Below, one piece after another: positions 1-64,000 of a DNA stretch of 64,000 bases; within the stretch, counting starts at the first letter, position 1, and each line of letters starts with the position of its first letter. This stretch comes from an uncultured Oscillibacter sp. GTDB lineage: Bacteria; Bacillota; Clostridia; Oscillospirales; Oscillospiraceae. A program made the translations under genes and the position numbers. A model generated the notes under the pieces. It was not told the DNA's origin. It saw only the letters and a program-made list of their open reading frames with translations, and searched no databases. The DNA is taken from contig CANPTW010000011.1 in NCBI GenBank assembly GCA_947577075.1, positions 1 through 64,000 of the forward strand. The letters run 5' to 3'.

Positions 1-1
1 A

Positions 2-373
2 AAGCTCAGCCCCAGAGACATCCAATCCCGTACGGAACTCGGGCGCCTCCTCTCCGGACAGAAGGGCCGTGAAAAGGACGCTGAGGAGTTCCTGCTGGAA
101 GCAATCAAAATCGATCCCAAGCATATCCAATCCCGTACGGAACTTGGGCGCCTCCTCTCCAAGCAAAAGGGCCGTGAAAAGGACGCCGAGAAATTTTTGC
201 TGGAGGCCATTGAAATCAACCCAACACAACTGCACGCTCGAACCGTGCTGGCAAAGCTGTACGAGCGCTTAAACCGGCCGGAGGACGCCAGGCGGCTGTA
301 TCAGGAAATCTGCGGCATTGAACCCGACAACCGATTCGGCAGAGAAGGGCTCGCCCGGCTGGAACATCTGTAA
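2..373 (+). CDS. tetratricopeptide-repeat protein, 3' end only
   Basis: Open from the window edge to a TAA at 371-373, so the start is missing. The visible 123 residues are helical repeats of about 35 residues with TPR spacing (for example LLSGQKGREKDAEEFLLEAI followed by DP). Two successive repeats are nearly identical at DNA level with a 105-base period (tccaatcccgtacggaac near 21 and 126), which suggests recent repeat duplication. TPRs usually form protein-binding superhelices; the partner and the role cannot be told from this fragment. It is followed by an 11-bp hairpin and a degenerate intergenic repeat, so it is probably not part of the injection-system operon downstream. Confidence 0.75.
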   Translation, partial: KLSPRDIQSRTELGRLLSGQKGREKDAEEFLLEAIKIDPKHIQSRTELGRLLSKQKGREKDAEKFLLEAIEINPTQLHARTVLAKLYERLNRPEDARRLYQEICGIEPDNRFGREGLARLEHL

Positions 374-408
374 GCGGACGCCGCCCCGGCAGGGCCGGAC
401 AGGAACAT

Positions 409-434
409 GAGCAGCAGGCTTCCGCCTGCTGCTC
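409..434 (+). terminator. hairpin after the TPR gene
   Basis: Perfect 11-bp stem GAGCAGCAGGC / GCCTGCTGCTC with a TTCC loop, 36 bases after the stop of the TPR gene. No clean T-run follows; instead the sequence runs into AGTTTGTCG, which resembles the left end of the dispersed repeat family. Confidence 0.5.
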
Positions 435-590
435 AGTTTGTCGAACCCCTATTTTTGGCAAGGCGCTTTCAATTTCAGGACGTTGAGAAAGCCCTGAAAT
501 CGAAGGATTGAACGAGCGCGGGAAACCCCTCCCGGGTTTATCTCCCCGCCAAGAGCCGCCGCAGGCGGCGGCTCTTAGCGCGCTCTGTCG
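435..590. repeat. degenerate copy of the dispersed palindromic repeat (R1)
   Basis: Shares the layout of the better copies at 28650, 45871, 49606 and 56978: a start resembling CAG(N)(C/T)TGTCGAA, an imperfect stem (TTTCAGG / CCTGAAA), a GGAAACCC..GGGTTT small hairpin and a 12-bp stem AAGAGCCGCCGC / GCGGCGGCTCTT at 551-576. The last hairpin also occurs, shortened, inside the copy near 49720. It may serve as a terminator for the convergent XRE gene, whose stop codon is at 591. Confidence 0.5.
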
Positions 591-953
591 TCAGGGCCCG
601 GCCCCCGTCCCGGCATCCTCCCCCGGCGCCCCGGGTTCCTCCGTGAGCTCCGCCAGGCGCCGAATCACGCCCAGAATCAGCCGCGCGTCCTCTTCCCCCA
701 GCCGCCGGAGCTCCTGTACGGCGGCCCGGACCGCCGGCGGGTCCTGATTCCCCGGGTCCAGAAACTCGGACACGGTCATGCCAAAGTAATCCGCTATGTT
801 GTAGAGCTGCTCAACGGAGGGAAGGCTCCTGCCGGACGAGATCGCCTGCACATATCCGACGCTTTTCCCCAGCTCCATGGAGAGCCGGTACTCGGAGATA
901 TTGCGCTGCAGCCGCAGCTGTGTGATGCGCTGAGAAATAAATCTTTCATCCAT
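591..953 (-). CDS. XRE-family transcriptional regulator
   Basis: 120 residues. Residues about 8-65 form a Cro/C1-type helix-turn-helix (ITQLRLQRNISEYRLS, then SVGYVQAISSGRSLPSVEQL); the C-terminal third is acidic with a Pro/Gly-rich tail. It is transcribed away from the injection-system operon, with 467 bases between them, and is the nearest regulator upstream of that operon, so it is a candidate controller of it (inference). The ATG at 953 follows a GGGAGGGGG ribosome site. Sure of the family, not of the target. Confidence 0.8.
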   Translation of the reverse strand: MDERFISQRITQLRLQRNISEYRLSMELGKSVGYVQAISSGRSLPSVEQLYNIADYFGMTVSEFLDPGNQDPPAVRAAVQELRRLGEEDARLILGVIRRLAELTEEPGAPGEDAGTGAGP

Positions 954-1420
954 CCGGCGTCACCCCCTCCCTTTGATCATAGCGGAAATCCAATTCCGCT
1001 GCCCGGAAGAAATTATCGGCTTCGACACATAATACCATAATTTCCGTATCGGTTTCTGCTTTCCGGCTGGAAATTTCAGTAAATTTCAATTTTTGAGGGT
1101 CTTCCCTGCCGGAGGCGGAGCTCCCTTCCCCGCGGTCCCCCGGAACGTTCATCCGGGGATTAGAAAATTTTCTCCCCCTCCGGCGGATGGACAAGAATTC
1201 CGTCGAATGCTAGAGTCTGTTTTAAAACAGGCTCTAAGGACGTCTTCAAATTCCGGGAACGCCGGATTGGGATGGACTGCGCCGCCGGACAACGCACTTT
1301 GACGCAGGAATCCTGTCGGATTTCAAGTCAGATGAACGAAGTTCCGGCGGTGCCGGACGCCCCAACTCCGTGTTTTGAGGGGTTGAAGACACCCTCCAGG
1401 GCCGGGAGGGAGGGAGGGAA
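954..1420. promoter_or_regulatory. divergent control region between XRE gene and injection-system operon
   Basis: No gene seen. On the minus strand TGGTATTAT (complement of 1029-1034 is TATTAT) is an extended -10 for the XRE gene, without a good -35. An imperfect inverted repeat AGAGTCTGTTTTAAAACAGGCTCT lies at about 1211-1234 and could be an operator or a weak terminator. No convincing sigma-A promoter for the rightward operon was found. Confidence 0.4.
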
Positions 1421-3181
1421 TTGCCTGTGGAGGAGCCGCTGTTTCCGTTCTCCAAGAACCGCTACTTCCCGAAAAAGCGCATGCGCGCGGTGGATTTTGA
1501 GCGGGACCAGGCATTCGCGGATCACAAGCTGTCCTTCCTCAGCCACTGGGTGTTTGGAACCGGGGTGTGCTTCGGACTGGGCGTTCAGCGGGTGGACGGG
1601 GATTCCCTCCTGGTGGAACCGGGCCTGGCCGTCGACGCCCAGGGCCGCTTCCTGATTGTGGACGAGCCCGCCATCTGCCGGGTCCGGGCCCTGCCGGGCT
1701 TCGACGCCCTGGAGGGCGAGACGGCGCTGCTCTGGCTGTCCTACCGGGAGGAGCTGCTGGACCCCATGTTCACCGGGGACGGCGAGGGCTCCGCCGCCCA
1801 ATACGCGGTGGCCAAGGAGTGCTTCGCCCTGTCCCTCAGCGCCGAAAGCGCCCTCCCCGCTTCCGCGGCGGATCGGGTCCTGTTCTCCGAGCACGTCCTC
1901 TTCGAAGACGAGGACCTCCGAATCACCCAGAGCATCCCCAGGGTCCTCTCGTCCGACCGGGCCTTTCGGCTCTGCCTCTATGTCCAGTGCTTCAGCCCGG
2001 AGCCCCTGGAGCTGGACCTGCGCTATACGCCGGAGATTCCCGGCTTTGCCGGGGAGCGGGCCGGGATCCGCCTGCGGGTGGAGAAGGGGGAGACTGCCGT
2101 CCCGCTGTCCTTTTGCCCGGACCAGCCCGCCCAGGCGGTCCGGATCGCGGTTCCGGAGTCCGGGCTGTCCGTTGAAAAGCGGGGGGTGCGGCACGGCGCG
2201 CAGAACCCCTTTTCCGGCGAGTTCCCCGTGGTTCCCGGGGACCCCTCCGCCGCCCTGGAGGAGCGGCTGCGAGCCTGCTCTCCCCAGGAGCTTTGGGACC
2301 GGCAGCCCCTGGGCGTGCCCCTCGCCGGGGTTCGGTTCGTCCGCTATGAGGACAAGGCCCTCCTGGACGGCGTCCTCCCCCTCTGCCCGCGCCGCCGGGC
2401 TCCCGCGCCCCATCTGCAGGAGCGGCTCCGGCACGCCTCCGCCCGCTTTCAGCCCCGGGAGGCGGAGCGCCCCCGGGACTCCGGCGCGGTCCGGACTCCG
2501 GAGGCCGGAGATCAGGCCCGCCCCGTCCCGCCGGAACGCCGGATGACCACCGGGACCGTGCTCCTCAACGCGGGGCCCCGGATGAAAGCGGGCAGCATCC
2601 TGCTCTCCGACGAGACGCCCCACGGCCTCGGCCCCGGAACGGTCTTTGTGGAGTTCGGCGTCGAGCATGTCTACCCCGTGGCCAACCTGGAGCAGAACCG
2701 GACGGACCTTCTTTTGGGGGACGTCTCCCTGTTCCGGCAGGCCAGCGGCTCCTATGACAAGGACCTTGACCGGGGCGTCCGGGTCCACCCGGACAAGGGG
2801 ACCTTTGAGCTGGCGGTCCGGCCCCGGGCGGACCTGCGGTGGTCCGGCCTCCGCCTGCGCTGGTTCGCCTGGAAGCCGGAGAGCCCGGTCCCCCCGGCGG
2901 AGCCCGGCGGCACGCTGAAGCGCCTGCGCCCGGACGTGATCCGGGTCAAGCCCGGGGAGATCGTCAGCTTCACCCCCGTCTTTGTCAACGGGGCCCCTCT
3001 CCCCTGCGATTTCTTCGCGGAGGGGAAGCGGGCCGGAGTCGTCACCCGGGACGGGATCTATACCGCGCCGGAGCGCCCGGGACTCTATCAGGTCTATGCC
3101 CAGGTGCGGCGGGACCCGGAGCAGCGGGCCAACGCCTTCGTCATCGTCGGGGAGGACACCTATGAAGCAGACGGCCTTTGA
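1421..3181 (+). CDS. injection-system surface or fibre-like protein with C-terminal Ig-like domain
   Basis: 586 residues; TTG start behind a purine-rich AGGGAGGGAGGGAA stretch. The N-terminus (FSKNRYFPKKRMRAVDFE, then HWVFGTGVCFGLGVQRVDG) looks like a conserved domain that I associate with the (R)NRYFYGKLLTVxDFE..HGxGVVxGL type of protein found near contractile injection systems. The middle is beta-rich. The last about 80 residues (IRVKPGEIVSFTPVFVNG ... DGIYTAPERPGLYQVYAQV) resemble a bacterial Ig-like fold. It is the first gene of the operon and overlaps the next by 20 bases. No separate fibre gene was seen, so it may fill that position (inference). Confidence 0.55.
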   Translation: MPVEEPLFPFSKNRYFPKKRMRAVDFERDQAFADHKLSFLSHWVFGTGVCFGLGVQRVDGDSLLVEPGLAVDAQGRFLIVDEPAICRVRALPGFDALEGETALLWLSYREELLDPMFTGDGEGSAAQYAVAKECFALSLSAESALPASAADRVLFSEHVLFEDEDLRITQSIPRVLSSDRAFRLCLYVQCFSPEPLELDLRYTPEIPGFAGERAGIRLRVEKGETAVPLSFCPDQPAQAVRIAVPESGLSVEKRGVRHGAQNPFSGEFPVVPGDPSAALEERLRACSPQELWDRQPLGVPLAGVRFVRYEDKALLDGVLPLCPRRRAPAPHLQERLRHASARFQPREAERPRDSGAVRTPEAGDQARPVPPERRMTTGTVLLNAGPRMKAGSILLSDETPHGLGPGTVFVEFGVEHVYPVANLEQNRTDLLLGDVSLFRQASGSYDKDLDRGVRVHPDKGTFELAVRPRADLRWSGLRLRWFAWKPESPVPPAEPGGTLKRLRPDVIRVKPGEIVSFTPVFVNGAPLPCDFFAEGKRAGVVTRDGIYTAPERPGLYQVYAQVRRDPEQRANAFVIVGEDTYEADGL

Positions 3182-3974
3182 CGGCCTGCAGGTCGTCCGC
3201 AGGGAGTGGGAATGCGCCGCCGGCTGCTCCGAGGTCTGCCGGACGCCGGAGGGGACGGACTGCATCCGCCTCCGAATCCGCAGCGCCGCCTGCCAGCGGG
3301 AATTTCTCCGCGGCGGCGCGCTGCCCCCCGTCCGGCTGACCCAGGGCCTGCTGGAGGTCCTGCTCCCCTGCCGGGAGGGCGGTTCCCTGGATTGCTGGCT
3401 GGAGAGCCGGCCCGGTCTGGCCCGGCGGCGGGAGGCTTGCCTGTCCCTGACCGCCCGGTGCGTGGAGTCCCGCCTTCCCCCCGTGGTGACCGCCCTGTCC
3501 GCCCTGCCGGGGAACCTGCGCTTTTCCGGGGACGGGGCCTGGCTTCTGCCCCTTCCAAACTGGGGCGGCTGGCGGCCGGAGGGGGTTCCCGCCGCTCCCC
3601 AGGCGGCGGCGGTCCTGTGCCTGGAGCTTCTGACCCGCGGCCTCACGGGGCCCCGGTCCCGCCGCTGCCCCGTGGAGCTGAAGCTTCTGGCCGCCCGGGC
3701 GGAACAGGGCGGCTATCAGGACTGGGGGCAGCTTCAGCGGGACCTGGCGGATATTCCGGAGGACCTGCTCCCCTTCGCCCATTCCCGGCGGGCGGCCCTG
3801 CGCCGGGGGGCGGAGATCCTCCGGCGGGTTTGCAAGCCCGCCGTCTGCGCGGCGGCGGCGCTGCTGCTGGCGGCGGCCGTCCTGTCCCTGGCGGGCGCCT
3901 GGTCCCGCCGGGCGGAGCAGACCCGGCCCCCGTGGCCGGGCATGACGCCCATCGGCACTCAGGAACTGCGGTGA
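3162..3974 (+). CDS. single-pass membrane protein of the injection-system operon, unknown function
   Basis: 270 residues from the ATG at 3162, which lies inside the end of the preceding gene (20-base overlap), suggesting translational coupling. The first about 220 residues look cytoplasmic, are Cys- and Arg-rich (about eight Cys), and match no fold I recognise. Residues about 225-245 (VCAAAALLLAAAVLSLAGAW) are one hydrophobic span flanked by Arg, leaving a short C-terminal tail, so this is probably a tail-anchored or N-in protein. It is one of three membrane proteins placed before the structural genes. Confidence 0.6.
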   Translation: MKQTAFDGLQVVRREWECAAGCSEVCRTPEGTDCIRLRIRSAACQREFLRGGALPPVRLTQGLLEVLLPCREGGSLDCWLESRPGLARRREACLSLTARCVESRLPPVVTALSALPGNLRFSGDGAWLLPLPNWGGWRPEGVPAAPQAAAVLCLELLTRGLTGPRSRRCPVELKLLAARAEQGGYQDWGQLQRDLADIPEDLLPFAHSRRAALRRGAEILRRVCKPAVCAAAALLLAAAVLSLAGAWSRRAEQTRPPWPGMTPIGTQELR

Positions 3975-3995
3975 AACGGGAGGGAGGACGCCACC

Positions 3996-6614
3996 ATGGA
4001 CAGCGGCCCAAGCACCTGGCTTCCCACCCTCCGGCGGCTGGCGCTGCGGGGGCTGGCGGCCCTCCTCGCCGCGGTCCTGCTGGGCCTGGGCTGGAGCCTG
4101 GCCGCCTCCGGCGGCTACCTCCCCGCCATGGACGGGGACGTCTACGCCATGGACCCCACGGACAACTCCCTGTTTATGGTCCTCTCCAAGGAGGCCAACA
4201 ACAGCCTGGTCCACATCGACTACGACGGGAACCTCCTCCACTACGCCATCACGGCTTCCAACCAGGCCTTTGAGAACCTGGCGGTCCTCCGGGGCGCCGT
4301 TTACGCGATCCTCACCACCTACCGCGGAGGCGAGCGCCGCCAGGAGCTGGTGTCCCTCTCCATGGAGCGGGCCGCCATGACCCCCCGCACCCTTCTGGAG
4401 CTGGCGGACCTCCCCGGCGGGGAGGACGTCGCCTGGACCGGCGTTTACCTCCCCCTGGAGGAGGAGCCCTCCGGCCTGCGGCTGGGGGGCGTCCGCCGGG
4501 ACGGGCAGGGCTTCCTTCTGTACTGGGACCTGGAGGCGGAAACCGCCCGGCTGGAGCCGGTCCTGGAGGGGGAAACCCTCTACAAGCTGAAATACGTGGA
4601 CGACGGCCGCTATGTGTGGATCGACTCCCGGGGCCGGGCCGGGCAGTACGCCGGGGGCGTCCTGCAGCGGGACGTTCTGGCCGGCCTTGCCGACACCCCC
4701 TTTCACATCTCCACCTGCCGGGATCAGGTCTTCATCGCGGACAGCGCCACCGGCGACGTCTTCGCCCTGGACGCGGACGGCTCCGCCCGGCTGCGCTGGA
4801 GCGGCGCGGACTTCATCCGGGACTCCGGCTACCGCTACCGGGACATGGAGATCTTCACCACCAGCCCGGACGGCCGGGGCGGCATCCAGGTCATCGGGCT
4901 GTGCGCCTCCCGGGAGGGGGGCAGCGCCGTGACGGGGCCCAGGGGCGTCCTCACGGAGCTCCGCATGGGCCGCCTGCGGCCCGCGGCCATCCTGCGCCGC
5001 GGCTGGATGGCCGTGCTCCTGGCCTGGCTCCTCCTGATGGCGGCGGCGGAGATCCTCCGGGGCATTTTCCGCTCCCCCCGCATGGCGGTGCGCCTGGCCC
5101 TGTGCGAGCTGGCCATGGCCGGGATCATGCTCGGCTCCGTCGTCGGCGCGCAGTACCGCTCCTACCGGGACATGCTGCAGTCCGCCGCCGAGCAGAAGCT
5201 GGAGCTTCTGGGGGGCAACCTCGCCGACCGCCTCACCTCGGAGCGGGCCATGACCAACGAAGAGGTGGAGGAGACTGCCCGGGACGTCCTCTCCCGCGTC
5301 TCCGGCCGCAGCCAATACGCCGTCAGCGTAATCTGGGACACCGACGGCGGCCCCGTCGTGGGATACGACGAGACGGTTCCCACCCGATACCACGCCGCCG
5401 ACGTGAAGAGCCGCGATTACTGCGCCGCCGTCTCCCAGGCGATGACCGTTCCCCACGGCCTGCGGCGCATCCGCAACGCCACCAACGCGGAGTACCTCTA
5501 CTTCCGGCGCATCACCCAGGGGGACTGGGTGGGCTGTGTGACCGTGGCCCAGGCCGAGGACAACATCACGGCGGGCCGGGCCTCCTTCTGGGCCGCCACG
5601 CGGCTCTCCCTGATCGTGTGCCCCTTCCTGTTCGCCGCCCTGATCCTGGTCACCCGGCGGCTCCTGCGGCCCCTGGGCGTCGTCCGGGAAGCGCTGGAGG
5701 TCTTCTATAAGACCGGCGGCGGGAACCAGATGGACCTCGCCCACATGCCCAGGACGGAGCTCTACGACGTGGGCCTCGTCTTCAACCAGCTGTCCCACCA
5801 GACCAAGGTCCAGTTCAACACCCTTGCCCGCATCAACGGCGCCTATGTCCGGCTGGTTCCGGACTGCCTGTGCCGCATGCTCCAAAAGCCCGGCGTCCTC
5901 TCCCTCTCCGCCGGGGAGTACGCCCGGGTGGACGGCGCGCTGCTGATGCTGATCCCCGAGGCGCCCGCCCGCTCCGCCGCCCTGCTGGGGGAGCTTCTCT
6001 CCGGCGCCGCCGACCAAATCGCCGCCGGGCAGGGCATGATCGTCGACTATGACGAGGGCCTGGGCGCCGTCACGGCCATATTCGACCGGGCGGACGCCGC
6101 CCGGACCTGCGCGGAGGAATACGTCTCCGCCCGGGAGGGCGGGCGGGTCATGGCGGCGGTTTTTACGGAATCGGTGGAGATCGGCGTCTTCGGCTCGGAG
6201 CGGCTTTTGTACCCCCTGGCGGTCTCCGGTGCGCTGCACCGGCGGCACGCGGCCCTGTCCCTCCTCCTGGAGTTCGGCGCGGTGCTGGTGCAAAGCGGCG
6301 GGGCGGAGCGCCGGGGCCTGCGCCTGCTGGGGTGGGACGGCGGCGCGGCGTACTACGAAGACCCGGCCCAGCGCCCCGCCGCCTGGCGGGCCCAGTGGGA
6401 AGCGGCGGCCCCCCTCTGGGCCGAAGCCATGGAACAGTTCCGGGACCGGCAGTTCGCCGGGGCCATGCGGCTGTTCGCCAAGGTCCTCCGCCTGGTTCCG
6501 GGGGACGGCGCGGCCCGGTGGTATCTCTTCCGGTGCGAGTCCCTGCGGGACGGGGACCCGGCGGCGGCGCCGGACACGGGGCTCTTATTCGATTGGAGGG
6601 ACCGGCATGGATAA
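3996..6614 (+). CDS. membrane receptor with degenerate class III adenylate-cyclase domain and C-terminal TPR-like tail
   Basis: 872 residues. One span at about 13-36; an extracytoplasmic beta-propeller-like region 45-325 (repeats such as VYAMDPTDNSL, VFALDADGSARLRWSG); spans near 335-352 and 363-385; an external sensing segment about 388-525; a span near 530-552; a HAMP-like stretch; then from about 611 YVRLVPDCLCRML, which matches the linker before class III cyclase domains. The cyclase-like domain keeps the shape (MIVDYDEGLGAVTAIFD; FGSERLLYPLAVSGALHRR) but lacks the metal-binding DIRGFT motif and the usual N-x3-R, so it is probably catalytically dead. The end (AMEQFRDRQFAGAMRLFAKV) resembles the TPR tail common in such cyclases. 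It likely senses a surface signal for the injection system (inference). Confidence 0.65.
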   Translation: MDSGPSTWLPTLRRLALRGLAALLAAVLLGLGWSLAASGGYLPAMDGDVYAMDPTDNSLFMVLSKEANNSLVHIDYDGNLLHYAITASNQAFENLAVLRGAVYAILTTYRGGERRQELVSLSMERAAMTPRTLLELADLPGGEDVAWTGVYLPLEEEPSGLRLGGVRRDGQGFLLYWDLEAETARLEPVLEGETLYKLKYVDDGRYVWIDSRGRAGQYAGGVLQRDVLAGLADTPFHISTCRDQVFIADSATGDVFALDADGSARLRWSGADFIRDSGYRYRDMEIFTTSPDGRGGIQVIGLCASREGGSAVTGPRGVLTELRMGRLRPAAILRRGWMAVLLAWLLLMAAAEILRGIFRSPRMAVRLALCELAMAGIMLGSVVGAQYRSYRDMLQSAAEQKLELLGGNLADRLTSERAMTNEEVEETARDVLSRVSGRSQYAVSVIWDTDGGPVVGYDETVPTRYHAADVKSRDYCAAVSQAMTVPHGLRRIRNATNAEYLYFRRITQGDWVGCVTVAQAEDNITAGRASFWAATRLSLIVCPFLFAALILVTRRLLRPLGVVREALEVFYKTGGGNQMDLAHMPRTELYDVGLVFNQLSHQTKVQFNTLARINGAYVRLVPDCLCRMLQKPGVLSLSAGEYARVDGALLMLIPEAPARSAALLGELLSGAADQIAAGQGMIVDYDEGLGAVTAIFDRADAARTCAEEYVSAREGGRVMAAVFTESVEIGVFGSERLLYPLAVSGALHRRHAALSLLLEFGAVLVQSGGAERRGLRLLGWDGGAAYYEDPAQRPAAWRAQWEAAAPLWAEAMEQFRDRQFAGAMRLFAKVLRLVPGDGAARWYLFRCESLRDGDPAAAPDTGLLFDWRDRHG

Positions 6615-8103
6615 GCTGCAAACATGGCTCCGGTCCCCGGAGGACTATTGGAAGCTCGGCCCGGTATACGTCTGGAAATGGCTGGCCCTTCTCCTGCTGG
6701 CCGCCGCCTGCATCCTGATCCTGATCCTGTTCGGCCTCCCCCGGGGCCTGTTTCCCTCCGGGGAGGCCGGTCCCCCCGCCTACCGCTATGACGACGGGGC
6801 CCTGGCCTCAGTCTCCGGCACGGTCCGGATTCTGGACGGCCGGGGGAACCTCCGCTACGAGGGGGAGGTTTCCTCCGGCGCCTGCACCGGAACCGGCCGG
6901 ATCTATGACGAGGCCGGGCGGCTGGTGTACGAGGGTCCCCTGGCGGAGGGCGTCTGCGCGGGCCCCGGCGGGAAGGTCTACGCCGGGGGGCTCCTGGTCT
7001 ACGAGGGGGACATGGCGGACAACCGGTACCAGGGCGAGGGCCGCCGGACCGCCCCCGGCACCGGAATCGTCAGCGAGGGGAGCTTCTCCGCCGGGGTGTT
7101 CCAGGGCGAGGGCCGGGAGTTCTACCCGGACGGCGCCCTGCTGCGGGAGGGGACCTTTGCCCGGGAGCTGCTGAACGGCCCGGGGCGGGAATACGGACGG
7201 GACGGGAAACTGCTGCGGGAGGGGACCTTTTCCGACGGGCTCCTCCACGGAACCGGGACCCAATACGCCCCCGGCGGCGCGCTGCTGTACGAGGGCGAGT
7301 TCCGGTTCGGCCTCTACCACGGCCAGGGCAGGCTCTACGACGGCCTCCGGCAGGTCCTTGTCTACGAGGGGGAGTTCCTCCGGGGCCGCGCCCTGGGAAC
7401 CGGGCGGATCTTCCACCCCGGCGGGCAGCTCCTGTATGAGGGTCCGGTGTACGACGGGCAGCCCCGGGCCGCCGCCTTCCTGGGCCTGTCCCTGGCGGAG
7501 GTGGAGGCCGCCTTCAAGGAGCACTGGCTTTTGTACGCCTGGGACGGCGCCGCCGCCTTTGTCTATCCCTACTTTCAGCTGATGTTTGTCACCGAAACCC
7601 CGGTCCCCCTGGTTTCCCGGGGGGCCCAGAGCGAGCAGTCCCGCCGGGAGCGGCAGGAGCTCCTCGACGCCCTCCGCCCGCCGGAGGACGGCGGGGAGGA
7701 GGAACCGGGCCCCGAGGCGGTCCCCGCCCCGCTGCGGGACTATGGGGATGACGCCCTGTTCTCGGACGCCCGCCATGGGGACATCCTCATCGGCGAGGTT
7801 CTCTCCTACGGCGCGCCCCTGCCCGGAGCGCCGCAGCCGGAGGCCGGGGACGCGGCCGGGCAGCATGAGGCGGGCTGGCGGGAGTGGTTCTGCCGCTATG
7901 CCTCCGGGGAGTCCCCCCGGAGCGCCGCCGTCCGCCGGACCGGACCCTTTGTCTTTGCCTTCACGGAGTCCGAACCCCGGGAGGCTTCCCCCCTTGGCCA
8001 CGTCCTCGCCCTGGAGGGCGGCGTGCAGACCATGACCGTCCGCCGGGAGGCGAAGGACGAGGCCCTCTGGTATCAGAGCGCCGTGCGAAAGGATCCGCCA
8101 TGA
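6607..8103 (+). CDS. membrane-anchored MORN-repeat protein
   Basis: 498 residues; ATG at 6607 overlaps the stop of the receptor gene by 8 bases. One membrane span at about 24-46 (WLALLLLAAACILILILFGL) after a short cytoplasmic N-terminus. Residues about 75-300 carry roughly ten MORN-like repeats of the form LLREGTFSDGLLHGTGTQY, where glycines recur after the aromatic or acidic positions. The remaining part has no recognised domain. MORN repeats commonly mediate membrane or protein contacts; its place between the receptor and the cap gene suggests a membrane-facing role in the injection system. Specific function unknown. Confidence 0.7.
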   Translation: MDKLQTWLRSPEDYWKLGPVYVWKWLALLLLAAACILILILFGLPRGLFPSGEAGPPAYRYDDGALASVSGTVRILDGRGNLRYEGEVSSGACTGTGRIYDEAGRLVYEGPLAEGVCAGPGGKVYAGGLLVYEGDMADNRYQGEGRRTAPGTGIVSEGSFSAGVFQGEGREFYPDGALLREGTFARELLNGPGREYGRDGKLLREGTFSDGLLHGTGTQYAPGGALLYEGEFRFGLYHGQGRLYDGLRQVLVYEGEFLRGRALGTGRIFHPGGQLLYEGPVYDGQPRAAAFLGLSLAEVEAAFKEHWLLYAWDGAAAFVYPYFQLMFVTETPVPLVSRGAQSEQSRRERQELLDALRPPEDGGEEEPGPEAVPAPLRDYGDDALFSDARHGDILIGEVLSYGAPLPGAPQPEAGDAAGQHEAGWREWFCRYASGESPRSAAVRRTGPFVFAFTESEPREASPLGHVLALEGGVQTMTVRREAKDEALWYQSAVRKDPP

Positions 8104-8660
8104 ACAGTGTGTTTACCCTGGCCGGAGAGGGGCTTCTGGCGTACTTCCGGGGGGAGCTGGTCCCGGGAGTGCTGGGCTCCCCCGACATGCTCCAGCTGGC
8201 CTACCCCGGCATGGACGGGGAATTCCGTCTGGGCCTCTGCCTCTACGAGCTGGAGGAGGTCCGCCCCCACGGCCCGCCGGGCCTGGAGCGGGTGGGCGAG
8301 GACGTCCACAAGCTCCCGGACCTGCTTCTGGCCCTCCGCTTCCTGGCCTTCGCCAACCGGAAGGCCGCCTTCGGCAGCATGGAGGCCGGGGATGAGCTGC
8401 TGCTGCTGGAGGGGGCGCTCCGGGCGGTCCACGGCTGCCCCGGGCTGGAGCTGGAGGGCCGGCGGCTGCGGCTGTCCCTCCAGCCCCTGACCCAGGGGGA
8501 AAAGGCGTCCCTATGGCAGAGCCTCCACGCGCCGCTCCAGCCGGCGGCCTATTTCACGCTGGAGCCGGTGCCCCTGCCCGCCGCCCGCATCCGGCGGGTC
8601 CCGCCCGTGCGGGAGGTGCGGGCCTCCGCCGCCGCCCTGGGGAACGGAGGGAGGCCATGA
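8100..8660 (+). CDS. tube/sheath terminator (Pvc16/Afp16-like, DUF4255 type)
   Basis: 186 residues; ATGA overlap with the preceding stop. Features matching the Pvc16 N-terminal family: a beta-strand start, then the motif LPDLLLALRFLAFANRKAAFGSME, then LLLLEGALRAVHGCPGL and PLTQGEKASLWQSLH, which correspond to the LYYLLTA..LLGRAMQALHDHPVL..LSPEELSRLW pattern I know from that family. In related systems this protein caps the tube and sheath distal to the baseplate. It is placed at the start of the structural genes, directly before the PAAR-like tip gene. Confidence 0.7.
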   Translation: MNSVFTLAGEGLLAYFRGELVPGVLGSPDMLQLAYPGMDGEFRLGLCLYELEEVRPHGPPGLERVGEDVHKLPDLLLALRFLAFANRKAAFGSMEAGDELLLLEGALRAVHGCPGLELEGRRLRLSLQPLTQGEKASLWQSLHAPLQPAAYFTLEPVPLPAARIRRVPPVREVRASAAALGNGGRP

Positions 8661-9058
8661 GCCGCTGCCTCTGCACCGGCGCGGTGCTGCGGTGCTCCTT
8701 CGGCCTGGCCCCGGCGGTCTTCAGCGCCCTGCCCGCCCCCCGCGTCCTGATCGGCGGGCGGCCCGCCGGGGTGCTGACGGACGCGGCCCCCCTTGTCAAT
8801 CTCCCGCCCTTCGGCCTGTGCCAAAGCCCCGCAAACCCCGCGGTGGCGGCGGCCACCGCCGCCGCCCTGGGGGTCCTGACCCCCATGCCCTGCCTGCCCG
8901 CGCCCGCCGGGCCCTGGCTTCTCCCCTCCCCCGCGGTCCTCATCGGCGGGCGGCCCGCCGTCACCGACGGCAGCGCCGTCCTGTGCGCCTGGGGCGGGCA
9001 GATTACCGTTCAATTCGCGGGGCAGGCGGGCGTGGAGCTTTCGGGCGCCGCCCCCTGA
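8657..9058 (+). CDS. PAAR-like spike tip protein (DUF4280)
   Basis: 133 residues, ATGA overlap with the cap gene. The sequence has the DUF4280 pattern: an N-terminal Cys-containing strand (CLCTGAVLRCSFG), a central NLPPFGLCQSPANPAVAAAT block, GVLTPMPCLPAPAGPW, and a final CAWGGQITVQFAGQ. DUF4280 proteins are PAAR-related and are thought to sharpen the spike in contractile injection systems. The conserved cysteines are present. This is the only PAAR-type gene in the locus. Confidence 0.85.
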   Translation: MSRCLCTGAVLRCSFGLAPAVFSALPAPRVLIGGRPAGVLTDAAPLVNLPPFGLCQSPANPAVAAATAAALGVLTPMPCLPAPAGPWLLPSPAVLIGGRPAVTDGSAVLCAWGGQITVQFAGQAGVELSGAAP

Positions 9059-9119
9059 CCCGTTCCCCGTCCCCGGGCCTGCGATTTTTAAAAAAACGAC
9101 AGAAAGAGGGTATTTGAAA

Positions 9120-10835
9120 ATGGCAGAGTATTTGGCCCCAGGCGTCTATGTGGAAGAGTTCGACTCCGGCGTCAAAGCCATGGAGGGGGTGGGCACCAGC
9201 ACCGCGGGCTTTATCGGCCTGGCGGCCCGGGGCCCCGTCTCCGGCAGGCCCGTCCTGCTGACCAGCTTCGCGGACTACAAGCGCCGGTTCGGCGGGTATC
9301 TCTCCGAGCTGGAGTACGGCGGATACCGCTTCCTCCCCAACTGTGTGGAGCAGTTCTTCACCAACGGCGGCAGCGCCTGCTATGTGATGCGGGCCGTGCC
9401 GGAGGACGCCGCCGCCGCCCAAAGCGCGGAGGGCCCCGTCACGGCCGCCGCCCTGGACCCCGGCGCGTGGGCCAACACCATGTCGGCCCTGCTGTCCCGC
9501 TCCGTCCGGGCCCGCACCCAGATCCTCTCCGTCCAGGAGGGAGCCGGCGGCCCCCAGTACCGGCTGAAAAACGCCGCGGGCTTCCGCGCCGGGGACCTGG
9601 TCGCCTTCCGGGCGGAGGGCAAGGCGGTTTACAACCGCATCACCGGCGTCAGCGGCCAGCTGGTGACCATGGCCCAGCCCCTCCCCGGCGACGCCGCCGA
9701 CGGCGCCCTGGTCCCCCAGAAGACGCTGGAGGCCTGCGGCGTGGACCTGGTCCTCCTCTGGGAGGACCTGCAGGAGTCCTACCCCGGCTGCTCGCTGAAC
9801 CCGGCCGCGCCGGACTACCTCCCCGACGCCCTGGCCAAATCCACCCTGGCCCGGATCACCCTGAACCTGGGCGACGCCCTGGACGATCCCCTGGTTCTTC
9901 TGGGCGGGGAAGCGGAGGCGGAGACGCTGCGCATCGAGTTCAGCGGCGGGCTGAACGGAACCATGGACGCGGTTCACCCCGGGACCTTCAACGGCGTGGA
10001 CAACGGCCCGGGGAAGCGCACCGGCATCGAGTCCTTCCAGGAGATCTCCGATGTGAGCATCCTGGCGGTCCCCGGCGTCACCGACGCCAACGTGCAGGCC
10101 AAGCTCATCGCCCACTGCGAGAGTCTTGCCAGCCGCTTCGCCGTGCTGGACGCGCCCCTGGACGCCGCCGGGGTGGACGAGCTCAACCGGCACAAAAGCG
10201 CCTATGACACCAGCTATGCCGCCCTTTACGCCCCCTGGGTCCAGGTGTTCGATCCCCTGCTCCGGCGGGCCGTCTTCCTCCCGCCCTCCGGCTCCGTCTG
10301 CGGCATTTACGCCCGGACCGACATCGAGCGGGGCGTCCACAAGGCCCCGGCAAACGAGATCGTGCGGGGCTGCACCGGCCTGTCCGTCTCCTATAACGAG
10401 GCGGAGCAGGGCAAGCTCAACCCCAACGGCGTCAACCTGATCCGCGCGCTGCCCGGCCAGGGCGTCCGCGTGTGGGGGGCCCGCACCTGCTCCAGCGACG
10501 GGAACTGGAAGTACGTCAACGTCCGCCGCCTGTTCATCTTCCTGGAGGAGTCCATCCGGGCCAACACCGGCTGGGCGGTGTTCGAGCCCAACGACGAGGG
10601 CCTTTGGTCCCGGGTGAAGGGCAGCATCACCCTCTTCCTGGAGACGCAGCGCCGCGGCGGCGCCCTCATGGGCTCCACCCCCGAGGAGGCCTACTACGTG
10701 GAGGTGGGCCGGAGCACCATGAGCCAGGACGACATTCTCAACGGGCGGCTGATCTGTGAGATCGGCGTGGCCCCGGTCCGCCCGGCGGAATTCGTGATCT
10801 TCCGCATCACGCAGAAGATGCAGGACGCCACCTGA
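9120..10835 (+). CDS. contractile tail sheath protein
   Basis: 571 residues from ATG 9120, nine bases after AGAAAGAGGG; an in-frame TTG at 9114 is a poorer start. The N-terminus MAEYLAPGVYVEEFDSG followed by GTSTAGFIGLAARGP is the signature of phage and injection-system sheaths, and the C-terminus (GWAVFEPNDEGLWSRVK, then GRLICEIGVAPVRPAEFVIF) is the conserved handshake region. Only one sheath gene is present, whereas Afp/PVC loci carry three. The sheath contracts to drive the inner tube through the target membrane. Confidence 0.95.
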   Translation: MAEYLAPGVYVEEFDSGVKAMEGVGTSTAGFIGLAARGPVSGRPVLLTSFADYKRRFGGYLSELEYGGYRFLPNCVEQFFTNGGSACYVMRAVPEDAAAAQSAEGPVTAAALDPGAWANTMSALLSRSVRARTQILSVQEGAGGPQYRLKNAAGFRAGDLVAFRAEGKAVYNRITGVSGQLVTMAQPLPGDAADGALVPQKTLEACGVDLVLLWEDLQESYPGCSLNPAAPDYLPDALAKSTLARITLNLGDALDDPLVLLGGEAEAETLRIEFSGGLNGTMDAVHPGTFNGVDNGPGKRTGIESFQEISDVSILAVPGVTDANVQAKLIAHCESLASRFAVLDAPLDAAGVDELNRHKSAYDTSYAALYAPWVQVFDPLLRRAVFLPPSGSVCGIYARTDIERGVHKAPANEIVRGCTGLSVSYNEAEQGKLNPNGVNLIRALPGQGVRVWGARTCSSDGNWKYVNVRRLFIFLEESIRANTGWAVFEPNDEGLWSRVKGSITLFLETQRRGGALMGSTPEEAYYVEVGRSTMSQDDILNGRLICEIGVAPVRPAEFVIFRITQKMQDAT

Positions 10836-10855
10836 CGCAGTAGGAGGGATTCAAG

Positions 10856-11290
10856 ATGGCAGAGATCATTTACCCCTTTAAGAAGTACAATTACAAGGTG
10901 CTTCTGGACAACAGCGAGGAGGCCGGCTTCAGCGAGGTTTCCTCCCCCGACATCACCTCGGACCCCGTGGAGTACCGGGAGGGCAACATGACCGGCAAAA
11001 CCCCCGGCAAGCAGCCCGGCATCCTGAAATACGGCAACGTCACCCTGAAGCGGGGCGTCACGGAGTCCCAGGTCTTCGTGGCCTGGATGAAGGACGTGCA
11101 GGACGGCAAGGCCCCCCGGAAAACCGTGGTCATCACCCTGCTGGACGACGAGATGAACGAGGCGGCCTCCTGGCAGCTGGAGAAGGCCTGGCCCACCAAG
11201 TACACGGGAACCGACCTGAACGCCACCAGCAACGAGGCCGCCATCGAGAGCCTGGAGCTGGTGACCGAGGGCATCACCCGCATCAAGTAA
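10856..11290 (+). CDS. inner tube protein 1 (T4 gp19/Hcp-like)
   Basis: 144 residues, 20 bases after the sheath gene with an AGGAGGGA-type site. The pattern YNYKVLLDNSEEAGFSEVSS, a central LKYGNVTLKRGVTES strand pair, VVITLLDDE and WQLEKAWPTKYTG is that of the phage tail tube / CIS tube family. It stacks as hexamers inside the sheath. It is probably the main tube subunit because it directly follows the sheath gene; a second homologue is at 11868. Confidence 0.92.
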   Translation: MAEIIYPFKKYNYKVLLDNSEEAGFSEVSSPDITSDPVEYREGNMTGKTPGKQPGILKYGNVTLKRGVTESQVFVAWMKDVQDGKAPRKTVVITLLDDEMNEAASWQLEKAWPTKYTGTDLNATSNEAAIESLELVTEGITRIK

Positions 11291-11306
11291 AGGAGGGAGC
11301 GGAGGA

Positions 11307-11675
11307 ATGGAGCTGCAGACCATTTACCCCTTCCGCCTGCCCAAGGGCTACCTGGACGGCGGGGGCACGCTGCACCGCGAGGGGCAGATGCGCCTGGCCA
11401 CCGCCGGCGACGAGCTGGGCGCCCTGCGGGACCCCAGGGTCAAGGCGGACGAGAGCTATCTGAACGTCGTTTTGCTGTCCAAGGTGGTGACGTCCCTGGG
11501 CTCCCTGGAGGAGATCACCCCCGCGGTGATGGAGGGTCTCTTCGTGGGGGACCTGGAATTTCTCCAGAACCTGTACGAGACGGTCAACAAGACGGACAGC
11601 CCCAAAATCCGCGTCACCTGTCCCCACTGCGGCAAGCAGTTCCTGGACGCCATAAATTTTCTGGGGGCGGGATGA
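11307..11675 (+). CDS. tail assembly chaperone-like protein with a zinc-binding motif
   Basis: 122 residues. The motif VTSLGSLEEITPAVMEGLFVGDLEFLQNLYETVN matches the Mu gp41-like phage tail assembly protein pattern (written here as two parts: VTSLGSLEEITPAVMEGL and FVGDLEFLQNLYETVN). The C-terminus has CPHCGKQF, half of a zinc site, which suggests a zinc ribbon completed by dimerisation. It lies between the tube gene and the small DUF6760-like gene and overlaps the latter by ATGA. Confidence 0.65.
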   Translation: MELQTIYPFRLPKGYLDGGGTLHREGQMRLATAGDELGALRDPRVKADESYLNVVLLSKVVTSLGSLEEITPAVMEGLFVGDLEFLQNLYETVNKTDSPKIRVTCPHCGKQFLDAINFLGAG

Positions 11676-11854
11676 ACCTCAGGCCCCCAAAGGAGCTGTA
11701 CCGCCAGCTCTCGTTCATCTCGTACTATTTTCACTGGGAGCTTGACCGGACCCTGGCGCTGCCCCACCTGGAGCGGGAAAAGTTCTGCCGGGAGATCAAC
11801 CGGATCAACCGGGAGGCCGGTCCCCGGGAGAAGAACCTCTTTGACATTTCTTAG
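11672..11854 (+). CDS. DUF6760-like small injection-system protein
   Basis: 60 residues, ATGA overlap with the chaperone-like gene. The block LSFISYYFHWELDRTLAL, then LEREKFCREINRINRE, matches the short FIAYYFHW..LEHRERRRWVEEI..IN proteins (DUF6760) found between the two tube genes in eCIS loci. Function is unknown in the family; position suggests a baseplate or chaperone role with the second tube. Confidence 0.7.
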   Translation: MNLRPPKELYRQLSFISYYFHWELDRTLALPHLEREKFCREINRINREAGPREKNLFDIS

Positions 11855-11867
11855 GAGCTGAGCAGTT

Positions 11868-12302
11868 ATGGCAGACGTCGTGCGGGACGGCCCCCTTCCG
11901 GCCTTTCAGTTTCACGTCCGGCTGGACGACCTGGAATTCGGCTTTTCCAAGGTCTCGGGGCTGTCCCGGGAAATCGAGCCCGTCCTCTACCAGGAGGGCG
12001 GACTGAACGACCGGGTGCACGTCCTTCCGGGGCCCGTGAAGTCCTGCGGCACGGTCCGGCTGGAGCGGGGCGTATACCAGGGGGAGCGCGTCCCCTTTTA
12101 CCTGGTGGGCGTGAAGCTGAACGTCCCCATGCGGATTGAGGTCTGGAAGCAGGACAGCCCGAAGAACGGCGGCAAGGTGTTTACGCTGACGGGGCTGGTC
12201 GTCAAACGCTGGGAGGTGAGCGACCTGGATGCGCTGCAGAACTCGCTGCTTATCGACCGTTTCGACCTGGGGTTTGAGCACCTGCGCCTCTCCACGTCCT
12301 GA
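11868..12302 (+). CDS. inner tube protein 2 (baseplate-proximal tube initiator)
   Basis: 144 residues. PLPAFQFHVRLDDLEFGFSK, GLSREIEPVLYQEGG, LERGVYQGE and LTGLVVKRWEVSDLDAL are the strand pattern of the T4 gp19-like family and align with the protein at 10856 only loosely. In Afp/PVC-type particles the second tube forms the first ring on the spike (known of the family); that role is inferred here from its position next to the baseplate genes. Confidence 0.85.
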   Translation: MADVVRDGPLPAFQFHVRLDDLEFGFSKVSGLSREIEPVLYQEGGLNDRVHVLPGPVKSCGTVRLERGVYQGERVPFYLVGVKLNVPMRIEVWKQDSPKNGGKVFTLTGLVVKRWEVSDLDALQNSLLIDRFDLGFEHLRLSTS

Positions 12303-13212
12303 GATCGGCGTCCTGCCGGGCGGGAGGTCCCTGCTCTCCCGGGGCGCGGTCCGCCGCTTCGCCCCCTCCGGGGTGGAGCTTCGCTGCAGGCGGGACCCGG
12401 AGCCCCCGGCCTCCCCGGGCCGGACGGTCGTCCGGCAGACCGTGTGCCAAACCGCCGTGCACCTCCACCAGACCTTCCCCCGGCACATCCACCGCCACGT
12501 ACACACCGCCGTCCTTTTGCGGCGGGACGCGGTCCTCCTCCTTCTGCCCCGGGAGGCGGCCCGGGCGGGGGAGGTTCTCCCGGACCCCTCCCGGCCCACC
12601 CGGGCCGCTCACGCCCTGCTGCGCCTTTTCTCCAAGGAGAGCGCAAAGCGGGAGCTGCTCCCCTTTTACCGCGACACGGTCCGGAGCGTCCTGCGGGAGG
12701 AGCAGGAGCGGTACAAAAGCCGCCCCGCCGGGGCCGTGGCCCTGATCTGGAACCTGTTCGGCCGGCCCCACGCCTTCCGGACCCTGACCCGGTTCTACCT
12801 GGGGGCGGTGGAGAAGCTGGGCAGCCGCTACTTCCCCGCCCTCAGCGGCCCCAACGCCCTCTGCCTGGCGGCGGGCGTGGTCCTGCACAGCCAGGTTTAC
12901 CGGCGGCATGTCCGCCGGCTGTGGACCCGGGAGCGGCAGGAGCTCTCCCTGCGCTATTCCCTGGGGGAGGTCCCCGCCCCAGACGGCCTGATGCAGCTTC
13001 CCGCCCTCCGGTCCGCGGCCCCGCCGCCCCGGGAGGAGCTGGAGCGGCCGATGCGCTCCGCCGCCCCGGGGGACGCCCGGCCCGCCCCTCCCGCCCCGCC
13101 CCGGGGGGAGGCGCGGCTCAGCGAGGAGGAGTTCCGCGCCCTGGTCCGGGGCGTGGCCCGGAGCCTTGGGAAGCGGGCCCGGCTGGAAGCTCTGGAACGG
13201 GGAGGGCTGTAA
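12229..13212 (+). CDS. unrecognised injection-system protein
   Basis: 327 residues if translation starts at ATG 12229, which has a good GGGAGGTG site but overlaps the tube-2 gene by 74 bases; the first about 25 residues read like a frame shadow, so an internal start (GTG 12373 is one option) is possible. Residues about 70-95 are His-rich (HLHQTFPRHIHRHVHT), followed by an Arg-rich helical region (LFSKESAKRELLPFYRDTV, YLGAVEKLGSRYF) and a Pro-rich linker before a short C-terminal helix (LSEEEFRALVRGVARSL). I do not recognise it. Its position, between tube 2 and the CIS_tube protein, suggests a baseplate adaptor. Confidence 0.6.
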   Translation: MRCRTRCLSTVSTWGLSTCASPRPEIGVLPGGRSLLSRGAVRRFAPSGVELRCRRDPEPPASPGRTVVRQTVCQTAVHLHQTFPRHIHRHVHTAVLLRRDAVLLLLPREAARAGEVLPDPSRPTRAAHALLRLFSKESAKRELLPFYRDTVRSVLREEQERYKSRPAGAVALIWNLFGRPHAFRTLTRFYLGAVEKLGSRYFPALSGPNALCLAAGVVLHSQVYRRHVRRLWTRERQELSLRYSLGEVPAPDGLMQLPALRSAAPPPREELERPMRSAAPGDARPAPPAPPRGEARLSEEEFRALVRGVARSLGKRARLEALERGGL

Positions 13213-13782
13213 ATGAGCAAGGCGCGCATCAGCGACCCGGAGGGAACCGTCAAGCCCTTCGAGGTGCCCTTCAATCCCAACACCCTCACCTATTCTGTCA
13301 ACTCCAACCGCTACAACGCCAAGGCCGCAAGGGAGCAGGCGGGCCCCGGCGGGCCGTCCGGAGTCGTGAACGAGCAGAGCGACCCCACGGCGAAAACGGA
13401 CCGGGCCTCCCTCTCCGTCCGCCTGTTTTACCACACCTATAAAAGCGAGACGTCCTATACCGACGTGCGGGACGAAATTGAGAAGCTGCGCGTCTTTGTG
13501 CGGACCGGAGGAAACACCGGGGAAAACGACCTGAAAATCAAGTTTTCCTGGGGAACCTGGTCCTTTGAGGGGTTTCTGGACGCCTTTTCCGTCGCCTACC
13601 AGATGTTCGCCACCGACGGGACCCCCGTTCAGGCGGAAGTCTCCATCACCATCACCGGCGAAGACCCGGACTATGCCGCCCTGGCGGAGAACATGAAAAA
13701 GCGGGCGGCGGCGGCCCGGGACGGCGGCCCCCCGGCGGCGGCGGACGAACTCCCCATGGACTGGGCCTGGCTCTTTGAATAG
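13213..13782 (+). CDS. CIS_tube-family baseplate protein (Pvc7/Afp7-like, without LysM)
   Basis: 189 residues, ATG three bases after the previous stop. The pattern PFEVPFNPNTLTYSVNSNRY, ASLSVRLFYHTYKSETSYTDV, LKIKFSWGTWSFEGFLDAFS and YQMFATDGTPVQAEVSIT matches the contractile-injection-system tube/baseplate family seen at Pvc7. Classical Afp7/Pvc7 continue into a LysM domain; this protein ends shortly after a Gly/Ala-rich linker, so the LysM part is missing. It would bind the inner baseplate around the spike. Confidence 0.75.
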   Translation: MSKARISDPEGTVKPFEVPFNPNTLTYSVNSNRYNAKAAREQAGPGGPSGVVNEQSDPTAKTDRASLSVRLFYHTYKSETSYTDVRDEIEKLRVFVRTGGNTGENDLKIKFSWGTWSFEGFLDAFSVAYQMFATDGTPVQAEVSITITGEDPDYAALAENMKKRAAAARDGGPPAAADELPMDWAWLFE

Positions 13783-13791
13783 GGGGCGGAC

Positions 13792-14856
13792 ATGGATTTC
13801 TCCCGGCTGCATGAAAAATACGGCGGCTTCCGCCGCCCCACCTTCGCCCTTACGGTGGACGGCGTCCGGCTGGACAGCGGCCCGGGCGTGAGCATCGAGA
13901 CTCTGGAGTGCCGCCTCACCGCCCGGCGGCAGGCGGGCAGCCTGTGCCTCGCGGCGGACCTGATTCCGGGAAGCGCCCTGGGCGGAACCTGGCTGGCCGC
14001 CGTCCAGCCCGGCGCGGTCTGCTCCCTGGCCCTGGGCTACCAGGAGATTCACGAAACCGTGTTTTCCGGCTTTGTATACGACGTGGCCTGGGGCGACCCC
14101 CTGGACGCCGGCGTGGAGCGGCTGGAGCTCGTCTGCCTGGACGTGCGGGGGCAGCTGATGCTCTCCGCCTGCCCGGACGCGGGCGCCGCCCGAAGCCTCT
14201 CCCAGCTGGCCCGTGCCATCCTGAACCAGCCCGCCTGCACCCGGATGGCGTCCGACGTGCGGCTGGGCCGGATTCCCGAGGACTGGGACCTCCCCTTCCA
14301 GCGCGCCGGGGCCACCGATTTCGCCGTTCTCTGCGCGGCGGCGGACTTCCTCTGCCTGGAGTTTTACGCCTTCGGCGGCACGGTCTATTTCGGGCCGGCC
14401 CGGCCCTCCTCCGAAACCGCCGTGGCCTTCTCCGGGCCCAACGGCCTGCTGGAGCTGCGGCGGCGGCGGAGCCTGTCCGGCCAGTGCGCGGCGGCGGCGG
14501 TCAGCGGGGCGGACGACCGGGGGGAGCGGCTCTATGCCCGGGCGGAGCGGTCCCCGGACCGGGGCTTCGGCTCCGCCAGGATGGGCGCCGCCCTGGTCCG
14601 GGACCTCCACCAGGCGGAACCGGCCCTCCGCACCATGGCCCAGGCGAACCACCTGGCCCAAGTCCGGATGGAGGCCCGGCAGCGCCGGGGTGGCGGGCTG
14701 GCGGGCCGGGGGACCGGGCTGCCCGAGCTGCGGCCCGGGCGCTTCGTGGAGGTAAGCGGCTTGAGCGAGCCGGTCAACGGGACCTATTATGTGCAAAGCG
14801 TTACCCACACCATCGACGAAACCGGCTTTGAGACCGCCTTCGAGGCGGAGGAATGA
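13792..14856 (+). CDS. spike hub, gp27-like (N-terminal half of VgrG/Pvc8)
   Basis: 354 residues. An N-terminal beta barrel (RRPTFALTVDGVRLDSGPGV, IETLECRLTARRQAGSLCLA), VFSGFVYDVAW with the usual D-rich follow-up, a helical middle (LSQLARAILNQPACTRMA), and a C-terminal strand GRFVEVSGLSEPVNGTYYVQ match the phage late control D / gp27 fold. Together with the next gene it makes up the two halves of a Pvc8/VgrG spike, which here are encoded separately. Confidence 0.8.
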   Translation: MDFSRLHEKYGGFRRPTFALTVDGVRLDSGPGVSIETLECRLTARRQAGSLCLAADLIPGSALGGTWLAAVQPGAVCSLALGYQEIHETVFSGFVYDVAWGDPLDAGVERLELVCLDVRGQLMLSACPDAGAARSLSQLARAILNQPACTRMASDVRLGRIPEDWDLPFQRAGATDFAVLCAAADFLCLEFYAFGGTVYFGPARPSSETAVAFSGPNGLLELRRRRSLSGQCAAAAVSGADDRGERLYARAERSPDRGFGSARMGAALVRDLHQAEPALRTMAQANHLAQVRMEARQRRGGGLAGRGTGLPELRPGRFVEVSGLSEPVNGTYYVQSVTHTIDETGFETAFEAEE

Positions 14857-14867
14857 GGAGATGCGCC

Positions 14868-15605
14868 ATGGCCGATTTTGACTATCTGCGGGGCCGGGTC
14901 ACCGCCCACCTGGACGGCGGCGAGAAGGGCCTGGTGGAGGTGGCCCTGGGGGGCTATGACCAGGAGCGGGACAAGATTCACGCCCGGGTGGTTCAGAGCA
15001 TGTCCGGCGTCTACTGGCTCCCGGAGATCGGCGACGTTGTGGAGGCCGCCGTCCCCAGGGTCCCCGGGTACGAGGCCCACATCCTCCGCGTTCACCGCCC
15101 CGCGGACGATGAGCAGACCCAGGCCTGCTGGACGGAGAAAAACGACGTCAAGCAGTTCCGGACCCGCTCCGGCCACACCGTCACCCTGAGCGACGCCCAG
15201 GACGGGGCCCTGATTTCCATCCGGACCGCCGGGGGCCTGGAATGCCGCCTGGAGGACGGTCCCCAGTCCGTCACCGTGAAGAAGCGGGACGCGGACACTC
15301 CCGCCCTCACCCTGGACATGCAGGGGGACACGGTCACCCTGTCCGCCGGGAAGGGAATTTCCATCCGGTGCGGCGGCGCTTCCCTGGAAATCGACAGCGG
15401 GGGCGGCGTCGCCATCCGGGCCAAGGGCGCGCTGGACCTCAGCGGCCGGGAGATCACCCTCAGCGCCCAGGGCAGCCTGACCGCCAAGGGGCGGCAGCTG
15501 GCCCTCTCCGGCGGAATGACGGCGGAGCTCTCCGGGCAGACCCGGCTGCAGCTGTCCTCCTCCGGGATCACAGAGGTGAAGGGCGGCGTCATCAAGCTCA
15601 ATTGA
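14868..15605 (+). CDS. spike protein, gp5/gpV-like OB fold plus beta-helix
   Basis: 245 residues from ATG 14868, seven bases after GAGGAG; an upstream in-frame ATG at 14853 overlaps the previous stop but has no site. The OB-fold start (YLRGRVTAHLDGGEKGLVEV, then YWLPEIGDVVEAAVP) is that of gpV/gp5 baseplate proteins. From about residue 95 a repetitive region (VTLSAGKGISIRCGGASLEI, then VAIRAKGALDLSGREITLSA) is a predicted triple-stranded beta-helix spike. The PAAR-like protein at 8657 would sit on its end. Confidence 0.85.
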   Translation: MADFDYLRGRVTAHLDGGEKGLVEVALGGYDQERDKIHARVVQSMSGVYWLPEIGDVVEAAVPRVPGYEAHILRVHRPADDEQTQACWTEKNDVKQFRTRSGHTVTLSDAQDGALISIRTAGGLECRLEDGPQSVTVKKRDADTPALTLDMQGDTVTLSAGKGISIRCGGASLEIDSGGGVAIRAKGALDLSGREITLSAQGSLTAKGRQLALSGGMTAELSGQTRLQLSSSGITEVKGGVIKLN

Positions 15606-15620
15606 GAGGAGGTCCTCGAG

Positions 15621-15989
15621 ATGCCCGCCATGCGCTTTCCCTGCAGGCTGGAGCCCGGCCTGGGGCGCTTCGGCACGCTGAGCGAGGCGGAGGAAATCGC
15701 CCAGTCCGTCCGCATGATTCTCACCACCCGCCGGGGGGAGCGCCCCTTCCGCCCGAAGTTCGGCTCCCGGCTGTCCCAGTACGCCTTCGAGCAGCTGGAC
15801 ACCACCCTTTGCACTCAGATCCGCCAGGAAGTCGTCTCCGCCCTGCAGACCTGGGAGCCGCGGATCTGGAACATCCGGGCGGAGCTGGCCCCGGAGCGGG
15901 AGGACGGAGTGCTGACGGTCAGCGTCTCCTATGAGATTCTGCAAAGCGGCGTCTCCGCCCGGGTGTCGGTCCCCCTGGACGTCCCCTGA
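15621..15989 (+). CDS. baseplate wedge protein, gp25/GPW family
   Basis: 122 residues; RBS GAGAGGAGG. The core SEAEEIAQSVRMILTTRRGE followed by RPFRPKFGSRLSQYAFEQLD and the EPRIWNIRAEL segment are hallmarks of the gp25-like (Pvc9, T6SS TssE) family, which nucleates sheath assembly on the baseplate. The EPR core-bundle motif is present (WEPRIW). Length is usual for the family. Confidence 0.92.
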   Translation: MPAMRFPCRLEPGLGRFGTLSEAEEIAQSVRMILTTRRGERPFRPKFGSRLSQYAFEQLDTTLCTQIRQEVVSALQTWEPRIWNIRAELAPEREDGVLTVSVSYEILQSGVSARVSVPLDVP

Positions 15990-16029
15990 ACCCACCGGCG
16001 CGCGGCGCGCCAGAAGGAGGAAGCCGAAC

Positions 16030-18492
16030 ATGGAACCCATCCGGGAGGCGTTTGAAGCTTATATCCGCTCTTATCTGCCCCAGTGGCGCTTCCGGCGGGG
16101 CGGCCCCGAACTGGAAGCGGCCCTGATGACGGTCCTGGGCGAGCTGCTGGAGGAATCCGGGACCCGCCTGGAGCGCCTGCCGGACCTTCATGAGCGCGCG
16201 TTCCTCCGCCCCTGGCTGGGCCCCCTTCAGGAGGGCGCGCCGCCCTTCGCCTATGCGGCCCTCCGCGCCCCCCGGCGGACCGCCGTTCCCAGGGGGAGCG
16301 CCTTCTATTGCTCCGGGGACGGGACCCGGGTCTGGGAAACCGCGGAGGACGCCTGGGCGGAGTCCCTCCGCCTGAGCGGCATGGTCCTGGCGGGCGGAGA
16401 GGGGGGGAAGCTGATCCCCCTGCCCCCGCCGGGGGAGCCGGTGAAGCTCTTTGACTTCCGCCTCCCCGGCGCGCAGGTCCGGGAGGTCCGGTTTCGCCAC
16501 GTCGCCGCCTTTTCCTCCCAGGCGGGGTGCGCCGTCTCCCTGGAGCTTGCGGGCGCCTCCGGCCCCCTCCTGCAATGCCTCCGGGATCCGGAGCAGGCGG
16601 AGTGGTCCCTGCTGGGCGGGGACTCTCCCCGGGTGCTTCCCGCCCCCTTGGGCGAGGGGGAGGAGCTCCGCTTCTCCCTGCCGCCCGCCCCCGGGGCCTC
16701 CGCCCTGCGCGTCCGCATCCGGGACGGGTTTGTCCCGCCCCCCGACCCCGTCCGCCGGGCGGTCGTCCGCGCCGTCCGCGGCCCCTCTCCCCAGGTGTGG
16801 ACCACGGCGGAGGCGGGAACCGGCCGGGAGGGCTCCTGGCTTCCCTTCGGGGAGCGGCTGAGTCCCTGGAGCGCGTGCTGCATCGCCTGTCCGGACGCCC
16901 TCTGCCTCCCCGGCTCGGAGGTGACCCTCTCCTGGGCGTTGTCCTTCACCCTGGGGCGGGAGGGGTTCCCCGCCCCGGAGCGGGAACCGGCCTACCGCCC
17001 CGTCATGCGCCGGATGCCCCCTCCGCCGCCGGAGGTCCGGGACGTGCGGGCCGGCCGGGTCCTTTGGGAGTATTGGGACGGCGCCGCCTGGCGCTCCATC
17101 CCGGGGACGGGGCCCTATACCCGCCTCTTTTCGGACGCGGAGTCCCCGGGCGGCGGCACGGCCCGCGTCGAGGCCCGCTTCCTCTGGCCCGCCGACGCCG
17201 CACCCTGTGAACTCCAGGGCCGGGAGGCCCACTGGCTGCGCTGGCGCCTCTGCGGCGGCGGGGAGGAGGGCTGGCTTCCCGCCCTGCACCACGCTCCGGA
17301 GGTCTCCGGCATGCGGATCTCCGCGGAGCTGCGGGAGGACGCCCTGCGCGTGGAGCGCCGCAGCGGCCTGGGGGCCGGGCGGTCCGGCCCGGCGGAGGCG
17401 GACGGCGTCCTCTTCCCCCCTCTCACCCCGGACAAGGATACCTGGTGGCTGGGCTTTGACGGCCCGCCGGGAGGCGGCGCCCTCCGCCTCTGCCTGACGC
17501 TGCGGGGCCGGGTCCCCGGCGGGACCCTGTCCGCCTGGGAGGCGCTTCCGAAGGGCGGGGAGGCGCCCCTTCTCCTCCTGGACGGGACGGAGGGCCTGGC
17601 CCACAGCGGCGTCCTCTCCCTGGAGGGCGTCCGGGGCGGCAAAAGCCTCCGCTTCGGCCTGGAGCGCTGGTGGATCGGCCTTCGGGACGAGTCCGGCTCC
17701 ATCCGCGCCGCCGGCCATGCCCCGGTGCTGGAGGGGCTTTCCTGCGGCGCGGTTCTGCTCCGCTCCGCAGGGGGGGACGCCTGCGCCGCCGGGGACCCCT
17801 TCCTCCCCCTGCGGGGCGGCGGCGTGTCCGGCGTGGCGCTGACGGAGCCCTTCGGCGGGGCCCCGGAGGAGACGGAGGCGGAGCGCCTCCGCCGGGTCCG
17901 GGAGGAGCGCCACCACCTGGGCCGGGCCGTCTCCGCCCTGGACGTGGACCAACTGGTCCGCGGGGCGGTCCGGTCCGTCCTGCGGACCCGCTGCGTCCCC
18001 CTGGACGGGGCCGTCCATGTGGGCGTTCTGATGCGGGACGCGGCCCGCCACGCGGAGGCCTTTGCCCTGGAGCGGGACCGCATTCAGCGCATCCTGACGG
18101 AGGCCGGGCCCTTCCCCTGCCTGGGGCTTTCCGTCCATGTGCGGGAGCCCTGCTTCTACCCCATCCATGTGATGGCCTGGATCCGCGTTCCGCCGGAGGA
18201 CGGCTTCGCCGAAACCCGGCGGCGGCTGGAGGAGGCCCTTGCCCGCTTTCTGGACCCCGCCGCCGGAGGCTTTCAGGGCTCCGGGTGGCCCCTGGGCCGC
18301 CTGCCGGACGACGGGCAGCTGCGCAGCTGCCTCCTGGCCGCCGCCCCGGGGGCGGTGCTGGCGGAGCTCGTCTCCGCCGCCGTGACGCCGGAGGGACGGG
18401 AGCGGAAAACCGCCTCCCTCCGGGACCCCTTTGCCCTCCCCGTCCCGGGGAGCTTCACCATTCATGAGCTGAAAGGGGGCGACGCCCCGTGA
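16030..18492 (+). CDS. large baseplate protein (Pvc11/gp6 neighbourhood)
   Basis: 820 residues; ATG 16030 after AGGAGGA. N-terminal ELEAALMTVLGELLEESGTR and LPDLHERAFLRPWLG resemble the start of the putative baseplate assembly protein family, where a Asp/Glu-rich helix precedes a bundle. The centre is beta-rich (REVRFRHVAAFSSQAGCAVS; GRVLWEYWDGAAWRSIPGTG, the typical WEYWNGxxW motif). The C-terminal third carries the J-like part (LGRAVSALDVDQLVRGAVRS, VHVGVLMRDAARH, RRRLEEALARFLDP). It overlaps the next baseplate gene by four bases (GTGA). Probably one of the two wedge proteins forming the baseplate ring. Confidence 0.78.
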   Translation: MEPIREAFEAYIRSYLPQWRFRRGGPELEAALMTVLGELLEESGTRLERLPDLHERAFLRPWLGPLQEGAPPFAYAALRAPRRTAVPRGSAFYCSGDGTRVWETAEDAWAESLRLSGMVLAGGEGGKLIPLPPPGEPVKLFDFRLPGAQVREVRFRHVAAFSSQAGCAVSLELAGASGPLLQCLRDPEQAEWSLLGGDSPRVLPAPLGEGEELRFSLPPAPGASALRVRIRDGFVPPPDPVRRAVVRAVRGPSPQVWTTAEAGTGREGSWLPFGERLSPWSACCIACPDALCLPGSEVTLSWALSFTLGREGFPAPEREPAYRPVMRRMPPPPPEVRDVRAGRVLWEYWDGAAWRSIPGTGPYTRLFSDAESPGGGTARVEARFLWPADAAPCELQGREAHWLRWRLCGGGEEGWLPALHHAPEVSGMRISAELREDALRVERRSGLGAGRSGPAEADGVLFPPLTPDKDTWWLGFDGPPGGGALRLCLTLRGRVPGGTLSAWEALPKGGEAPLLLLDGTEGLAHSGVLSLEGVRGGKSLRFGLERWWIGLRDESGSIRAAGHAPVLEGLSCGAVLLRSAGGDACAAGDPFLPLRGGGVSGVALTEPFGGAPEETEAERLRRVREERHHLGRAVSALDVDQLVRGAVRSVLRTRCVPLDGAVHVGVLMRDAARHAEAFALERDRIQRILTEAGPFPCLGLSVHVREPCFYPIHVMAWIRVPPEDGFAETRRRLEEALARFLDPAAGGFQGSGWPLGRLPDDGQLRSCLLAAAPGAVLAELVSAAVTPEGRERKTASLRDPFALPVPGSFTIHELKGGDAP

Positions 18493-20390
18493 ATCCCGTC
18501 CATCCCGGCACGGCCGGACAGGCCGCGCTCTATGACCGGGCCTGCCGCCGCATGGCGGAGCTGGTTCCCGGCTGGAGCGACGCCATCCCCAGCGACCCCG
18601 CCGCGGCCATCCTGGAACTGGCCTCCTTTTTATCCGACCTGCAGAACCGGCGGCTGGAGGCCGTCGGCCCCGCCCATTTCACGGCCTATGGGAAGCTGCT
18701 GGGCGGGGAGCTCCGGGACCCGGCTCCGGCGGTCCTCCTGGCCCGCCCGGCGGGGGCGGAGCGGCCCTGGCCGGGGCAGCGCTTCTCGGTGGACGGCGTT
18801 CCCTTTGAGGTCGTCCACAGCGGCGGCCCGGAGGGGGGCGGCGCCGCCGTGCTTTTGGAGGGCGGCGGCGTGTGGCGGGGGGAGGCCCCCCTCCCCCTGG
18901 AGGGCTCCGGGCCCGCGCTCCGCCTCGCCTTTTCCCGGCCCCTGCCCGGGGGCGTTCCCCTTCTACTCTGGTGCGGGCTGGTCCCGGAGGCGGGGCGGAC
19001 GCCGCCGGAGGAGGAAACCCCGCCTCCCGTCTCCCTCCGCGCCCAGGTCCCCGCGGGGGCGGGCTGGCGGGACGTCCCCGTGGAGGACGGAACCTGCGGC
19101 CTGCTGCGAAGCGGCTTCCTGCGGATCACGCCGGACCGGGACGCCGGCGCCCTGCGCCTCTTCCCGGAGGGCGCCTTGGAGGGCCGCCCCCAAATCTCCT
19201 GCCTGGTCCCAAACCCGGTCCGCCTGGAGCAGCGCCGCACCCGCAGCGCCCTCGCGGACCTCACCCGGCCCTTCCTCCTCCCCCGGGGCTGGCTGGGAAA
19301 CCGGGTCCTGCGGTACTTCCTGCCCCTGCCCCAGGGGGGCTGGCGGGAGGCCCCGGAGCTCTGCGTCCGGGACGGGAGGGTCACCGGCTGGCAGGGACCG
19401 GAGCCGGAGCGCATCCGCGTGGCGGCGGCGGAGCCCGACTTTTCCGCCGAGCGCGTTCTCCGGCCCATCGCCGGTGAGGAACTCTCTCTGGGGGAGGCCG
19501 GAGTCCTTCCGGACTCCCTGGGGCTGATGGTGGAGGAGGCGGGAATCTGGCACGACTGCCCCATCCGGGAGCCCGATCCCCGGCGCACCCTCCCCCGGGG
19601 CTGCCGCCGGGACCCGGAAACGGGACTCCTGCGCTTTGGGGACGGCCGGGACTTCCGCGTCCCGGCGGGGGGCCGCCTGCTGGTCGTCTCCTGCCGCACC
19701 ACGGAGGGCGGCGGGGGCAACGGCGCGGCGGGCCTTCTGGAGCAGGACGGGGTCCGCCTCCAGGCCTTGGGACCGGCGGAGGGGGGCCGGGACGGGGAAA
19801 CCGCCCGGGACGCCTTCCTCCGCGCGGCCCGGGAACAGGCGGAGCCCCTGCGGGCGGCGACTCTGCGGGACTATGAGGACCTCGCCCGGCGGACCCCCGG
19901 CCTGGCGCTCCGGCGGGTGCGGGCCGTCCCCCGCGGGACCCCGGGGAGCGGAGAGGCCGGGGTCGCCGTCCTGGCGGAGCCCGTCTCCCGGGAGCCCCTT
20001 CCGAAGCTGACGGCGTGGCAGCGGGAGCGGCTCCAAACCTGGCTGGAGCGGTTCCGGCTCATCGGCGTGCCGGTGGAGGTCCGCAGTCCCCGCTATCTGC
20101 CCCTGGAGGTGGAGGCGTCCCTCCGGACCGGGGAGCCCGTCGACGTGGAGGCGGTCCGGGAGGCCGTCCTGCGCCTGGCCGACGGCGTCGCCGGGCCCCT
20201 GGACTTCGGCGCGGAGATCTCCCGCACGGCGCTCTTTGCCGCCCTGGAGGCCCTGGAGGGCGTCGCCGCCGTGGCCGCCCTGGAGCTGCGGCCCCTTTCC
20301 GGCGGCGGGCGGAGGACCCAGGACGGGGGGCTCCGCCTCCCGCCGGACACGCTCCCTTATGTAAAGCGCCTGCGGGTATCCCAGTCCTGA
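18489..20390 (+). CDS. baseplate J-like protein (Pvc11/Pvc12, gp6-like)
   Basis: 633 residues; GTG start overlapping the previous stop. N-terminal WSDAIPSDPAAAILELASFL is the usual DPGxxLLELxA opening of J-like baseplate proteins. The C-terminal half has ARDAFLRAAREQAEPLRAAT, DYEDLARRTPGLALRRVRAV, LTAWQRERLQTWLERFRLIG and the end VRLADG-like GVAGPLDFGAEISRTALFAA, the typical gpJ/gp6 order. It pairs with the preceding protein to form the wedge ring. Confidence 0.85.
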   Translation: MNPVHPGTAGQAALYDRACRRMAELVPGWSDAIPSDPAAAILELASFLSDLQNRRLEAVGPAHFTAYGKLLGGELRDPAPAVLLARPAGAERPWPGQRFSVDGVPFEVVHSGGPEGGGAAVLLEGGGVWRGEAPLPLEGSGPALRLAFSRPLPGGVPLLLWCGLVPEAGRTPPEEETPPPVSLRAQVPAGAGWRDVPVEDGTCGLLRSGFLRITPDRDAGALRLFPEGALEGRPQISCLVPNPVRLEQRRTRSALADLTRPFLLPRGWLGNRVLRYFLPLPQGGWREAPELCVRDGRVTGWQGPEPERIRVAAAEPDFSAERVLRPIAGEELSLGEAGVLPDSLGLMVEEAGIWHDCPIREPDPRRTLPRGCRRDPETGLLRFGDGRDFRVPAGGRLLVVSCRTTEGGGGNGAAGLLEQDGVRLQALGPAEGGRDGETARDAFLRAAREQAEPLRAATLRDYEDLARRTPGLALRRVRAVPRGTPGSGEAGVAVLAEPVSREPLPKLTAWQRERLQTWLERFRLIGVPVEVRSPRYLPLEVEASLRTGEPVDVEAVREAVLRLADGVAGPLDFGAEISRTALFAALEALEGVAAVAALELRPLSGGGRRTQDGGLRLPPDTLPYVKRLRVSQS

Positions 20391-20417
20391 GCAGCCGGCG
20401 GAGAGAGGAGGAATCCC

Positions 20418-21362
20418 ATGGACCCACGGCTTCGCAGATACCGCTCCGACCACGATATAAGCCGCTGCGGCGTCTATGACGGGGCGGGCGGCTTCCGCTC
20501 CCAGTGGCACCAGGGCCTGGGCCGCGGCATGGAGTGGCACCGCCTCTCCCTGGAGGGGTCCTCCGCCCCTCAGGTTCGAATCTACGCCGCCGATCAGCTC
20601 CCGGACCACTGGGACGGCACGGCGTCCCCCGTCCTGGAGCGCCGGGCGGAGGACCTGAGCCTCTATGGCGTGCGGGGCCGCTTCCTGTGCTTCACGGTCT
20701 TTCCGGCGGAGGGCCTGACGGGCTACTCCCTCACGTTTCCCGGGCGCTCCATCGACGCGGGCCTCCCCCAGGTCCTGCGGGACGACGCCGTCCTCCGCCA
20801 ATTTCTGGCGGTCTACCAGTCCGCCTACATGGACGTCAACCGGGCGGCGGCCCGCTTCCCCGGCAGGCTGGACCCCCGGGGACCGGAGGCGCTGCCGGAG
20901 CTGAAGCTCTGGCTCGGCGCGGCCCGGTGGATGCGGGGAGCCCCCTGGGAGGCGGAGCTCCTGGCGGAAGCGCCCCGGCTGAACCGCATGCGCGGAACCC
21001 GGCGGGGACTCGCCCGCCTGCTGGAGATCGTGACCGGGGGAGCGGGGCGGCTCGTGGAGAACGCCCAGTGGAAGCGCCTGCCCCTGAGCGCCGCCGAGCG
21101 GGAGGACTGCGCGCGGCTCTACGGCGGCGGCCCGGCAGGCGTCACCCTGCTGCTTCCGGCGGACGCCGCCCCCGCCGCCGCCCGGTTTCTCGAGGACGTT
21201 CTGGAGGACTTCATTCCCCTGGGTGTGAGCTGGTCCATCCTTCCGCTCCGGGGGGACGCCGCCATGGACGGCCATTGCTATCTCGACGTCAACGCGGAGC
21301 TCCGGGACCCGCCTCCGGCGGTGATGGACGGTTCCGCCCTGGACGAGCTGATTTTGGAATGA
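20418..21362 (+). CDS. phage tail protein I-like baseplate component
   Basis: 314 residues. FLAVYQSAYMDVNRAAARFP, LDPRGPEALPELKLWLGAAR and APRLNRMRGTRRGLARLLEI reproduce the gpI-type pattern in which a short helical run precedes the RGT-x-RGL motif. The C-terminal half (AARFLEDVLEDFIPLGVSWS) resembles the usual P/A-rich strand region. It follows the two large baseplate proteins as in other loci and would attach fibres or complete the wedge. Confidence 0.78.
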   Translation: MDPRLRRYRSDHDISRCGVYDGAGGFRSQWHQGLGRGMEWHRLSLEGSSAPQVRIYAADQLPDHWDGTASPVLERRAEDLSLYGVRGRFLCFTVFPAEGLTGYSLTFPGRSIDAGLPQVLRDDAVLRQFLAVYQSAYMDVNRAAARFPGRLDPRGPEALPELKLWLGAARWMRGAPWEAELLAEAPRLNRMRGTRRGLARLLEIVTGGAGRLVENAQWKRLPLSAAEREDCARLYGGGPAGVTLLLPADAAPAAARFLEDVLEDFIPLGVSWSILPLRGDAAMDGHCYLDVNAELRDPPPAVMDGSALDELILE

Positions 21363-21377
21363 GGGGAGGCCTTCACC

Positions 21378-23348
21378 ATGCCCGGATGGGAACACAATTC
21401 CGCCTGCATCCTGGACTATCTGGAGCTTTTCCAGGTTCTCGCCTCCGAGGGCGGAGAGGCCGCCGCCCCCGGGCTGTACCGGGAGCTGTCCGCCCGGGAG
21501 CGGGAGACGCCGGAGTCCGTCCCCCTGGCGCCCAGGCTCCTGCGGGACCGGCTCCGGCTGGGCCGGAGGGACTTCCTTCTCCTGATGGCCGCCCTGGCCT
21601 TTGAGCTGGACGGCGGGCTGCGCCGCGCCTTCCGGACCCGGTACGGCCTCGCCCTGCCCACGGTGGAATACGGACTCCAGCTGATCGAGCCCCTCTGCCC
21701 CGCCGGGATCGAAACCCTCGCGGAGCTGTCCGGGCCCAGCCCCCTCTGCGCTCTGCTGCTCACCGCCGCCGAGTCCACCGCCTATGCCATGGAGCGCCCC
21801 TTGGTGCTCTGCCGCGGGGCGGCGGCGTTTTTGACGGGGCTGTCCCTGCCGGAGCTCCGGGGCGTCTCCCCCCGCTTTCCCCGGCGGGAGGACCTCCTCC
21901 TCCCCGTCCATGAGGGGGCCCGCATGCAGGTTCGGAGCTGGTTCCGCTCCGGCGCCTCCGGCGTCCTGTCCATCCGGGGGCCCGCCGGCTCCGGGCGGCG
22001 GACCCTGGTCTGCCGGGCCTGCGGCGGCGCCGTCTGCGCGGACATGGAGGTCCTGGACGCCCTCTCTCCCCTGGACCGCAGCCACCTGTGCCGGGAGGCT
22101 GCCCTCCTCTCCCGGATCTTCGCCGTTCCCCTCTGCGCCGTCTCTCCCTCCGGCCGGGAGGCCCTGGGGGAGCTGGAGTGGCTCCACCGGCGGTTCTCCG
22201 TGCCCCTGGTCGTTCTGCCGGGGGACGGGCATGGCCCGGACCGGGCGGAGGAGGTTCTCCGCCTCCCCGGGCGCCTCACGGCCCGGGAGCAGGAGGAGGC
22301 GTGGCGGGCCTTTGTTCCCCGGGCGGAGCCCTTTTCCGCCCCGGAGGGCTCCATGACCATAGGCGCCCTCCGCGCCGCCGCGGAAACGGCCCTCCGCATT
22401 GCCGGCGAGGCGGGGCGCGCCGCCGTGGGGCGGGAGGACGCCCGCCGCGCCCTGCGGCTCCGGGGCGGCGCCCTGTCCTTCGGCGCCCTGGAGGACCCGG
22501 AGGTCGCCTTTGACGACATGGTCCTGCCGGAGGACGTGCTGGCCCAGCTCCGGCAGATCTGCATGGCGGCCCGGTTCCGGGCCAGGCTTCCCGCCTGGGG
22601 GATTCCCTCCCGGCGGGAGGGCGTCACGGCGGTGTTTCACGGTCCCTCGGGCACCGGCAAGACCATGGCCGCCGCCGCCATCGCCCGGGAGCTCGGAATG
22701 CCCCTGCTCCGGGCGGACCTGTCCCAGATCATGGACAAGTACGTGGGCGAGACGGAAAAGCACCTGGCCGGGCTCATGGGCTGCGCCCGGGAAAACCGCT
22801 GCGTCCTCCTGTTTGACGAGGCCGACTCCCTCTTCGGCAAGCGGGCCTCCCTCTCCGGGGAGCACAGCAAGTTCGCCAACCTCTCCACCTCCTTCCTCCT
22901 CCAGGAGATCGAGCGGTACGAGGGCGTGGCCCTGCTCTCCACGAACCTGCTGGGCAGCTTTGACGACGCCTTTCTGCGCCGCCTCCACTACATTGTGCGC
23001 TTCACCCCGCCCGGTCCCTCCCTCCGGGAGCGGCTCTGGCAAAGGGCCCTGCCGGAGGAGCGGCTGGAGGACGGGCCGCCCTTCCCGGTCCTTGCCCAGG
23101 CGGAGCTGAGTCCCGCCCGGATTCACCGGGCGGTCCGGGCCGCCGCCATCGCCGAAATGGCCGCGGGAAAGGAGACGATCTCCGCCGCCGCCATCCTCCG
23201 GGCCCTGAGGCTGGAGCTGGAAAAAAGCGGAAAGCCCCTGCCGGGGAGCCTGTCCGCCCTCCTGGCCGGGGCCGCCGGGGGGAGCGCGCCCCTCCAAGGG
23301 GGCCCGCCTCCCGCTCCGGCGTCGGGCCCGGCCCCTCCGCCGCGTTGA
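21378..23348 (+). CDS. AAA+ ATPase of the injection system (Pvc15/Afp15-like)
   Basis: 656 residues. N-terminal about 180 residues helical with a winged-helix-like look (LRDRLRLGRRDFLLLMAALA), a degenerate first AAA region (IRGPAGSGRRTLVCRA, with Arg where Lys is expected), then a full AAA+ module at about 400-600: Walker A GPSGTGKT near residues 422-429, Walker B VLLFDEADSLFGKR, and the Arg-containing LRRLHYIVRF. In Afp/PVC systems this ATPase is needed for particle assembly. Last gene of the structural operon; a separate promoter follows. Confidence 0.88.
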   Translation: MPGWEHNSACILDYLELFQVLASEGGEAAAPGLYRELSARERETPESVPLAPRLLRDRLRLGRRDFLLLMAALAFELDGGLRRAFRTRYGLALPTVEYGLQLIEPLCPAGIETLAELSGPSPLCALLLTAAESTAYAMERPLVLCRGAAAFLTGLSLPELRGVSPRFPRREDLLLPVHEGARMQVRSWFRSGASGVLSIRGPAGSGRRTLVCRACGGAVCADMEVLDALSPLDRSHLCREAALLSRIFAVPLCAVSPSGREALGELEWLHRRFSVPLVVLPGDGHGPDRAEEVLRLPGRLTAREQEEAWRAFVPRAEPFSAPEGSMTIGALRAAAETALRIAGEAGRAAVGREDARRALRLRGGALSFGALEDPEVAFDDMVLPEDVLAQLRQICMAARFRARLPAWGIPSRREGVTAVFHGPSGTGKTMAAAAIARELGMPLLRADLSQIMDKYVGETEKHLAGLMGCARENRCVLLFDEADSLFGKRASLSGEHSKFANLSTSFLLQEIERYEGVALLSTNLLGSFDDAFLRRLHYIVRFTPPGPSLRERLWQRALPEERLEDGPPFPVLAQAELSPARIHRAVRAAAIAEMAAGKETISAAAILRALRLELEKSGKPLPGSLSALLAGAAGGSAPLQGGPPPAPASGPAPPPR

Positions 23349-23372
23349 AAAGCGGGCGGAATGTGATATAAT
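23345..23372 (+). promoter_or_regulatory. sigma-A promoter for the LuxR-type regulator
   Basis: TTGAAA at 23345-23350, 16-base spacer, TATAAT at 23367-23372 with a TG two bases upstream (extended -10). The -35 overlaps the stop codon of the ATPase gene. It lies 60 bases before the GTG start of the regulator, showing that regulator and cargo can be expressed apart from the structural operon. Confidence 0.75.
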
Positions 23373-23431
23373 GGTGTACCCTGCCAACGGTCCGCCGGAC
23401 GCCGTCCGGCAAAGGGAGAGGAGGAACGGGA

Positions 23432-25696
23432 GTGAAGCCGCATCTGACCGCAGTGCCCCGGAGGCTGGGCGGCGCCCTGGCCGACCCGGCGGAGGACTTC
23501 AAATTTACCGTCCTCTCCGCGGAGGCCGGGTGGGGGAAAACCGCGGTGGTTCAGGAGGTGCTCAGGACCCGGCCCCACTGCTGCGTCCCGGTGCGGCCCG
23601 ACCGCACGCCCCGCTTTTCCTCCCGGGAGCCCCTGGTGGTCCTGGACGATTTCCAGAACCTCTCCCCCCGCCTGGAGGAGCGGATGGCCGGAATTTTCCG
23701 CAGATCGCCGAAGCGCCAGCGCTTTTTCCTGCTCTCCCGGGGGCCCCTGCCCGGGTTCCTCCTCCCCTGCCGGTACGCCGGCGAGCTCCGCCTTTTTCAG
23801 TCGGAGGACCTCCGCCTGGACCCGGAGGGCATCGCCCTGCTGGCGTCGGAGCGGGGGCTGGCCCTTCCGGCGAGGGAGGTCCTGGGGCTGGAGGCGGAAA
23901 CCGGGGGCTATCCGCCCCTTGTGTGCGCCCTGCTGGACGCCATGGCCGCCGGAGGCGGGCTGGGCCCCCGGGAGCGGGACGCCGCCCTCCGGCGTTTGGA
24001 CGCATATTGGGACGCTGCGCTGTACGCCTCCTGGGACCGGAGGACCCGGGAACTGCTTCTGGCCCTGTCCCGCTTTCCCGAAGCGGACGCCGACCTGGCC
24101 GCCTCCCTGGTCCCCCGGGGGGAGGAGCTTCTGGCCCCCATCGCCCGGACCTCCGGCGCGCTCCGGACCGGGGCGGGGGACATCTGGCGCTGTTCGGAGC
24201 TTCTGCTTCCCTACCTGCGGCGAAAGGCGGACCGGGAGCTTTCCCCCGGCCAGATCCGGCGGATTCACCTTCTCGGCGGCGCGTGGTGCGCCCGGCGGGG
24301 CGACGACGCCGGCGCCGCGGGGCACTATCTCTCCGCCGGGGACCGGGGGGCCCTCGTCCGCACCCTGGTCCGGGCGGCGGGCCGCCACAGGGGCCCCTGG
24401 GATCTGATCCGCCTGGCCCCCTTCCTCCGCGCCCTTACGGAGGAGGAGCTTTGCTCCGCCCCCGAGCTGGCCCGCGCCATGCTCCGCCTGGGGGGCCTGT
24501 CCCTGGACCCGGAGGAGGCCGCCCGCTGGCGCGGCGTCCTGCCGGAGGGCCCGGGCGGTAAAAACGGCTCCCCCGCCCTTCCCGGGCCCCCCTCCCCGCC
24601 CCAGGCCCTCCTGCTCTCCTCCGGGGACTGGGGGCCCGCGCCCTTCGCCTGCGGACTGCCCAGCGTTCTCCGGGGGGAGCGGGAGCTCTCCGATCTGCTC
24701 CTCCAGGCTCCGGAGCTCGCCCGGGCCCCGGCGTGGAGCGGGGTGGAACGGGCTCTGGGTCCCGGCGGCGTGGGGCTGGGCGAGCTGATCTGCGGAGAGC
24801 ACCGGCTGGAAACCGGCGGGGACGTCGCCGCCCTGCTGCTCCAATGGCGGCCCCTTCAGCTCCGCGTCCGGGAGGGGGGCGGTCCCGCCTCGGAATTTAT
24901 CTGCGTGGCTCTGATGGTCCGCTCCCTGTGCGGGGAGGGGCAGCTCCCGGAGGCCGCCTCCCTCCTCCTCCGCTTCCGCCGGCGGGCCCAGGAGGCGGAA
25001 TACCTTCTGCCCAACGTGGACGCCATGCGGTGCCGGCTGGCCCTTCTGGAGGGCAGCCGCTACGCGGCGGACTGGTTCGCCGCCCAGCCCCCCGGGGACG
25101 GCGCCTTTTTCCTGCCGGACGGCTACCGGCTCGTCACCAAAATCCGCTGCCACATCCAGCGGGAGGAATACCACACCGCGCTTTTGAGCCTGGGCCGCCT
25201 TCTGGACCGTTACGCCCGCTGCCCCCGCCCTCTGGACATGGCGGAGCTTTGGATTCTGGCCGCCGTCTGCCGCTGGCGGATGGGGGGCGGGGACTGGCGG
25301 GACCACCTCGCGAAGGCCCTTGCCCTGGGGCGGCAGTACCGCTATACCGCCGTGTTCGCCAGGGAGGGCGCCGCCCTCCTGCCCCTGCTGGAGCAGACGG
25401 ACCCGGGGGACGGCGACCCCCGCTTTTGGGACGCCGTCCTGCGGGGCGCCCTGACCTATGCGGGGCACTACCCCCGGTACCTGGCCCCCCTCCGCCGTCC
25501 CGCCGCCCCGCTGACTCCCGCGGAACGGGCGGTTTTATCCCTGCTCCTGCGCCATAAGACCAACGGTGAGATCGGCCGCATCCTTGAAATCCGGCCCGGC
25601 ACCGTCAAAACCCACCTGCGGAACCTCTATGCCAAGCTGGGCGTCCACAGCCGGGAGGAGGCCCGGCGTGCCGCGATCCAGCTGCAGCTGGACTGA
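23432..25696 (+). CDS. MalT-type ATP-binding LuxR-family transcriptional regulator
   Basis: 754 residues; GTG start after GGAGAGGAGGAACGG. Residues about 20-45 hold a P-loop (SAEAGWGKTAVVQEV) and PLVVLDDFQNLSPRL is the Walker B; these are the STAND/NTPase marks of MalT-like activators. The central part is a long helical, TPR-like region. The final about 60 residues are a LuxR helix-turn-helix (LTPAERAVLSLLLRHKTNGE, then RPGTVKTHLRNLYAKLGVHS). It sits between the structural operon and the DUF4157 gene, so control of either or both is likely (inference). The inducing ligand is unknown. Confidence 0.88.
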   Translation: MKPHLTAVPRRLGGALADPAEDFKFTVLSAEAGWGKTAVVQEVLRTRPHCCVPVRPDRTPRFSSREPLVVLDDFQNLSPRLEERMAGIFRRSPKRQRFFLLSRGPLPGFLLPCRYAGELRLFQSEDLRLDPEGIALLASERGLALPAREVLGLEAETGGYPPLVCALLDAMAAGGGLGPRERDAALRRLDAYWDAALYASWDRRTRELLLALSRFPEADADLAASLVPRGEELLAPIARTSGALRTGAGDIWRCSELLLPYLRRKADRELSPGQIRRIHLLGGAWCARRGDDAGAAGHYLSAGDRGALVRTLVRAAGRHRGPWDLIRLAPFLRALTEEELCSAPELARAMLRLGGLSLDPEEAARWRGVLPEGPGGKNGSPALPGPPSPPQALLLSSGDWGPAPFACGLPSVLRGERELSDLLLQAPELARAPAWSGVERALGPGGVGLGELICGEHRLETGGDVAALLLQWRPLQLRVREGGGPASEFICVALMVRSLCGEGQLPEAASLLLRFRRRAQEAEYLLPNVDAMRCRLALLEGSRYAADWFAAQPPGDGAFFLPDGYRLVTKIRCHIQREEYHTALLSLGRLLDRYARCPRPLDMAELWILAAVCRWRMGGGDWRDHLAKALALGRQYRYTAVFAREGAALLPLLEQTDPGDGDPRFWDAVLRGALTYAGHYPRYLAPLRRPAAPLTPAERAVLSLLLRHKTNGEIGRILEIRPGTVKTHLRNLYAKLGVHSREEARRAAIQLQLD

Positions 25697-25780
25697 CCCG
25701 GACGGCCCCCGGCCGCGCCGCGGCCCCCTCCTCCCCTCCGCTCCCCAGACGGCTGCAATTCCACGAAAGGCGGTGTCCCC

Positions 25781-28603
25781 ATGAAGCAGAAGCTCCTGCG
25801 CAAGGAACCCCAACCGGCTCCCCGGAAGCCGAACCTGACCGGGATTCCCATCCAGACCAAGCTGGACTTCGAGGCCCGGAGCGGCCTCTCCTTTGACGAT
25901 ATCCGGGTCCACTACCACTCCCCGGAGCCGGCGCGGCTCGGCGCCCGGGCCTTCACCGACGGCCGGGACGTCTACCTGGCCCCCCGGGAGGAGGGGCAGC
26001 TCCCCCACGAGCTGGGCCATGTCATTCAGCGGCGGGTCCGCACCGTTCTGCCTACCCGCCGGGTGGCCGGCGTGCCCGTCAACGATTCCCCCGCCCTGGA
26101 GCGGGAGGCGGACCAGTTCGCCGCCGGGCGCTCCCTGCCCGGGTTCGCCGCCGGGTCCCCCTCCCCGGGCTGCGTCCAGCGGATGTCCCTGAAAAGCGGA
26201 AAAACGGGCGGCTGGGCGGAGCTGACGCAGGAGCTGCCTGCCGAACAGAAGGTGCTGGTGCGCAGGATCCTCATGACCTGCGCCGGGCCCTGCTCCGAAC
26301 GGTCGGGCCTGTGGACCCTGGACGAGGGGGACCTTGCCGGCAGACCCGCGACGACCGACGCCTTCTATCTGGCGGTCACGCCCCATATGATGGATAAGCT
26401 GTACTGGATCAACTATACCAGCTACGCCACGGGGGATCTGTCCTCCCTGGCGGCGGCGGTGATCAACGATCCCCGCCACGGCATCTACATGTACTGGAGC
26501 GAAATCGGAGAATCGAACCCGGCCAAAAACGCGGAGCTGCTGCGCCAGTTCCTCGGCGGCGTCGTCGACCCGGGCCCGAAGGCTGAGGGCTACTATATCG
26601 TCACGGACAACGGCGCCCAGGGCCTGTGTCCGTTCAAGCCAAAACCCTGGGGCAAGGCCGTCGCTTACGGCAAAATGGGGCCGGCGGAGCAGAACGCCGT
26701 AGACCTTCAGGAGGCCGCGTTCCACTATTTAAGCTGCGGGAAACAGTGGAGGCAGACAGCCGATATGCTGGTGAGCATCCCCGCATTGCATGCCCCTGCC
26801 GATGAGGCCGCGCACCTCTATTCCGCCGCCATGTACGCGCTGTCGGCGGCGCTGGACCACCCGCTGGGACTGGCGGACCCGGATAACCACCTGTCGGAAA
26901 TTCTGGACCAGGCCCTGGCGGCGGAGCAGACCTGGCTCCGCCAATTCCAGGTCTGGCAGGACGAATACTTCTCTCCCAACAAAAGGCCCCTCGGGCTGCG
27001 CTCCTTCGATCAGATCGTCTTCCCGCCCAGCCCGGAAAACCCGGAGGAGCCCTGCGCAGCATTGGATTCCATCATGGCGGGTATGGAACAGCCCCTCGCC
27101 GCTTATCCGGGGCAGCCCTCCCTGCGCGCCCTCGCCGAGTCCCTGCGCCGCCGCCACCGCGCCCAGGCCGTGCTGCTGGCGGGATGCGGCATTCGCAAGT
27201 GGTTCGCCATGGAGACCCCCACCTATACGTTTCAGGAGCCCCGCCCTACGGAGGGGCTCGGCGCCCGCCGGGTGGAGCGCTTAAAATTCAGCGCGGGAAC
27301 ACAGCTGGTGGCAATCGGCTGGAACCGGGAAAAACGGAGCAAGGTTCGCAGAGCCTGGGGCGTGGGGGAAGAGGGCGTCCACGCCGCCCCTTATGACGCC
27401 GACCTGGAGGCATGGCTCCGGGCAAGGGGCATCGACCCCGAAGCCGCAGTGCGGGGAAAACCGGTGGTTGTGCTTTGGATCCGCAAGAGCGGGGAGCGGG
27501 GCGGGGCGCACTTTGAGAACGACACCAGCTTCCGGGAGCTGGGCAAACAGGCCCGGCAGTATCTGGATGGCGACCGGACCGTATTCCTGACCGGCGACGA
27601 GAAGGCCTATAAGGCCGAGCAGATCGCGGCTGGCCACGCCCGAGCCCCCCTGTTCAACGTCACCCAGTTTTGGACGGAGGACTCCCCCGCCCTGAGGGCC
27701 TGGGGCGGAAATACCCGCACCGGGCAGTTCCGCCTGTACGACTATCTCAAGCGCAGATCCGATTCCCTGCTGCATGTGGGGGCCATGAGCGGGAATCTGG
27801 AGGCCATGTCCCTTCTGGGGTATTCCGCCGAGGTGCGCGTGAACTCGCCTTACGACTCCGGCGTAAGCCGGATGCAGGCATACTCCGTCCACGACCTGGG
27901 CCGGCTGGGAGCGGGGGACCACCTCTCCTATCAGTTTACGTACGTCCCCTACGGCAAAAAAGCCGCCGCCTTCTACGTAATGCTGAGCCAGCGGACAAAA
28001 AAAATCTGTGAAATGGCCAACATCAAGAGCTTTTCCGATATGATAAGCCGCCAAACCTTCGGAAGTCTCGCCGCCTCGCTTTCAAGCGCCCTCCCCGGCC
28101 TCCGGAAGGAGCGGGAAGACCTGCTGCGCCGAGTCCCCCCGCCGGAGGGAGGCGCCTTGGCGCGGCTCTCGGCGGAAATTTCGGAAAAGGAGGAGCTGCA
28201 GGAGGTCTTAACGCAATGCACGCCCAAGCGCGGGCTGAATCTCTACCGCAAGGATCTGCACCAAATATTGTTTCGAGGGCTCATCGCCGGCAGGCCCTTC
28301 GACGCGCTTCATGGCGCCCTTGGCATAGAGCCCGCCGCAGCACCGGATCGGCGTCTGCCGTCCCCCCCGGAGGCGGAGAGGGCGGCTTATCTCCAGGCGC
28401 TTTCACACATTTATGCCCAGATGAACCGGGACACCCAGGCCGCTGTGGAAAAAATCGTTTCCTCTTTTCCGGAAATCCTGGACTATGAGCTGGACTCCGG
28501 CCCCAGCACGGACAAGCTGCTGGGGCAGTACGTCGCCCGCATTTTCATCCAGGCGGCGCGGCTGCTGGCAAAGAGGGGTTCCCAGCCGCCTAAAGCGGAG
28601 TAA
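25781..28603 (+). CDS. DUF4157 (eCIS core) protein, candidate injected cargo
   Basis: 940 residues; ATG 25781, 84 bases after the regulator stop. Residues about 30-115 are a DUF4157 domain: LSFDDIRVHYHSPEPARLGA, a metallopeptidase-like HELGHVIQ at 76-83 and a downstream LEREAD (Glu about 109), all three metal ligands being present. DUF4157 is the commonest marker of eCIS-loaded effectors. The large remainder looks enzymatic; near residues 664-680 is LLHVGAMSGNLEAMSLLG, preceded by FNVTQFW and QFRLYDYLKRRSDSL, a pattern I recall from C-terminal regions of other DUF4157 proteins and reminiscent of GT-B folds. Activity not established. Confidence 0.8.
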   Translation: MKQKLLRKEPQPAPRKPNLTGIPIQTKLDFEARSGLSFDDIRVHYHSPEPARLGARAFTDGRDVYLAPREEGQLPHELGHVIQRRVRTVLPTRRVAGVPVNDSPALEREADQFAAGRSLPGFAAGSPSPGCVQRMSLKSGKTGGWAELTQELPAEQKVLVRRILMTCAGPCSERSGLWTLDEGDLAGRPATTDAFYLAVTPHMMDKLYWINYTSYATGDLSSLAAAVINDPRHGIYMYWSEIGESNPAKNAELLRQFLGGVVDPGPKAEGYYIVTDNGAQGLCPFKPKPWGKAVAYGKMGPAEQNAVDLQEAAFHYLSCGKQWRQTADMLVSIPALHAPADEAAHLYSAAMYALSAALDHPLGLADPDNHLSEILDQALAAEQTWLRQFQVWQDEYFSPNKRPLGLRSFDQIVFPPSPENPEEPCAALDSIMAGMEQPLAAYPGQPSLRALAESLRRRHRAQAVLLAGCGIRKWFAMETPTYTFQEPRPTEGLGARRVERLKFSAGTQLVAIGWNREKRSKVRRAWGVGEEGVHAAPYDADLEAWLRARGIDPEAAVRGKPVVVLWIRKSGERGGAHFENDTSFRELGKQARQYLDGDRTVFLTGDEKAYKAEQIAAGHARAPLFNVTQFWTEDSPALRAWGGNTRTGQFRLYDYLKRRSDSLLHVGAMSGNLEAMSLLGYSAEVRVNSPYDSGVSRMQAYSVHDLGRLGAGDHLSYQFTYVPYGKKAAAFYVMLSQRTKKICEMANIKSFSDMISRQTFGSLAASLSSALPGLRKEREDLLRRVPPPEGGALARLSAEISEKEELQEVLTQCTPKRGLNLYRKDLHQILFRGLIAGRPFDALHGALGIEPAAAPDRRLPSPPEAERAAYLQALSHIYAQMNRDTQAAVEKIVSSFPEILDYELDSGPSTDKLLGQYVARIFIQAARLLAKRGSQPPKAE

Positions 28604-28622
28604 CGGGAATCTTCCATCAAAT

Positions 28623-28649
28623 GAGGGCCTCCCCAAAGGGGAGGCCCTC
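28623..28649. terminator. terminator hairpin, left copy at R2
   Basis: Perfect 12-bp stem GAGGGCCTCCCC / GGGGAGGCCCTC with an AAA loop, 20 bases after the DUF4157 stop codon. The right copy at 28812-28838 has the same stem but a TTT loop, that is, the reverse complement of this one. Confidence 0.75.
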
Positions 28650-28811
28650 AGGCTGTCGAAAACGTATTTTTCGCCAGCCTGAGCAAGTTTTCAGAACTTC
28701 AAAAAAGTTCTGAAAACTTGGGATTTAAATGGCGCAGGAAACCCTTCCTGGGTTTCCCGCGCACACCCTTCCTTCCCGTTGAATCGGTTTTATGCGTTTT
28801 TCGACAAGCTG
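28650..28811. repeat. dispersed three-hairpin repeat, copy R2
   Basis: About 162 bases. Ends CAGGCTGTCGAAAACG and CGTTTTTCGACAAGCTG are imperfect terminal inverted repeats. Inside are a hairpin at the left end (CAGGCTG..CAGCCTG), a perfect 15-bp stem AAGTTTTCAGAACTT / AAGTTCTGAAAACTT and an 8-bp stem GGAAACCC / GGGTTTCC, then a pyrimidine-rich CCTTCCTTCCCG stretch. It is almost identical to R5 at 56978-57140 and is bracketed by two copies of the terminator hairpin. Confidence 0.85.
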
Positions 28812-28838
28812 GAGGGCCTCCCCTTTGGGGAGGCCCTT
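28812..28838. terminator. terminator hairpin, right copy at R2
   Basis: GAGGGCCTCCCC, TTT, GGGGAGGCCCTT: same stem as the hairpin at 28623-28649 with a complementary loop. Only a weak T-run follows. Confidence 0.7.
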
Positions 28839-28969
28839 GCGTTTCGTTTCAGAATCCTTTCAGCTTTCTCCTCTATGATCGGCAGACGGCAAACGAATCG
28901 GGGGGACGGCGCCAAGCCGCCTCCCGGTCACGGTTCCCCCGCGGAACCCCGCCGCACAGGGAGGAATAC

Positions 28970-29176
28970 ATGCAGGAAGAGCAGTTTCAAAGCCGGGGCG
29001 TCACGCTGAACAGCCTGCTGGAGGAACAGCGCGCGCTGAATATGCGGATGCTGCTGGCCATCCGCCTCCGGGACACGGAGGTGCAGGAGGCGCTGCGGCG
29101 GGAGCTGGAGGACAACGCCGAGCAGATCAGCCGCCTGCTCTCCGGCGGCTTCCGCCGTCAGGACCTTCCGCAGTAA
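28970..29176 (+). CDS. small coiled helical protein, unknown
   Basis: 68 residues from ATG 28970 after AGGGAGGA; the open frame extends upstream into the repeat but that part is not expected to be translated. It is predicted to be helical and charged (LNSLLEEQRALNMRMLLAIR, LRRELEDNAEQISRLLSGGF). I do not recognise a family. It converges on the next gene and overlaps it tail to tail by 19 bases. Confidence 0.55.
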   Translation: MQEEQFQSRGVTLNSLLEEQRALNMRMLLAIRLRDTEVQEALRRELEDNAEQISRLLSGGFRRQDLPQ

Positions 29177-29823
29177 CGCCGCAGGCCGCAGTTGTACAGC
29201 GCCGCCATCCGGGGCTCCAGCACGGGTTCTTCCCGTTCGCCCTCCCCCTCCCGCAGGTACCAGGCTTCCCCATCGGTGCTGAGCACGGGCTCCAGGTCCT
29301 TCAGGGCGTACACCGGCAGAACCACGCTCCCCAGGCTCCAGACCCGCAGGACGTTGGGCACGTCCACATCCGCCGGGGAGTCCACCACCGCCAGCCGCAG
29401 CTCCGGGAAATAGGCCCCTCCGAAGGGCTCCTCCACGTCCAGGCCGGCAAAGCCGCTGTCATACAGGGACTCCAGGGCGGCCTCCAGGCTGCCGTTGTTC
29501 CACACCGGGGCGATGAGGCTGCACTCGCTCAGGCGCACCCGCTTTTTCCCCGACGGCGCCAGGCCGGAGAGGGGAATCAGGTCGTCCAGCACAAAGGGGC
29601 CCGTCTTCGTCTTGGGCAGGAACATCCGGGCGGCGCTGTCGGAGGTAAGGCTCATGGTCAGGGCGTGGATGACCCAGTCCAGAAACAGGTCGAAATTCCG
29701 CCCGGAGACCTTGCACCGCTGGGCCCCCTGATTCAGGAATTTGCTCATGGCCTCGTAGTCCGTCAGCGCCATAGGCGGCAGGGGACCCTCGTAGAGATTC
29801 TTCAAACGTGTGGTGGGCAGCAT
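29158..29823 (-). CDS. uncharacterised cytoplasmic protein
   Basis: 221 residues from ATG 29823, five bases after GGGGAGGT; an in-frame ATG at 29886 lies upstream of the predicted transcription start and is rejected. The sequence is soluble, with no signal or membrane span; segments such as FDLFLDWVIHALTMSLTSDS and GPFVLDDLIPLSG suggest an alpha/beta protein. No family recognised. It is monocistronic with its own promoter. Confidence 0.6.
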   Translation of the reverse strand: MLPTTRLKNLYEGPLPPMALTDYEAMSKFLNQGAQRCKVSGRNFDLFLDWVIHALTMSLTSDSAARMFLPKTKTGPFVLDDLIPLSGLAPSGKKRVRLSECSLIAPVWNNGSLEAALESLYDSGFAGLDVEEPFGGAYFPELRLAVVDSPADVDVPNVLRVWSLGSVVLPVYALKDLEPVLSTDGEAWYLREGEGEREEPVLEPRMAALYNCGLRRYCGRS

Positions 29824-29876
29824 GGAGACCTCCCCGCGCCCTTCGGCGCTTTTGTGGAAAATTTGGAAGATACCCC

Positions 29877-29905
29877 ATTTTAGCATGTCCGCCGCCGGAA
29901 CACAA
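29877..29905 (-). promoter_or_regulatory. sigma-A promoter of the gene at 29158-29823
   Basis: On the minus strand TTGTGT (complement of 29900-29905), 17-base spacer, TAAAAT (complement of 29877-29882) preceded by TGC (extended -10). It settles the start codon at 29823. Confidence 0.65.
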
Positions 29906-30041
29906 GCCGAAAACCGAACAAGCGTTCCCGGCGCCTCCCCGGAAAAGTTCGGGCATTTTCACAGGCCGTCCGGTCTGCGGCACAGCTTCCGCGGGCCGGT
30001 TATAAGAGGCCCCGCCGGGACGGCGGGGCCTCTTCATCGCG

Positions 30042-31151
30042 CTACTCTGCCAGGGGAATCTCCGCGCCGCAGACGAGGAGGGCTTCCACCTGCTCCAGGT
30101 CCAGGGGCATCGGGAACTCGATCTGCGCGTCTATGTGGGTGTCGGAGGACCCTATGCCGGAGGAGCCCTTGACCTCCAGGAGCTCGCCGCTTTTCAGGCG
30201 GAACGACAGGCCCTTGAGGGGCGTCCGGAACGCCGTGCTCCGGCGGAGGGCCTCATCCCGGCTGGAGCTTCCGGGGCGCGCCCCGCCGTCCTCCCAGTGG
30301 AACCGCAGTCCCAGGGCCAGGGGGGAGAGGGTCACGCTGTCCAGAATCCAGTCCTCCCCCCATATCCGGCAGACCTGCTTCGGCTCCAGCCGCAGGACCT
30401 CCGTGGGCCGGAGGGTGATGGACAGGGTCCATTCCCCCCGCAGCACGGTTTTCGCCTCCTCCTCCCAGCGCACCAGGTCCCGCAGGCGGATGGCGCAGCG
30501 GCCCCCGGCGTTCAGCGACTCGTCATTCGCGGAGAAAATCACGGAACACTCGCCCTTCTCCAGCTCCTCACGCGTCTGCCAGGAGGAGATCGAATAGCCC
30601 CAGGAGCCCACATTCTGCCGGTTCTCCGGCACAACCTCCGTATCCCCGAAGAAGGGCCCCGTCTCCTCGAACTCCTCCAGCAGAGCGGGGTCCAGTATGG
30701 TCATGCGGAGCTCCGCCATGGCCATCTGCCCGTCAAACACCGCGTCCAGCATCTCAAAGCGCAGCCCGTCGGACTCCAGCAGGGTGGTGTCCATCTCCGC
30801 GCCCAGGCCCAGCAGCTGCTCGGTGTCCGCCGCGTTTCCATAGTAATCCGCGGCCCAGGTGTTTTCCTCAAACATCTGCCGGAAGCGCTCCCCGCCCCCC
30901 AGGGCCAGGCCCGCCGCCGCCGCGCCGGTGAGCAGGGCGGCCGCCACCGCCGCCGCCAGCCAGCGGGCGGGATTCCGGACCCGGCGCTCCGCCCCGGGAA
31001 ATCCGGCCCTCCGGGAATCCGCCAGCAGGCGCTTCATCCGCCGCCGCTGCCTCCGGGAGGGCGGAGGCGGCGGCGGAGCCTCCCCGATCTCCTGCCGGAG
31101 GGCCTCCTCCAGCGCGTTTTTCAGCATGGCGTCAAATACAGGACCGTCCAT
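30042..31151 (-). CDS. DUF4179-type anti-sigma factor
   Basis: 369 residues. An N-terminal cytoplasmic part of about 65 residues (FDAMLKNALEEALRQEIGEA, a Pro-rich run, then RRQRRRMKRLLADS), one membrane span at about 66-88 (WLAAAVAAALLTGAAAAGLA) and a large external domain with paired beta strands. This is the DUF4179 layout found directly downstream of ECF sigma genes in Clostridia. Its start lies within the end of the sigma gene (20-base overlap). It presumably holds the sigma factor inactive until an envelope signal arrives. Confidence 0.8.
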   Translation of the reverse strand: MDGPVFDAMLKNALEEALRQEIGEAPPPPPPSRRQRRRMKRLLADSRRAGFPGAERRVRNPARWLAAAVAAALLTGAAAAGLALGGGERFRQMFEENTWAADYYGNAADTEQLLGLGAEMDTTLLESDGLRFEMLDAVFDGQMAMAELRMTILDPALLEEFEETGPFFGDTEVVPENRQNVGSWGYSISSWQTREELEKGECSVIFSANDESLNAGGRCAIRLRDLVRWEEEAKTVLRGEWTLSITLRPTEVLRLEPKQVCRIWGEDWILDSVTLSPLALGLRFHWEDGGARPGSSSRDEALRRSTAFRTPLKGLSFRLKSGELLEVKGSSGIGSSDTHIDAQIEFPMPLDLEQVEALLVCGAEIPLAE

Positions 31152-31665
31152 CCAGATACCCCTCCCTTCTCAGCGCGTCGATCAGCAGCTTCCGCCCCCG
31201 AAAGATCCGGCTCTTCACCGCGCCTTCCGTCAGCCCCAGCGCTTCGGCAATGTCGCTTAAGCTCCACTCCGCCACGAACCGCAGCTCCAGCACCCGGCGG
31301 TAGTCCTCCGGCATGGCCCGGATCAGGCTCACCAAAGTCTCAAACTCCCCCTGGTCCGGGGGCGCGGCGGGCTCCGGGAGCCGCGCCTCAAGGCCCACCT
31401 CCCGCCCCTCCTTCCGGAGCGCGTCCAGGGCGGTGTTTTTCACCACCACCAGCAGCCAGCGCTCCAGCTGTCCGTCGGAGCGGGAGCGGAGCTGCCCATA
31501 GTTTTGAATTAACTTTATAAAAGTATCGTGTACCGCGTCCTCCGCCCTGGGGCCGGGGCCCAGGAGCCGGGCGGCCAGCCGGTGAAGCCGGCTCTGATTC
31601 TGCTTGTAAAGCCGGGTGAAGCGCCCCCGGTCCTCGTCCCGCTGGAGCCCAAAGCTGGGCAGCAT
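31132..31665 (-). CDS. ECF-family RNA polymerase sigma factor
   Basis: 177 residues; AGGAGG seven bases before ATG 31665. Region 2 (FTRLYKQNQSRLHRLAARLL, then AEDAVHDTFIKLIQNY, and WLLVVVKNTALDALRK) and region 4 (MPEDYRRVLELRFVAEWSLS, DIAEALGLTEGAVKSRIFRG) are both complete. Region 3 is absent, as in ECF factors. It forms an operon with the DUF4179 anti-sigma and probably drives its own promoter at 31697-31725. Confidence 0.92.
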   Translation of the reverse strand: MLPSFGLQRDEDRGRFTRLYKQNQSRLHRLAARLLGPGPRAEDAVHDTFIKLIQNYGQLRSRSDGQLERWLLVVVKNTALDALRKEGREVGLEARLPEPAAPPDQGEFETLVSLIRAMPEDYRRVLELRFVAEWSLSDIAEALGLTEGAVKSRIFRGRKLLIDALRREGYLDGRSCI

Positions 31666-31696
31666 GGCCGCCGCCTCCTTTCGTCCTTCTGTAGGT

Positions 31697-31725
31697 ATAA
31701 CGTTTCGGCCCTCGAAAACGTTTCC
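31697..31725 (-). promoter_or_regulatory. ECF-type autoregulated promoter
   Basis: On the minus strand GGAAAC (complement of 31720-31725), a 17-base spacer and CGTTAT (complement of 31697-31702), the classical ECF pattern with GGAAAC -35 and CGTT -10. It lies about 30 bases before the sigma-gene start. Confidence 0.7.
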
Positions 31726-31866
31726 GGTTTTCCCCTATTTTTTTGGAATGGGGCGGGAGTTTTTTCCGCCCCGGGGCGGCGGTTCCTCCCGCGGGCCGGG
31801 AATAGCCGGGCCCGGAACGGCAGATACTCCTAGGACATAAGCCCAAACGCACAGGAGGAACCGCCT

Positions 31867-32553
31867 ATGATGACCGCCTTCGCCCGCACCGTCATCCTCT
31901 ACTTCCTTATCATGATCGGCCTCCGCCTCATGGGCAAGCGGCAGATCGGTGAGCTGGAGCCCGGCGAGCTGGTGCTGACCATGATGATTTCGGACCTGGC
32001 CACCGTGCCCATGCAGGATTTCGGCATCCCCCTTCTGGCGGGGGTTATCCCCATTTTGACCCTGCTGGCCCTGTCTATGCTCCTGAGCCAGCTGTCCCTC
32101 ACCAGCCTTCGGTTCCGCCGCCTGGCCTGCGGCGCGCCCTCCGTCCTCATCCGGGAGGGCGTCCTCCAGCAGGAGACCATGCGTAAGAACCGCTACACCC
32201 TGGACGAGCTGCTGGAGGAGCTCCGGGGCCAGGGGATCGCCGGAATCGGGGACGTAAAATACGCCGTGCTGGAGAACTCGGGCCATCTCTCCGTCCTTCC
32301 CTGGGCCCGCCGCCAGCCCCCCTCCGCAGAGGACCTCGGGGTAACCGCGGGGGAGGAGGCAACCCTGCCGGTCATCCTGGTCAACGACGGGCGCCTCCTC
32401 CGGCGGAACCTGCGGGCCCAAGGGCTGGACGAGACCTGGCTTCGGGAAGCCCTCCGGCGGGAGGGGCTGGCCTCCCACCGGGAGGCGTTTCTCCTGACCG
32501 TGGACGAGCGGGGGGCCGTGACCTGCGTCAAGAAGGAACGCCCCTTTTCTTAG
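31867..32553 (+). CDS. DUF421 (YetF-family) membrane protein
   Basis: 228 residues; RBS AGGAGGAA. N-terminal three spans (TAFARTVILYFLIMIGLRLM; LEPGELVLTMMISDLATVPM; LAGVIPILTLLALSMLL) followed by the cytoplasmic domain PSVLIREGVLQQETMRKNRY, TLDELLEELRGQGIAGIGDV, KYAVLENSG, all typical of YetF. The family is common in spore formers; biochemical role unclear. It is followed by a DUF4363 gene, the usual partner. Confidence 0.9.
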   Translation: MMTAFARTVILYFLIMIGLRLMGKRQIGELEPGELVLTMMISDLATVPMQDFGIPLLAGVIPILTLLALSMLLSQLSLTSLRFRRLACGAPSVLIREGVLQQETMRKNRYTLDELLEELRGQGIAGIGDVKYAVLENSGHLSVLPWARRQPPSAEDLGVTAGEEATLPVILVNDGRLLRRNLRAQGLDETWLREALRREGLASHREAFLLTVDERGAVTCVKKERPFS

Positions 32554-32640
32554 GGCCTGTCCACATGCGCCCGGGGCCCCGCCGGGAACGGCGGGCATCC
32601 CCGGGTCCCGGCAACAAAATGCGGAAACGGAGGAATCCCC

Positions 32641-33024
32641 ATGAAAAAAGGACTGCTGATCCCCGCCGGCCTGCTGGCGGCTATTCTGGCCTTCTGCCTC
32701 TGGAACAGCGCCGCCATGACCGCCTGCACCGCCCGCTGGCGGGCGCAGCTGGAGGAGGCGGAGCGCCTGGCCGCGTCCGGGGACTGGGGGGGGACCGCCG
32801 CCGCCATCCGGGAGAGCTACGCCAGCTGGACGGCCCGGCAGACCTATCTGCACATCGTCACAAGCCACGACGCCGTGGACGGCGCGGAGGCCATGTACCA
32901 CCGCGCCCTGGCCTTCGCCGAGAGCGAGGAGGACAGCGAGCTCCGGGCGGAGCTGGCGGACCTCCGGGACCAGCTTCGGCTGCTGGCGGAGATGGAGGAG
33001 TTCAGTTTGCGGAACGTGCTGTAA
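32641..33024 (+). CDS. DUF4363 family protein
   Basis: 127 residues. N-terminal hydrophobic span (LLIPAGLLAAILAFCLWNSA), then an external helical domain (WRAQLEEAERLAASGDWGGT, SWTARQTYLHIVTSHDAVDG, LRDQLRLLAEMEEFSLRNVL) with the conserved W/Y and H-x-x-D positions of DUF4363. It follows DUF421 after 87 bases; the pair is probably co-transcribed and acts at the membrane. Confidence 0.8.
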   Translation: MKKGLLIPAGLLAAILAFCLWNSAAMTACTARWRAQLEEAERLAASGDWGGTAAAIRESYASWTARQTYLHIVTSHDAVDGAEAMYHRALAFAESEEDSELRAELADLRDQLRLLAEMEEFSLRNVL

Positions 33025-33047
33025 ACTCCCTCCGCCGTCCGGCGCCG

Positions 33048-33248
33048 TTAGAAGTAGAACAGCTCCTCAAACTTCTTGTCCAGCGCGATGCACAGCACCA
33101 GGGCCAGCTTCGCCGTGGGGCTGAACTGCCCCGTCTCAAGGGAGCTGATCGTGTTCCGGGACACGCCCACCAGCTCCGCCAGCTGGGCCTGGGACAGCTT
33201 CCGCTCCGAGCGGGCCTCCTTCAGGCGGTTTTTTAAAATCAGCTCCAT
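33048..33248 (-). CDS. XRE-family regulator (short)
   Basis: 66 residues from ATG 33248 (a longer form from ATG 33278 would overlap the preceding stop). The helix-turn-helix KNRLKEARSERKLSQAQLAE, LVGVSRNTISSLETGQFSPT and ALDKKFEELFYF is the common stand-alone XRE type. It follows a small membrane protein gene, now frameshifted, in one transcription unit starting near 33630; such pairs are common in Clostridia. Likely autoregulatory. Confidence 0.85.
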   Translation of the reverse strand: MELILKNRLKEARSERKLSQAQLAELVGVSRNTISSLETGQFSPTAKLALVLCIALDKKFEELFYF

Positions 33249-33274
33249 GCCGCCCCCTGAATCCGGCCTCCGCT

Positions 33275-33594
33275 TCATCCCCCCCATCTCAGCACCTCGG
33301 ACATGTACCGCAGAAGGAAGAGGACGGACGACAGTGTCCCCCCGGCCGCAACCACCAAATAGACCCTCTTCCGGGAAAAGCGATACAGAGGATATGCCTC
33401 CGCCGCCTCGAAGGCCCAAAACATGGCCAGCAGGGCGGAGTTGGACGCCCCCCTCGCAAGTTCACCAGGAACAGCACCGCCGCCACGATATAAAATACCG
33501 TGTGTCCCGCCCGGACCCCCCGATTCTCCGCCGCCTCCATGCCCTCGTCCCGGGCCTCCCGGCGGCTGCGCCTCAAAATTTCCTCCCTGTCCAT
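33275..33594 (-). pseudogene. small membrane protein (DUF6442-like), frameshifted
   Basis: Starts MDREEILRRSRREARDEGME at 33594 behind GGAAGGAGG and reads VRAGHTVFYIVAAVLFLVNL, then loses frame at a run of six G (complement of about 33451-33457). The next frame continues sensibly with SNSALLAMFWAFEAAEAYPL, VYLVVAAGGTLSSVLFLLRY and stops at 33275. One extra G restores a single about 106-residue two- or three-span protein like DUF6442. Either a homopolymer sequencing error or a true inactivation. Confidence 0.65.
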
Positions 33595-33635
33595 CGGTTT
33601 GCCTCCTTCCGAATTTGCCAAGTTTTCTTATCAAA

Positions 33636-33664
33636 AAAGTACCATGGCCGGGGGCCGCTGTCAA
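33636..33664 (-). promoter_or_regulatory. sigma-A promoter for the frameshifted gene and XRE regulator
   Basis: Minus strand: TTGACA (complement of 33659-33664), 17-base spacer, TACTTT (complement of 33636-33641) with TG upstream (extended -10). It lies about 40 bases before the ATG at 33594. Confidence 0.65.
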
Positions 33665-33853
33665 GGATTTCTGCCAAGTTTTCTTGGAATTCAAGCCGGC
33701 GCCGCCGAAAAGAATTCCAGGGGGCCTTGGGGCGCGGCGCTTGACGGTCCGGCGGCGGAGCGGGCGGCGCTTCCCCGGGACGAGGGGGAGGGCCGCCCCG
33801 GGGCCTCCGCGGAGGGGGCAGGTGCGGCTCCCGCCCCCGGAGGGGCGGAAAAA

Positions 33854-33887
33854 CGGCCTGGGCCCCGAGAATTCGGGGCCCAGGCCG
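33854..33887. terminator. bidirectional terminator
   Basis: Stem CGGCCTGGGCCCCGA / TCGGGGCCCAGGCCG with an ATTC-type loop. T-runs follow on both strands (CTGTTTTTTG to the right, GTTTTTCCG to the left), so it can terminate the leftward symporter gene. Confidence 0.75.
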
Positions 33888-33910
33888 CTGTTTTTTGAAA
33901 GAGGAGGCGC

Positions 33911-35095
33911 TTACTTGTCCTTGCCGTCGATGGCGTCCATCAGCACCGCGATGGCGCCGTCGCCGGTGACGTTGCAGGCGGTTCCGAAGGAGTCCTGCGC
34001 GATGTACAGGGCAATCATCAGGGTCAGCATGGCCTCATTGAAGCCAAGCATGGACTCCAGGATACCCAGAGCGGCCATAACCGCGCCGCCGGGGACGCCG
34101 GGGGCGGCGACCATGGTCACGCCCAGCATCATGATGAAGGGGAACATCTGGGCGATGTTCACGCTCCAGCCGTTGAGCATCATGATCGCAATGGCGCAGC
34201 TGGTCAGGGTGATGGTGGAGCCGGAGAGGTGGATCGTGGCGCACAGGGGGCACACGAACTCGGCCATCTTCTTGCTCACGCCGTTTTTCTTGGTGCAGTC
34301 CACGGTGACGGGGATGGTGGCCGCAGAGGACTGGGTTCCGATGGCGGTCATGTAGGCGGGGATCATGTTCCGGATCATGCCGATGGGGTTCTTCTTGGAG
34401 AAGACGCCGGCGATGGTGTACTGGAACAGGATGATCAGGATGTGCATGATGATGATGATCACAAAGACCTTGGCGAAGACGCTCATGATCTCCACCACGG
34501 TGCCCGCATAGGTCATGTTGGCAAAGATGCCGTAGATGTGGAAGGGCAGCAGGGGGATCAGGATGTTGGCCACCAGCTTCTCCACGATCTCCTGGAAGCC
34601 GAAGAAGATGTCCTTCAGGGGCTTATTGCGGGTGACGGCGATGCCCAAGCCGATGATGAAGGAGATCAGCAGGGCGGTCATGACGCCCATCAGAGGCGGC
34701 ATCTCCACGGTGAACAGGCCGGGGAGCATGGTGTCTTCCGCGTTCTGGGCGTTGTCCATCACGATGGAGCCCACCTTCAGGAAGCTGGGGAACAGGACCC
34801 GGTCCACGCAGAAGGCGAAGGTGCCGGCGATCAGGGTGGAGATGTAGGCGATGCCGGCGGTCAGGCCCAGGGTCTTGCCGGCGCCCTCGCCCAGGTCGGC
34901 GATGCCGGGGGCCACGAAGCCGATGATGATCAGGGGGATGCAGAAGTTCAGGAAGTTGCCGAAGATGCTGTTGAAGGTCGCGCCGATGCGGACGATGACC
35001 GGCAGGTTGGTCATCTGCGCAATGGCGCCCACCACGATACCCAGGACAATGGCGATTACGATTTTAGGCAGCAGGCCCAATTTCTTCTTATTCAT
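33911..35095 (-). CDS. dicarboxylate/amino-acid:cation symporter (DAACS family)
   Basis: 394 residues, polytopic. N-terminal KIVIAIVLGIVVGAIAQ; SNFFKLIIPLIII-type segment FLNFCIPLIIIGFVAPGIAD; the serine-rich re-entrant motif GTQSSAATIPVT; and NVTGDGAIAVLMD near the C-terminus, the substrate-site motif of the family. Mediates sodium- or proton-coupled uptake of dicarboxylates or small amino acids. It follows the threonine ammonia-lyase gene after 79 bases on the same strand, which suggests serine or threonine as a substrate (inference). Confidence 0.88.
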   Translation of the reverse strand: MNKKKLGLLPKIVIAIVLGIVVGAIAQMTNLPVIVRIGATFNSIFGNFLNFCIPLIIIGFVAPGIADLGEGAGKTLGLTAGIAYISTLIAGTFAFCVDRVLFPSFLKVGSIVMDNAQNAEDTMLPGLFTVEMPPLMGVMTALLISFIIGLGIAVTRNKPLKDIFFGFQEIVEKLVANILIPLLPFHIYGIFANMTYAGTVVEIMSVFAKVFVIIIIMHILIILFQYTIAGVFSKKNPIGMIRNMIPAYMTAIGTQSSAATIPVTVDCTKKNGVSKKMAEFVCPLCATIHLSGSTITLTSCAIAIMMLNGWSVNIAQMFPFIMMLGVTMVAAPGVPGGAVMAALGILESMLGFNEAMLTLMIALYIAQDSFGTACNVTGDGAIAVLMDAIDGKDK

Positions 35096-35144
35096 ACTCT
35101 CTCTGCTCTCCGCCTCAGGGGAGAGACTCTCCTTTTATTTTTAT

Positions 35145-35150
35145 ATCATA
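35145..35150 (-). promoter_or_regulatory. possible extended -10 promoter before the symporter
   Basis: Minus strand TGTTATGAT (TATGAT is the complement of 35145-35150) has the TGn extension but no -35 match. It lies between the threonine ammonia-lyase stop and the symporter start and could give separate transcription. Confidence 0.35.
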
Positions 35151-35174
35151 ACAGGGTCGGGGCGGTGCGTCCGC

Positions 35175-36350
35175 TCAGTTCACAAAGGCGTAGCCCCGGT
35201 CCCGGAGCGACTGCTTGATCTGGCGGACATGGTGGATGTCCCGGGTCTCCAGGACCATGGACACAATGCAGGTGTTGACGTCCGCGTGCTCGTCGTCCCG
35301 GACGTGGTTCACGCTGACAATATTGGCTCCGCTGTCGGAGACCACCTGCAGAAGCTGGATGAGGCTGCCGGGTTTGTCCGTCACCTTGGCGGAGATCTCC
35401 GCCAGACGGCCGGACTTCACCAGGCCCTTGGTGATGACGCGGGAGAGGGTGGTCACGTCCACATTGCCACCGGAAACCACACAGGCGGTCTTCTTCGAGG
35501 AGATGTCCACCTTGCCGAACATGCAGGCGGCCACCGTGGTGGCGCCGGCGCCCTCGGCCACGGTCTTCTGCCCCTCCATCAGGGCCAGAATGGCGGCGCA
35601 GATCTCATCCTCGGAAACGGTGACGATCTCGTCCACGTAGTCCTGGCAGATCTGGAAGGTCAGCTCGCCGGGGGTGAGGACATGGATGCCGTCGGCGATG
35701 GTATCCCCGTCCTGAACCGTGGTGATCGCCCCGGCCTTCCGGGATTCGTACATGGAGGCCACGGTTGCGGCCTGCACGCCGACGACGCGGCAGTCGGGCT
35801 TCAGGCTCTTGATGGCAAAGGCAATGCCGCTGATGAGCCCGCCCCCGCCGATGGGGACCACCACCTGCTCCACATCCGGAAGCTGCTCCAGAATTTCCAG
35901 GCCGATGGTGCCCTGGCCGGCAATGACATACGGATCGTTGAACGGATGGGCGAAGGTATAGCCGTTCTCCTCCGCGAGGCGGGCGGCCTCCCTGGCGGCG
36001 TCGTCATACACGCCGGGAACCAGAACCACCTCCGCGCCGTAGCCCTTCGTGGCTTCCACCTTGCTGATGGGGGCGCCCGCGGGCATACAGATGATGGACC
36101 GGATGCCCAGCTTCGTGGCGGACAGGGCAATTCCCTGGGCGTGGTTTCCGGCGGAGCAGGCGATCACGCCCCTGGACGCCTCCTCAGGAGAGAGGGAGCG
36201 TATTTTGTTGTAAGCGCCCCGGAGCTTAAACGCGCCGGTGAGCTGCAGGTTCTCAGCCTTGATGTACAGATTTTCCCCAATTTTCGGAGCGGACTCCAAA
36301 GGAGTCTTCCGGGCAATGCCGTGCAGTGCGTTTTGGGCCTCCCAAATCAT
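35175..36350 (-). CDS. ilvA: threonine ammonia-lyase with one ACT domain
   Basis: 391 residues from ATG 36350; a TTG two codons upstream is an alternative, since the AAGGAGGG site is 15-21 bases away. PLP-fold type II: TGAFKLRGAYN with the Schiff-base Lys, CSAGNHAQG, the glycine loop GGGGLISG, and a C-terminal ACT domain (AEISAKVTDKPGSLIQLLQV). It deaminates threonine (and serine) to 2-oxobutyrate (or pyruvate) and ammonia. The single ACT and the neighbouring symporter fit a catabolic or dual role. Preceded by a possible leader ORF. Confidence 0.92.
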   Translation of the reverse strand: MIWEAQNALHGIARKTPLESAPKIGENLYIKAENLQLTGAFKLRGAYNKIRSLSPEEASRGVIACSAGNHAQGIALSATKLGIRSIICMPAGAPISKVEATKGYGAEVVLVPGVYDDAAREAARLAEENGYTFAHPFNDPYVIAGQGTIGLEILEQLPDVEQVVVPIGGGGLISGIAFAIKSLKPDCRVVGVQAATVASMYESRKAGAITTVQDGDTIADGIHVLTPGELTFQICQDYVDEIVTVSEDEICAAILALMEGQKTVAEGAGATTVAACMFGKVDISSKKTACVVSGGNVDVTTLSRVITKGLVKSGRLAEISAKVTDKPGSLIQLLQVVSDSGANIVSVNHVRDDEHADVNTCIVSMVLETRDIHHVRQIKQSLRDRGYAFVN

Positions 36351-36442
36351 CTGCAAAGTAAGCGTAAAAATCCCTCCTTGATTCCGTTGAATCCCATGGT
36401 AATGCCCGGCGGAAACGCCGTGGGCACGATGAACGGCCGCTG

Positions 36443-36529
36443 TCACTCCGCCGAAAGCGGCGGGCCTTTGAAAAACGGTTTTGGTGTAATTGACAATATA
36501 TTTTGCAGGTTAGGGACAGCTACCGCCAT
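36443..36529 (-). CDS. possible 28-residue leader peptide upstream of ilvA
   Basis: ATG 36529 has a strong GGAGG site six bases upstream and is the first ORF after the promoter at 36552-36580. It reads MAVAVPNLQNILSITPKPFF and ends PPLSAE. A GC-rich hairpin-forming stretch (GGCCCGCCG / CGGCGG) overlaps its last codons. 92 bases separate it from ilvA. The peptide has Ile, Leu, Val and Thr but no run of one amino acid. It may be a true small protein, an attenuation leader, or chance. Confidence 0.4.
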   Translation of the reverse strand: MAVAVPNLQNILSITPKPFFKGPPLSAE

Positions 36530-36551
36530 TTGCGTCCTCCTTTCAAACACA

Positions 36552-36580
36552 ATTATAGGGGAACCGGCGCGGAAAAGCAA
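36552..36580 (-). promoter_or_regulatory. sigma-A promoter of the ilvA transcript
   Basis: Minus strand: TTGCTT (complement of 36575-36580), 17-base spacer, TATAAT (complement of 36552-36557). Start of transcription would be near 36545, giving a roughly 195-base leader before ilvA. Confidence 0.7.
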
Positions 36581-36639
36581 TGCACAAATCCACTGAATGT
36601 CTATGGTAAAAAAACGGCAATATGACGGCAAGTCCGCGT

Positions 36640-36883
36640 GTCAAGGACAGATGCGCACGCTGGAAAATCCAGCCAGAGACGCTCCGCTTTTTTTCCCGTT
36701 TGCGGAAATTTTACCCGGGAGGGGCGCGGCCCCGCTTCCGCTTTTTCAGGGCCTGTTCCCATAAGCCCAAACACACGTCTTTCCGGCAAATGTTGTCGTC
36801 TGCGGCGTTAAAAATTTTTGCCTTGCATCCGGCAAAAATTTCCTCAAAATCCCCGCACTTGGTTTATGTGAACCGACCCCAGC
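36640..36883. other. intergenic region with inverted repeat
   Basis: No gene seen. Contains a perfect 11-bp inverted repeat AAATTTTTGCC / GGCAAAAATTT near 36811-36841 and the block GGGCCTGTTCCCATAAGCCC from about 36750, part of which (CATAAGCCCAAAC) also occurs near 31834. Possibly a small intergenic repeat. Confidence 0.4.
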
Positions 36884-37192
36884 TCACGGCTGCGGCGCCT
36901 TCCCGCCCGGCGGAGCGTAGGGAATGCGGTAGGGCTCCGTTCCCCGCCGGTCCAGCCGCTGCCCCAGCCAGTCCCGCAGGGCGGACACCCCCTCCTCCGT
37001 CCAGGGAAAGGTCTCCGTCTCCACGTCCTTCGCCAGCTCAAAGCAGACGTTCTCATACACCCACGCCTGAATCTCCCCCTCCCCCATCCAGCCGGTGCGC
37101 CGGAAGCGGTAGCGGAAGGTCCCCAGGCTGCCGGGATACACCGCCGCCCGGGTGAAAAAATCCGGGGTCAGGAAGTCAAACGCGCCGTCCAT
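36884..37192 (-). CDS. hypothetical protein
   Basis: 102 residues; AAAGGAGGGCGGAAC before ATG 37192. Aromatic-rich beta/alpha content (DFLTPDFFTRAAVYPGSLGT, then YRFRRTGWMGEGEIQAWVYE and SALRDWLGQRLDRRG). No signal peptide or membrane span. No family recognised. It follows the zinc-binding lipoprotein gene by 34 bases on the same strand and may be co-transcribed. Confidence 0.6.
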   Translation of the reverse strand: MDGAFDFLTPDFFTRAAVYPGSLGTFRYRFRRTGWMGEGEIQAWVYENVCFELAKDVETETFPWTEEGVSALRDWLGQRLDRRGTEPYRIPYAPPGGKAPQP

Positions 37193-37226
37193 GTTCCGCC
37201 CTCCTTTTACCGATCCTTTTTAAACG

Positions 37227-38171
37227 TTACATATGCTCCCGGAGGGCCTCCAGATTGGCCCGCATCAGGGAGAGATACGTCTCCCCCGCCTCCAGCTCCG
37301 CCCGGGAGACGTTGTGGCAGGTGTGGAACCGGGCCGTCCCCACGCCGGCGGCCTCGGCGATGCCGTCCGCCACCAGGTGGTTGGAAAACTCGATATACCA
37401 TACGGTGGAGAGTCCCTCCTCCCGGACCTTTTCCGTCAGGAAGGCCACCGTGGCCGCCGAGGGCTCCGTCTGGGTCCCGCAGCCGGGGAAGGCGGCGTAG
37501 TAATCCAGGTCGTAGGCCCGGGCAAAGTACAGCAGGGGGAAGCGGTCCCCGAAGACGATGGTCCGGTCCGGCAGGCCCGCGAAAAAGGCGGCAAAGTCCC
37601 GGTCCAGCTCCTCCAGCTCCCGGGCATAGTCCCCGGCTCCCCCGATGTACTCCCCGGCGTGGACCGGGTCCAGGGCGGCCAGGCGCTCCCCGATGATCCG
37701 GGTGACGGCGGCGGCGTTCCGCGGGGCGGTCCAGACGTGCTCGTCCATGCTCAGCACTTCGCCCAGGTGATCGTGGTCCTCCCCGTGGTCGTGGCCCCCC
37801 TGCATGCCCTCCGCCGTCTCCTCCTCCAGAAGGTCCACGCAGTCAACCATCCGCAGGACCTCCCCCTCCGGCTCAATGGCAGAGAGGATGGCGTCCACCC
37901 AGGCGTCGGACTCGCCGCCCAGGTAGATGAAGAGGTCGCAGCGCTGGACCCGGAGGATGTCCGCCGGGGTGGGCTCGTAGGAGTGGCTCTCCGCTCCGGG
38001 GGGCAGCAGCAGCGTCACGTCCGCCAGCTCCCCGGCGGCGGAGCGGGCAAAGTCGTAGGCCGGGAAGACGGCGGCGACGATCTGAAGCCGGTCCGAATCC
38101 TCCGGCGGCAGCTCCGGGCCGCAGGCCGTCAGCAGCAGCAGGGCGCAGAGGGCGGGAAATATCCGTTTCAT
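37227..38171 (-). CDS. zinc/metal ABC transporter substrate-binding lipoprotein (ZnuA/AdcA-like)
   Basis: 314 residues. Lipoprotein signal with lipobox LLTAC (Cys about 17). Metal ligands in the family pattern: GAESHSYEPTP (first His), a His-rich loop GGHDHGEDHDHLGEV, MDEHVWTAPRNAA (second His), and a C-terminal TCHNVS. Binds zinc outside the membrane for an ABC transporter; the permease and ATPase genes are not next to it in this window. One gene, the 102-residue protein, follows. Confidence 0.88.
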   Translation of the reverse strand: MKRIFPALCALLLLTACGPELPPEDSDRLQIVAAVFPAYDFARSAAGELADVTLLLPPGAESHSYEPTPADILRVQRCDLFIYLGGESDAWVDAILSAIEPEGEVLRMVDCVDLLEEETAEGMQGGHDHGEDHDHLGEVLSMDEHVWTAPRNAAAVTRIIGERLAALDPVHAGEYIGGAGDYARELEELDRDFAAFFAGLPDRTIVFGDRFPLLYFARAYDLDYYAAFPGCGTQTEPSAATVAFLTEKVREEGLSTVWYIEFSNHLVADGIAEAAGVGTARFHTCHNVSRAELEAGETYLSLMRANLEALREHM

Positions 38172-38204
38172 GGGCGGTCCCCTTTTCCGTTCAGCAGTCC
38201 TTTC

Positions 38205-38233
38205 AATATACTACAGCGCCGCGGGAATTGCAA
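38205..38233 (-). promoter_or_regulatory. sigma-A promoter of the zinc-binding lipoprotein gene
   Basis: Minus strand: TTGCAA (complement of 38228-38233), 17-base spacer, TATATT (complement of 38205-38210). It is back to back with the promoter of the XRE gene. Confidence 0.6.
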
Positions 38234-38260
38234 GACGGCAAACTTTTGTGTAAAGGTCCC

Positions 38261-38289
38261 TTGACAAAACTGGCGGCGTGTGGTAGGTT
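38261..38289 (+). promoter_or_regulatory. sigma-A promoter of XRE/membrane-protein pair
   Basis: TTGACA 38261-38266, 17-base spacer, TAGGTT 38284-38289 with TG upstream (extended -10). Confidence 0.65.
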
Positions 38290-38293
38290 GTAG

Positions 38294-38309
38294 GTAAAGG
38301 AACCTTTAC
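38294..38309 (+). promoter_or_regulatory. palindromic operator candidate GTAAAGG-AA-CCTTTAC
   Basis: Perfect 7-bp inverted repeat placed over the expected transcription start of the XRE gene. A half-site GTAAAGG occurs again at 38250-38256, just before the -35. This is the layout of an autoregulatory repressor site. Confidence 0.6.
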
Positions 38310-38368
38310 ATTCCGTGAGACGGCCGCTCTTGGGTGTAAGGCGTCCCTGCCATCGAAAGGAGGCGGCT

Positions 38369-38575
38369 ATGAGGAACCGCGTGGAAGCGCTGCGGAAGGA
38401 ACGGGGCCTGCGGCAGGAGGAGTTTGCCAAGGCCATCCGGGTCTCCCGGCAGACCGTCAGCTCCATTGAGAACGGGCGCTACAGCCCGTCGCTGGAATTG
38501 GCATTTACCATTTCGGATTTTTTCGGGCTCCCCATTGAGGAGATTTTCATCTGGGAAAGGAGCGGAAACCAATGA
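38369..38575 (+). CDS. XRE-family transcriptional regulator
   Basis: 68 residues; AAAGGAGG before ATG 38369. The helix-turn-helix MRNRVEALRKERGLRQEEFA, RVSRQTVSSIENGRYSPSLE, and IEEIFIWE ending is the standard YozG-like compact XRE type. ATGA overlap with the following membrane protein gene. Probably represses its own promoter through the palindrome at 38294. Confidence 0.88.
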   Translation: MRNRVEALRKERGLRQEEFAKAIRVSRQTVSSIENGRYSPSLELAFTISDFFGLPIEEIFIWERSGNQ

Positions 38576-39021
38576 AGAAAAGCTACCTTTGGTCCGGCCT
38601 GGGCATGATGGCCCTGGGTCTTGTCTGTCTGGCCACGGCGGTTTTCTGGGACACGCCGCTGGGCAGCTTGTTCTGCGGCTTTTCCGGCGCCTTCACGGTG
38701 CCCGGCGCGATGCAGGTCTGGAAGTATTACCGCTGGACGCGTCTGGAGACTGAGGACTCCTGGCGGCGGCACGTGGAGGCGGAGCAGATTGAGCTCCGCG
38801 ACGAGCGGAAAACCATGCTCCGGGACAAGTCCGGACGGTACGCCTACATTCTGGGCCTGCTGGCGGTGGCTCTGGCGATCGTGGCTTTTTCCGTACTGGA
38901 TGCGTTCGGCCTCGTGGAAGAGGATGCGGCCGGTCTGATGATTTTGTCCCTGGCGGGCTACGGGCTGTTCCAGTTGGTGGCCGGATGGGTGATTTACAAG
39001 CTGCTGGAACAGCGATATTGA
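38572..39021 (+). CDS. four-span membrane protein partner of the XRE regulator
   Basis: 149 residues. Two N-terminal spans (WSGLGMMALGLVCLATAVFW; LFCGFSGAFTVPGAMQVW), a charged amphipathic middle (RHVEAEQIELRDERKTMLRD), and two C-terminal spans (LGLLAVALAIVAFSVLDAFG; GLMILSLAGYGLFQLVAGWV). Such membrane proteins are often paired with compact XRE regulators in Clostridia; function unknown. Terminator at 39030. Confidence 0.75.
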   Translation: MKKSYLWSGLGMMALGLVCLATAVFWDTPLGSLFCGFSGAFTVPGAMQVWKYYRWTRLETEDSWRRHVEAEQIELRDERKTMLRDKSGRYAYILGLLAVALAIVAFSVLDAFGLVEEDAAGLMILSLAGYGLFQLVAGWVIYKLLEQRY

Positions 39022-39029
39022 GAACAGAA

Positions 39030-39051
39030 GGCCGTCCCTTTGGGGACGGCC
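39030..39051 (+). terminator. rho-independent terminator
   Basis: 9-bp stem GGCCGTCCC / GGGACGGCC with a TTTG loop followed by CCTTATTTA, nine bases after the membrane protein stop. Confidence 0.75.
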
Positions 39052-39093
39052 CCTTATTTACAAAAACTTAACGCCCCCGGCAGTACAAAACTG

Positions 39094-39122
39094 TTGACAG
39101 GAGGAGCGGCCCTGACTATAAT
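39094..39122 (+). promoter_or_regulatory. perfect-consensus promoter of the TetR gene
   Basis: TTGACA 39094-39099, 17-base spacer, TATAAT 39117-39122: both hexamers match the sigma-A consensus exactly. Strong expression is then held by the operators just downstream. Confidence 0.85.
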
Positions 39123-39125
39123 AAG

Positions 39126-39156
39126 TGACAGCTTGTCATAAAATGACAGGGTGTCA
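39126..39156 (+). promoter_or_regulatory. tandem TetR operators TGACA-N3-TGTCA
   Basis: Two palindromic sites, TGACAGCTTGTCA at 39126-39138 and TGACAGGGTGTCA at 39144-39156, centres 18 bases apart, between the -10 and the ATG of the TetR gene. Two-site, adjacent binding on one face of the helix is typical of TetR-family repressors. Confidence 0.75.
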
Positions 39157-39177
39157 CTTTTGTTGAGAGGGATTCAT

Positions 39178-39798
39178 ATGTGTACAGAGACCTTCCTCCG
39201 GCTGCCGGAGGAGAAGCGGCGTCGATTCCTCGACGCCGCTTGGGAGGAGTTCAGCACCGTCCGCTTTGTGGATGTGTCCATCAACCAGATCGTCCGCCGG
39301 GCGGGCATCCCCCGGGGGAGCTTCTACCAATACTTCACCAGCAAGGACGATCTCTTCGCCTATCTTCTCGAGGAGGTGCGGAACCACGTCAAGGAGGAGT
39401 ACCGCCGGGCCCTGAAGGACAACGGCGGTGACATTTTCCAGGTTCAGCTGGACTGCTTCGACCGCATGACCTCTCAGGAGCTGGCCCTGGACCCGATGAT
39501 GGAGCGGTGCATGCTGTTTATCAAGAACAACCAGGGGGTGGATATTCAAAGGCTCCTTCCCACCCGGCCCGGGCAGCGGCTGCTGGATGGGCTTTGGGAC
39601 GTCATCGACCTCTCCGGCCTTCGGGACCCCAGTCCGGACTACGGCAGAGCTGTCTTCTGCCTGCTGATGACCGCCCTGGGCAGCGCCTTTATGGACACCA
39701 TGCTCTGCCCCGGGGAGCGGGCGCTCTATCGGGAGGAGCTGGCGGCCAAGCTGGAGATTGTGAAGTACGGCAGCCTGCGGGCGGAGGGGCGCTCCTGA
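39178..39798 (+). CDS. TetR-family transcriptional regulator
   Basis: 206 residues from ATG 39178. N-terminal DNA-binding part RRRFLDAAWEEFSTVRFVDV, SINQIVRRAGIPRGSFYQYF, TSKDDLFAYLLEEV is textbook TetR. The ligand domain is divergent. It binds, by inference, the tandem sites over its own start, and may control the efflux operon 117 bases downstream or act elsewhere. Confidence 0.92.
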   Translation: MCTETFLRLPEEKRRRFLDAAWEEFSTVRFVDVSINQIVRRAGIPRGSFYQYFTSKDDLFAYLLEEVRNHVKEEYRRALKDNGGDIFQVQLDCFDRMTSQELALDPMMERCMLFIKNNQGVDIQRLLPTRPGQRLLDGLWDVIDLSGLRDPSPDYGRAVFCLLMTALGSAFMDTMLCPGERALYREELAAKLEIVKYGSLRAEGRS

Positions 39799-39806
39799 AA
39801 TTTTTC

Positions 39807-39837
39807 TTGACCTTCCCCCTGGTGGAAGGTGTATAAG
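39807..39837 (+). promoter_or_regulatory. MerR-type promoter of the efflux operon
   Basis: TTGACC at 39807-39812 and TATAAG at 39832-39837 are separated by 19 bases, two more than optimal. The inverted repeat ACCTTCC-N7-GGAAGGT lies inside the spacer (39810-39830). Overlong spacer plus central dyad is the hallmark of promoters activated by MerR-family proteins through DNA untwisting. No merR-like gene is in the window. Confidence 0.8.
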
Positions 39838-39915
39838 GGATCAAGAAGCTCTCCGGGAGCGGCGCGTTTCCGCGCCGGCGCGGGCAGAGACTACATATAT
39901 AAAAGGAGGACCCAC

Positions 39916-41328
39916 ATGAGGAAGCAATGGATCGCGCTGCTGGCGGCGCTGGCGCTGGCGCTGCCGCTGTGCGCCATACCCGCCCTGGCGCAGACGGACC
40001 AGGCCCCCCCCGCCCAGGCGGAGCAGGCCGAACCGGAGGCCGGGAGCTCCAGAGAGGACGGCGAAGCCGGGGAGGAGGCGCCCTCCGGGGAGGAAGCCGG
40101 AGGGGGGACCATCGTCGCGGAACCCGGCGAAACGCCGGGGACCGCCGCCGGCAGCACCATGGACGACGAGCTGGTCTTCGGTGGGGAGAGCGATTTCCGC
40201 TACCTCGCCTTTGAGGACCTGCGGGACCGGGTGCTGGAGGGCAGCCTGACCGCCAAAATGCTGGAGGAGTCCATCGCCTCCATCGACGCCACGGATTATA
40301 CCAAGATGTATCTGGAGCTGGCCGCCCAGCTCACCAGTCTGGAGGCCGCCCAGAGCATGTATGCCCAGATTCCCGTGGCCTCCCCCATGGAGGGGGCGAT
40401 GCAGGGCTTCGTCATCTCCAACCTGGCCAGCTCCTACGGCAGCCTCAGCGCCACGGTGTCCGACCTGGCCACCGGGAAGCTTCAGCGGGACGCCGCCGCC
40501 GCCAAGCGGCAGCTGAAAAACGCCCAGGACCTCACCGTGGTGGGGGCGGAGTCGCTGTACTTCGCCATTCTGGAGCTGGAGCAGACCAAGGCCACCCTCC
40601 AACGGAACCTGGCCGCCGTGGACAGAAGCATGGAGGAAATGGAGCTCCGGTACGAGCTGGGGCAGATCTCCGCCCTGACTCTGGAGCAGGTGAAAAGCAG
40701 CCGGGCCTCCCTTCAGAGCAGCCTCAGCACGCTGGAGATGAATCTCCGCCGGTGCAAGCTTCAGCTGCAGTCCATGGTGGGGGCGGACCTCAACGGCTCC
40801 CTGGTGCTGGGCCCCCTGCCGGAGCTCAGCCGGGGACTGGTGGACAGCATGAGCTACGCCCAGGATCTGGCGGAGGCCAAGGACCACAGCTATGACCTCT
40901 TCGCCGCGAAAAAGAAGCTGGACGAAGCCGGCGACACCTATGACGACGCCCGGTCCAATTACGCCCGGGATACATACAACCTCCGCAGCGCCCGGCACAC
41001 CTATGAGGCGGCGCTGTACGAGTACAAGATGTCCGTGCAGAATTTTGAGATGAACTTCCGCAGCGCCTTCGACTCCGTGAAGGACTACCAGCAGGTGCTG
41101 AACTCCGCCCAGACCTCCCTCGCCTTCCAGGAGAGCACCTATGCCTCCATGGAACTGAAATACCGGCAGGGGACCATCTCCCACAACGCCCTTCTCGCCG
41201 CCGAGGATGAGCTGGCCGCCGCCAAGGACGCGGTGGCCTCCGCCAGGCGGAACCTCTTCACCGCCTTCCGGACCTATTACTGGGCCATGCATTACGGCGT
41301 GATGAACAGCGGCCAGACGGGGCAGTGA
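39916..41328 (+). CDS. TolC-like outer-channel family protein
   Basis: 470 residues from ATG 39916, six bases after AGGAGG. Signal peptide (ALLAALALALPLCAIPALA). A low-complexity acidic linker follows, then the long alpha-helical coiled-coil repeats of the TolC family (LQSSLSTLEMNLRRCKLQLQ, YASMELKYRQGTISHNALLA). TolC-like proteins in monoderm Firmicutes occur next to MFP/RND genes, where the outer-membrane role cannot apply; it may span the cell wall (inference). First gene of the operon. Confidence 0.82.
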   Translation: MRKQWIALLAALALALPLCAIPALAQTDQAPPAQAEQAEPEAGSSREDGEAGEEAPSGEEAGGGTIVAEPGETPGTAAGSTMDDELVFGGESDFRYLAFEDLRDRVLEGSLTAKMLEESIASIDATDYTKMYLELAAQLTSLEAAQSMYAQIPVASPMEGAMQGFVISNLASSYGSLSATVSDLATGKLQRDAAAAKRQLKNAQDLTVVGAESLYFAILELEQTKATLQRNLAAVDRSMEEMELRYELGQISALTLEQVKSSRASLQSSLSTLEMNLRRCKLQLQSMVGADLNGSLVLGPLPELSRGLVDSMSYAQDLAEAKDHSYDLFAAKKKLDEAGDTYDDARSNYARDTYNLRSARHTYEAALYEYKMSVQNFEMNFRSAFDSVKDYQQVLNSAQTSLAFQESTYASMELKYRQGTISHNALLAAEDELAAAKDAVASARRNLFTAFRTYYWAMHYGVMNSGQTGQ

Positions 41329-41393
41329 GGAACCCGCGCCCCCGGGGTCCCGGGAGGCGTCCCTATGAAATCAGCAGCAATTGGAGGAACCAC

Positions 41394-42647
41394 ATGATGC
41401 ACAAAAAGATCCTGGCGGCGGGGCTTGCCGCCGTTCTGGCGCTGTCCCTGGCCGCCTGCGGCGGCGGGGAGGAGGCGCCCCAAGAGGAGCCCGCCAGCCC
41501 CGGCGTGGCCGTCCAGGTCCAGGAGATCGGGGCGGACACCATCTACACGGAGAACACCGTCTCCGGCCAGCTCTCCGCCGAGGACGAGTCCACCATCATG
41601 GTGGCCGTCAGCGCCAAATGCACCGCCGTTTACGCCGAGGCCGGCGACGAGGTGAAGGCGGGGGACGTGCTGTGCACCCTGGACCTGGGAAGCACCCTGT
41701 CCAGCTACAACGCCGCCGGCATCAGCTACCGTTCCTCGGTCCAGAGCTATAACGACCAGGCGGCGGTATTCGAAAAGCAGGTGGCCCTGATGGAGAAAAA
41801 CGTCCGGGACCTGAAGGAGCTCTTTGAGATCGGCGCGGCCTCCCAGATGGAGATCGACCAGGCGGAGCTCCAGCTGCAGACCACCATCGCCCAGCGGAAC
41901 TCCACCCTCTCCCAGCTGGAGGCGGGGATGCAGAGCGCCCTCAGCAACGTGGAGCAGCTGGACACCGTGCTGGAAAACGTGGACGCCCGGGGCAACGTCG
42001 TCGCCCCTGCCGGCGGCACCCTGGTGACCATGAACGCCACGGAGGGGGGCTTCACCTCCAGCACCATGCCCCTGGCCGTCATCGACGGGGCGGACCAGAT
42101 GAAGGCCGTGGTCCAGGTCTCCGAGGCCCTGGTTCCCAAGCTCTCGGCGGGGGACACGGCCGACGTCTCCGTCAGCGCCGTGAACCAGAGCTTTGAGGCC
42201 ACGATCCGCTCCGTGGAGCGGGCGGCCAATCTGCAGACCCGGCTCTACACCGTCACCCTTACCCTGCCCTCCGACACCGACGGGCTGCTGGCGGGCATGT
42301 TCGCCGACGTCACCTTCCACACCGACGTGTCCGAGGACGCCATCGTGGTCCCCACCGAGGCGGTGCTGACCCGGGGCGAAACCCGGTACGTCTTCGTGGT
42401 GGAGAACGGCGCGGCCAAGTATGTGGAGGTCGCCACGGGCCTCACCGGCAACGGCATGACGGAGATCCTCACCGGCCTCACCGCCGGGCAGCAGCTGGTC
42501 ACCGTGGGCCAGGCCTATCTGAACGACGGCGACCCGGTCCGCATTGTCTCCGGCGGGGACGCCCCCGCTCCGGCGGACGCCCCGGAGGAGGGCGCGGGAC
42601 CCGGCGAAAGCGCCGCTCCCGGGGACGGAGCGTCCGGGGAGGAATAA
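41394..42647 (+). CDS. RND efflux periplasmic adaptor (MFP) lipoprotein
   Basis: 417 residues from ATG 41394 after GGAGG; lipobox LAAC (LALSLAACGG). The layout is barrel/lipoyl (ISAKCTAVYAEAGDEVKAGD), a coiled coil (EKNVRDLKELFEIGAASQME), second lipoyl half (DARGNVVAPAGGTLVTMNA), beta barrel and C-terminal domain (GETRYVFVVENGAAKYVEVA). It links the RND pump to the channel protein. Its C-terminus has an Asp/Glu/Pro-rich tail. Confidence 0.92.
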   Translation: MMHKKILAAGLAAVLALSLAACGGGEEAPQEEPASPGVAVQVQEIGADTIYTENTVSGQLSAEDESTIMVAVSAKCTAVYAEAGDEVKAGDVLCTLDLGSTLSSYNAAGISYRSSVQSYNDQAAVFEKQVALMEKNVRDLKELFEIGAASQMEIDQAELQLQTTIAQRNSTLSQLEAGMQSALSNVEQLDTVLENVDARGNVVAPAGGTLVTMNATEGGFTSSTMPLAVIDGADQMKAVVQVSEALVPKLSAGDTADVSVSAVNQSFEATIRSVERAANLQTRLYTVTLTLPSDTDGLLAGMFADVTFHTDVSEDAIVVPTEAVLTRGETRYVFVVENGAAKYVEVATGLTGNGMTEILTGLTAGQQLVTVGQAYLNDGDPVRIVSGGDAPAPADAPEEGAGPGESAAPGDGASGEE

Positions 42648-42653
42648 AATAAG

Positions 42654-45600
42654 ATGAGTATTGCCAGAGCAAGCATCCAGCACAAGGTCGCCACCCTTCT
42701 GGCCAGCATTCTGATCTGCGTCTTCGGACTGATGTTCGCCACGCAGCTTCAGATGGCCCTGATGCCGGACATGGAAATGCCCATGGCCGTGGTGGCCTGC
42801 TATTACACCGGGGCCAGCCCCAGCGACATCGAGGAGCTGGTCACCCGGCCCCTGGAGGGGGCCATCATGTCCGTCCCCGGCGTGGACGAGATCTCCTCCA
42901 CCTCCTATGACGGCTCCTGCCAGATCCAGATCACTTACGTGGACGGCACGGACCTGGACATTGCCGCCACCAAGCTCCGGGAGCAGTTCGACATGGTGAG
43001 CCTCCCGGAGGACGCCATGGACCCGGTCATCATCAACATGAACCTCAGCGCCCTGATGCCCACGGCCATGATCGCCCTGGTGGGCGAGGACCTCAGCCAG
43101 CTCCAGAGCATGGCGGAGGACCTGGTGGTTCCCGCCCTGGAGCGCATCAACGGCGTGGCCCAGGTGACGGTAAACGGCGGCGTCAGCCAGCAGATTGCCG
43201 TGGAGCTGGACCCCACCCGGGCGGCGGGCTACGGCCTCTCCGCCTCCTACGTGTCCCAGTTCCTGGCGGGGCAGAACCTCATCTACCCCGGCGGGAGCCT
43301 GGAAAACGGGTCCAAAAAGCTCACCGTCTCCACCGACGCCAAGTTCCAGACCGTGGACGACGTGCGCAACATGATCCTCTCCCTGCCCACCGGCGGCGCG
43401 GTGCGGCTTTCCGAAGTGGCTGACGTCACGCTGGAGGACAAGGACATGGACGCCATGGCCAAGTCCGGCGAGGCCGCCTGCGTGGTGCTCCAGGTCTCCA
43501 AGCAGTCCGCCGCCAACGAGGTCTACGTCTCCGAACAGGTGGTGAAGCGGCTGGACTCCCTGAAGGCGGATAACCCCAGCCTCCGCTGGTCCGCCCCTTA
43601 CCTCGCCAGCGACTACATCAACCAGACGGTGGACGCCGCCTATCAGAACATCCTCCAGGGCGTGATCCTGGCGGCCATTGTGGTGCTGCTGTTCCTCCGC
43701 CGGGGCGGGGCCACGCTGACCATCGCCGTGTCTATGCCCATCTGCATCCTGACGGTCTTCGTCCTCATGCGGGCCTTTAACCTGACCTTGAACATGATGT
43801 CCCTGGGCGGCATCGCCATGGGCGTGGGCATGATCGTGGATAACTCCATCGTGGTCCTGGAGAACATCTACCGCTTCTCCGCCGAGGGCCACGACCGGCA
43901 GAGCGCCTGCATCGAGGGCACGAAGGAGGTCACCAGCTCCGTGCTGGCCTCCACCCTGACCACCGAGGCGGTCTTCGTCCCGCTGGCCCTCACCGGGGGC
44001 ATGGCGGGCATGATGTTCAAGGACTTCTGCCTGACCATCGCCTCTTTGATCTTCGCATCTCTCGTCATCTCCCTGACTCTGGTGCCCCTGCTCTGCTACT
44101 TCACCCTGGACGAGGAGAAGGTCCGCCGCCGCCAGGAAAGACAGGCGGGGAAGGAGCCCGGCCCCCTGAAACGGCTGGTGGGGAAGATCAGCGCTTTCTA
44201 CCTGAAAACCCTGGACTACTTCGTCCACCACCTTTGGCTGGGGATGCTGGCCTCTCTGGCCCTGGTCATCCTCTTCGGCGTCACCCTGGTGAACACCAAG
44301 ATGGTCCTGATCCCCGACATGGACCAGGGCATGGTGAACCTGAGCGTCAGCATGCCCATCGGCTCCCAGCTGAACGAGACCGCCGCCATTGCGGACCGGG
44401 TCTCCGCCATCACGGAGGAGACCGTCCCGGAGATCGAGGAGATGTTCTACATCGCCTCCAGCGAGTCCGTCACCATGATGATGGACGTGGGCTCCAAATC
44501 CCAGCGGGAGCGGAGCAGCAACGACATCGCCAAAGCCCTCCGGGAGGCCCTGACGGACGTGGCCGGGTGCGAGATCACCATCTCGGCCTCCGACGCCAGC
44601 GCCATGATGGGCGGAGGAGGAGACATCGCCGTGAACATCGAGGGAGACGACTACGACACCCTGGAGTTCCTGGCAAACGACCTGATTTCCCAAATCGAGA
44701 CTCTGCCCGACGCGGTGAACGTCAAGAGCTCCCTTAGCGACGAGGTGCCCCAGGTGAAGGTCTCCGTGAACCGGGAGGCCGCCGCTCAGTACGGCCTCAC
44801 CGCCGCGGCCATCGGCCAGGCGGTCCGGTCCGAGCTCACCGGCTCCACCGCCACCAAGGTCACCATCAACAGCCGTGAACTGGACGTGGTGGTCCGGGGC
44901 GGCGGCGCGGCGGCCAAGAGCCTGGACGCGCTGAAATCCATGGGCGTGCCCTCCGCCATGGGCGGAACGGTGCCCCTGGGCTCCGTGGCCAGCGTCACCA
45001 TCGAGCAGGCCCCCCAGACCATCATCCGGGCCAACCAGACCCGGCAGGTCACCATCTCCGGCGAGACCGTCAGCGGCGACACCGCCGCCATGACCCAGGC
45101 CATCTGGAACATCCTGGACAACTACACCTTCCCCCAGGGCTACGCCGTGGAGACCAACGGCTCTTACGAGACCATGATGGAGAGCTTCGGCGACCTGCTT
45201 ATCGCCCTGGCGGCGGCGCTGCTTTTGGTGTACTTCGTTCTGGCCGTGCAGTTCGAGAGCTTCCTCATGCCCGTCATGGTCATGCTGATTCTCCCGGTGG
45301 CCTTCACCGGGTCCCTGTTCGGCCTGCCGGTGACGGGGCGGGACCTCTCCATGCTGTCCCTGGTCTCCATCATCATGCTGGCGGGCACGGTGGTCAACTC
45401 CTCCATCATCCTGGTGGAGTACATCAAGATCCGCCGGGCCCGGGGGGAGGACCGGGAGACTGCCATCCTCCATGCCTGTCCCCTCCGGGTGCGGCCCATT
45501 TTGATGACCACCCTGACCACCATCCTGGCCATGGTGCCCATGGCCATGGGGATCGGGGAGACCAACGAGATGATGAGCGACATGGGCATCACCATGATCG

Positions 45601-45830
45601 CGGGCATGGTGATCTCCACCATCGTGACCCTGGTGTTCACTCCGGTGTATTACTCCGTCATCGACAACCTGAGCCGCGTCTTCCGCCGGAAGAACACGGG
45701 GGAGAAGCCCCCGAAGAAGCCCCGGAAGCCCCTCTTCGGCCGCAAGGGCCGGGCGCTTCCCGAATCCGCCCCCGAAGTCCCGGAGGCCCCGGCCCCCGCG
45801 CCGGAGGCCGTCCCTGCGGAAACCGTCTAA
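42654..45830 (+). CDS. RND-family efflux transporter (AcrB/HAE1-type)
   Basis: 1058 residues, ATG 42654 with a weak site. RND pattern is complete: MSIARASIQHKVATLLASIL first span; porter domain PGVDEISSTSYDGSCQIQI; second span cluster with GIAMGVGMIVDNSIVVLENI containing the proton-relay Asp pair; the repeated half (LLVYFVLAVQFESFLMPVMV; LAGTVVNSSIILVEYI); and PLRVRPILMTTLTTILAMVP. Proton-driven extrusion of drugs or other amphiphiles. Third and last gene of the operon. Confidence 0.95.
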   Translation: MSIARASIQHKVATLLASILICVFGLMFATQLQMALMPDMEMPMAVVACYYTGASPSDIEELVTRPLEGAIMSVPGVDEISSTSYDGSCQIQITYVDGTDLDIAATKLREQFDMVSLPEDAMDPVIINMNLSALMPTAMIALVGEDLSQLQSMAEDLVVPALERINGVAQVTVNGGVSQQIAVELDPTRAAGYGLSASYVSQFLAGQNLIYPGGSLENGSKKLTVSTDAKFQTVDDVRNMILSLPTGGAVRLSEVADVTLEDKDMDAMAKSGEAACVVLQVSKQSAANEVYVSEQVVKRLDSLKADNPSLRWSAPYLASDYINQTVDAAYQNILQGVILAAIVVLLFLRRGGATLTIAVSMPICILTVFVLMRAFNLTLNMMSLGGIAMGVGMIVDNSIVVLENIYRFSAEGHDRQSACIEGTKEVTSSVLASTLTTEAVFVPLALTGGMAGMMFKDFCLTIASLIFASLVISLTLVPLLCYFTLDEEKVRRRQERQAGKEPGPLKRLVGKISAFYLKTLDYFVHHLWLGMLASLALVILFGVTLVNTKMVLIPDMDQGMVNLSVSMPIGSQLNETAAIADRVSAITEETVPEIEEMFYIASSESVTMMMDVGSKSQRERSSNDIAKALREALTDVAGCEITISASDASAMMGGGGDIAVNIEGDDYDTLEFLANDLISQIETLPDAVNVKSSLSDEVPQVKVSVNREAAAQYGLTAAAIGQAVRSELTGSTATKVTINSRELDVVVRGGGAAAKSLDALKSMGVPSAMGGTVPLGSVASVTIEQAPQTIIRANQTRQVTISGETVSGDTAAMTQAIWNILDNYTFPQGYAVETNGSYETMMESFGDLLIALAAALLLVYFVLAVQFESFLMPVMVMLILPVAFTGSLFGLPVTGRDLSMLSLVSIIMLAGTVVNSSIILVEYIKIRRARGEDRETAILHACPLRVRPILMTTLTTILAMVPMAMGIGETNEMMSDMGITMIAGMVISTIVTLVFTPVYYSVIDNLSRVFRRKNTGEKPPKKPRKPLFGRKGRALPESAPEVPEAPAPAPEAVPAETV

Positions 45831-45841
45831 GCGCGTAAAAA

Positions 45842-45870
45842 GGCGGGCCGCCCCAACCGGGCGGCCCGCC
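45842..45870. terminator. terminator hairpin, left copy at R3
   Basis: Stem GGCGGGCCGCCC / GGGCGGCCCGCC, loop CAACC, 11 bases after the RND stop. On the minus strand it is followed by CTTTTTACGC, the T-run needed for the leftward gene. Confidence 0.75.
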
Positions 45871-46034
45871 CAGGCTGTCAAAAAAGAATTTTTTGCCAGC
45901 CTGAGTAAGTTTTCAGAACCCGTGAGAAGTTCTGAAAACTTATGATTTGAATGGCGCAGGAAACCCTTCCTGGGTTTCCCGCGCACACCCTTCCTTCCCG
46001 TTGAAGTAGTTTTCGGCTTTTTTTGACAGTCTGA
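45871..46034. repeat. dispersed three-hairpin repeat, copy R3
   Basis: About 164 bases, same three-hairpin layout as R2 and R5. The terminal inverted repeat differs from R2 on both ends together (CAGGCTGTCAAAAAAG at left; complement of the right end CAGACTGTCAAAAAAA), so the two ends co-vary. The 15-bp stem AAGTTTTCAGAAC..GTTCTGAAAACTT and the GGAAACCC..GGGTTTCC stem are kept. Confidence 0.85.
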
Positions 46035-46063
46035 GGCGGGCCGCCCCAACCGGGCGGCCCGCC
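46035..46063. terminator. terminator hairpin, right copy at R3
   Basis: Exact direct copy of the hairpin at 45842-45870, followed by CTCTTTT. The rightward T-run is at this copy, the leftward T-run at the other, as if one bidirectional terminator had been duplicated around the inserted repeat. Confidence 0.8.
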
Positions 46064-46076
46064 CTCTTTTCAATCT

Positions 46077-46955
46077 TCAATCTCTTCCATCTGCCGTTTC
46101 CCCCGGGCCGTTGTCCTCCACGCCCAGGAGCTCCCGGCCATGCTGGCCCAAATGGGGCGCCAAATCCCCATAGCTCAGATGGAACACCTGAGGCCCGGCG
46201 GCGTAGCAGGCCAGCTCATAGGGGGAAAAGCCCACCGTCATGCCCGCCTCGTCAAAGCTGACGGCGTAGCTGCTCCAGTCCGCCAGAATATCCGCGTAGT
46301 CCGTCCAGAAGAACTCCTCCGGCGCCCGGCCGTCTTCCAGGGCCTTCGCCTCCGCCTGGCGCACCAGCTCCCCCGCCACGGTTTCCTGCAGCCTGCCGTC
46401 CTCCTCCAGAATATCCGGCTCGAAGAAGGTCCCGCTCCCCAGGTCGAAGTTCCAGCTCATGAGGATGCTGTTGGGGTGGGCCCCTCCGGTGTAGGTGTAA
46501 TACACCCCGGAGACGCTGACCAGGGTTTCCGTCCGGTAGACGGTGCAGCTCAGATCGTCGGTATACGCCACCGGCTCCAGCCCCGACTCGTTGCGGAAGG
46601 CCCGGTCCTCCCGGGCGGTTTCCGCCAGGGTTTTCGGGTTGCTCCTCCACTGGGCAAAGCGGGCGTTGAAGGTCTCCGCCGCCGCCAGGGCCCGCTCCTG
46701 CTCCGCCGAGGCGGCGGCCTTCAGGACGCTTCCGCCCTCCAGCAGGGCCTTCATCACCGGCAGCTCATAAGAGCACTCCGCCAGGACCGCGCCGTCCTCG
46801 TCCCGGACGGTTTCCTCGTACTTCTCCAGCTCCACCGAGAAGGCAATGGTTTCCCGGGGCGGGTCCGGCGGGGCGTTTTTCACGTTGGTCAGCGTCTCCC
46901 CGGTGCAGCCCACCAGGGCACTGAACACCAGCAGCAGGGCGATCATGGTACTCAT
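46077..46955 (-). CDS. DUF3298/RsiV-like lipoprotein
   Basis: 292 residues; AAAGGAGG before ATG 46955. Lipobox VGC (SALVGCTGE). Domains in order: signal, an N-terminal DUF4163-like part (LEKYEETVRDEDGAVLAECS), then VSVSGVYYTYTGGAHPNSIL and WNFDLGSGTFFEPDILEED, the DUF3298 core; the C-terminus has FSPYELACYAAGPQVFHLSY. Proteins with this fold bind muropeptides or lysozyme in RsiV, but no sigma factor is adjacent; a stand-alone envelope protein is likely. Its stop lies 14 bases from the R3 right hairpin. Confidence 0.82.
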   Translation of the reverse strand: MSTMIALLLVFSALVGCTGETLTNVKNAPPDPPRETIAFSVELEKYEETVRDEDGAVLAECSYELPVMKALLEGGSVLKAAASAEQERALAAAETFNARFAQWRSNPKTLAETAREDRAFRNESGLEPVAYTDDLSCTVYRTETLVSVSGVYYTYTGGAHPNSILMSWNFDLGSGTFFEPDILEEDGRLQETVAGELVRQAEAKALEDGRAPEEFFWTDYADILADWSSYAVSFDEAGMTVGFSPYELACYAAGPQVFHLSYGDLAPHLGQHGRELLGVEDNGPGETADGRD

Positions 46956-46973
46956 AGAGGGTTCCTCCTTTGT

Positions 46974-48179
46974 TCAGCCCGCCCCCCTGCGGATCGCCGG
47001 CCCCCTCCGCCACTCGTCCGGAACGGCGGCGGGATCGGGGCAGGCCAGGGCGCCGAGGCGGTCCGCCCGGGCCTCCAGCTCAAAGAGGCGCCGGGCCTCT
47101 TCCGAAAGGCGGCGGACGGCGGCGGGCTTGGTCAAAACCGGCAGGGACGCGGTCCTCCGCATCCCGGCCAGCAGGGCGGTCCCCCGTCCGTTGGCCGCCA
47201 GGACCCGCAGATAGGCGGGCCGCTCCGGCGGCGCGGGGGCCAGCCCCAGATAGGCCCGGAACACCATCCGGCGGAGCCGGGCCAGGGGGTAGCGTTTCGT
47301 TTTCACAGCCTCCAGCAGCTCCGCCACCGAGGCGGCGGAACGGGCGGCGCGGAAAAAGCGGTGATAGAGCCCCTCGTTTCCCCCGTCCAGGGCGGCGAAG
47401 TCCGCCTCCTCCAGAAAGCGGAGCCGGGCCAGAAGCGCCCGCTCGCAGTTCTCCAAAAGAATGGGGGCCCGGCCCGCGGCCCGCTCCTCCCGGTACGCCG
47501 CGGCCATGGCGGGGGCCATCCGGGAGAGCGCCGCTTCCTCCTCCCCCCGGCGCAGCAGCGCCCGGATGGCGGAGGCGGAGGCAAAGCCGTCCCCGGCCGT
47601 CCCGCTGTTGTGGCCCGCCCCCCGGCGGGGGACGGCAAGGGGCCGGATGCCGCTGCCCCGAAGGGCCTTGCAGTATTCCACGCCCAGGATGTCGTTGGGC
47701 TGCTTCAAAAGGGCGGCGTCCCCCCCGGGCAGCAGGCACTCCGCCGCCCGCTGCCGGGCGGCGGCAAAGCTGTCCCCCCGGGCAAGCTCCCGCCGGAGCG
47801 CCGGGGGAAAGGCGGGAGATTCAAGGGCCTCCGCCAGCCGGACCAGGGGCGCGGCGTCCCCGCTCTCGCTGCCGAAAACCAGATGGGCGACGTTTCCGGC
47901 GGATTTCAAAAGCTCCACGGCCCCGGCGGCAAAGCCCTCCGCCGAGGAAAGCGCCCAGGGAACCGGCAGCTCCAGCACCAGGTCCGCCCCGCTTTGGACG
48001 GCGGCGGCGGCCCGGGCGTGCTTGCCCACGACGGCAAAGCCCCCCCGCTGGACATAGTTCCCGCTCATGACGCAGATGATCCCCGTTTCCGGCCCCAGGA
48101 GGCGGCGGACCTCCGCCATCAGGTGGACATGGCCCAGGTGCAGGGGATCGTACTCTGTAATGATACCAGCGGCGGTCAT
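46974..48179 (-). CDS. tmcAL: tRNA(Met) cytidine acetate ligase
   Basis: 401 residues from ATG 48179, after AAGGGGGAATTCT. HIGH-like nucleotidyltransferase signature GIITEYDPLHLGHVHLM, then MSGNYVQRGGFAVVGKHARA and GADLVLELPVPWALSSAEGF, all diagnostic of TmcAL (YlbM). It adenylates acetate and modifies the wobble cytidine of elongator tRNA-Met (N4-acetylcytidine). It is followed on the same strand by the DUF3298 lipoprotein gene after 18 bases. Confidence 0.9.
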   Translation of the reverse strand: MTAAGIITEYDPLHLGHVHLMAEVRRLLGPETGIICVMSGNYVQRGGFAVVGKHARAAAAVQSGADLVLELPVPWALSSAEGFAAGAVELLKSAGNVAHLVFGSESGDAAPLVRLAEALESPAFPPALRRELARGDSFAAARQRAAECLLPGGDAALLKQPNDILGVEYCKALRGSGIRPLAVPRRGAGHNSGTAGDGFASASAIRALLRRGEEEAALSRMAPAMAAAYREERAAGRAPILLENCERALLARLRFLEEADFAALDGGNEGLYHRFFRAARSAASVAELLEAVKTKRYPLARLRRMVFRAYLGLAPAPPERPAYLRVLAANGRGTALLAGMRRTASLPVLTKPAAVRRLSEEARRLFELEARADRLGALACPDPAAVPDEWRRGPAIRRGAG

Positions 48180-48232
48180 AGAATTCCCCCTTGAAGTGGT
48201 GACAAAAAAGTGACAGTTTGGTAAAAAAGCGG

Positions 48233-48260
48233 TTGTAACTCCCGAAAAGTCTGGTATAAT
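48233..48260 (+). promoter_or_regulatory. sigma-A promoter of ackA
   Basis: TTGTAA 48233-48238, 16-base spacer, TATAAT 48255-48260 with TG upstream (extended -10), 112 bases before the ATG. It overlaps the divergent tmcAL upstream region. Confidence 0.7.
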
Positions 48261-48371
48261 GGAGTTGGACAACAGGGAAAGCGGGAACCACCCGCCCTTC
48301 CCTGCCGCTCTATATTATATGAAATCCGGGAATCCTGCAAGGGCTTCCCCAAAAAAGAGGAGACGGTCATC

Positions 48372-49568
48372 ATGAACATTCTGGTCATCAACGCGGGGAG
48401 TTCCTCCCTGAAGTATCAGCTTTTGGACCCGGAGAGCGGCGTTCTGCTGGCCAAGGGCCTGTGCGAGCGCATCGGCATCGACGGCAAATTCACCTATAAG
48501 GCCGAGGGGAAGAAGACCCTGGACGCCGTGGACGTGCCCATGCCCACCCACTCCGAGGCCATCCAGGCCGTGCTGGACGCGGTGGCGGACAAGGACAACG
48601 GCGTGATTTCCTCCATGAGCGAAATCGGGGCCGTGGGGCACCGGGTGGTTCACGGCGGAGAGGCCTTCAACAAGTCCGTCCTGATTGACGACGCGGTGCT
48701 CCAGGCCATTGAGGACTGCATCCCCCTGGCCCCCCTCCACAACCCCGCCAACCTGACGGGCATCCGGGCCTGCCAGAAGGTCATGCCCGGCGTGCCCATG
48801 GTGGCCGTGTTCGACACCGCCTTCCACCAGACCATGCCCCCCAAGGCCTACATGTACGCCCTGCCCTACGCCTGGTACGAGGAGGACAAGGTCCGGCGCT
48901 ACGGCTTCCACGGCACCAGCCACAAGTACGTGGCCGGCCGGGCCGCCGCGATGCTGGGCAAGAAGCCCGAGGAAATCAAGCTGATTTCCTGCCACCTGGG
49001 CAACGGCTCCTCCATCACCGCCGTGGACGGCGGCAAGAGCGTGGACACCTCCATGGGCTTCACCCCCCTGGCGGGCGTGCCCATGGGCACCCGGTCCGGC
49101 GACCTGGACGCGGGCATCCTCCAGTACGAGATGAACAAGCGGGGCATGAGCATCGACGAAATGCTGAACGCCCTGAACAAAAAGTCCGGCGTGGAGGGCC
49201 TGAGCTGTGTCAGCTCCGACTTCCGGGATCTGGAGGCCGCCGCCGGAAAGGGCGACGCCAAGGCCGCCCTGGCCCAGGAGAAGTTCGCCTATGAGGTGCG
49301 GAAGTACGTGGGCGCGTACGCCGCCGCCATGGGCGGGGTGGACGCCGTGATCTTCACCGCGGGCGTGGGCGAAAACGACAAGGCCATTCGGGCCATGGTC
49401 TGCCAGGGCCTGGAGTATATGGGCGTGAAGCTGGACCCCGCCGCCAACGACGTCCGGGGCAAGGAAACCGTCATCTCCGCCCCCGACTCCAAAGTGAAGG
49501 TGCTGCTCATCCCCACCAACGAGGAGCTCATGATCGCCATGGATACGGCGGAGCTTGCAAAGAAATAA
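48372..49568 (+). CDS. ackA: acetate kinase
   Basis: 398 residues; GAGGAG before ATG 48372. N-terminal MNILVINAGSSSLKYQLLD, VGHRVVHGGEAF, FDTAFHQTMPPKAYMYALPY, HGTSHKYVAGR, CHLGNGSSITAVDGGKSVDT and FTAGVGENDKAIRAMVCQGL cover all signature blocks. Interconverts acetyl phosphate and ADP with acetate and ATP; substrate-level phosphorylation in fermentation. No pta gene is adjacent. Length typical. Confidence 0.98.
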   Translation: MNILVINAGSSSLKYQLLDPESGVLLAKGLCERIGIDGKFTYKAEGKKTLDAVDVPMPTHSEAIQAVLDAVADKDNGVISSMSEIGAVGHRVVHGGEAFNKSVLIDDAVLQAIEDCIPLAPLHNPANLTGIRACQKVMPGVPMVAVFDTAFHQTMPPKAYMYALPYAWYEEDKVRRYGFHGTSHKYVAGRAAAMLGKKPEEIKLISCHLGNGSSITAVDGGKSVDTSMGFTPLAGVPMGTRSGDLDAGILQYEMNKRGMSIDEMLNALNKKSGVEGLSCVSSDFRDLEAAAGKGDAKAALAQEKFAYEVRKYVGAYAAAMGGVDAVIFTAGVGENDKAIRAMVCQGLEYMGVKLDPAANDVRGKETVISAPDSKVKVLLIPTNEELMIAMDTAELAKK

Positions 49569-49576
49569 GCCGCGGA

Positions 49577-49605
49577 ACGGCCGGAGTGAAGTTCACTCCG
49601 GCCGT
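49577..49605. terminator. terminator hairpin after ackA, left copy at R4
   Basis: 14-bp stem ACGGCCGGAGTGAA / TTCACTCCGGCCGT nine bases after the ackA stop. A near-copy with one extra A in the loop occurs at 49958-49987. Confidence 0.75.
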
Positions 49606-49957
49606 CAGGCTGGCGAAAACGCCTTTTCGCCAGCCTGCGCAAGTTTTCAGAACCCGTGAGAAGTTCTGAAAACTTATGATTTGAATGGCGCAGGAAACCC
49701 TTCCTGGGTTTATCTCCGCGCTAAGAGCCGCCGCAAGCGGCGGTTGCGTTCCGAAACGCGCCTGCGGGCGCAGCCGCGCACACCCTTCCTTCCCGTTGAA
49801 GTAGTTTTCGGCCTTTTTTGACAGTCTGAAGCGTTTCAAACCTTAGAAAAGGTTTGAAACGCTTGGGATTGAAAACGAAAGGAACCCCACCTGGGTTCCT
49901 CTCGCAGCTCTCTTCCTTCCCGCCAAATCCGATTTCAGCGTTTTCTTGCCGTCCGGA
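49606..49957. repeat. composite dispersed repeat, copy R4
   Basis: Two modules in tandem. Module A (49606-49828): CAGGCTGGCGAAAACGCC..CAGCCTG hairpin, the 15-bp AAGTTTTCAGAAC.. stem, GGAAACCC..GGGTTT, an insertion with AAGAGCCGCCGC..GCGGCGG (shared with R1), and an end GACAGTCTG. Module B (49829-49957): stem AAGCGTTTCAAACCTT / AAGGTTTGAAACGCTT and GGAACCC / GGGTTCC, same architecture with different sequence, so stems covary between modules. Confidence 0.8.
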
Positions 49958-49987
49958 ACGGCCGGAGTGAAAGTTCACTCCGGCCGT
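49958..49987. terminator. terminator hairpin, right copy at R4
   Basis: ACGGCCGGAGTGAA, AG, TTCACTCCGGCCGT. The stop codon of the leftward GNAT gene (49975-49977) lies inside this hairpin, so the duplicated terminator supplies the 3' end of that coding sequence. Confidence 0.7.
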
Positions 49988-50577
49988 TTCACAGCTTCCT
50001 TGGCTTCCTTGGCCTGCCGGACCTCTCTCCAGGGGCGGACGGGCGGGGGATTCTCCACATGGCGGCCGATGAGCTTCTCCATGCAGACCATGTCGTACCA
50101 GCGGCCGAACTTGCAGCCGCAGGCGGCAAACCGCCCCGCCGTTTGATACCCCAGGTGCCGGTGGAACTCCGCGCTGTTTTTGGTGAGGTATTCGTCCTCG
50201 GTCCGGGGGTAGGCGATCTTGGCGTACAGGTTTAAAACGCCCATGGCCCCCAGGGCCTCCTCCAGCGCCTCGTACAGCTTCCGGCCCAGCCCCCGGCCCC
50301 GCGCGTCCTGGGCAAGATAGATCGTCGTCTCCGCCGCCCAGTCATAGGCGGCCCGCTCCGCAAAGGGCCCGGCGTAGGCATAGCCCACGATCTCCCCCTG
50401 CCGGAGGGCGCAGAGGTAAGGGTACCTTTCCAGCGTGCCGGAAATGCGCCGCCGGAACTCCTCCGGAGCGGGCGTTTCGTACTCAAAGGTAATGGCGGTG
50501 TTCCGGACATACTCCCCGTAAATGCGCAGCAGCGCCTCCGCGTCCGCCGCGGACGCCGCCCGGATGACGGTTTCCAT
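49975..50577 (-). CDS. GNAT-family N-acetyltransferase (phosphinothricin acetyltransferase-like)
   Basis: 200 residues from ATG 50577 after AAGGGGG. GNAT core: RAASAADAEALLRIYGEYVR, ITFEYETPAPEEFRRRI, EIVGYAYAGPFAERAAYDWA, the acetyl-CoA loop YLAQDARGRGLGRKLYEALE, and NSAEFHRHLGYQTAGRF. Resembles the Pat/Bar type that acetylates small amino-acid-like substrates; the true substrate is unknown. The C-terminal tail (PWREVRQAKEAKEAVKRPE) runs into the R4 right hairpin. Confidence 0.9.
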   Translation of the reverse strand: METVIRAASAADAEALLRIYGEYVRNTAITFEYETPAPEEFRRRISGTLERYPYLCALRQGEIVGYAYAGPFAERAAYDWAAETTIYLAQDARGRGLGRKLYEALEEALGAMGVLNLYAKIAYPRTEDEYLTKNSAEFHRHLGYQTAGRFAACGCKFGRWYDMVCMEKLIGRHVENPPPVRPWREVRQAKEAKEAVKRPE

Positions 50578-50642
50578 GGGGCAGGCCCCCTTTCTCCGGC
50601 TCATCATAGCACGTTCCGGCGGAATTGGCAAGCTTGGGGGGC

Positions 50643-50671
50643 TTGCCTTTTCCCGGCCTTTATGCTATGCT
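50643..50671 (+). promoter_or_regulatory. sigma-A promoter of the TSCPD gene
   Basis: TTGCCT 50643-50648, 17-base spacer, TATGCT 50666-50671 with TGC upstream (extended -10). Confidence 0.6.
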
Positions 50672-50726
50672 ATATAAATTAAACAAGCGCCCGCCCCGCC
50701 GGCGGCGCGAAAAGGAGTTAAGCGCT

Positions 50727-50984
50727 ATGAAAACCTATACCTTCCAGCCCCGCGGCGTCTGTTCCCGGGAAATGCAGGTGGACCTGGACGACCAGGGCCT
50801 CATCCGGGAGCTCCGGGTTTCCGGCGGCTGCCACGGCAACCTGCAGGGCATCGCCGCCCTGGTAAAGGGCATGCCCGCCGAGGAGGCCGTCCGCCGCCTG
50901 AAGGGCATCGACTGCGGCGGCAGGGGAACCTCCTGCCCGGACCAGCTGGCCCGCGGCCTGGAGCAGGCTCTGCGCCAGGGCTGA
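50727..50984 (+). CDS. TSCPD domain protein
   Basis: 85 residues from ATG 50727 (RBS AAAGGAG). The pattern PRGVCSREMQVDLDDQG, RVSGGCHGNLQGIAALVKGM and CGGRGTSCPDQLARGLEQAL is the short TSCPD family with conserved cysteines; related domains occur in ribonucleotide reductases. Function unproven. The glycosyltransferase gene starts 17 bases later. Confidence 0.9.
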   Translation: MKTYTFQPRGVCSREMQVDLDDQGLIRELRVSGGCHGNLQGIAALVKGMPAEEAVRRLKGIDCGGRGTSCPDQLARGLEQALRQG

Positions 50985-51001
50985 AGGGACCGGGGCGGAC
51001 C

Positions 51002-52132
51002 ATGAAAATCGTACTAGTCATCGACCAGTTTGACGACGCCAACAACGGAACCACCATCAGCGCCCGCCGCTTTGCCACGGCGCTGAAGGAGCACGGCAAC
51101 GAGGTCCGGGTCATCGCCACCGGAAAGCCGGCGGATTACAAATACGCCGTCCGGCAGATGCGCTTCTTCCCCATTGTGGAGCACCTCATCACCAGCCAGG
51201 GGATGCGCCTGGCCATCCCGAACCGGCATGTGTTCGAGAAGGCGGCGGCCTGGGCGGACGTGGTGCACTTTATGATGCCCTCCCCCCTGGCCGTCATGGG
51301 CCTGAAGCATGTGGAACGCCTGGGCATCCCCCACACGGCGGCCTTCCACTGCCAGCCGGAGAACATCACCTTCACCCTCCACCTGGGCAACAGCAAGCGG
51401 GTGAACGATTTTGTCTACGTCAAATTCCGGGACACCTTCTTCAACCGCTTCACCCATATCCACTGCCCCAGCAACATGATCGCCGGCCAGCTCCGGGACC
51501 ACGGCTACACCGCCCGGCTCCACGTCATCTCCAACGGCATCAGCCCCCAGTACGCCTACGGCCGCGCCCCCCAGGAGGACTGGATGAAGGGCCGCTTCAA
51601 CGTGCTGATGGTGGGCCGCTACGCCGGGGAGAAGCGCCAGGACGTGCTGATCGACGCCTGCGCCCAATGCCGCTGCAGGGACAAGATCCAGGTTATCCTG
51701 GCGGGCAAGGGCCCCCTGGAGAAAAAGTACCGCCGCCAGGCGGAAAAGCTGTCCAACCCCATCGTAATGGAGTTTTTCGAGCCCGCCCGCCTGCTGGAGA
51801 TTCTGCACATGGCGGACCTGTACGTCCACACCTCGGACGCGGAGATCGAGGCCATGAGCTGCATGGAGGCCTTTGCCTGCGGCCTGGTGCCGGTGATTGC
51901 CGACTCTCCCCGGTCCGCCACGCCCCAGTTCGCCCTGGACGGGCGGAGCCTCTTCCCGGCGGGGGACGCCGCCGCCCTGGCGGAAAAAATCGACTGGTGG
52001 TACGAGCACCCCGAAGAGCGGGAGGAAATGGGAAAGCGCTATGCCCGGCACGCCGAGCAGTACGCCCTGGACCGCTCCATCGAGCAGACGGAGGAGATGT
52101 TCCGCCAGGCCATCGCCGAACAGCGGAAGTAA
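51002..52132 (+). CDS. family 4 glycosyltransferase
   Basis: 376 residues. GT-B fold: N-terminal MKIVLVIDQFDDANNGTTIS, AVRQMRFFPIVEHLITSQGM, then the C-terminal Rossmann half with VLMVGRYAGEKRQDVLIDAC, VILAGKGPLEKKYRRQAEKL and the E-x7-E motif in SDAEIEAMSCMEAFACGLVP. Probably transfers a sugar from a nucleotide sugar to a lipid or sugar acceptor; the acceptor is not known. No other glycan genes nearby, so it may be a housekeeping glycolipid enzyme. Confidence 0.9.
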   Translation: MKIVLVIDQFDDANNGTTISARRFATALKEHGNEVRVIATGKPADYKYAVRQMRFFPIVEHLITSQGMRLAIPNRHVFEKAAAWADVVHFMMPSPLAVMGLKHVERLGIPHTAAFHCQPENITFTLHLGNSKRVNDFVYVKFRDTFFNRFTHIHCPSNMIAGQLRDHGYTARLHVISNGISPQYAYGRAPQEDWMKGRFNVLMVGRYAGEKRQDVLIDACAQCRCRDKIQVILAGKGPLEKKYRRQAEKLSNPIVMEFFEPARLLEILHMADLYVHTSDAEIEAMSCMEAFACGLVPVIADSPRSATPQFALDGRSLFPAGDAAALAEKIDWWYEHPEEREEMGKRYARHAEQYALDRSIEQTEEMFRQAIAEQRK

Positions 52133-52291
52133 CGTCCCCCCATTTTTATCTGCCCCGGAATCGCGGCCGCCCCTTCCCGGCGTTCCGTTCCGGGCCGGGG
52201 GCGGATTTTAAAATAGAACTCGAGTATTTTCCAGATTTCAATAGAAAACAGGAGAAATTCAAAGTATTTTCGCCGCCGCGCAAAATTTCGG

Positions 52292-52320
52292 TTGACATCG
52301 TTCCGGCGGCATGGTATAAA
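52292..52320 (+). promoter_or_regulatory. sigma-A promoter of rplM-rpsI
   Basis: TTGACA 52292-52297, 17-base spacer, TATAAA 52315-52320 with TG upstream (extended -10). Followed by a short structured leader. Confidence 0.85.
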
Positions 52321-52396
52321 TAACCTTGCCGCTCCGTAAGGAGCTTTTGACTTGATTGTGAAATCAAACGAAATATAAACTGATGGAGGAACGACC
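52321..52396 (+). promoter_or_regulatory. candidate L13 leader (autogenous control element)
   Basis: Two small stems (GCTCC..GGAGC and TTGAT..ATCAA) lie between the promoter and the GGAGGA of rplM. Firmicutes carry an L13-binding leader at this place; I cannot confirm that the sequence fits the Rfam model without a covariance search. Confidence 0.45.
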
Positions 52397-52828
52397 ATGT
52401 CCACTTTTATGGCGAATAAGGCCAACATCGAGCGCAAGTGGTACATCCTGGACGCCGCCGGCAAGCCCCTGGGCAAGACCGCCGTCCGGGCCGCCGACCT
52501 GCTGCGCGGCAAAAACAAGACCACCTTCACCCCCCATGCCGACTGCGGGGACAACGTGATCATCATCAACGCGGGCAAAGCCGTCCTGACCGGCAAAAAG
52601 GGCACCCAGAAGATCTACCGGACCCACTCCGGCTGGGTGGGCGGCCTGAAGGAAACCCCCTACCGCATCCTGATGCAGGAGAAGCCCGAAGTGGCTATGC
52701 GGGTGGCCGTCCGGGGCATGATGCCCAAGAACACCGTCGCCAAGGATTCCCTGAAGCGCCTGCACATCTACGCCGGCGCCGAGCACAAGCAGCAGGCCCA
52801 GAAGCCCATCGCCCTGGACGCTGAATAA
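52397..52828 (+). CDS. rplM: 50S ribosomal protein L13
   Basis: 143 residues; GGAGGAACGACC before [79 protein letters not shown] and [13 protein letters not shown] are diagnostic of L13. In the usual rplM-rpsI pair, 14 bases before rpsI. Confidence 0.98.
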
Positions 52829-52842
52829 GGAGGAGGAAGCGT

Positions 52843-53247
52843 ATGTATCAGTCTAAGAAGCCTTACCTGTATGGTACGGGACGCCGGAAGTCCTCCGTCG
52901 CCCGGGTCCACCTGTTCCCCGGCGGAACCGGAAGCATCACCATCAACGGCCGGGACATCGACGATTACTTCGGCCTGGAGACCCTGAAGATGGTGGTCCG
53001 CCAGCCCCTGGAGGCCACCGGCAACACCGGCAAAATGGACATTGTGGCCACCGTCTCCGGCGGCGGCGTCACCGGCCAGGCCGGCGCCCTGCGCCACGGC
53101 ATTGCCCGGGCCCTGCTGCTGGCCAGCGAGGACAACCGCCCCATCCTGAAAAAGGCCGGATTCCTGACCCGGGATCCCCGCATGAAGGAGCGCAAGAAGT
53201 ACGGCCTCAAGGCCGCCCGGCGGGCTCCCCAGTTCTCCAAGCGCTGA
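52843..53247 (+). CDS. rpsI: 30S ribosomal protein S9
   Basis: 134 residues. [54 protein letters not shown] and the basic C-terminal end [20 protein letters not shown].. with FSKR, which reaches the ribosomal P site, are all typical. Followed by a terminator at 53286. Confidence 0.98.
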
Positions 53248-53285
53248 TTCTGCGGAGCGCGGACGGAGTTTTTACACCGCATATG

Positions 53286-53315
53286 GCAGCGGGACCTCTT
53301 TCGAGGTCCCGCTGC
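53286..53315 (+). terminator. rho-independent terminator of rplM-rpsI
   Basis: 13-bp stem GCAGCGGGACCTC / GAGGTCCCGCTGC with a TTTC loop, followed by TTTCGTG. Confidence 0.8.
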
Positions 53316-53323
53316 TTTCGTGT

Positions 53324-53977
53324 TCAGCAAAAGCCCTTTTCCCCGTTCTCCTGGAGAAGGTGCTCGCAGAGCTCCCGCTGCTTCGTGTCATAGAATTCCA
53401 TATATTTCAGGGCGTAAATGTCGCAGAGGATATAGCGCTGGCGGCCTGTCTGGTAGATGATGAAGTAGTCGTTGCCCACCTCGTGGAGGATGCCCTCCCA
53501 AACCATGGTGCCCTGGGTGCCGATGAGCAGGGTGGCCGCCACAAAGTTCCCCCGGTTCCGCAGGAGCATGGCCTTCAGGGAGCCCAGGAACGCCTCTCCG
53601 GTGCTGGTGGGGGCCTCGATGACCTCGGAGGGCTGGTGATGCTGGAGGTTCAGGTCGCCGGTGCTGCCGGCGAACTCGTTGTGGGCGGGATGGTGCGGCC
53701 GGACCGCCGGAACGGAGGGTGCCGCCGGGCCGGAAGGCACTGCGCCGGAGGACGCCGCCGGGCCGGAAGGCGCTGCTCCGGAGGGCGCCGCCGGAACGGA
53801 GGGAACCGCGGGATTCGGGGGAAACTGGAACGCAGGCGGCACATCCGGCGCCTGGGGGGCTGCGGGGTACTGAAACGCCCCGGAAGCCCCGGGTGCGGCA
53901 GGCGCCCCGGTGGGCGGGGCGCTGATCTCAGAGGACCAGTCCATAGCGGGCTGGGACATACGCTGTGTATTCGGCAT
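53324..53977 (-). CDS. gerQ: spore coat protein GerQ
   Basis: 217 residues from ATG 53977, eight bases after GAGAGG; a GTG three codons earlier is possible. The N-terminal about 125 residues are a Pro/Ala/Ser-rich repetitive segment (PSGAAPSGPAASSGAVPSGP and similar). The C-terminal about 90 residues match GerQ (SLKAMLLRNRGNFVAATLLI, IIYQTGRQRYILCDIYALKY, MEFYD). GerQ lies in the coat and is needed for CwlJ localisation and is cross-linked by transglutaminase in Bacillus. Immediately downstream of cwlJ on the same strand. Confidence 0.85.
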   Translation of the reverse strand: MPNTQRMSQPAMDWSSEISAPPTGAPAAPGASGAFQYPAAPQAPDVPPAFQFPPNPAVPSVPAAPSGAAPSGPAASSGAVPSGPAAPSVPAVRPHHPAHNEFAGSTGDLNLQHHQPSEVIEAPTSTGEAFLGSLKAMLLRNRGNFVAATLLIGTQGTMVWEGILHEVGNDYFIIYQTGRQRYILCDIYALKYMEFYDTKQRELCEHLLQENGEKGFC

Positions 53978-53989
53978 AATGGACACCTC

Positions 53990-54430
53990 TCAAGTTTTAT
54001 AGTAAGCGTCGGTTGGATTATAAAAGCAATGATCTCCAATGCGGGTCTGCCAGTAGCCCACATTGGTGGGGAAAAAGGGGCGGCAGTCGGGGCCGAAGGG
54101 ATTATAGAACCACAGCGACTCCGCCACCACAGGCAGGCGGTTCCCCGCAATGGCCCAGTCGGCAATATCGTAGTGAATCTGCTCGGGCCGCATGTTGAAT
54201 ATGTTCTGCGGGTTATACGCGCCGCCTTCCGTCTCGCTGGCGCAGACGAACTGATAGGGCTGGAAAATGATGTTGCGGATGCTGCCCTGGCCCACGCGGG
54301 CATACTCGCCGCCTCGGGCGTGGACCCGGTTCATCACCACCCCCGCCACCGCCTTCATGCCGTTTTCCCCCTCGCCGCCCGCCTCGCATTCGATCAGGCG
54401 CGCCAGCAGCTCCCGGTCGGAATATGCCAT
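53990..54430 (-). CDS. cwlJ: spore cortex-lytic cell wall hydrolase CwlJ
   Basis: 146 residues from ATG 54430 after AAAGGAGG. SleB/CwlJ hydrolase fold: LARLIECEAGGEGENGMKAV with the catalytic Glu, AGVVMNRVHARG, SIRNIIFQPYQF, and the C-terminal WFYNPFGPDCRPFFPTNVG and FYNPTDAYY. It has no signal peptide, as in CwlJ, and lies before gerQ as in Bacillus. Degrades cortex peptidoglycan during germination. Confidence 0.92.
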   Translation of the reverse strand: MAYSDRELLARLIECEAGGEGENGMKAVAGVVMNRVHARGGEYARVGQGSIRNIIFQPYQFVCASETEGGAYNPQNIFNMRPEQIHYDIADWAIAGNRLPVVAESLWFYNPFGPDCRPFFPTNVGYWQTRIGDHCFYNPTDAYYKT

Positions 54431-54457
54431 GGTGCATTCCTCCTTTGTTGCTGCCCT

Positions 54458-54463
54458 ATTATA
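54458..54463 (-). promoter_or_regulatory. possible promoter -10 of cwlJ-gerQ
   Basis: Minus strand CGTATAATA, 26 bases before the RBS, without a sigma-A -35. A GCACCC 17 bases upstream fits loosely a sporulation sigma (SigE or SigK) -35. Weak. Confidence 0.3.
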
Positions 54464-54559
54464 CGCCGCCCCAAAGGCAGGGGTGCCTCGCCGGGGGAAA
54501 TTCCGCTGCGCCTTGTCCCCGCCCTGAAAAGGGCCGGCCCCCTTCCTCCCCCACAGGCA

Positions 54560-54588
54560 GGGGCCCGCCGTTTGAACCGGCGGGCCCC
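54560..54588. terminator. GC-rich hairpin between cwlJ and bofA
   Basis: Stem GGGGCCCGCCG / CGGCGGGCCCC with loop TTTGAAC. Confidence 0.55.
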
Positions 54589-54597
54589 TCATTCCTT

Positions 54598-54800
54598 ATA
54601 TAGGCAACGCAGTTGAAAAGAAGCATACACTTCTTTTCAACCGGCGGGCCATAGGCCCGCCGGGGCGCAAAGCGCCTGTGCGTTTCCTATGAAGTCAAGC
54701 ACAGTGAGCCGCTCACGCGGCTTACGGCGCTGTAAAACAGCGCCGTATGGAAAAGAATCCGTTGGACTCTTTTCAATTGTGCTGACTATACTATGGAATA
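54598..54800. repeat. multi-hairpin palindromic intergenic element (second type)
   Basis: About 200 bases made of successive inverted repeats: GTTGAAAAGAAG / CTTCTTTTCAAC, GGCGGGCC / GGCCCGCC, GGCGC / GCGCC, ACGGCGCTGT / ACAGCGCCGT and GAAAAGA / TCTTTTC, enclosed by an outer AGTCAAGCACA..TGTGCTGACT repeat. No coding potential. The organisation suggests a MITE-like or REP-like element; only one copy was seen here. Confidence 0.55.
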
Positions 54801-54813
54801 TGATTATGTAACG

Positions 54814-55077
54814 CTACAACACCCACTGCACCAGAAGAAGCAGCACAAACCCCGGCAGCCCAAGCACGCCGACGACCAGCGCGTTCCACACGTTGACCCC
54901 CAGGGCCACCCCCGTGACCCCCGCGGTGAGGTTCACCGCCCAGAGGGCCAGAAAGCCCAGAAGTGTATTCGCCAGCAGCTTCACCGCCAGCTTCAGCGGC
55001 GCGCTGAACACCCGCAGAAGGGCGATGATGAAGAACCCCGCCAGCAGCGCGGCAATGATTTTCTGATTCAGGTCCAT
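54814..55077 (-). CDS. bofA: pro-sigmaK processing inhibitor BofA
   Basis: 87 residues from ATG 55077. Pattern of two spans with conserved middle: MDLNQKIIAALLAGFFIIAL, LRVFSAPLKLAVKLLANTLL, GFLALWAVNLTAGVTGVALG, VNVWNALVVGVLGLPGFVLL. BofA holds the SpoIVFB protease inactive in the sporulation sigma-K checkpoint. The start overlaps the yaaL stop by 10 bases; yaaL-bofA is the classic Bacillus pair. Confidence 0.92.
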   Translation of the reverse strand: MDLNQKIIAALLAGFFIIALLRVFSAPLKLAVKLLANTLLGFLALWAVNLTAGVTGVALGVNVWNALVVGVLGLPGFVLLLLVQWVL

Positions 55078-55328
55078 ACCGCGTCCCCCTCCAGCCGCAA
55101 AGCGGCCACCGCCTCCGGGCTCCGCTCCTTGATTGCCCGGATCAGATAGTTGCACCGCGCCTTTTCCGCCTTGATCTGATAGATGCAGGACTCCACCAGC
55201 TCCGGGTCCACCGCCTGGTCAAACCGGCGGTAGGCCAGGGACAAGTCCCCCTGGGCGCTCTGCAGCTCCGCCCGCAGGGCCAGCAGCTCCGGGTCCGGTC
55301 TGGTTTTTTTCAAAAAAGTGGTTTTCAT
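55068..55328 (-). CDS. DUF2508 (YaaL-like) protein
   Basis: 86 residues from ATG 55328 after GGAGGGACAACACA. Helical, with LQSAQGDLSLAYRRFDQAVD, PELVESCIYQIKAEKARCNY, LIRAIKERSPE, all in the conserved YaaL order. Function unknown; conserved partner of bofA. Its start faces the tadA gene, with a promoter region between them. Confidence 0.88.
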   Translation of the reverse strand: MKTTFLKKTRPDPELLALRAELQSAQGDLSLAYRRFDQAVDPELVESCIYQIKAEKARCNYLIRAIKERSPEAVAALRLEGDAVWT

Positions 55329-55357
55329 TGTGTTGTCCCTCCTGTATAATACAGTAT
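55322..55357 (+). promoter_or_regulatory. tadA promoter with palindrome CTGTATAATACAG
   Basis: TTTTCA 55322-55327, 17-base spacer, TATAAT 55345-55350. The -10 lies inside the perfect odd palindrome CTGTATAATACAG (55342-55354), which could be a regulator site acting on both tadA and the divergent yaaL. Confidence 0.45.
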
Positions 55358-55402
55358 GGGAAGTTTGGACAATTATGCCAGTTTTCATACAGGAGGACCC
55401 CC

Positions 55403-55861
55403 ATGGAGGAAATTTTTATGAGACAGGCCCTGGCCCTGGCCCGGGAGGCCGCCGCCGCCGGAGAGGTCCCCGTGGGCTGCGTCGTCGTCCGGGAGGGCCT
55501 TGTTGTCGGCCGGGGGCGGAACCGCCGGGAGGAAACCCGGGCCGCCTCCGCCCACGCCGAGATGGAGGCCATCGCCCGGGCCAACGAAGCCCTGGGCTCC
55601 TGGCGGCTGGACGGCTGTGAGCTCTATGTCACCCTGGAGCCCTGCCCCATGTGCGCCGGGGCCATCCTGAACGCCCGGCTCCGCCGGGTCTGGTTCGGCG
55701 CCCGGGACCGGGCCTTCGGCGCCTGCGGCGGCGTAACCAACCTCTTTATGGAGGATTTCCCCCACGCCCCCGCCCTGGTGGGCGGCGTTCTGGAGGCGGA
55801 GTGCCAGGCCCTCCTCTCCGAATTCTTCCGCCGCCTCCGGGGGCGGGAGCGGTTGACATAA
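55403..55861 (+). CDS. tadA: tRNA-specific adenosine deaminase
   Basis: 152 residues from ATG 55403, five bases after AGGAGG. Cytidine/deoxycytidylate deaminase zinc motifs HAEMEA at residues 51-56 (His51, Glu53) and PCPMCAGA (Cys81, Cys84). Converts adenosine 34 to inosine in tRNA-Arg. Conserved EVPVGCVVV and NxR segments present. Not followed by an SRP RNA or dnaX, unlike Bacillus. Confidence 0.95.
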   Translation: MEEIFMRQALALAREAAAAGEVPVGCVVVREGLVVGRGRNRREETRAASAHAEMEAIARANEALGSWRLDGCELYVTLEPCPMCAGAILNARLRRVWFGARDRAFGACGGVTNLFMEDFPHAPALVGGVLEAECQALLSEFFRRLRGRERLT

Positions 55862-56494
55862 CGCTCCCGCGCGTTCCCCCGGCTCTCCCCGCCGGGCGCG
55901 TCCGCCTGTGGGCATTCTTCCCTGTTTTGGTGCAATTTTCCCGATAAAACCCGAAAATCGGCTGTCCCGGCCCGGCTCTCCGTCCCGTTTTAAAAAAAAG
56001 CGGGACCGGGGGCATGATTTAAGACTTTTGTAACAATTGATGCTGGTTTACTTAACATCTTCCCTGTATCTTAATAATTGCAAGAGACAAAACTTCTTTT
56101 CATCCAATCTTCCAAACAATAAGGAAGAGGGCCGGCCGGAAGGCCGGCCCTCTTCCGATTTTCGGCCCTTCCTTCTTCCCCCTCCGCCGGAGTCCCGGGA
56201 ACCCTCCGGCGAAGGACAAGCCCGAACGGCCGGCCGCCCGTTTTCCGCACCCCCGGTCCCGGCCTCCCCTCCGCGTTCCCGGGACGGCCCGCCGGGCTTC
56301 CCGACGTTCCCGGACCTTCGGGGGCCCTCCCGCTCCAACGCCTTGTGTCCCAGCGCTTTGGGGCCGCCGCCGGATTTCTGGTTAAATTTCATAAACTGTT
56401 CACCATTTTCCCAACCGCTTCCTGTATATTATAGATACGGCCAACGCTTTCATCACGACCCTGGCGGGCCTCCCGCCGTTTTCAGAAACGAGGC
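55862..56494. other. long intergenic region with hairpins
   Basis: No gene recognised. Holds a stem CGTCCCG / CGGGACG-like around 55981-56008, an AT-rich stretch 56020-56120, and a strong hairpin at 56123-56156. I looked for SRP RNA signatures because tadA is often next to scr/ffs and saw none. The last 100 bases have a poor -10 candidate (TATATT near 56425) before the CBS gene. Confidence 0.4.
56123..56156 (+). terminator. strong hairpin, possible terminator
   Basis: 15-bp stem GGAAGAGGGCCGGCC / GGCCGGCCCTCTTCC, loop GGAA, followed by GATTTTCGG. Confidence 0.65.
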
Positions 56495-56935
56495 ATGACT
56501 GTGAATATTGCGTATCTTCTGACTCCCAAGCACCGCGTCGCCTTTTTGTATGACGACAACACGATGCGCCAGGGGCTGGAAAAGCTCCGGCACCACGGCC
56601 GCAGCGCCGTTCCCGTCATCAACCGCAAAGGCCAGTATGTGGGCACCGTCAGCGAGGGCGACTTCCTCTGGCGGCTGCTGCCCGACGAGGGAACCCCCTG
56701 TCCCTGCTCCATGAAGGAGCTGGAGCGGCTCCACGTCCGGGATATCCTCCGGGAAAACCCCTCCGTCCGCATCACCGCATCCCTGGACGAGCTGCTGGAC
56801 AACATCGTCCGCCACAACTTCGTCCCCGTGGTGGACGACCTGAACAGCTTCATCGGCATCGTCACCCGGCAGGACATCATCCGCTGCCTGGCCGAGGAGA
56901 AGGAGGCCGCGCCGGCCCTTCGAAAAATTGTGTAA
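56495..56935 (+). CDS. CBS-domain protein
   Basis: 146 residues. Two CBS motifs: RVAFLYDDNTMRQGLEKLRH, RSAVPVINRKGQYVGTVSEG and LDELLDNIVRHNFVPVVDDL, SFIGIVTRQDIIRCLA. N-terminal HTH is absent. CBS pairs bind adenine nucleotides and report energy state; partner unknown. Weak ribosome site (ACGAGGC). Followed by the R5 repeat. Confidence 0.88.
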   Translation: MTVNIAYLLTPKHRVAFLYDDNTMRQGLEKLRHHGRSAVPVINRKGQYVGTVSEGDFLWRLLPDEGTPCPCSMKELERLHVRDILRENPSVRITASLDELLDNIVRHNFVPVVDDLNSFIGIVTRQDIIRCLAEEKEAAPALRKIV

Positions 56936-56954
56936 TGTGTAAACCATCCAGCAG

Positions 56955-56976
56955 GGCCGCCCCTCCGGGGGCGGCC
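56955..56976. terminator. terminator hairpin, left copy at R5
   Basis: GGCCGCCCC, TCC, GGGGGCGGCC directly before the repeat, 20 bases after the CBS stop; no T-run. Confidence 0.75.
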
Positions 56977-56977
56977 T

Positions 56978-57140
56978 CAGGCTGTCGAAAACGTATTTTT
57001 CGCCAGCCTGAGCAAGTTTTCAGAACTTCAAAAAAGTTCTGAAAACTTGGGATTTAAATGGCGCAGGAAACCCTTCCTGGGTTTCCCGCGCATACCCTTC
57101 CTTCCCGTTGAATCGGTTTTATGCGTTTTTCGACAAGCTG
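56978..57140. repeat. dispersed three-hairpin repeat, copy R5
   Basis: About 163 bases, nearly identical to R2 (28650-28811), including the 15-bp stem AAGTTTTCAGAAC..GTTCTGAAAACTT and the ends CAGGCTGTCGAAAACG and CGTTTTTCGACAAGCTG. Bracketed by identical terminator hairpins. Confidence 0.88.
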
Positions 57141-57142
57141 AG

Positions 57143-57164
57143 GGCCGCCCCTCCGGGGGCGGCC
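57143..57164 (+). terminator. terminator hairpin, right copy at R5
   Basis: Exact copy of the hairpin at 56955-56976, followed by TTTT. The T-run is next to this copy only. Confidence 0.8.
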
Positions 57165-57524
57165 TTTTGCGGATCACGGCCCCCCTGCGTCCCGGCCCCG
57201 GAGCGGTCCCTCCCGCTCCGGGGCCGCTTTCCCCCTCCGGGAGTCCCGGGCACGGCCCCCTCCGCCCCTCCTTTTTTGCACAATGTCCCCCGCCCGAGGC
57301 GGACTGTCTTTGTGCAAAACACAGGCCCCCTCCCGGGAAACGCCGAAAACATTCACAAAAAAGCCGCCCAATGCAAGCCTCTCCATGGTAACTTGCAAAA
57401 ATTATTTACTGCGCTAAAATGTTCTCTTGAAATAGCGGGCATTCCGTGCTATGATAAGTGCACACTTGCAAGAGCCGCGTCCGGCTCCCGCAAAATCCAA
57501 ATCCTGATGAAAAGAGGAAGAACG
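57165..57524. promoter_or_regulatory. upstream region and sigma-A promoter of the TAXI-TRAP operon
   Basis: TTGAAA 57427-57432, 17-base spacer, TATGAT 57450-57455 with TGC upstream (extended -10). An inverted repeat AAGTG-CA-CACTT follows at about 57456-57467 and a long hairpin TTTGCACAA..TTGTGCAAA with inner stem GTCC..GGAC at about 57274-57319. The rest shows no feature. Confidence 0.6.
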
Positions 57525-58610
57525 ATGAAAAAGAAATTCTCTCTGCTGATGGCCGTTCTGATGCTGGCCATGCTCCTCTCCGCCTGCGGCGGCGATACCG
57601 GCTCCAAGGGCAACGGGGACGGCGGCGTAGGCGGCGGAAGCTCCGCCCCCGCGGACAGCTCCGCTCCCGCCGATTCCGGAAGCTCCGACAACTCCGGCGC
57701 CTCCGCCGTGGCCGAGGACACCAACACCGTGGCCGTGGGCGCCGTGGTCATCGCCCGGGACGACGTGCCCGAGGACGACATCTATGCCTTCACCTCCGCC
57801 ATCTTTGAAAACATCTCCACCATCACCGAGCAGCACGCCAAGGGCGGCGAGCTGGACCTGACCTTCGCCTCCTCCGTCACCTCCGTGCCCTATCACCCCG
57901 GCGCGGCCAAGTACTTCCAGGAAAAGGGCATCGACGTGGCCGCCGTGAAGGAAGGCGCGGGCTCCGGCGACTCCAAGGCCCTGACCTTCGGCACCGGCGG
58001 CGAGTCCGGCACCTACTACGCCTTCGGCGGCGTCCTCAGCAGCTTTGTCTCCAATAATACCGGCGTCTCCGTCACCGCCGTCACCTCCGGAGGCTCCAAG
58101 GCCAACATCGAGGACCTGAGCGCCGGGGACGTGCAGCTGGGCTTCGTCCAGTCCGACGTCATGAGCTACGCCTATAACGGCGAGCGCCTCTTTGACGCCA
58201 AGGTGGAGAACTTCTCTGTGGTGGCCGCCCTGTACATGGAGCAGGTCCAGATCGTCACCACCAACCCCGACATCAAGTCCGTGGCGGACCTGGCGGGCAA
58301 GTCCGTCTCCATCGGCGACCGGGGTTCCGGCGTGTGGTTCAACGCCGTGGACGTCCTGGGGGCCTATGACATCGACCCCGACAGCGGCATCAGCCCGGTC
58401 TTCCAGGGCTTCGGCGACAGCGCGGAGAGCCTGAAGGACAAGAAGATCGACGCGGCCTTCGTGGTGGCGGGCGCGCCCACCACCGCCATCGTAGACCTGG
58501 CCACCAGCGGCCCCGTGTACCTGGTCAGCCTGGACGAGGAGCACACCAACGCCCTGCTGGAGTCCTCCCCCTACTACAGCGCCTATACCATTCCCGCCGG
58601 GACCTATTGA
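57525..58610 (+). CDS. TAXI-type TRAP substrate-binding lipoprotein, circularly permuted
   Basis: 361 residues from ATG 57525 (RBS AAGAGGAAG); lipobox LLSAC with Cys21, then a Gly/Ser/Asp-rich linker to about 60. Residues about 66-139 (TNTVAVGAVVIARDDVPEDD, AFTSAIFENIS, VPYHPGAAKYFQEKGI) match what is normally the C-terminal end of TAXI proteins. Residues about 153-361 (LTFGTGGESGTYYAFGG, TSGGSKANI, LGFVQSDVMSYAYNG, DLAGKSVSIGDRGSGVWFN, AFVVAGAPTTAI) match the usual N-terminal and middle part. The stop codon comes directly after TIPAGTY, where other members continue. Binds glutamate- or keto-acid-like ligands in the family; the ligand is unknown here. Confidence 0.82.
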   Translation: MKKKFSLLMAVLMLAMLLSACGGDTGSKGNGDGGVGGGSSAPADSSAPADSGSSDNSGASAVAEDTNTVAVGAVVIARDDVPEDDIYAFTSAIFENISTITEQHAKGGELDLTFASSVTSVPYHPGAAKYFQEKGIDVAAVKEGAGSGDSKALTFGTGGESGTYYAFGGVLSSFVSNNTGVSVTAVTSGGSKANIEDLSAGDVQLGFVQSDVMSYAYNGERLFDAKVENFSVVAALYMEQVQIVTTNPDIKSVADLAGKSVSIGDRGSGVWFNAVDVLGAYDIDPDSGISPVFQGFGDSAESLKDKKIDAAFVVAGAPTTAIVDLATSGPVYLVSLDEEHTNALLESSPYYSAYTIPAGTY

Positions 58611-58632
58611 TCCCCGAAGCCGAGGCATCCCC

Positions 58633-58696
58633 GGCAAGGGCCGCGCCAGCGGCCCTTGCCGCATTGAAAGGGCGGCGCTTCCGCCGCCTCTTCAAT
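58633..58696 (+). terminator. intergenic hairpins between TAXI and permease genes
   Basis: A perfect 12-bp stem GGCAAGGGCCGC / GCGGCCCTTGCC with a GCCA loop at 58633-58660, and a second ATTGAA..TTCAAT stem with inner GGCGG..CCGCC at 58663-58696. Such hairpins after a binding-protein gene usually reduce read-through, giving more binding protein than permease. Confidence 0.65.
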
Positions 58697-58748
58697 ACGG
58701 CAAGGACCCGGTTTTCCCCCTGTGTTTATTTTAATAAGGAGTGTCTAT

Positions 58749-60788
58749 ATGAGCGAGAAAGACAAGAAGCATCTCCCCGGCGCGGACGCCGGCGCCGCGG
58801 CGGACATGGACGAGGTCATGCGGAAGTACGACCGGGAGTCCGCCACCCGCATCTGGGAGGGGAGGCCCAAGGCCGTGGTCAGCGTGGTGATGGCCCTGTT
58901 CTCCCTGTACTGCATCTGGTCCACCCTGTTCTGCACCTGGGACCTGCCCATCCGGCTGACGGCCTTTCTGGGGCTGATCACCATCATGGGCTATCTCACC
59001 TACCCCGCCCGGAAGGACCATGTGAAGCCCAACTCCATGCCCTGGTATGACCTTGTGCTGATGCTGCTGGGGGCGGGCTCCTTCTTCTATTACTGCGTCA
59101 ATTACAACTCGCTGGTCATGGTGATTACCAGCGCCGCCAAGATCAACCCCTCCAGCGAGACGGCCGTTCCCAACGCCTGGTTTTACCTGATCCTGGGCGC
59201 GACGGCGATTTTGTGCCTGGCGGAGCTGTGCCGCCGGTGCGTGGGCCTGCCCATCCTGTGCGTGGTGGGCGTGCTGCTGGTCTACACCTTCGCCAGCGGC
59301 CAGAACCTGGCCCGGGTAATCTACACCCTCTTTTACGGCACCTCCGGCGTCATGGCGACGCCGGTGCAGGTCTGCGCCAAGTTCATCGCCGTGTTCATCA
59401 TCTTCGGCGCGTTCCTGGAGCGGACGGGCATCTCCAACTTCTTCATCGATCTGGCCAACTCCGCCGCGGGCAGCACCTCCGGCGGCCCGGCCAAGGTGGC
59501 GGTCATCTCCTCCGCCCTGTGCGGCATGGTGTCCGGCTCGTCCGTTGGCAACACCGTCACCACCGGGTCCGTCACCATCCCCATGATGAAGCGCACCGGC
59601 TACCAGGGCGAGTTCGCCGGGGCGGTGGAGGCGGCGGCCTCCACCGGCGGGCAGATCATGCCCCCCATCATGGGCGCGGCGGCCTTCCTCATGGCGGAGT
59701 ACATGGACACCACCTACGCCAACGTGGCGGTGAAGGCCATCCTCCCCGCCCTGCTGTACTTCACCGGCATCTTCCTGGCCGTCCATCTGGAGGCCCGGCG
59801 GCTGGATCTGAAGGGCGTGCCCCGGGACCAGCTTCCCAAGTTCGGCGTCCTGATCCGCAGCATCTATCTGCTCCTGCCCCTGGTGATTCTGGTGTGGATG
59901 GTTTCCACCAACACCCGGACCCTCCAGTTCTCCGCCTCCATCGCCATTCTGCTGGCCATCCTGGTGAGCCTGCCCCACATCTTCGCGGACAGCCGGGCCC
60001 AGCACAAGGAGGGCGCGGCCGTCCACTTCGTGAAGGACACCGCCGCCATGATCGTAAACGCGCTGGAGGCCGGCGGCCGGAGCTGCATCACCGTGGCCGT
60101 GGCCTGCTCCATGGCGGGCATGGTGGCCGGGTGCATCACCGTGACGGGCCTGGCCTCCAAGCTCATCAACGGGGTCATCAACATCAGCCACATGATCCCC
60201 TATCCGCCGGTTTCCATGTTCATCGCCCTGTTTTTGACCATGCTGTGCTGCATCGTCCTGGGCATGGGCGTGCCCACCACGGCCAACTACTGCATCATGG
60301 CCTCCACCTGCGCCCCCATTCTGATTCAGCTGGGCATCGGCAAGATTCCCGCCCACTTCTTCGTGTTCTACTTCGGCATCGTGGCGGACATCACGCCCCC
60401 CGTGGCCCTGGCGGCCTACGCGGGCAGCGCCATCGCCAAATCCGACCCCATGAAAACCGGCGTCAACGCCACAAAGCTGGCCATCGCCGCCTTCATTGTC
60501 CCCTATATCTTCGCCTACAACCCGGCCATGCTCTTCGTGGACGTGACCAGCGTGTTCCAGGTGGCGCAGATCGTCGTCAGCGCCCTGCTTGGCATCTTCG
60601 GCGTGGCGGCGGCGCTGAACGGCTACCTCTTCCGGCCCATCCCCAAGTGGATGCGCCTGGCCCTGGTCATCGCGGGCCTGGCCATGATGATCCCCGGCTC
60701 CGCCACGGACGTGGTGGGCCTCATCGCCCTGGCGGCTATGATGTTCTATCAGAAGGCCATGGCAAAGAAGAACCCCGCAACGGCTTGA
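58749..60788 (+). CDS. TRAP transporter fused DctQM permease (TAXI-associated)
   Basis: 679 residues from ATG 58749, seven bases after AAGGAG. About 16-18 predicted spans. N-terminal Q-like part (AVVSVVMALFSLYCIWSTLF) and M domain with SSALCGMVSGSSVGNTVTTG, TIPMMKRTGYQGEFAGAVEA, AASTGGQIMPPIMGAAAFLM, and LFLTMLCCIVLGMGVPTTAN, all signatures of the TRAP 4TM/12TM fusion permease. Sodium- or proton-coupled uptake using the preceding binding protein. Strong terminator follows. Confidence 0.93.
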   Translation: MSEKDKKHLPGADAGAAADMDEVMRKYDRESATRIWEGRPKAVVSVVMALFSLYCIWSTLFCTWDLPIRLTAFLGLITIMGYLTYPARKDHVKPNSMPWYDLVLMLLGAGSFFYYCVNYNSLVMVITSAAKINPSSETAVPNAWFYLILGATAILCLAELCRRCVGLPILCVVGVLLVYTFASGQNLARVIYTLFYGTSGVMATPVQVCAKFIAVFIIFGAFLERTGISNFFIDLANSAAGSTSGGPAKVAVISSALCGMVSGSSVGNTVTTGSVTIPMMKRTGYQGEFAGAVEAAASTGGQIMPPIMGAAAFLMAEYMDTTYANVAVKAILPALLYFTGIFLAVHLEARRLDLKGVPRDQLPKFGVLIRSIYLLLPLVILVWMVSTNTRTLQFSASIAILLAILVSLPHIFADSRAQHKEGAAVHFVKDTAAMIVNALEAGGRSCITVAVACSMAGMVAGCITVTGLASKLINGVINISHMIPYPPVSMFIALFLTMLCCIVLGMGVPTTANYCIMASTCAPILIQLGIGKIPAHFFVFYFGIVADITPPVALAAYAGSAIAKSDPMKTGVNATKLAIAAFIVPYIFAYNPAMLFVDVTSVFQVAQIVVSALLGIFGVAAALNGYLFRPIPKWMRLALVIAGLAMMIPGSATDVVGLIALAAMMFYQKAMAKKNPATA

Positions 60789-60796
60789 GCTTCCTG

Positions 60797-60826
60797 AAAA
60801 ACCGCCCCGCTTCGGGGCGGTTTTTT
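60797..60826 (+). terminator. rho-independent terminator
   Basis: Stem AAAACCGCCCCG / CGGGGCGGTTTT with loop CTT, followed by TTCC. Confidence 0.85.
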
Positions 60827-61128
60827 CCTGAGGAGGGCCCCAGCCGGAAATACCCGCCTCCGTTTCCACATTTTTGTGCAGATTTTTTGGAAACCATTCC
60901 AGCCCTTCATCCGTCTACCTTATAAGGGGACTGCGCCCAAGCCTTCAGAAAATCTTAAGAAATCTGTAACCGTTTTGTTGTTGTTTTCCCTGGCAAACTG
61001 TTCTAGTATCAATGATACAGTTTTGATGCAGGACTCTGTTACCCTGTCCCTGTGCCATCCCGGCGGCGCATCTCCCGGAGGGGCCGCCGTCTGAAGAAAT
61101 TCCATCCGACCGTTGAAGGAGAAAGCCT
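60827..61128 (+). promoter_or_regulatory. control region of the MacAB-like operon
   Basis: A possible promoter has TTGTTT 60981-60986, 17 bases, TAGTAT 61004-61009. The perfect odd palindrome GTATCAATGATAC at 61007-61019 overlaps the -10, suggesting a repressor site. No gene recognised. Confidence 0.5.
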
Positions 61129-62832
61129 ATGTCAGAAGTCATGGATCGCGAACAGCAGACCGAGGCCGTCCAGGCGGCCCCGCCCCCCGCGCCTGAGGCG
61201 GCTGCGCCCGCCCCGGAGAAGACCTCCCTCTGGAAGAAGTGGAAGGGCATGCCCCGGAAGAAGCGGCGGAAGATTGTCCGGTGGTTTATCATCCTCCTGG
61301 TCCTCATCGCCGTCGGCCTGGGGGTCTGGAAGTTCCTGTCCGCCAAGAAGGGCGGGGAGGAGACTGAGGTCCTCACCGACGTGGTGCAGTACAACTCTAT
61401 CACCTCCACGGTGGAGGGCAGCGGCCTGACCAAGGCCAAGGACAGCGAAACCATCACCATTGCCACCACGGGAACGGTGTCCGAGGTCTATGTCAACGAG
61501 GGCGACACGGTGGAGCCGGGCACGCCCCTCTTTGTCATCGACTCCGACGCCGCCCGCACCGCCGTGGACAAGGCCCGGCAGGACGTGCTGGGCCGGGAGA
61601 AGCAGCTCAACGCCCTTTTGAAGGACGTGGCGGGCCTCAACCTGGCGGCGGGCTACTCCGGCAAGCTGATGGAGGTGGTGGACCTGAACCCCGGGGACAC
61701 CATCAGCAAGGAGCAGAAGCTGGCCGTCCTGGCGGACGACACCCGCCTGCGGCTCACCCAGTACTACAGCTACGCCTATGAGGGCATGATCAAAACGGGC
61801 CAGCGCATGGACGTGTCCATTCCCGCCCTGATGAGCTCCCTCCCCGGCACGGTGGAGGCGGTCCATATGGTCAGCCGCATCACCCCGGAGGGGACCAAGC
61901 TCTTCTCCGCCGACATCCTGGTGGACAACGAGGGGGCCCTCACCGCCGAGATGGCGGCCTCCGCCACGGTGACCACCGCCGAGGGCGAGATCATCTACCC
62001 CTATGAGCCCGGGAAGCTGGAGTACTACCGCACCGGCGACCTGAAATCCACCGTCAACGGCACGGTTCTCTCCAGCACCCTGGTGGACTATCTCCAGGTC
62101 ACCGCCGGGCAGGTCCTGGTCCGGGTGGACGGCGAGGACAGCGAGGCCGAGATCTATTCCGCCCAGCAGAGCCTGGAGGAGGCCCAGAAGACCCTGGAGA
62201 CTGCCGAGAAGAACCTGGCCAACTGCTCCGCCGTGGCCTCCATCGCGGGCAAGGTCATCGGCCTCACCATGAAGCCGGGAGACGAAATTGCCGCCAACAC
62301 CACGGTGGTCACCATCTCGGACACCTCCTCCCTGATCGTCAACGCCACGGTGGACGAGCGGAACGTCAGCGCCGTGGAGGCGGGGACCATGGTGGAGCTG
62401 GACCAGTGGGGCACTCCGGCCATGGGCATGGTGGAGAGCGTCAGCCTCTCCAGCACCATCAACAACGGCGTGGCAACCTACCCCATGGTGATCTCCGTGG
62501 ACAACGCGGAGGAAACCCTCCAGGTCAACAGCTACATCAACTACTCTCTCACCGCCAGCGAAAACGACAACTGCCTGGTGCTGCCCCTCCAGTCCGTCCG
62601 CACCGTCTCCACCGAGGAGGGCGAGACGTTGACGGTGGTCTACGTCAAGGGCGACCGGCCGGAAAACACGGTGGAGGGCATCATGGCCGACGAGACGATT
62701 CCCGAGGGCTTCTGGCCCGTGGCCGTGGAGATCGGCATCTCCGACAATTACAACGTGGAAATCAAGTCCGGCGTGGAGGAAGGCACCGAGGTCTTTACCC
62801 AGATCCAGACGGCCAACCCTTGGGGTTACTGA
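61129..62832 (+). CDS. MacA/HlyD-type membrane fusion protein
   Basis: 567 residues; AAGGAGAAAGCCT before ATG 61129. A Pro/Ala-rich cytoplasmic N-terminus, one span at about 60-80 (WFIILLVLIAVGLGVWKFL), then MFP layout: NSITSTVEGSGLTKAKDSET, YVNEGDTVEPGTPLFVIDSD (lipoyl half), a second lipoyl-like part around ASIAGKVIGLTMKPGDEIAA, coiled coil (EEAQKTLETAEKNLA) and a beta barrel. Partner of the MacB-type ABC proteins that follow. Confidence 0.9.
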   Translation: MSEVMDREQQTEAVQAAPPPAPEAAAPAPEKTSLWKKWKGMPRKKRRKIVRWFIILLVLIAVGLGVWKFLSAKKGGEETEVLTDVVQYNSITSTVEGSGLTKAKDSETITIATTGTVSEVYVNEGDTVEPGTPLFVIDSDAARTAVDKARQDVLGREKQLNALLKDVAGLNLAAGYSGKLMEVVDLNPGDTISKEQKLAVLADDTRLRLTQYYSYAYEGMIKTGQRMDVSIPALMSSLPGTVEAVHMVSRITPEGTKLFSADILVDNEGALTAEMAASATVTTAEGEIIYPYEPGKLEYYRTGDLKSTVNGTVLSSTLVDYLQVTAGQVLVRVDGEDSEAEIYSAQQSLEEAQKTLETAEKNLANCSAVASIAGKVIGLTMKPGDEIAANTTVVTISDTSSLIVNATVDERNVSAVEAGTMVELDQWGTPAMGMVESVSLSSTINNGVATYPMVISVDNAEETLQVNSYINYSLTASENDNCLVLPLQSVRTVSTEEGETLTVVYVKGDRPENTVEGIMADETIPEGFWPVAVEIGISDNYNVEIKSGVEEGTEVFTQIQTANPWGY

Positions 62833-62833
62833 T

Positions 62834-63535
62834 ATGGCGAATCTGATTGAGTTAAAGGACATCTACAAGATCTACGGCGAGGGTCTTGAGAGCGAGGTCC
62901 GGGCCCTGGACGGGGTCAGCCTCACGGTGGAGCGGGGGGAGTTCGTGGCCATCGTGGGCCAGTCCGGCTCCGGCAAGTCCACCATGATGAACGTGCTGGG
63001 CTGCCTGGACATCCCCACCCGGGGGGACTACCTCCTGGAGGGCACCGACGTCAAGGAGCTGACGGACAAGGAGCTCTCCCGCATCCGCAATAAGGAGATC
63101 GGCTTCATCTTCCAGCAGTACAACCTCATTCAGTCCCTGACGGTGCTGGAAAACGTGGAGCTGCCCCTGATCTACCAGGGCATCAACGCCGACGACCGCT
63201 ACGACATGGCCCTGGAGGCCCTGGACCGGGTGGGCCTTAGTAAGCGCGTCAAGCACAAGCCCACGGAGATGTCCGGCGGCCAGCAGCAGCGGGTGGCCAT
63301 CGCCCGGGCCATCGCCACCAAGCCCCCCATCATCATGGCCGACGAGCCCACCGGCGCCCTGGACTCCCGGACGGGCCACGAGGTGTTGGAGTTCCTCCAG
63401 CAGCTGAACCGGGAGGGGACCACGGTCATCCTCATCACCCACGACAACGGCATCGCCGCCACGGCCCGGCGCTGCGTGCGCCTCACCGACGGGAAAATCG
63501 TGGAGGACAAACAGCAGGAGGTGGACTGGCTTTGA
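62834..63535 (+). CDS. ABC transporter ATPase, MacB/LolD-type
   Basis: 233 residues; ATG two bases after the MFP stop. Walker A GQSGSGKST, Q-loop FQQYNLIQSLT, signature MSGGQQQRVAIARA, Walker B IIMADEPTGALD and H-loop ITHDN all intact. Powers the permease that follows; together with the MFP it forms a tripartite MacAB-like exporter without an outer channel gene here. Confidence 0.97.
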   Translation: MANLIELKDIYKIYGEGLESEVRALDGVSLTVERGEFVAIVGQSGSGKSTMMNVLGCLDIPTRGDYLLEGTDVKELTDKELSRIRNKEIGFIFQQYNLIQSLTVLENVELPLIYQGINADDRYDMALEALDRVGLSKRVKHKPTEMSGGQQQRVAIARAIATKPPIIMADEPTGALDSRTGHEVLEFLQQLNREGTTVILITHDNGIAATARRCVRLTDGKIVEDKQQEVDWL

Positions 63536-64000
63536 ACATCCGTCAGGCAGTGAAAATGGCCTGGAAATCCATCATCGGCAAAAAGGGCCGGTCCATGCTG
63601 ACCATGCTGGGCGTCATCATCGGCATCGCGGCGGTGATGACCATCGTCTCGGTGATGAGCGGCTACGCGGCCAAAACCATGGAACAGTTCTCCGCCATGG
63701 GCAGCAACAAAATCACGGTTAATGTCTACAGCTATGTGTACACGGAGGACGAAAACGGGAATATGGTTCCCGCAGGAAGGGACTACTTCCCGGACCTGTA
63801 CGCCTACTGCAAGTCCATCCCCCAGTACATTGTGGGCATCACGCCGGAGGCCTACGCCAGCGTCAATGTGGTCTACGGCACCAAAAACTCCGCCAACTTT
63901 GAGTGGAGCTGGGACGAGATGGGGAACATGACCGGCCAGCGGCCCCCGGACGTCTACTATGTCTCCAACCAGTACAGCACCTGCAACAACCTGACCATCA
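63532..64000 (+). CDS. MacB-type FtsX-family permease, 5' end only
   Basis: Begins at TTG 63532, overlapping the ATPase stop (63533-63535), and runs off the window. Visible part NIRQAVKMAWKSIIGKKGRS, MLTMLGVIIGIAAVMTIVSV, MSGYAAKTMEQFSAMGSNKI is the N-terminal span and first extracytoplasmic strand of the MacB_PCD/FtsX fold. 156 residues visible. Confidence 0.9.
   Translation, partial: MNIRQAVKMAWKSIIGKKGRSMLTMLGVIIGIAAVMTIVSVMSGYAAKTMEQFSAMGSNKITVNVYSYVYTEDENGNMVPAGRDYFPDLYAYCKSIPQYIVGITPEAYASVNVVYGTKNSANFEWSWDEMGNMTGQRPPDVYYVSNQYSTCNNLTI

Follow-up and report, generated by a model that had tools for sequence, protein, structure and literature searches.

The closest described systems are canonical TAXI proteins (the TtTAXI/GluR0 core, 1us4, 1us5 and 8u79, and VcGluP, 8s4j and 9ibo), which have the same two halves as the protein considered here, the same ligand contacts and an adjoining TRAP permease. 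Their segments follow one another in linear order; in the present protein, by contrast, the last segment stands at the front, the opening of the chain lies ahead of hinge strand 2, and the old ends are connected by a new linker. Elsewhere, engineered circularly permuted binding proteins are used in biosensors. Saposin and swaposin are natural circular permutants (PMC3320104). Both examples represent the same kind of rearrangement, but neither is a natural lipid-anchored transporter binding protein. Lipoproteins are common among TAXI proteins according to a study of VcGluP (PMC11574862). The BP0403 TAXI-GltS system and TAXI-GltS fusions also involve TAXI proteins of atypical architecture whose tethering is altered, but there the TAXI domain has gained additional domains or been fused to a transporter, whereas here the segments themselves are permuted (PMC12344293). 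A much older change, the “domain dislocation” between type I and type II periplasmic binding proteins, has been proposed as an exchange of elements between lobes that gave a new fold class (Fukami-Kobayashi 1999, cited in PMC9815098). It shares with the present case a changed element order in a two-lobed fold, but the permutation described here took place inside one family and presumably left the fold the same. Searches of open-access articles in PMC turned up none on permutation in a TAXI or TRAP binding protein, and the available portions of PMC11574862 and PMC12344293 do not mention permutation.

The gene described here lies at 57525..58610 on the + strand of the window, a 64,000-nucleotide stretch of a contig from an uncultured Oscillibacter sp., and the protein segments, promoter, hairpins and permease located below lie on the same strand. 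It encodes 361 aa plus a stop codon and ends in SPYYSAYTIPAGTY directly before the stop. The chain opens with a putative signal peptide (57525..57587, read from the sequence by eye and with a simple pattern), in which LLSAC at Cys21 resembles a lipobox; a lipobox-like site is present in 25/25 permuted rows in which the contig includes the start of the gene, the other 3 of 28 being cut. Next comes a low-complexity tether rich in Gly, Ser, Ala and Asp (residues 22-63, 57588..57713; block pLDDT 38-51 in the AlphaFold2 model), which gives way at about residue 63 to the moved C-terminal TAXI segment (residues 64-139, 57714..57941), running TNTVAVGAVVIARDDVPEDDIY...YHPGAAKYFQEKG. A short new linker (residues 136-152, 57930..57980; K-x-G-x-G motif, pLDDT 94-97) connects the old C-terminus to the old N-terminus. 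The body, which is the old N-terminal part (residues 153-361, 57981..58607), then extends from LTFGTGGESGTYY... to IPAGTY, and the stop codon comes at the Y of this motif, where the chain was opened.

Family profiles recover the protein in two pieces. PF16868 (289 positions) matches residues 155-361 with its positions 1-214 and residues 62-139 (57708-57941) with positions 218-289: together the pieces span the profile once with their order exchanged, and residues 62-139 alone match at E 8.5e-19. TIGR02122 (320 positions) behaves in the same way, with residues 145-361 corresponding to 24-244 and residues 63-135 to 248-320. Six of the seven PDB TAXI sequences that were matched also align in two stretches, and the order is swapped in the three alignments printed. 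Because no single collinear match over the family profile is present, the protein is classed from these alignments as a permuted derivative of the TAXI family and not as a canonical member. It is, as far as the profiles tell, a TAXI-family TRAP solute-binding lipoprotein (its lipidation putative) whose C-terminal segment stands ahead of the rest. Segment order is no part of the curated cut-offs, which are both exceeded (TIGR02122, 254 bits vs 84.35; PF16868, 243.7 vs 27), and profile-based annotation thus passes such permutants as ordinary. A sequence-only reading of this stretch had proposed that the C-terminal segment precedes the canonical start, as in a circular permutation; PF16868, TIGR02122 and the PDB alignments bear this out, and the boundaries it gave (residues 66-139 for the segment, 153 for the canonical start, the end at IPAGTY) are correct to within a few residues. 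The linear family alignment that it had named beforehand as speaking against the idea did not appear with either profile or with the PDB TAXI chains. It had also named a neighbouring gene holding the missing half: none was found in the window's own genome, nor was any downstream relic. In that genome (83% complete) no other TAXI match was found either, the nine further matches covering signal peptide and tether only.

The permuted protein is predicted to fold in the usual way. In its AlphaFold2 model (pLDDT 90.3, pTM 0.84) the elements match those of a canonical orthologue's model one for one in swapped order, which supports the earlier expectation of usual folding, with a model that is not independent of family knowledge (the input alignment contained canonical fragments). 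With Foldseek and VIA-align, known TAXI chains aligned with no more than about residues 147-361, and the moved segment was left unplaced, on 1US5 as well, which is what a permutation predicts. The two hinge strands of VcGluP are given as 116-131 and 255-267 (PMC11574862). By homology to VcGluP, the cut would fall about six residues before hinge strand 2: the alignment equivalent of that strand (residues 66-78, 57720..57758; model strand 45-57; VcGluP 255-267) would now be the first strand of the fold, and hinge strand 1 (residues 230-245, 58212..58259; model strand 209-224; VcGluP 116-131) would be the only covalent lobe crossing left. Since the cut precedes hinge strand 2, each lobe would consist of one continuous stretch of chain, one covalent hinge crossing would remain instead of two, and the lipid anchor would attach at the hinge and not at the start of lobe 1. 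This agrees with the earlier reading, in which the tether leaves the fold from a different face; the change in docking on the permease which that reading also suggested may follow from it, and the paired permease lineage does carry an insertion of its own.

These features are very probably those of a functional TAXI TRAP lipoprotein that was permuted once, folds as usual, binds an amino-acid-like ligand and feeds the adjoining permease. The sequences show that the stretch corresponding to the final ~75 residues of canonical TAXI proteins now follows the lipoprotein tether and precedes the canonical start, and that a conserved linker of 16-18 residues joins the old ends. The chain would take the usual two-lobed TAXI shape, bind its amino-acid-like ligand and deliver it to the neighbouring permease. 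The permuted gene sits at a locus that holds the canonical gene in other species, and it is inherited together with a single fused-permease lineage.

In Oscillibacter and its relatives among gut bacteria the circular permutation is genuine and heritable, and purifying selection acts on it. Orthologues in related genomes, which the earlier reading had suggested as a check, show the permuted order again and again: it is found in 45 distinct loci, in 23 of 86 genus genomes and in ten other genera of the family. The genus search (genomes mostly titled Oscillibacter) gave a match at E 1e-8 in 74 of the 86. The canonical form is found in 46 other genus genomes, with a body match below 1e-70 and the C-segment match downstream; the rest are one genome in which the match is cut by the contig (G002) and four with weaker matches only. 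Among the matches listed for the genus, no genome has both a permuted gene and a canonical near orthologue. A query spanning the junction matched in 20 of 400 family genomes, from 11 genera, and 18 junction matches outside the genus were confirmed at the ORF level. Across the order, 63 of 394 genomes had a match at E 1e-30, and only the window genome and one other from the same family (G253) matched the permuted query over its full length; the other 61 gave a body-only match like that of canonical genes (17 were checked at the ORF level, and one, G691, is cut by the contig). In the phylum (398 genomes), a doubled query designed to align any permutant in shifted register matched in 160, and all matches listed were canonical except the window's own. 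The few loci from other phyla (L068, L070-L074) and the PDB chains are canonical as well. Two permuted genes stand apart: L160 (G488) is very divergent, at 51-55% identity, and L152 (G312) is interrupted close to its end by either a frameshift or a break in the assembly. Oscillibacter sp. 1-3 (L045), which we take to be a cultured isolate, carries the permuted gene on a 1.3 Mb contig not labelled as a MAG.

Canonical orthologues, 58-69% identical over the body, occupy the same operon in other species, even in a sister species, and by this comparison the permuted gene is a descendant of an unpermuted orthologue. Where the contig reaches, genus loci of both forms mostly have the genes for the TAXI protein, a fused permease, an HlyD-type protein and an ABC ATPase in this order; some permuted loci, L045-L048 among them, show the permease only. 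The rpoB tree (28 genomes, two short sequences of 30 having been dropped) requires four changes of state, all of them forced, and rejects a single permuted clade (p 6e-71). On the HlyD tree (41 rows) the count is five to six, with supported branches forcing every one; on the ABC-protein tree it is five, of which supported branches force just one. One rpoB sister pair consists of a permuted genome (G049) and a canonical one (G013), whose loci are collinear from recX, rimO, pgsA and thrS (gene names that we assigned by eye) through the ABC protein. Promoter and signal peptide are 88.8% identical between the two over 160 bp, and the TAXI order changes right after. Further upstream, the thrS-like genes of the pair (L106 5101-6948 in G049; L093 6572-8332 in G013) agree at both ends, but their central parts (L106 ~5753-6474) do not match at the DNA level. 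A replaced tract may begin inside thrS at that place, and the differing centres could be catalytic cores of two kinds or the result of recombination next to the TAXI gene.

The likeliest history is one permutation followed by several replacements of the binding protein/permease pair, with the permuted gene and its permease probably moving between species as one cassette. A history in which the two forms go back to old paralogues, with different species losing different copies, and not to horizontal transfer that exchanged alleles at one locus, seems unlikely to us. It would agree with the presence of both forms in several genera, but the downstream neighbourhood is common to both forms, the two near orthologues were not found in one genome among the matches listed, and the G049 and G013 loci share their layout as far as the promoter and signal peptide, differing in order only beyond them. 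The protein is a natural, clade-wide permutant of a transporter binding protein whose unpermuted orthologues survive at the same locus elsewhere. Pairs such as G049 and G013 differ in tether position and hinge connectivity and have the same ligand site and operon; they would let one test the part played by two hinge crossings in opening and closing, that of the tether site in TRAP docking, and how permuted genes become fixed.

The permuted gene is probably functional and under selection: dN/dS is 0.09-0.23 in 11 permuted pairs vs 0.03-0.20 in four canonical pairs. VcGluP contacts glutamate through Y45, S75, Q93 and E125 (PMC11574862), and a manual count on the alignment pairs these residues with Y164, S191, Q209 and E239. 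The last three are kept in 45/45 permuted rows and Y164 in 44/45, the remaining row having an ambiguous X. Because these four contacts are kept, the ligand is probably an amino acid or something similar; because V or I stands in permuted rows at the positions aligned with VcGluP Y200 and M201, the pocket for the side chain may not be the same as in VcGluP. It is very improbable that the permuted gene is a decaying by-product that has lost its binding function. The divergent copy L160 and the frameshifted copy L152 might suggest such decay, but dN/dS is similar to that of canonical pairs, the ligand residues are retained, a permease gene adjoins, and in the window's own genome no other TAXI gene was found.

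The permutation can be placed on a tree of binding proteins in which both segments of each protein were put back into canonical order. From 108 rows, four distant canonical ones, a duplicate (L149, identical to L051), the frameshifted L152 and the truncated L121 were dropped. In the resulting 101-row tree, the 44 permuted rows form one clade (support 100/97) nested among canonical rows, with a single change of state; an initial 73-row tree, which had 28 permuted rows and L121, gives the same result. As the 44 rows fall in one clade, all permuted sequences found have, on this tree, one origin, within Oscillospiraceae. The details of the cut are just as uniform. The final Y is at the same place in 43/45 permuted proteins (of the others, one is cut by a contig end and one is frameshifted), whereas canonical proteins continue for ~80 residues beyond the equivalent tyrosine and in the genus mostly end in ...VPTK. 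The linker is 16-18 residues long, K-x-G-x-G is present in 45/45 permuted proteins, and VK[ED]GAG is found in 40/45 permuted vs 0/61 canonical. Convergence, with separate permutations in different genera, draws on the four changes that the permuted state needs on the rpoB tree, but it is very improbable: the binding-protein tree requires one change only, at 100/97, the permuted proteins share the cut residue and linker motif, and the permease tree recovers the same clade. Permutation by duplication predicts intermediates with a duplicated end (PMC3320104). Neither such intermediates nor a second copy of either segment was found among the TAXI ORFs of 123 scanned sequences or 35 further loci, and 42 downstream flanks long enough to test gave 0 matches at E 0.1 to a relic of the moved segment past the stop. 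Since no duplicated-end intermediates were found, either duplication and trimming or cut-and-paste may have produced the permutation. That the two pieces were misordered when this genome was assembled from a metagenome, the assembly error that the sequence-only reading had itself raised, has next to no probability: the assembly is in 94 contigs and 83% complete, but independent genomes rule the error out with the identical segment order and linker motif in 45 distinct loci, that of Oscillibacter sp. 1-3 (L045) included.

The neighbouring permease may have changed as well. A fused DctQM-type TRAP permease of 679 aa (58749..60788; TIGR02123 610 bits, PF06808) starts 138 bases after the stop of the binding protein, and a permease is present in 84/108 loci. 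In the permease tree (77 rows, SH-aLRT only), 38 permuted rows and L121 form one clade with support 100, and permuted binding proteins pair with this one permease lineage in 38/38 placed. The permease alignment shows a clade-specific insertion of six residues, IPYPPV (permease residues 483-488, 60195..60212), in 36/37 permuted-clade permeases (L022, the exception, is truncated ahead of that point) vs 0/32 canonical ones, L056 being left out of the count for its very long branch. In a weak HMMER alignment (22 bits) it comes after the position that pairs with PpSiaM 308, 16 residues past R292. R292 of PpSiaM faces the periplasm, is reported to matter for transport and is presumed to act in SiaP binding and at the arm-helix junction (PMC10942642). 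The insertion hints at co-adaptation of the permease; it may also be one clade-level indel on a long branch, unrelated to the permutation. Fixed single-residue differences between the permease clades occupy 10 scattered columns, two of them inside the insertion. A further loop insertion at about residues 132-142 (59142-59174) occurs in part of the permuted clade and is absent from the canonical permeases aligned. A more far-reaching proposal is that tethering biases opening and release, because one covalent hinge crossing is left and the anchor is on the other hinge strand, that the insertion-bearing permease has co-adapted, and that two docking systems, not interchangeable, swap as cassettes at one locus. 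We regard that proposal as doubtful.

Other elements of the locus are minor observations. A candidate sigma-70-like promoter (57427..57455; TTGAAA, 17 nt, TATGAT with a preceding TG) scores 10/12 in a consensus scan, as a consensus match only. Upstream, a gene at 56495-56935 encodes a CBS-domain protein that resembles the c-di-AMP-binding CbpB at 73.8 bits, below the 125 cut-off; it is present in the window and in eight permuted relatives and in no canonical locus searched, where many flanks are short. Between the binding protein and permease genes, two intercistronic RNA hairpins are predicted (58632..58696; fold z-score -4.4), which may control how much binding protein is made relative to permease. 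Structures about as strong lie behind the gene both in the permuted L106 (z -4.6) and in the canonical L093 (z -5.4).
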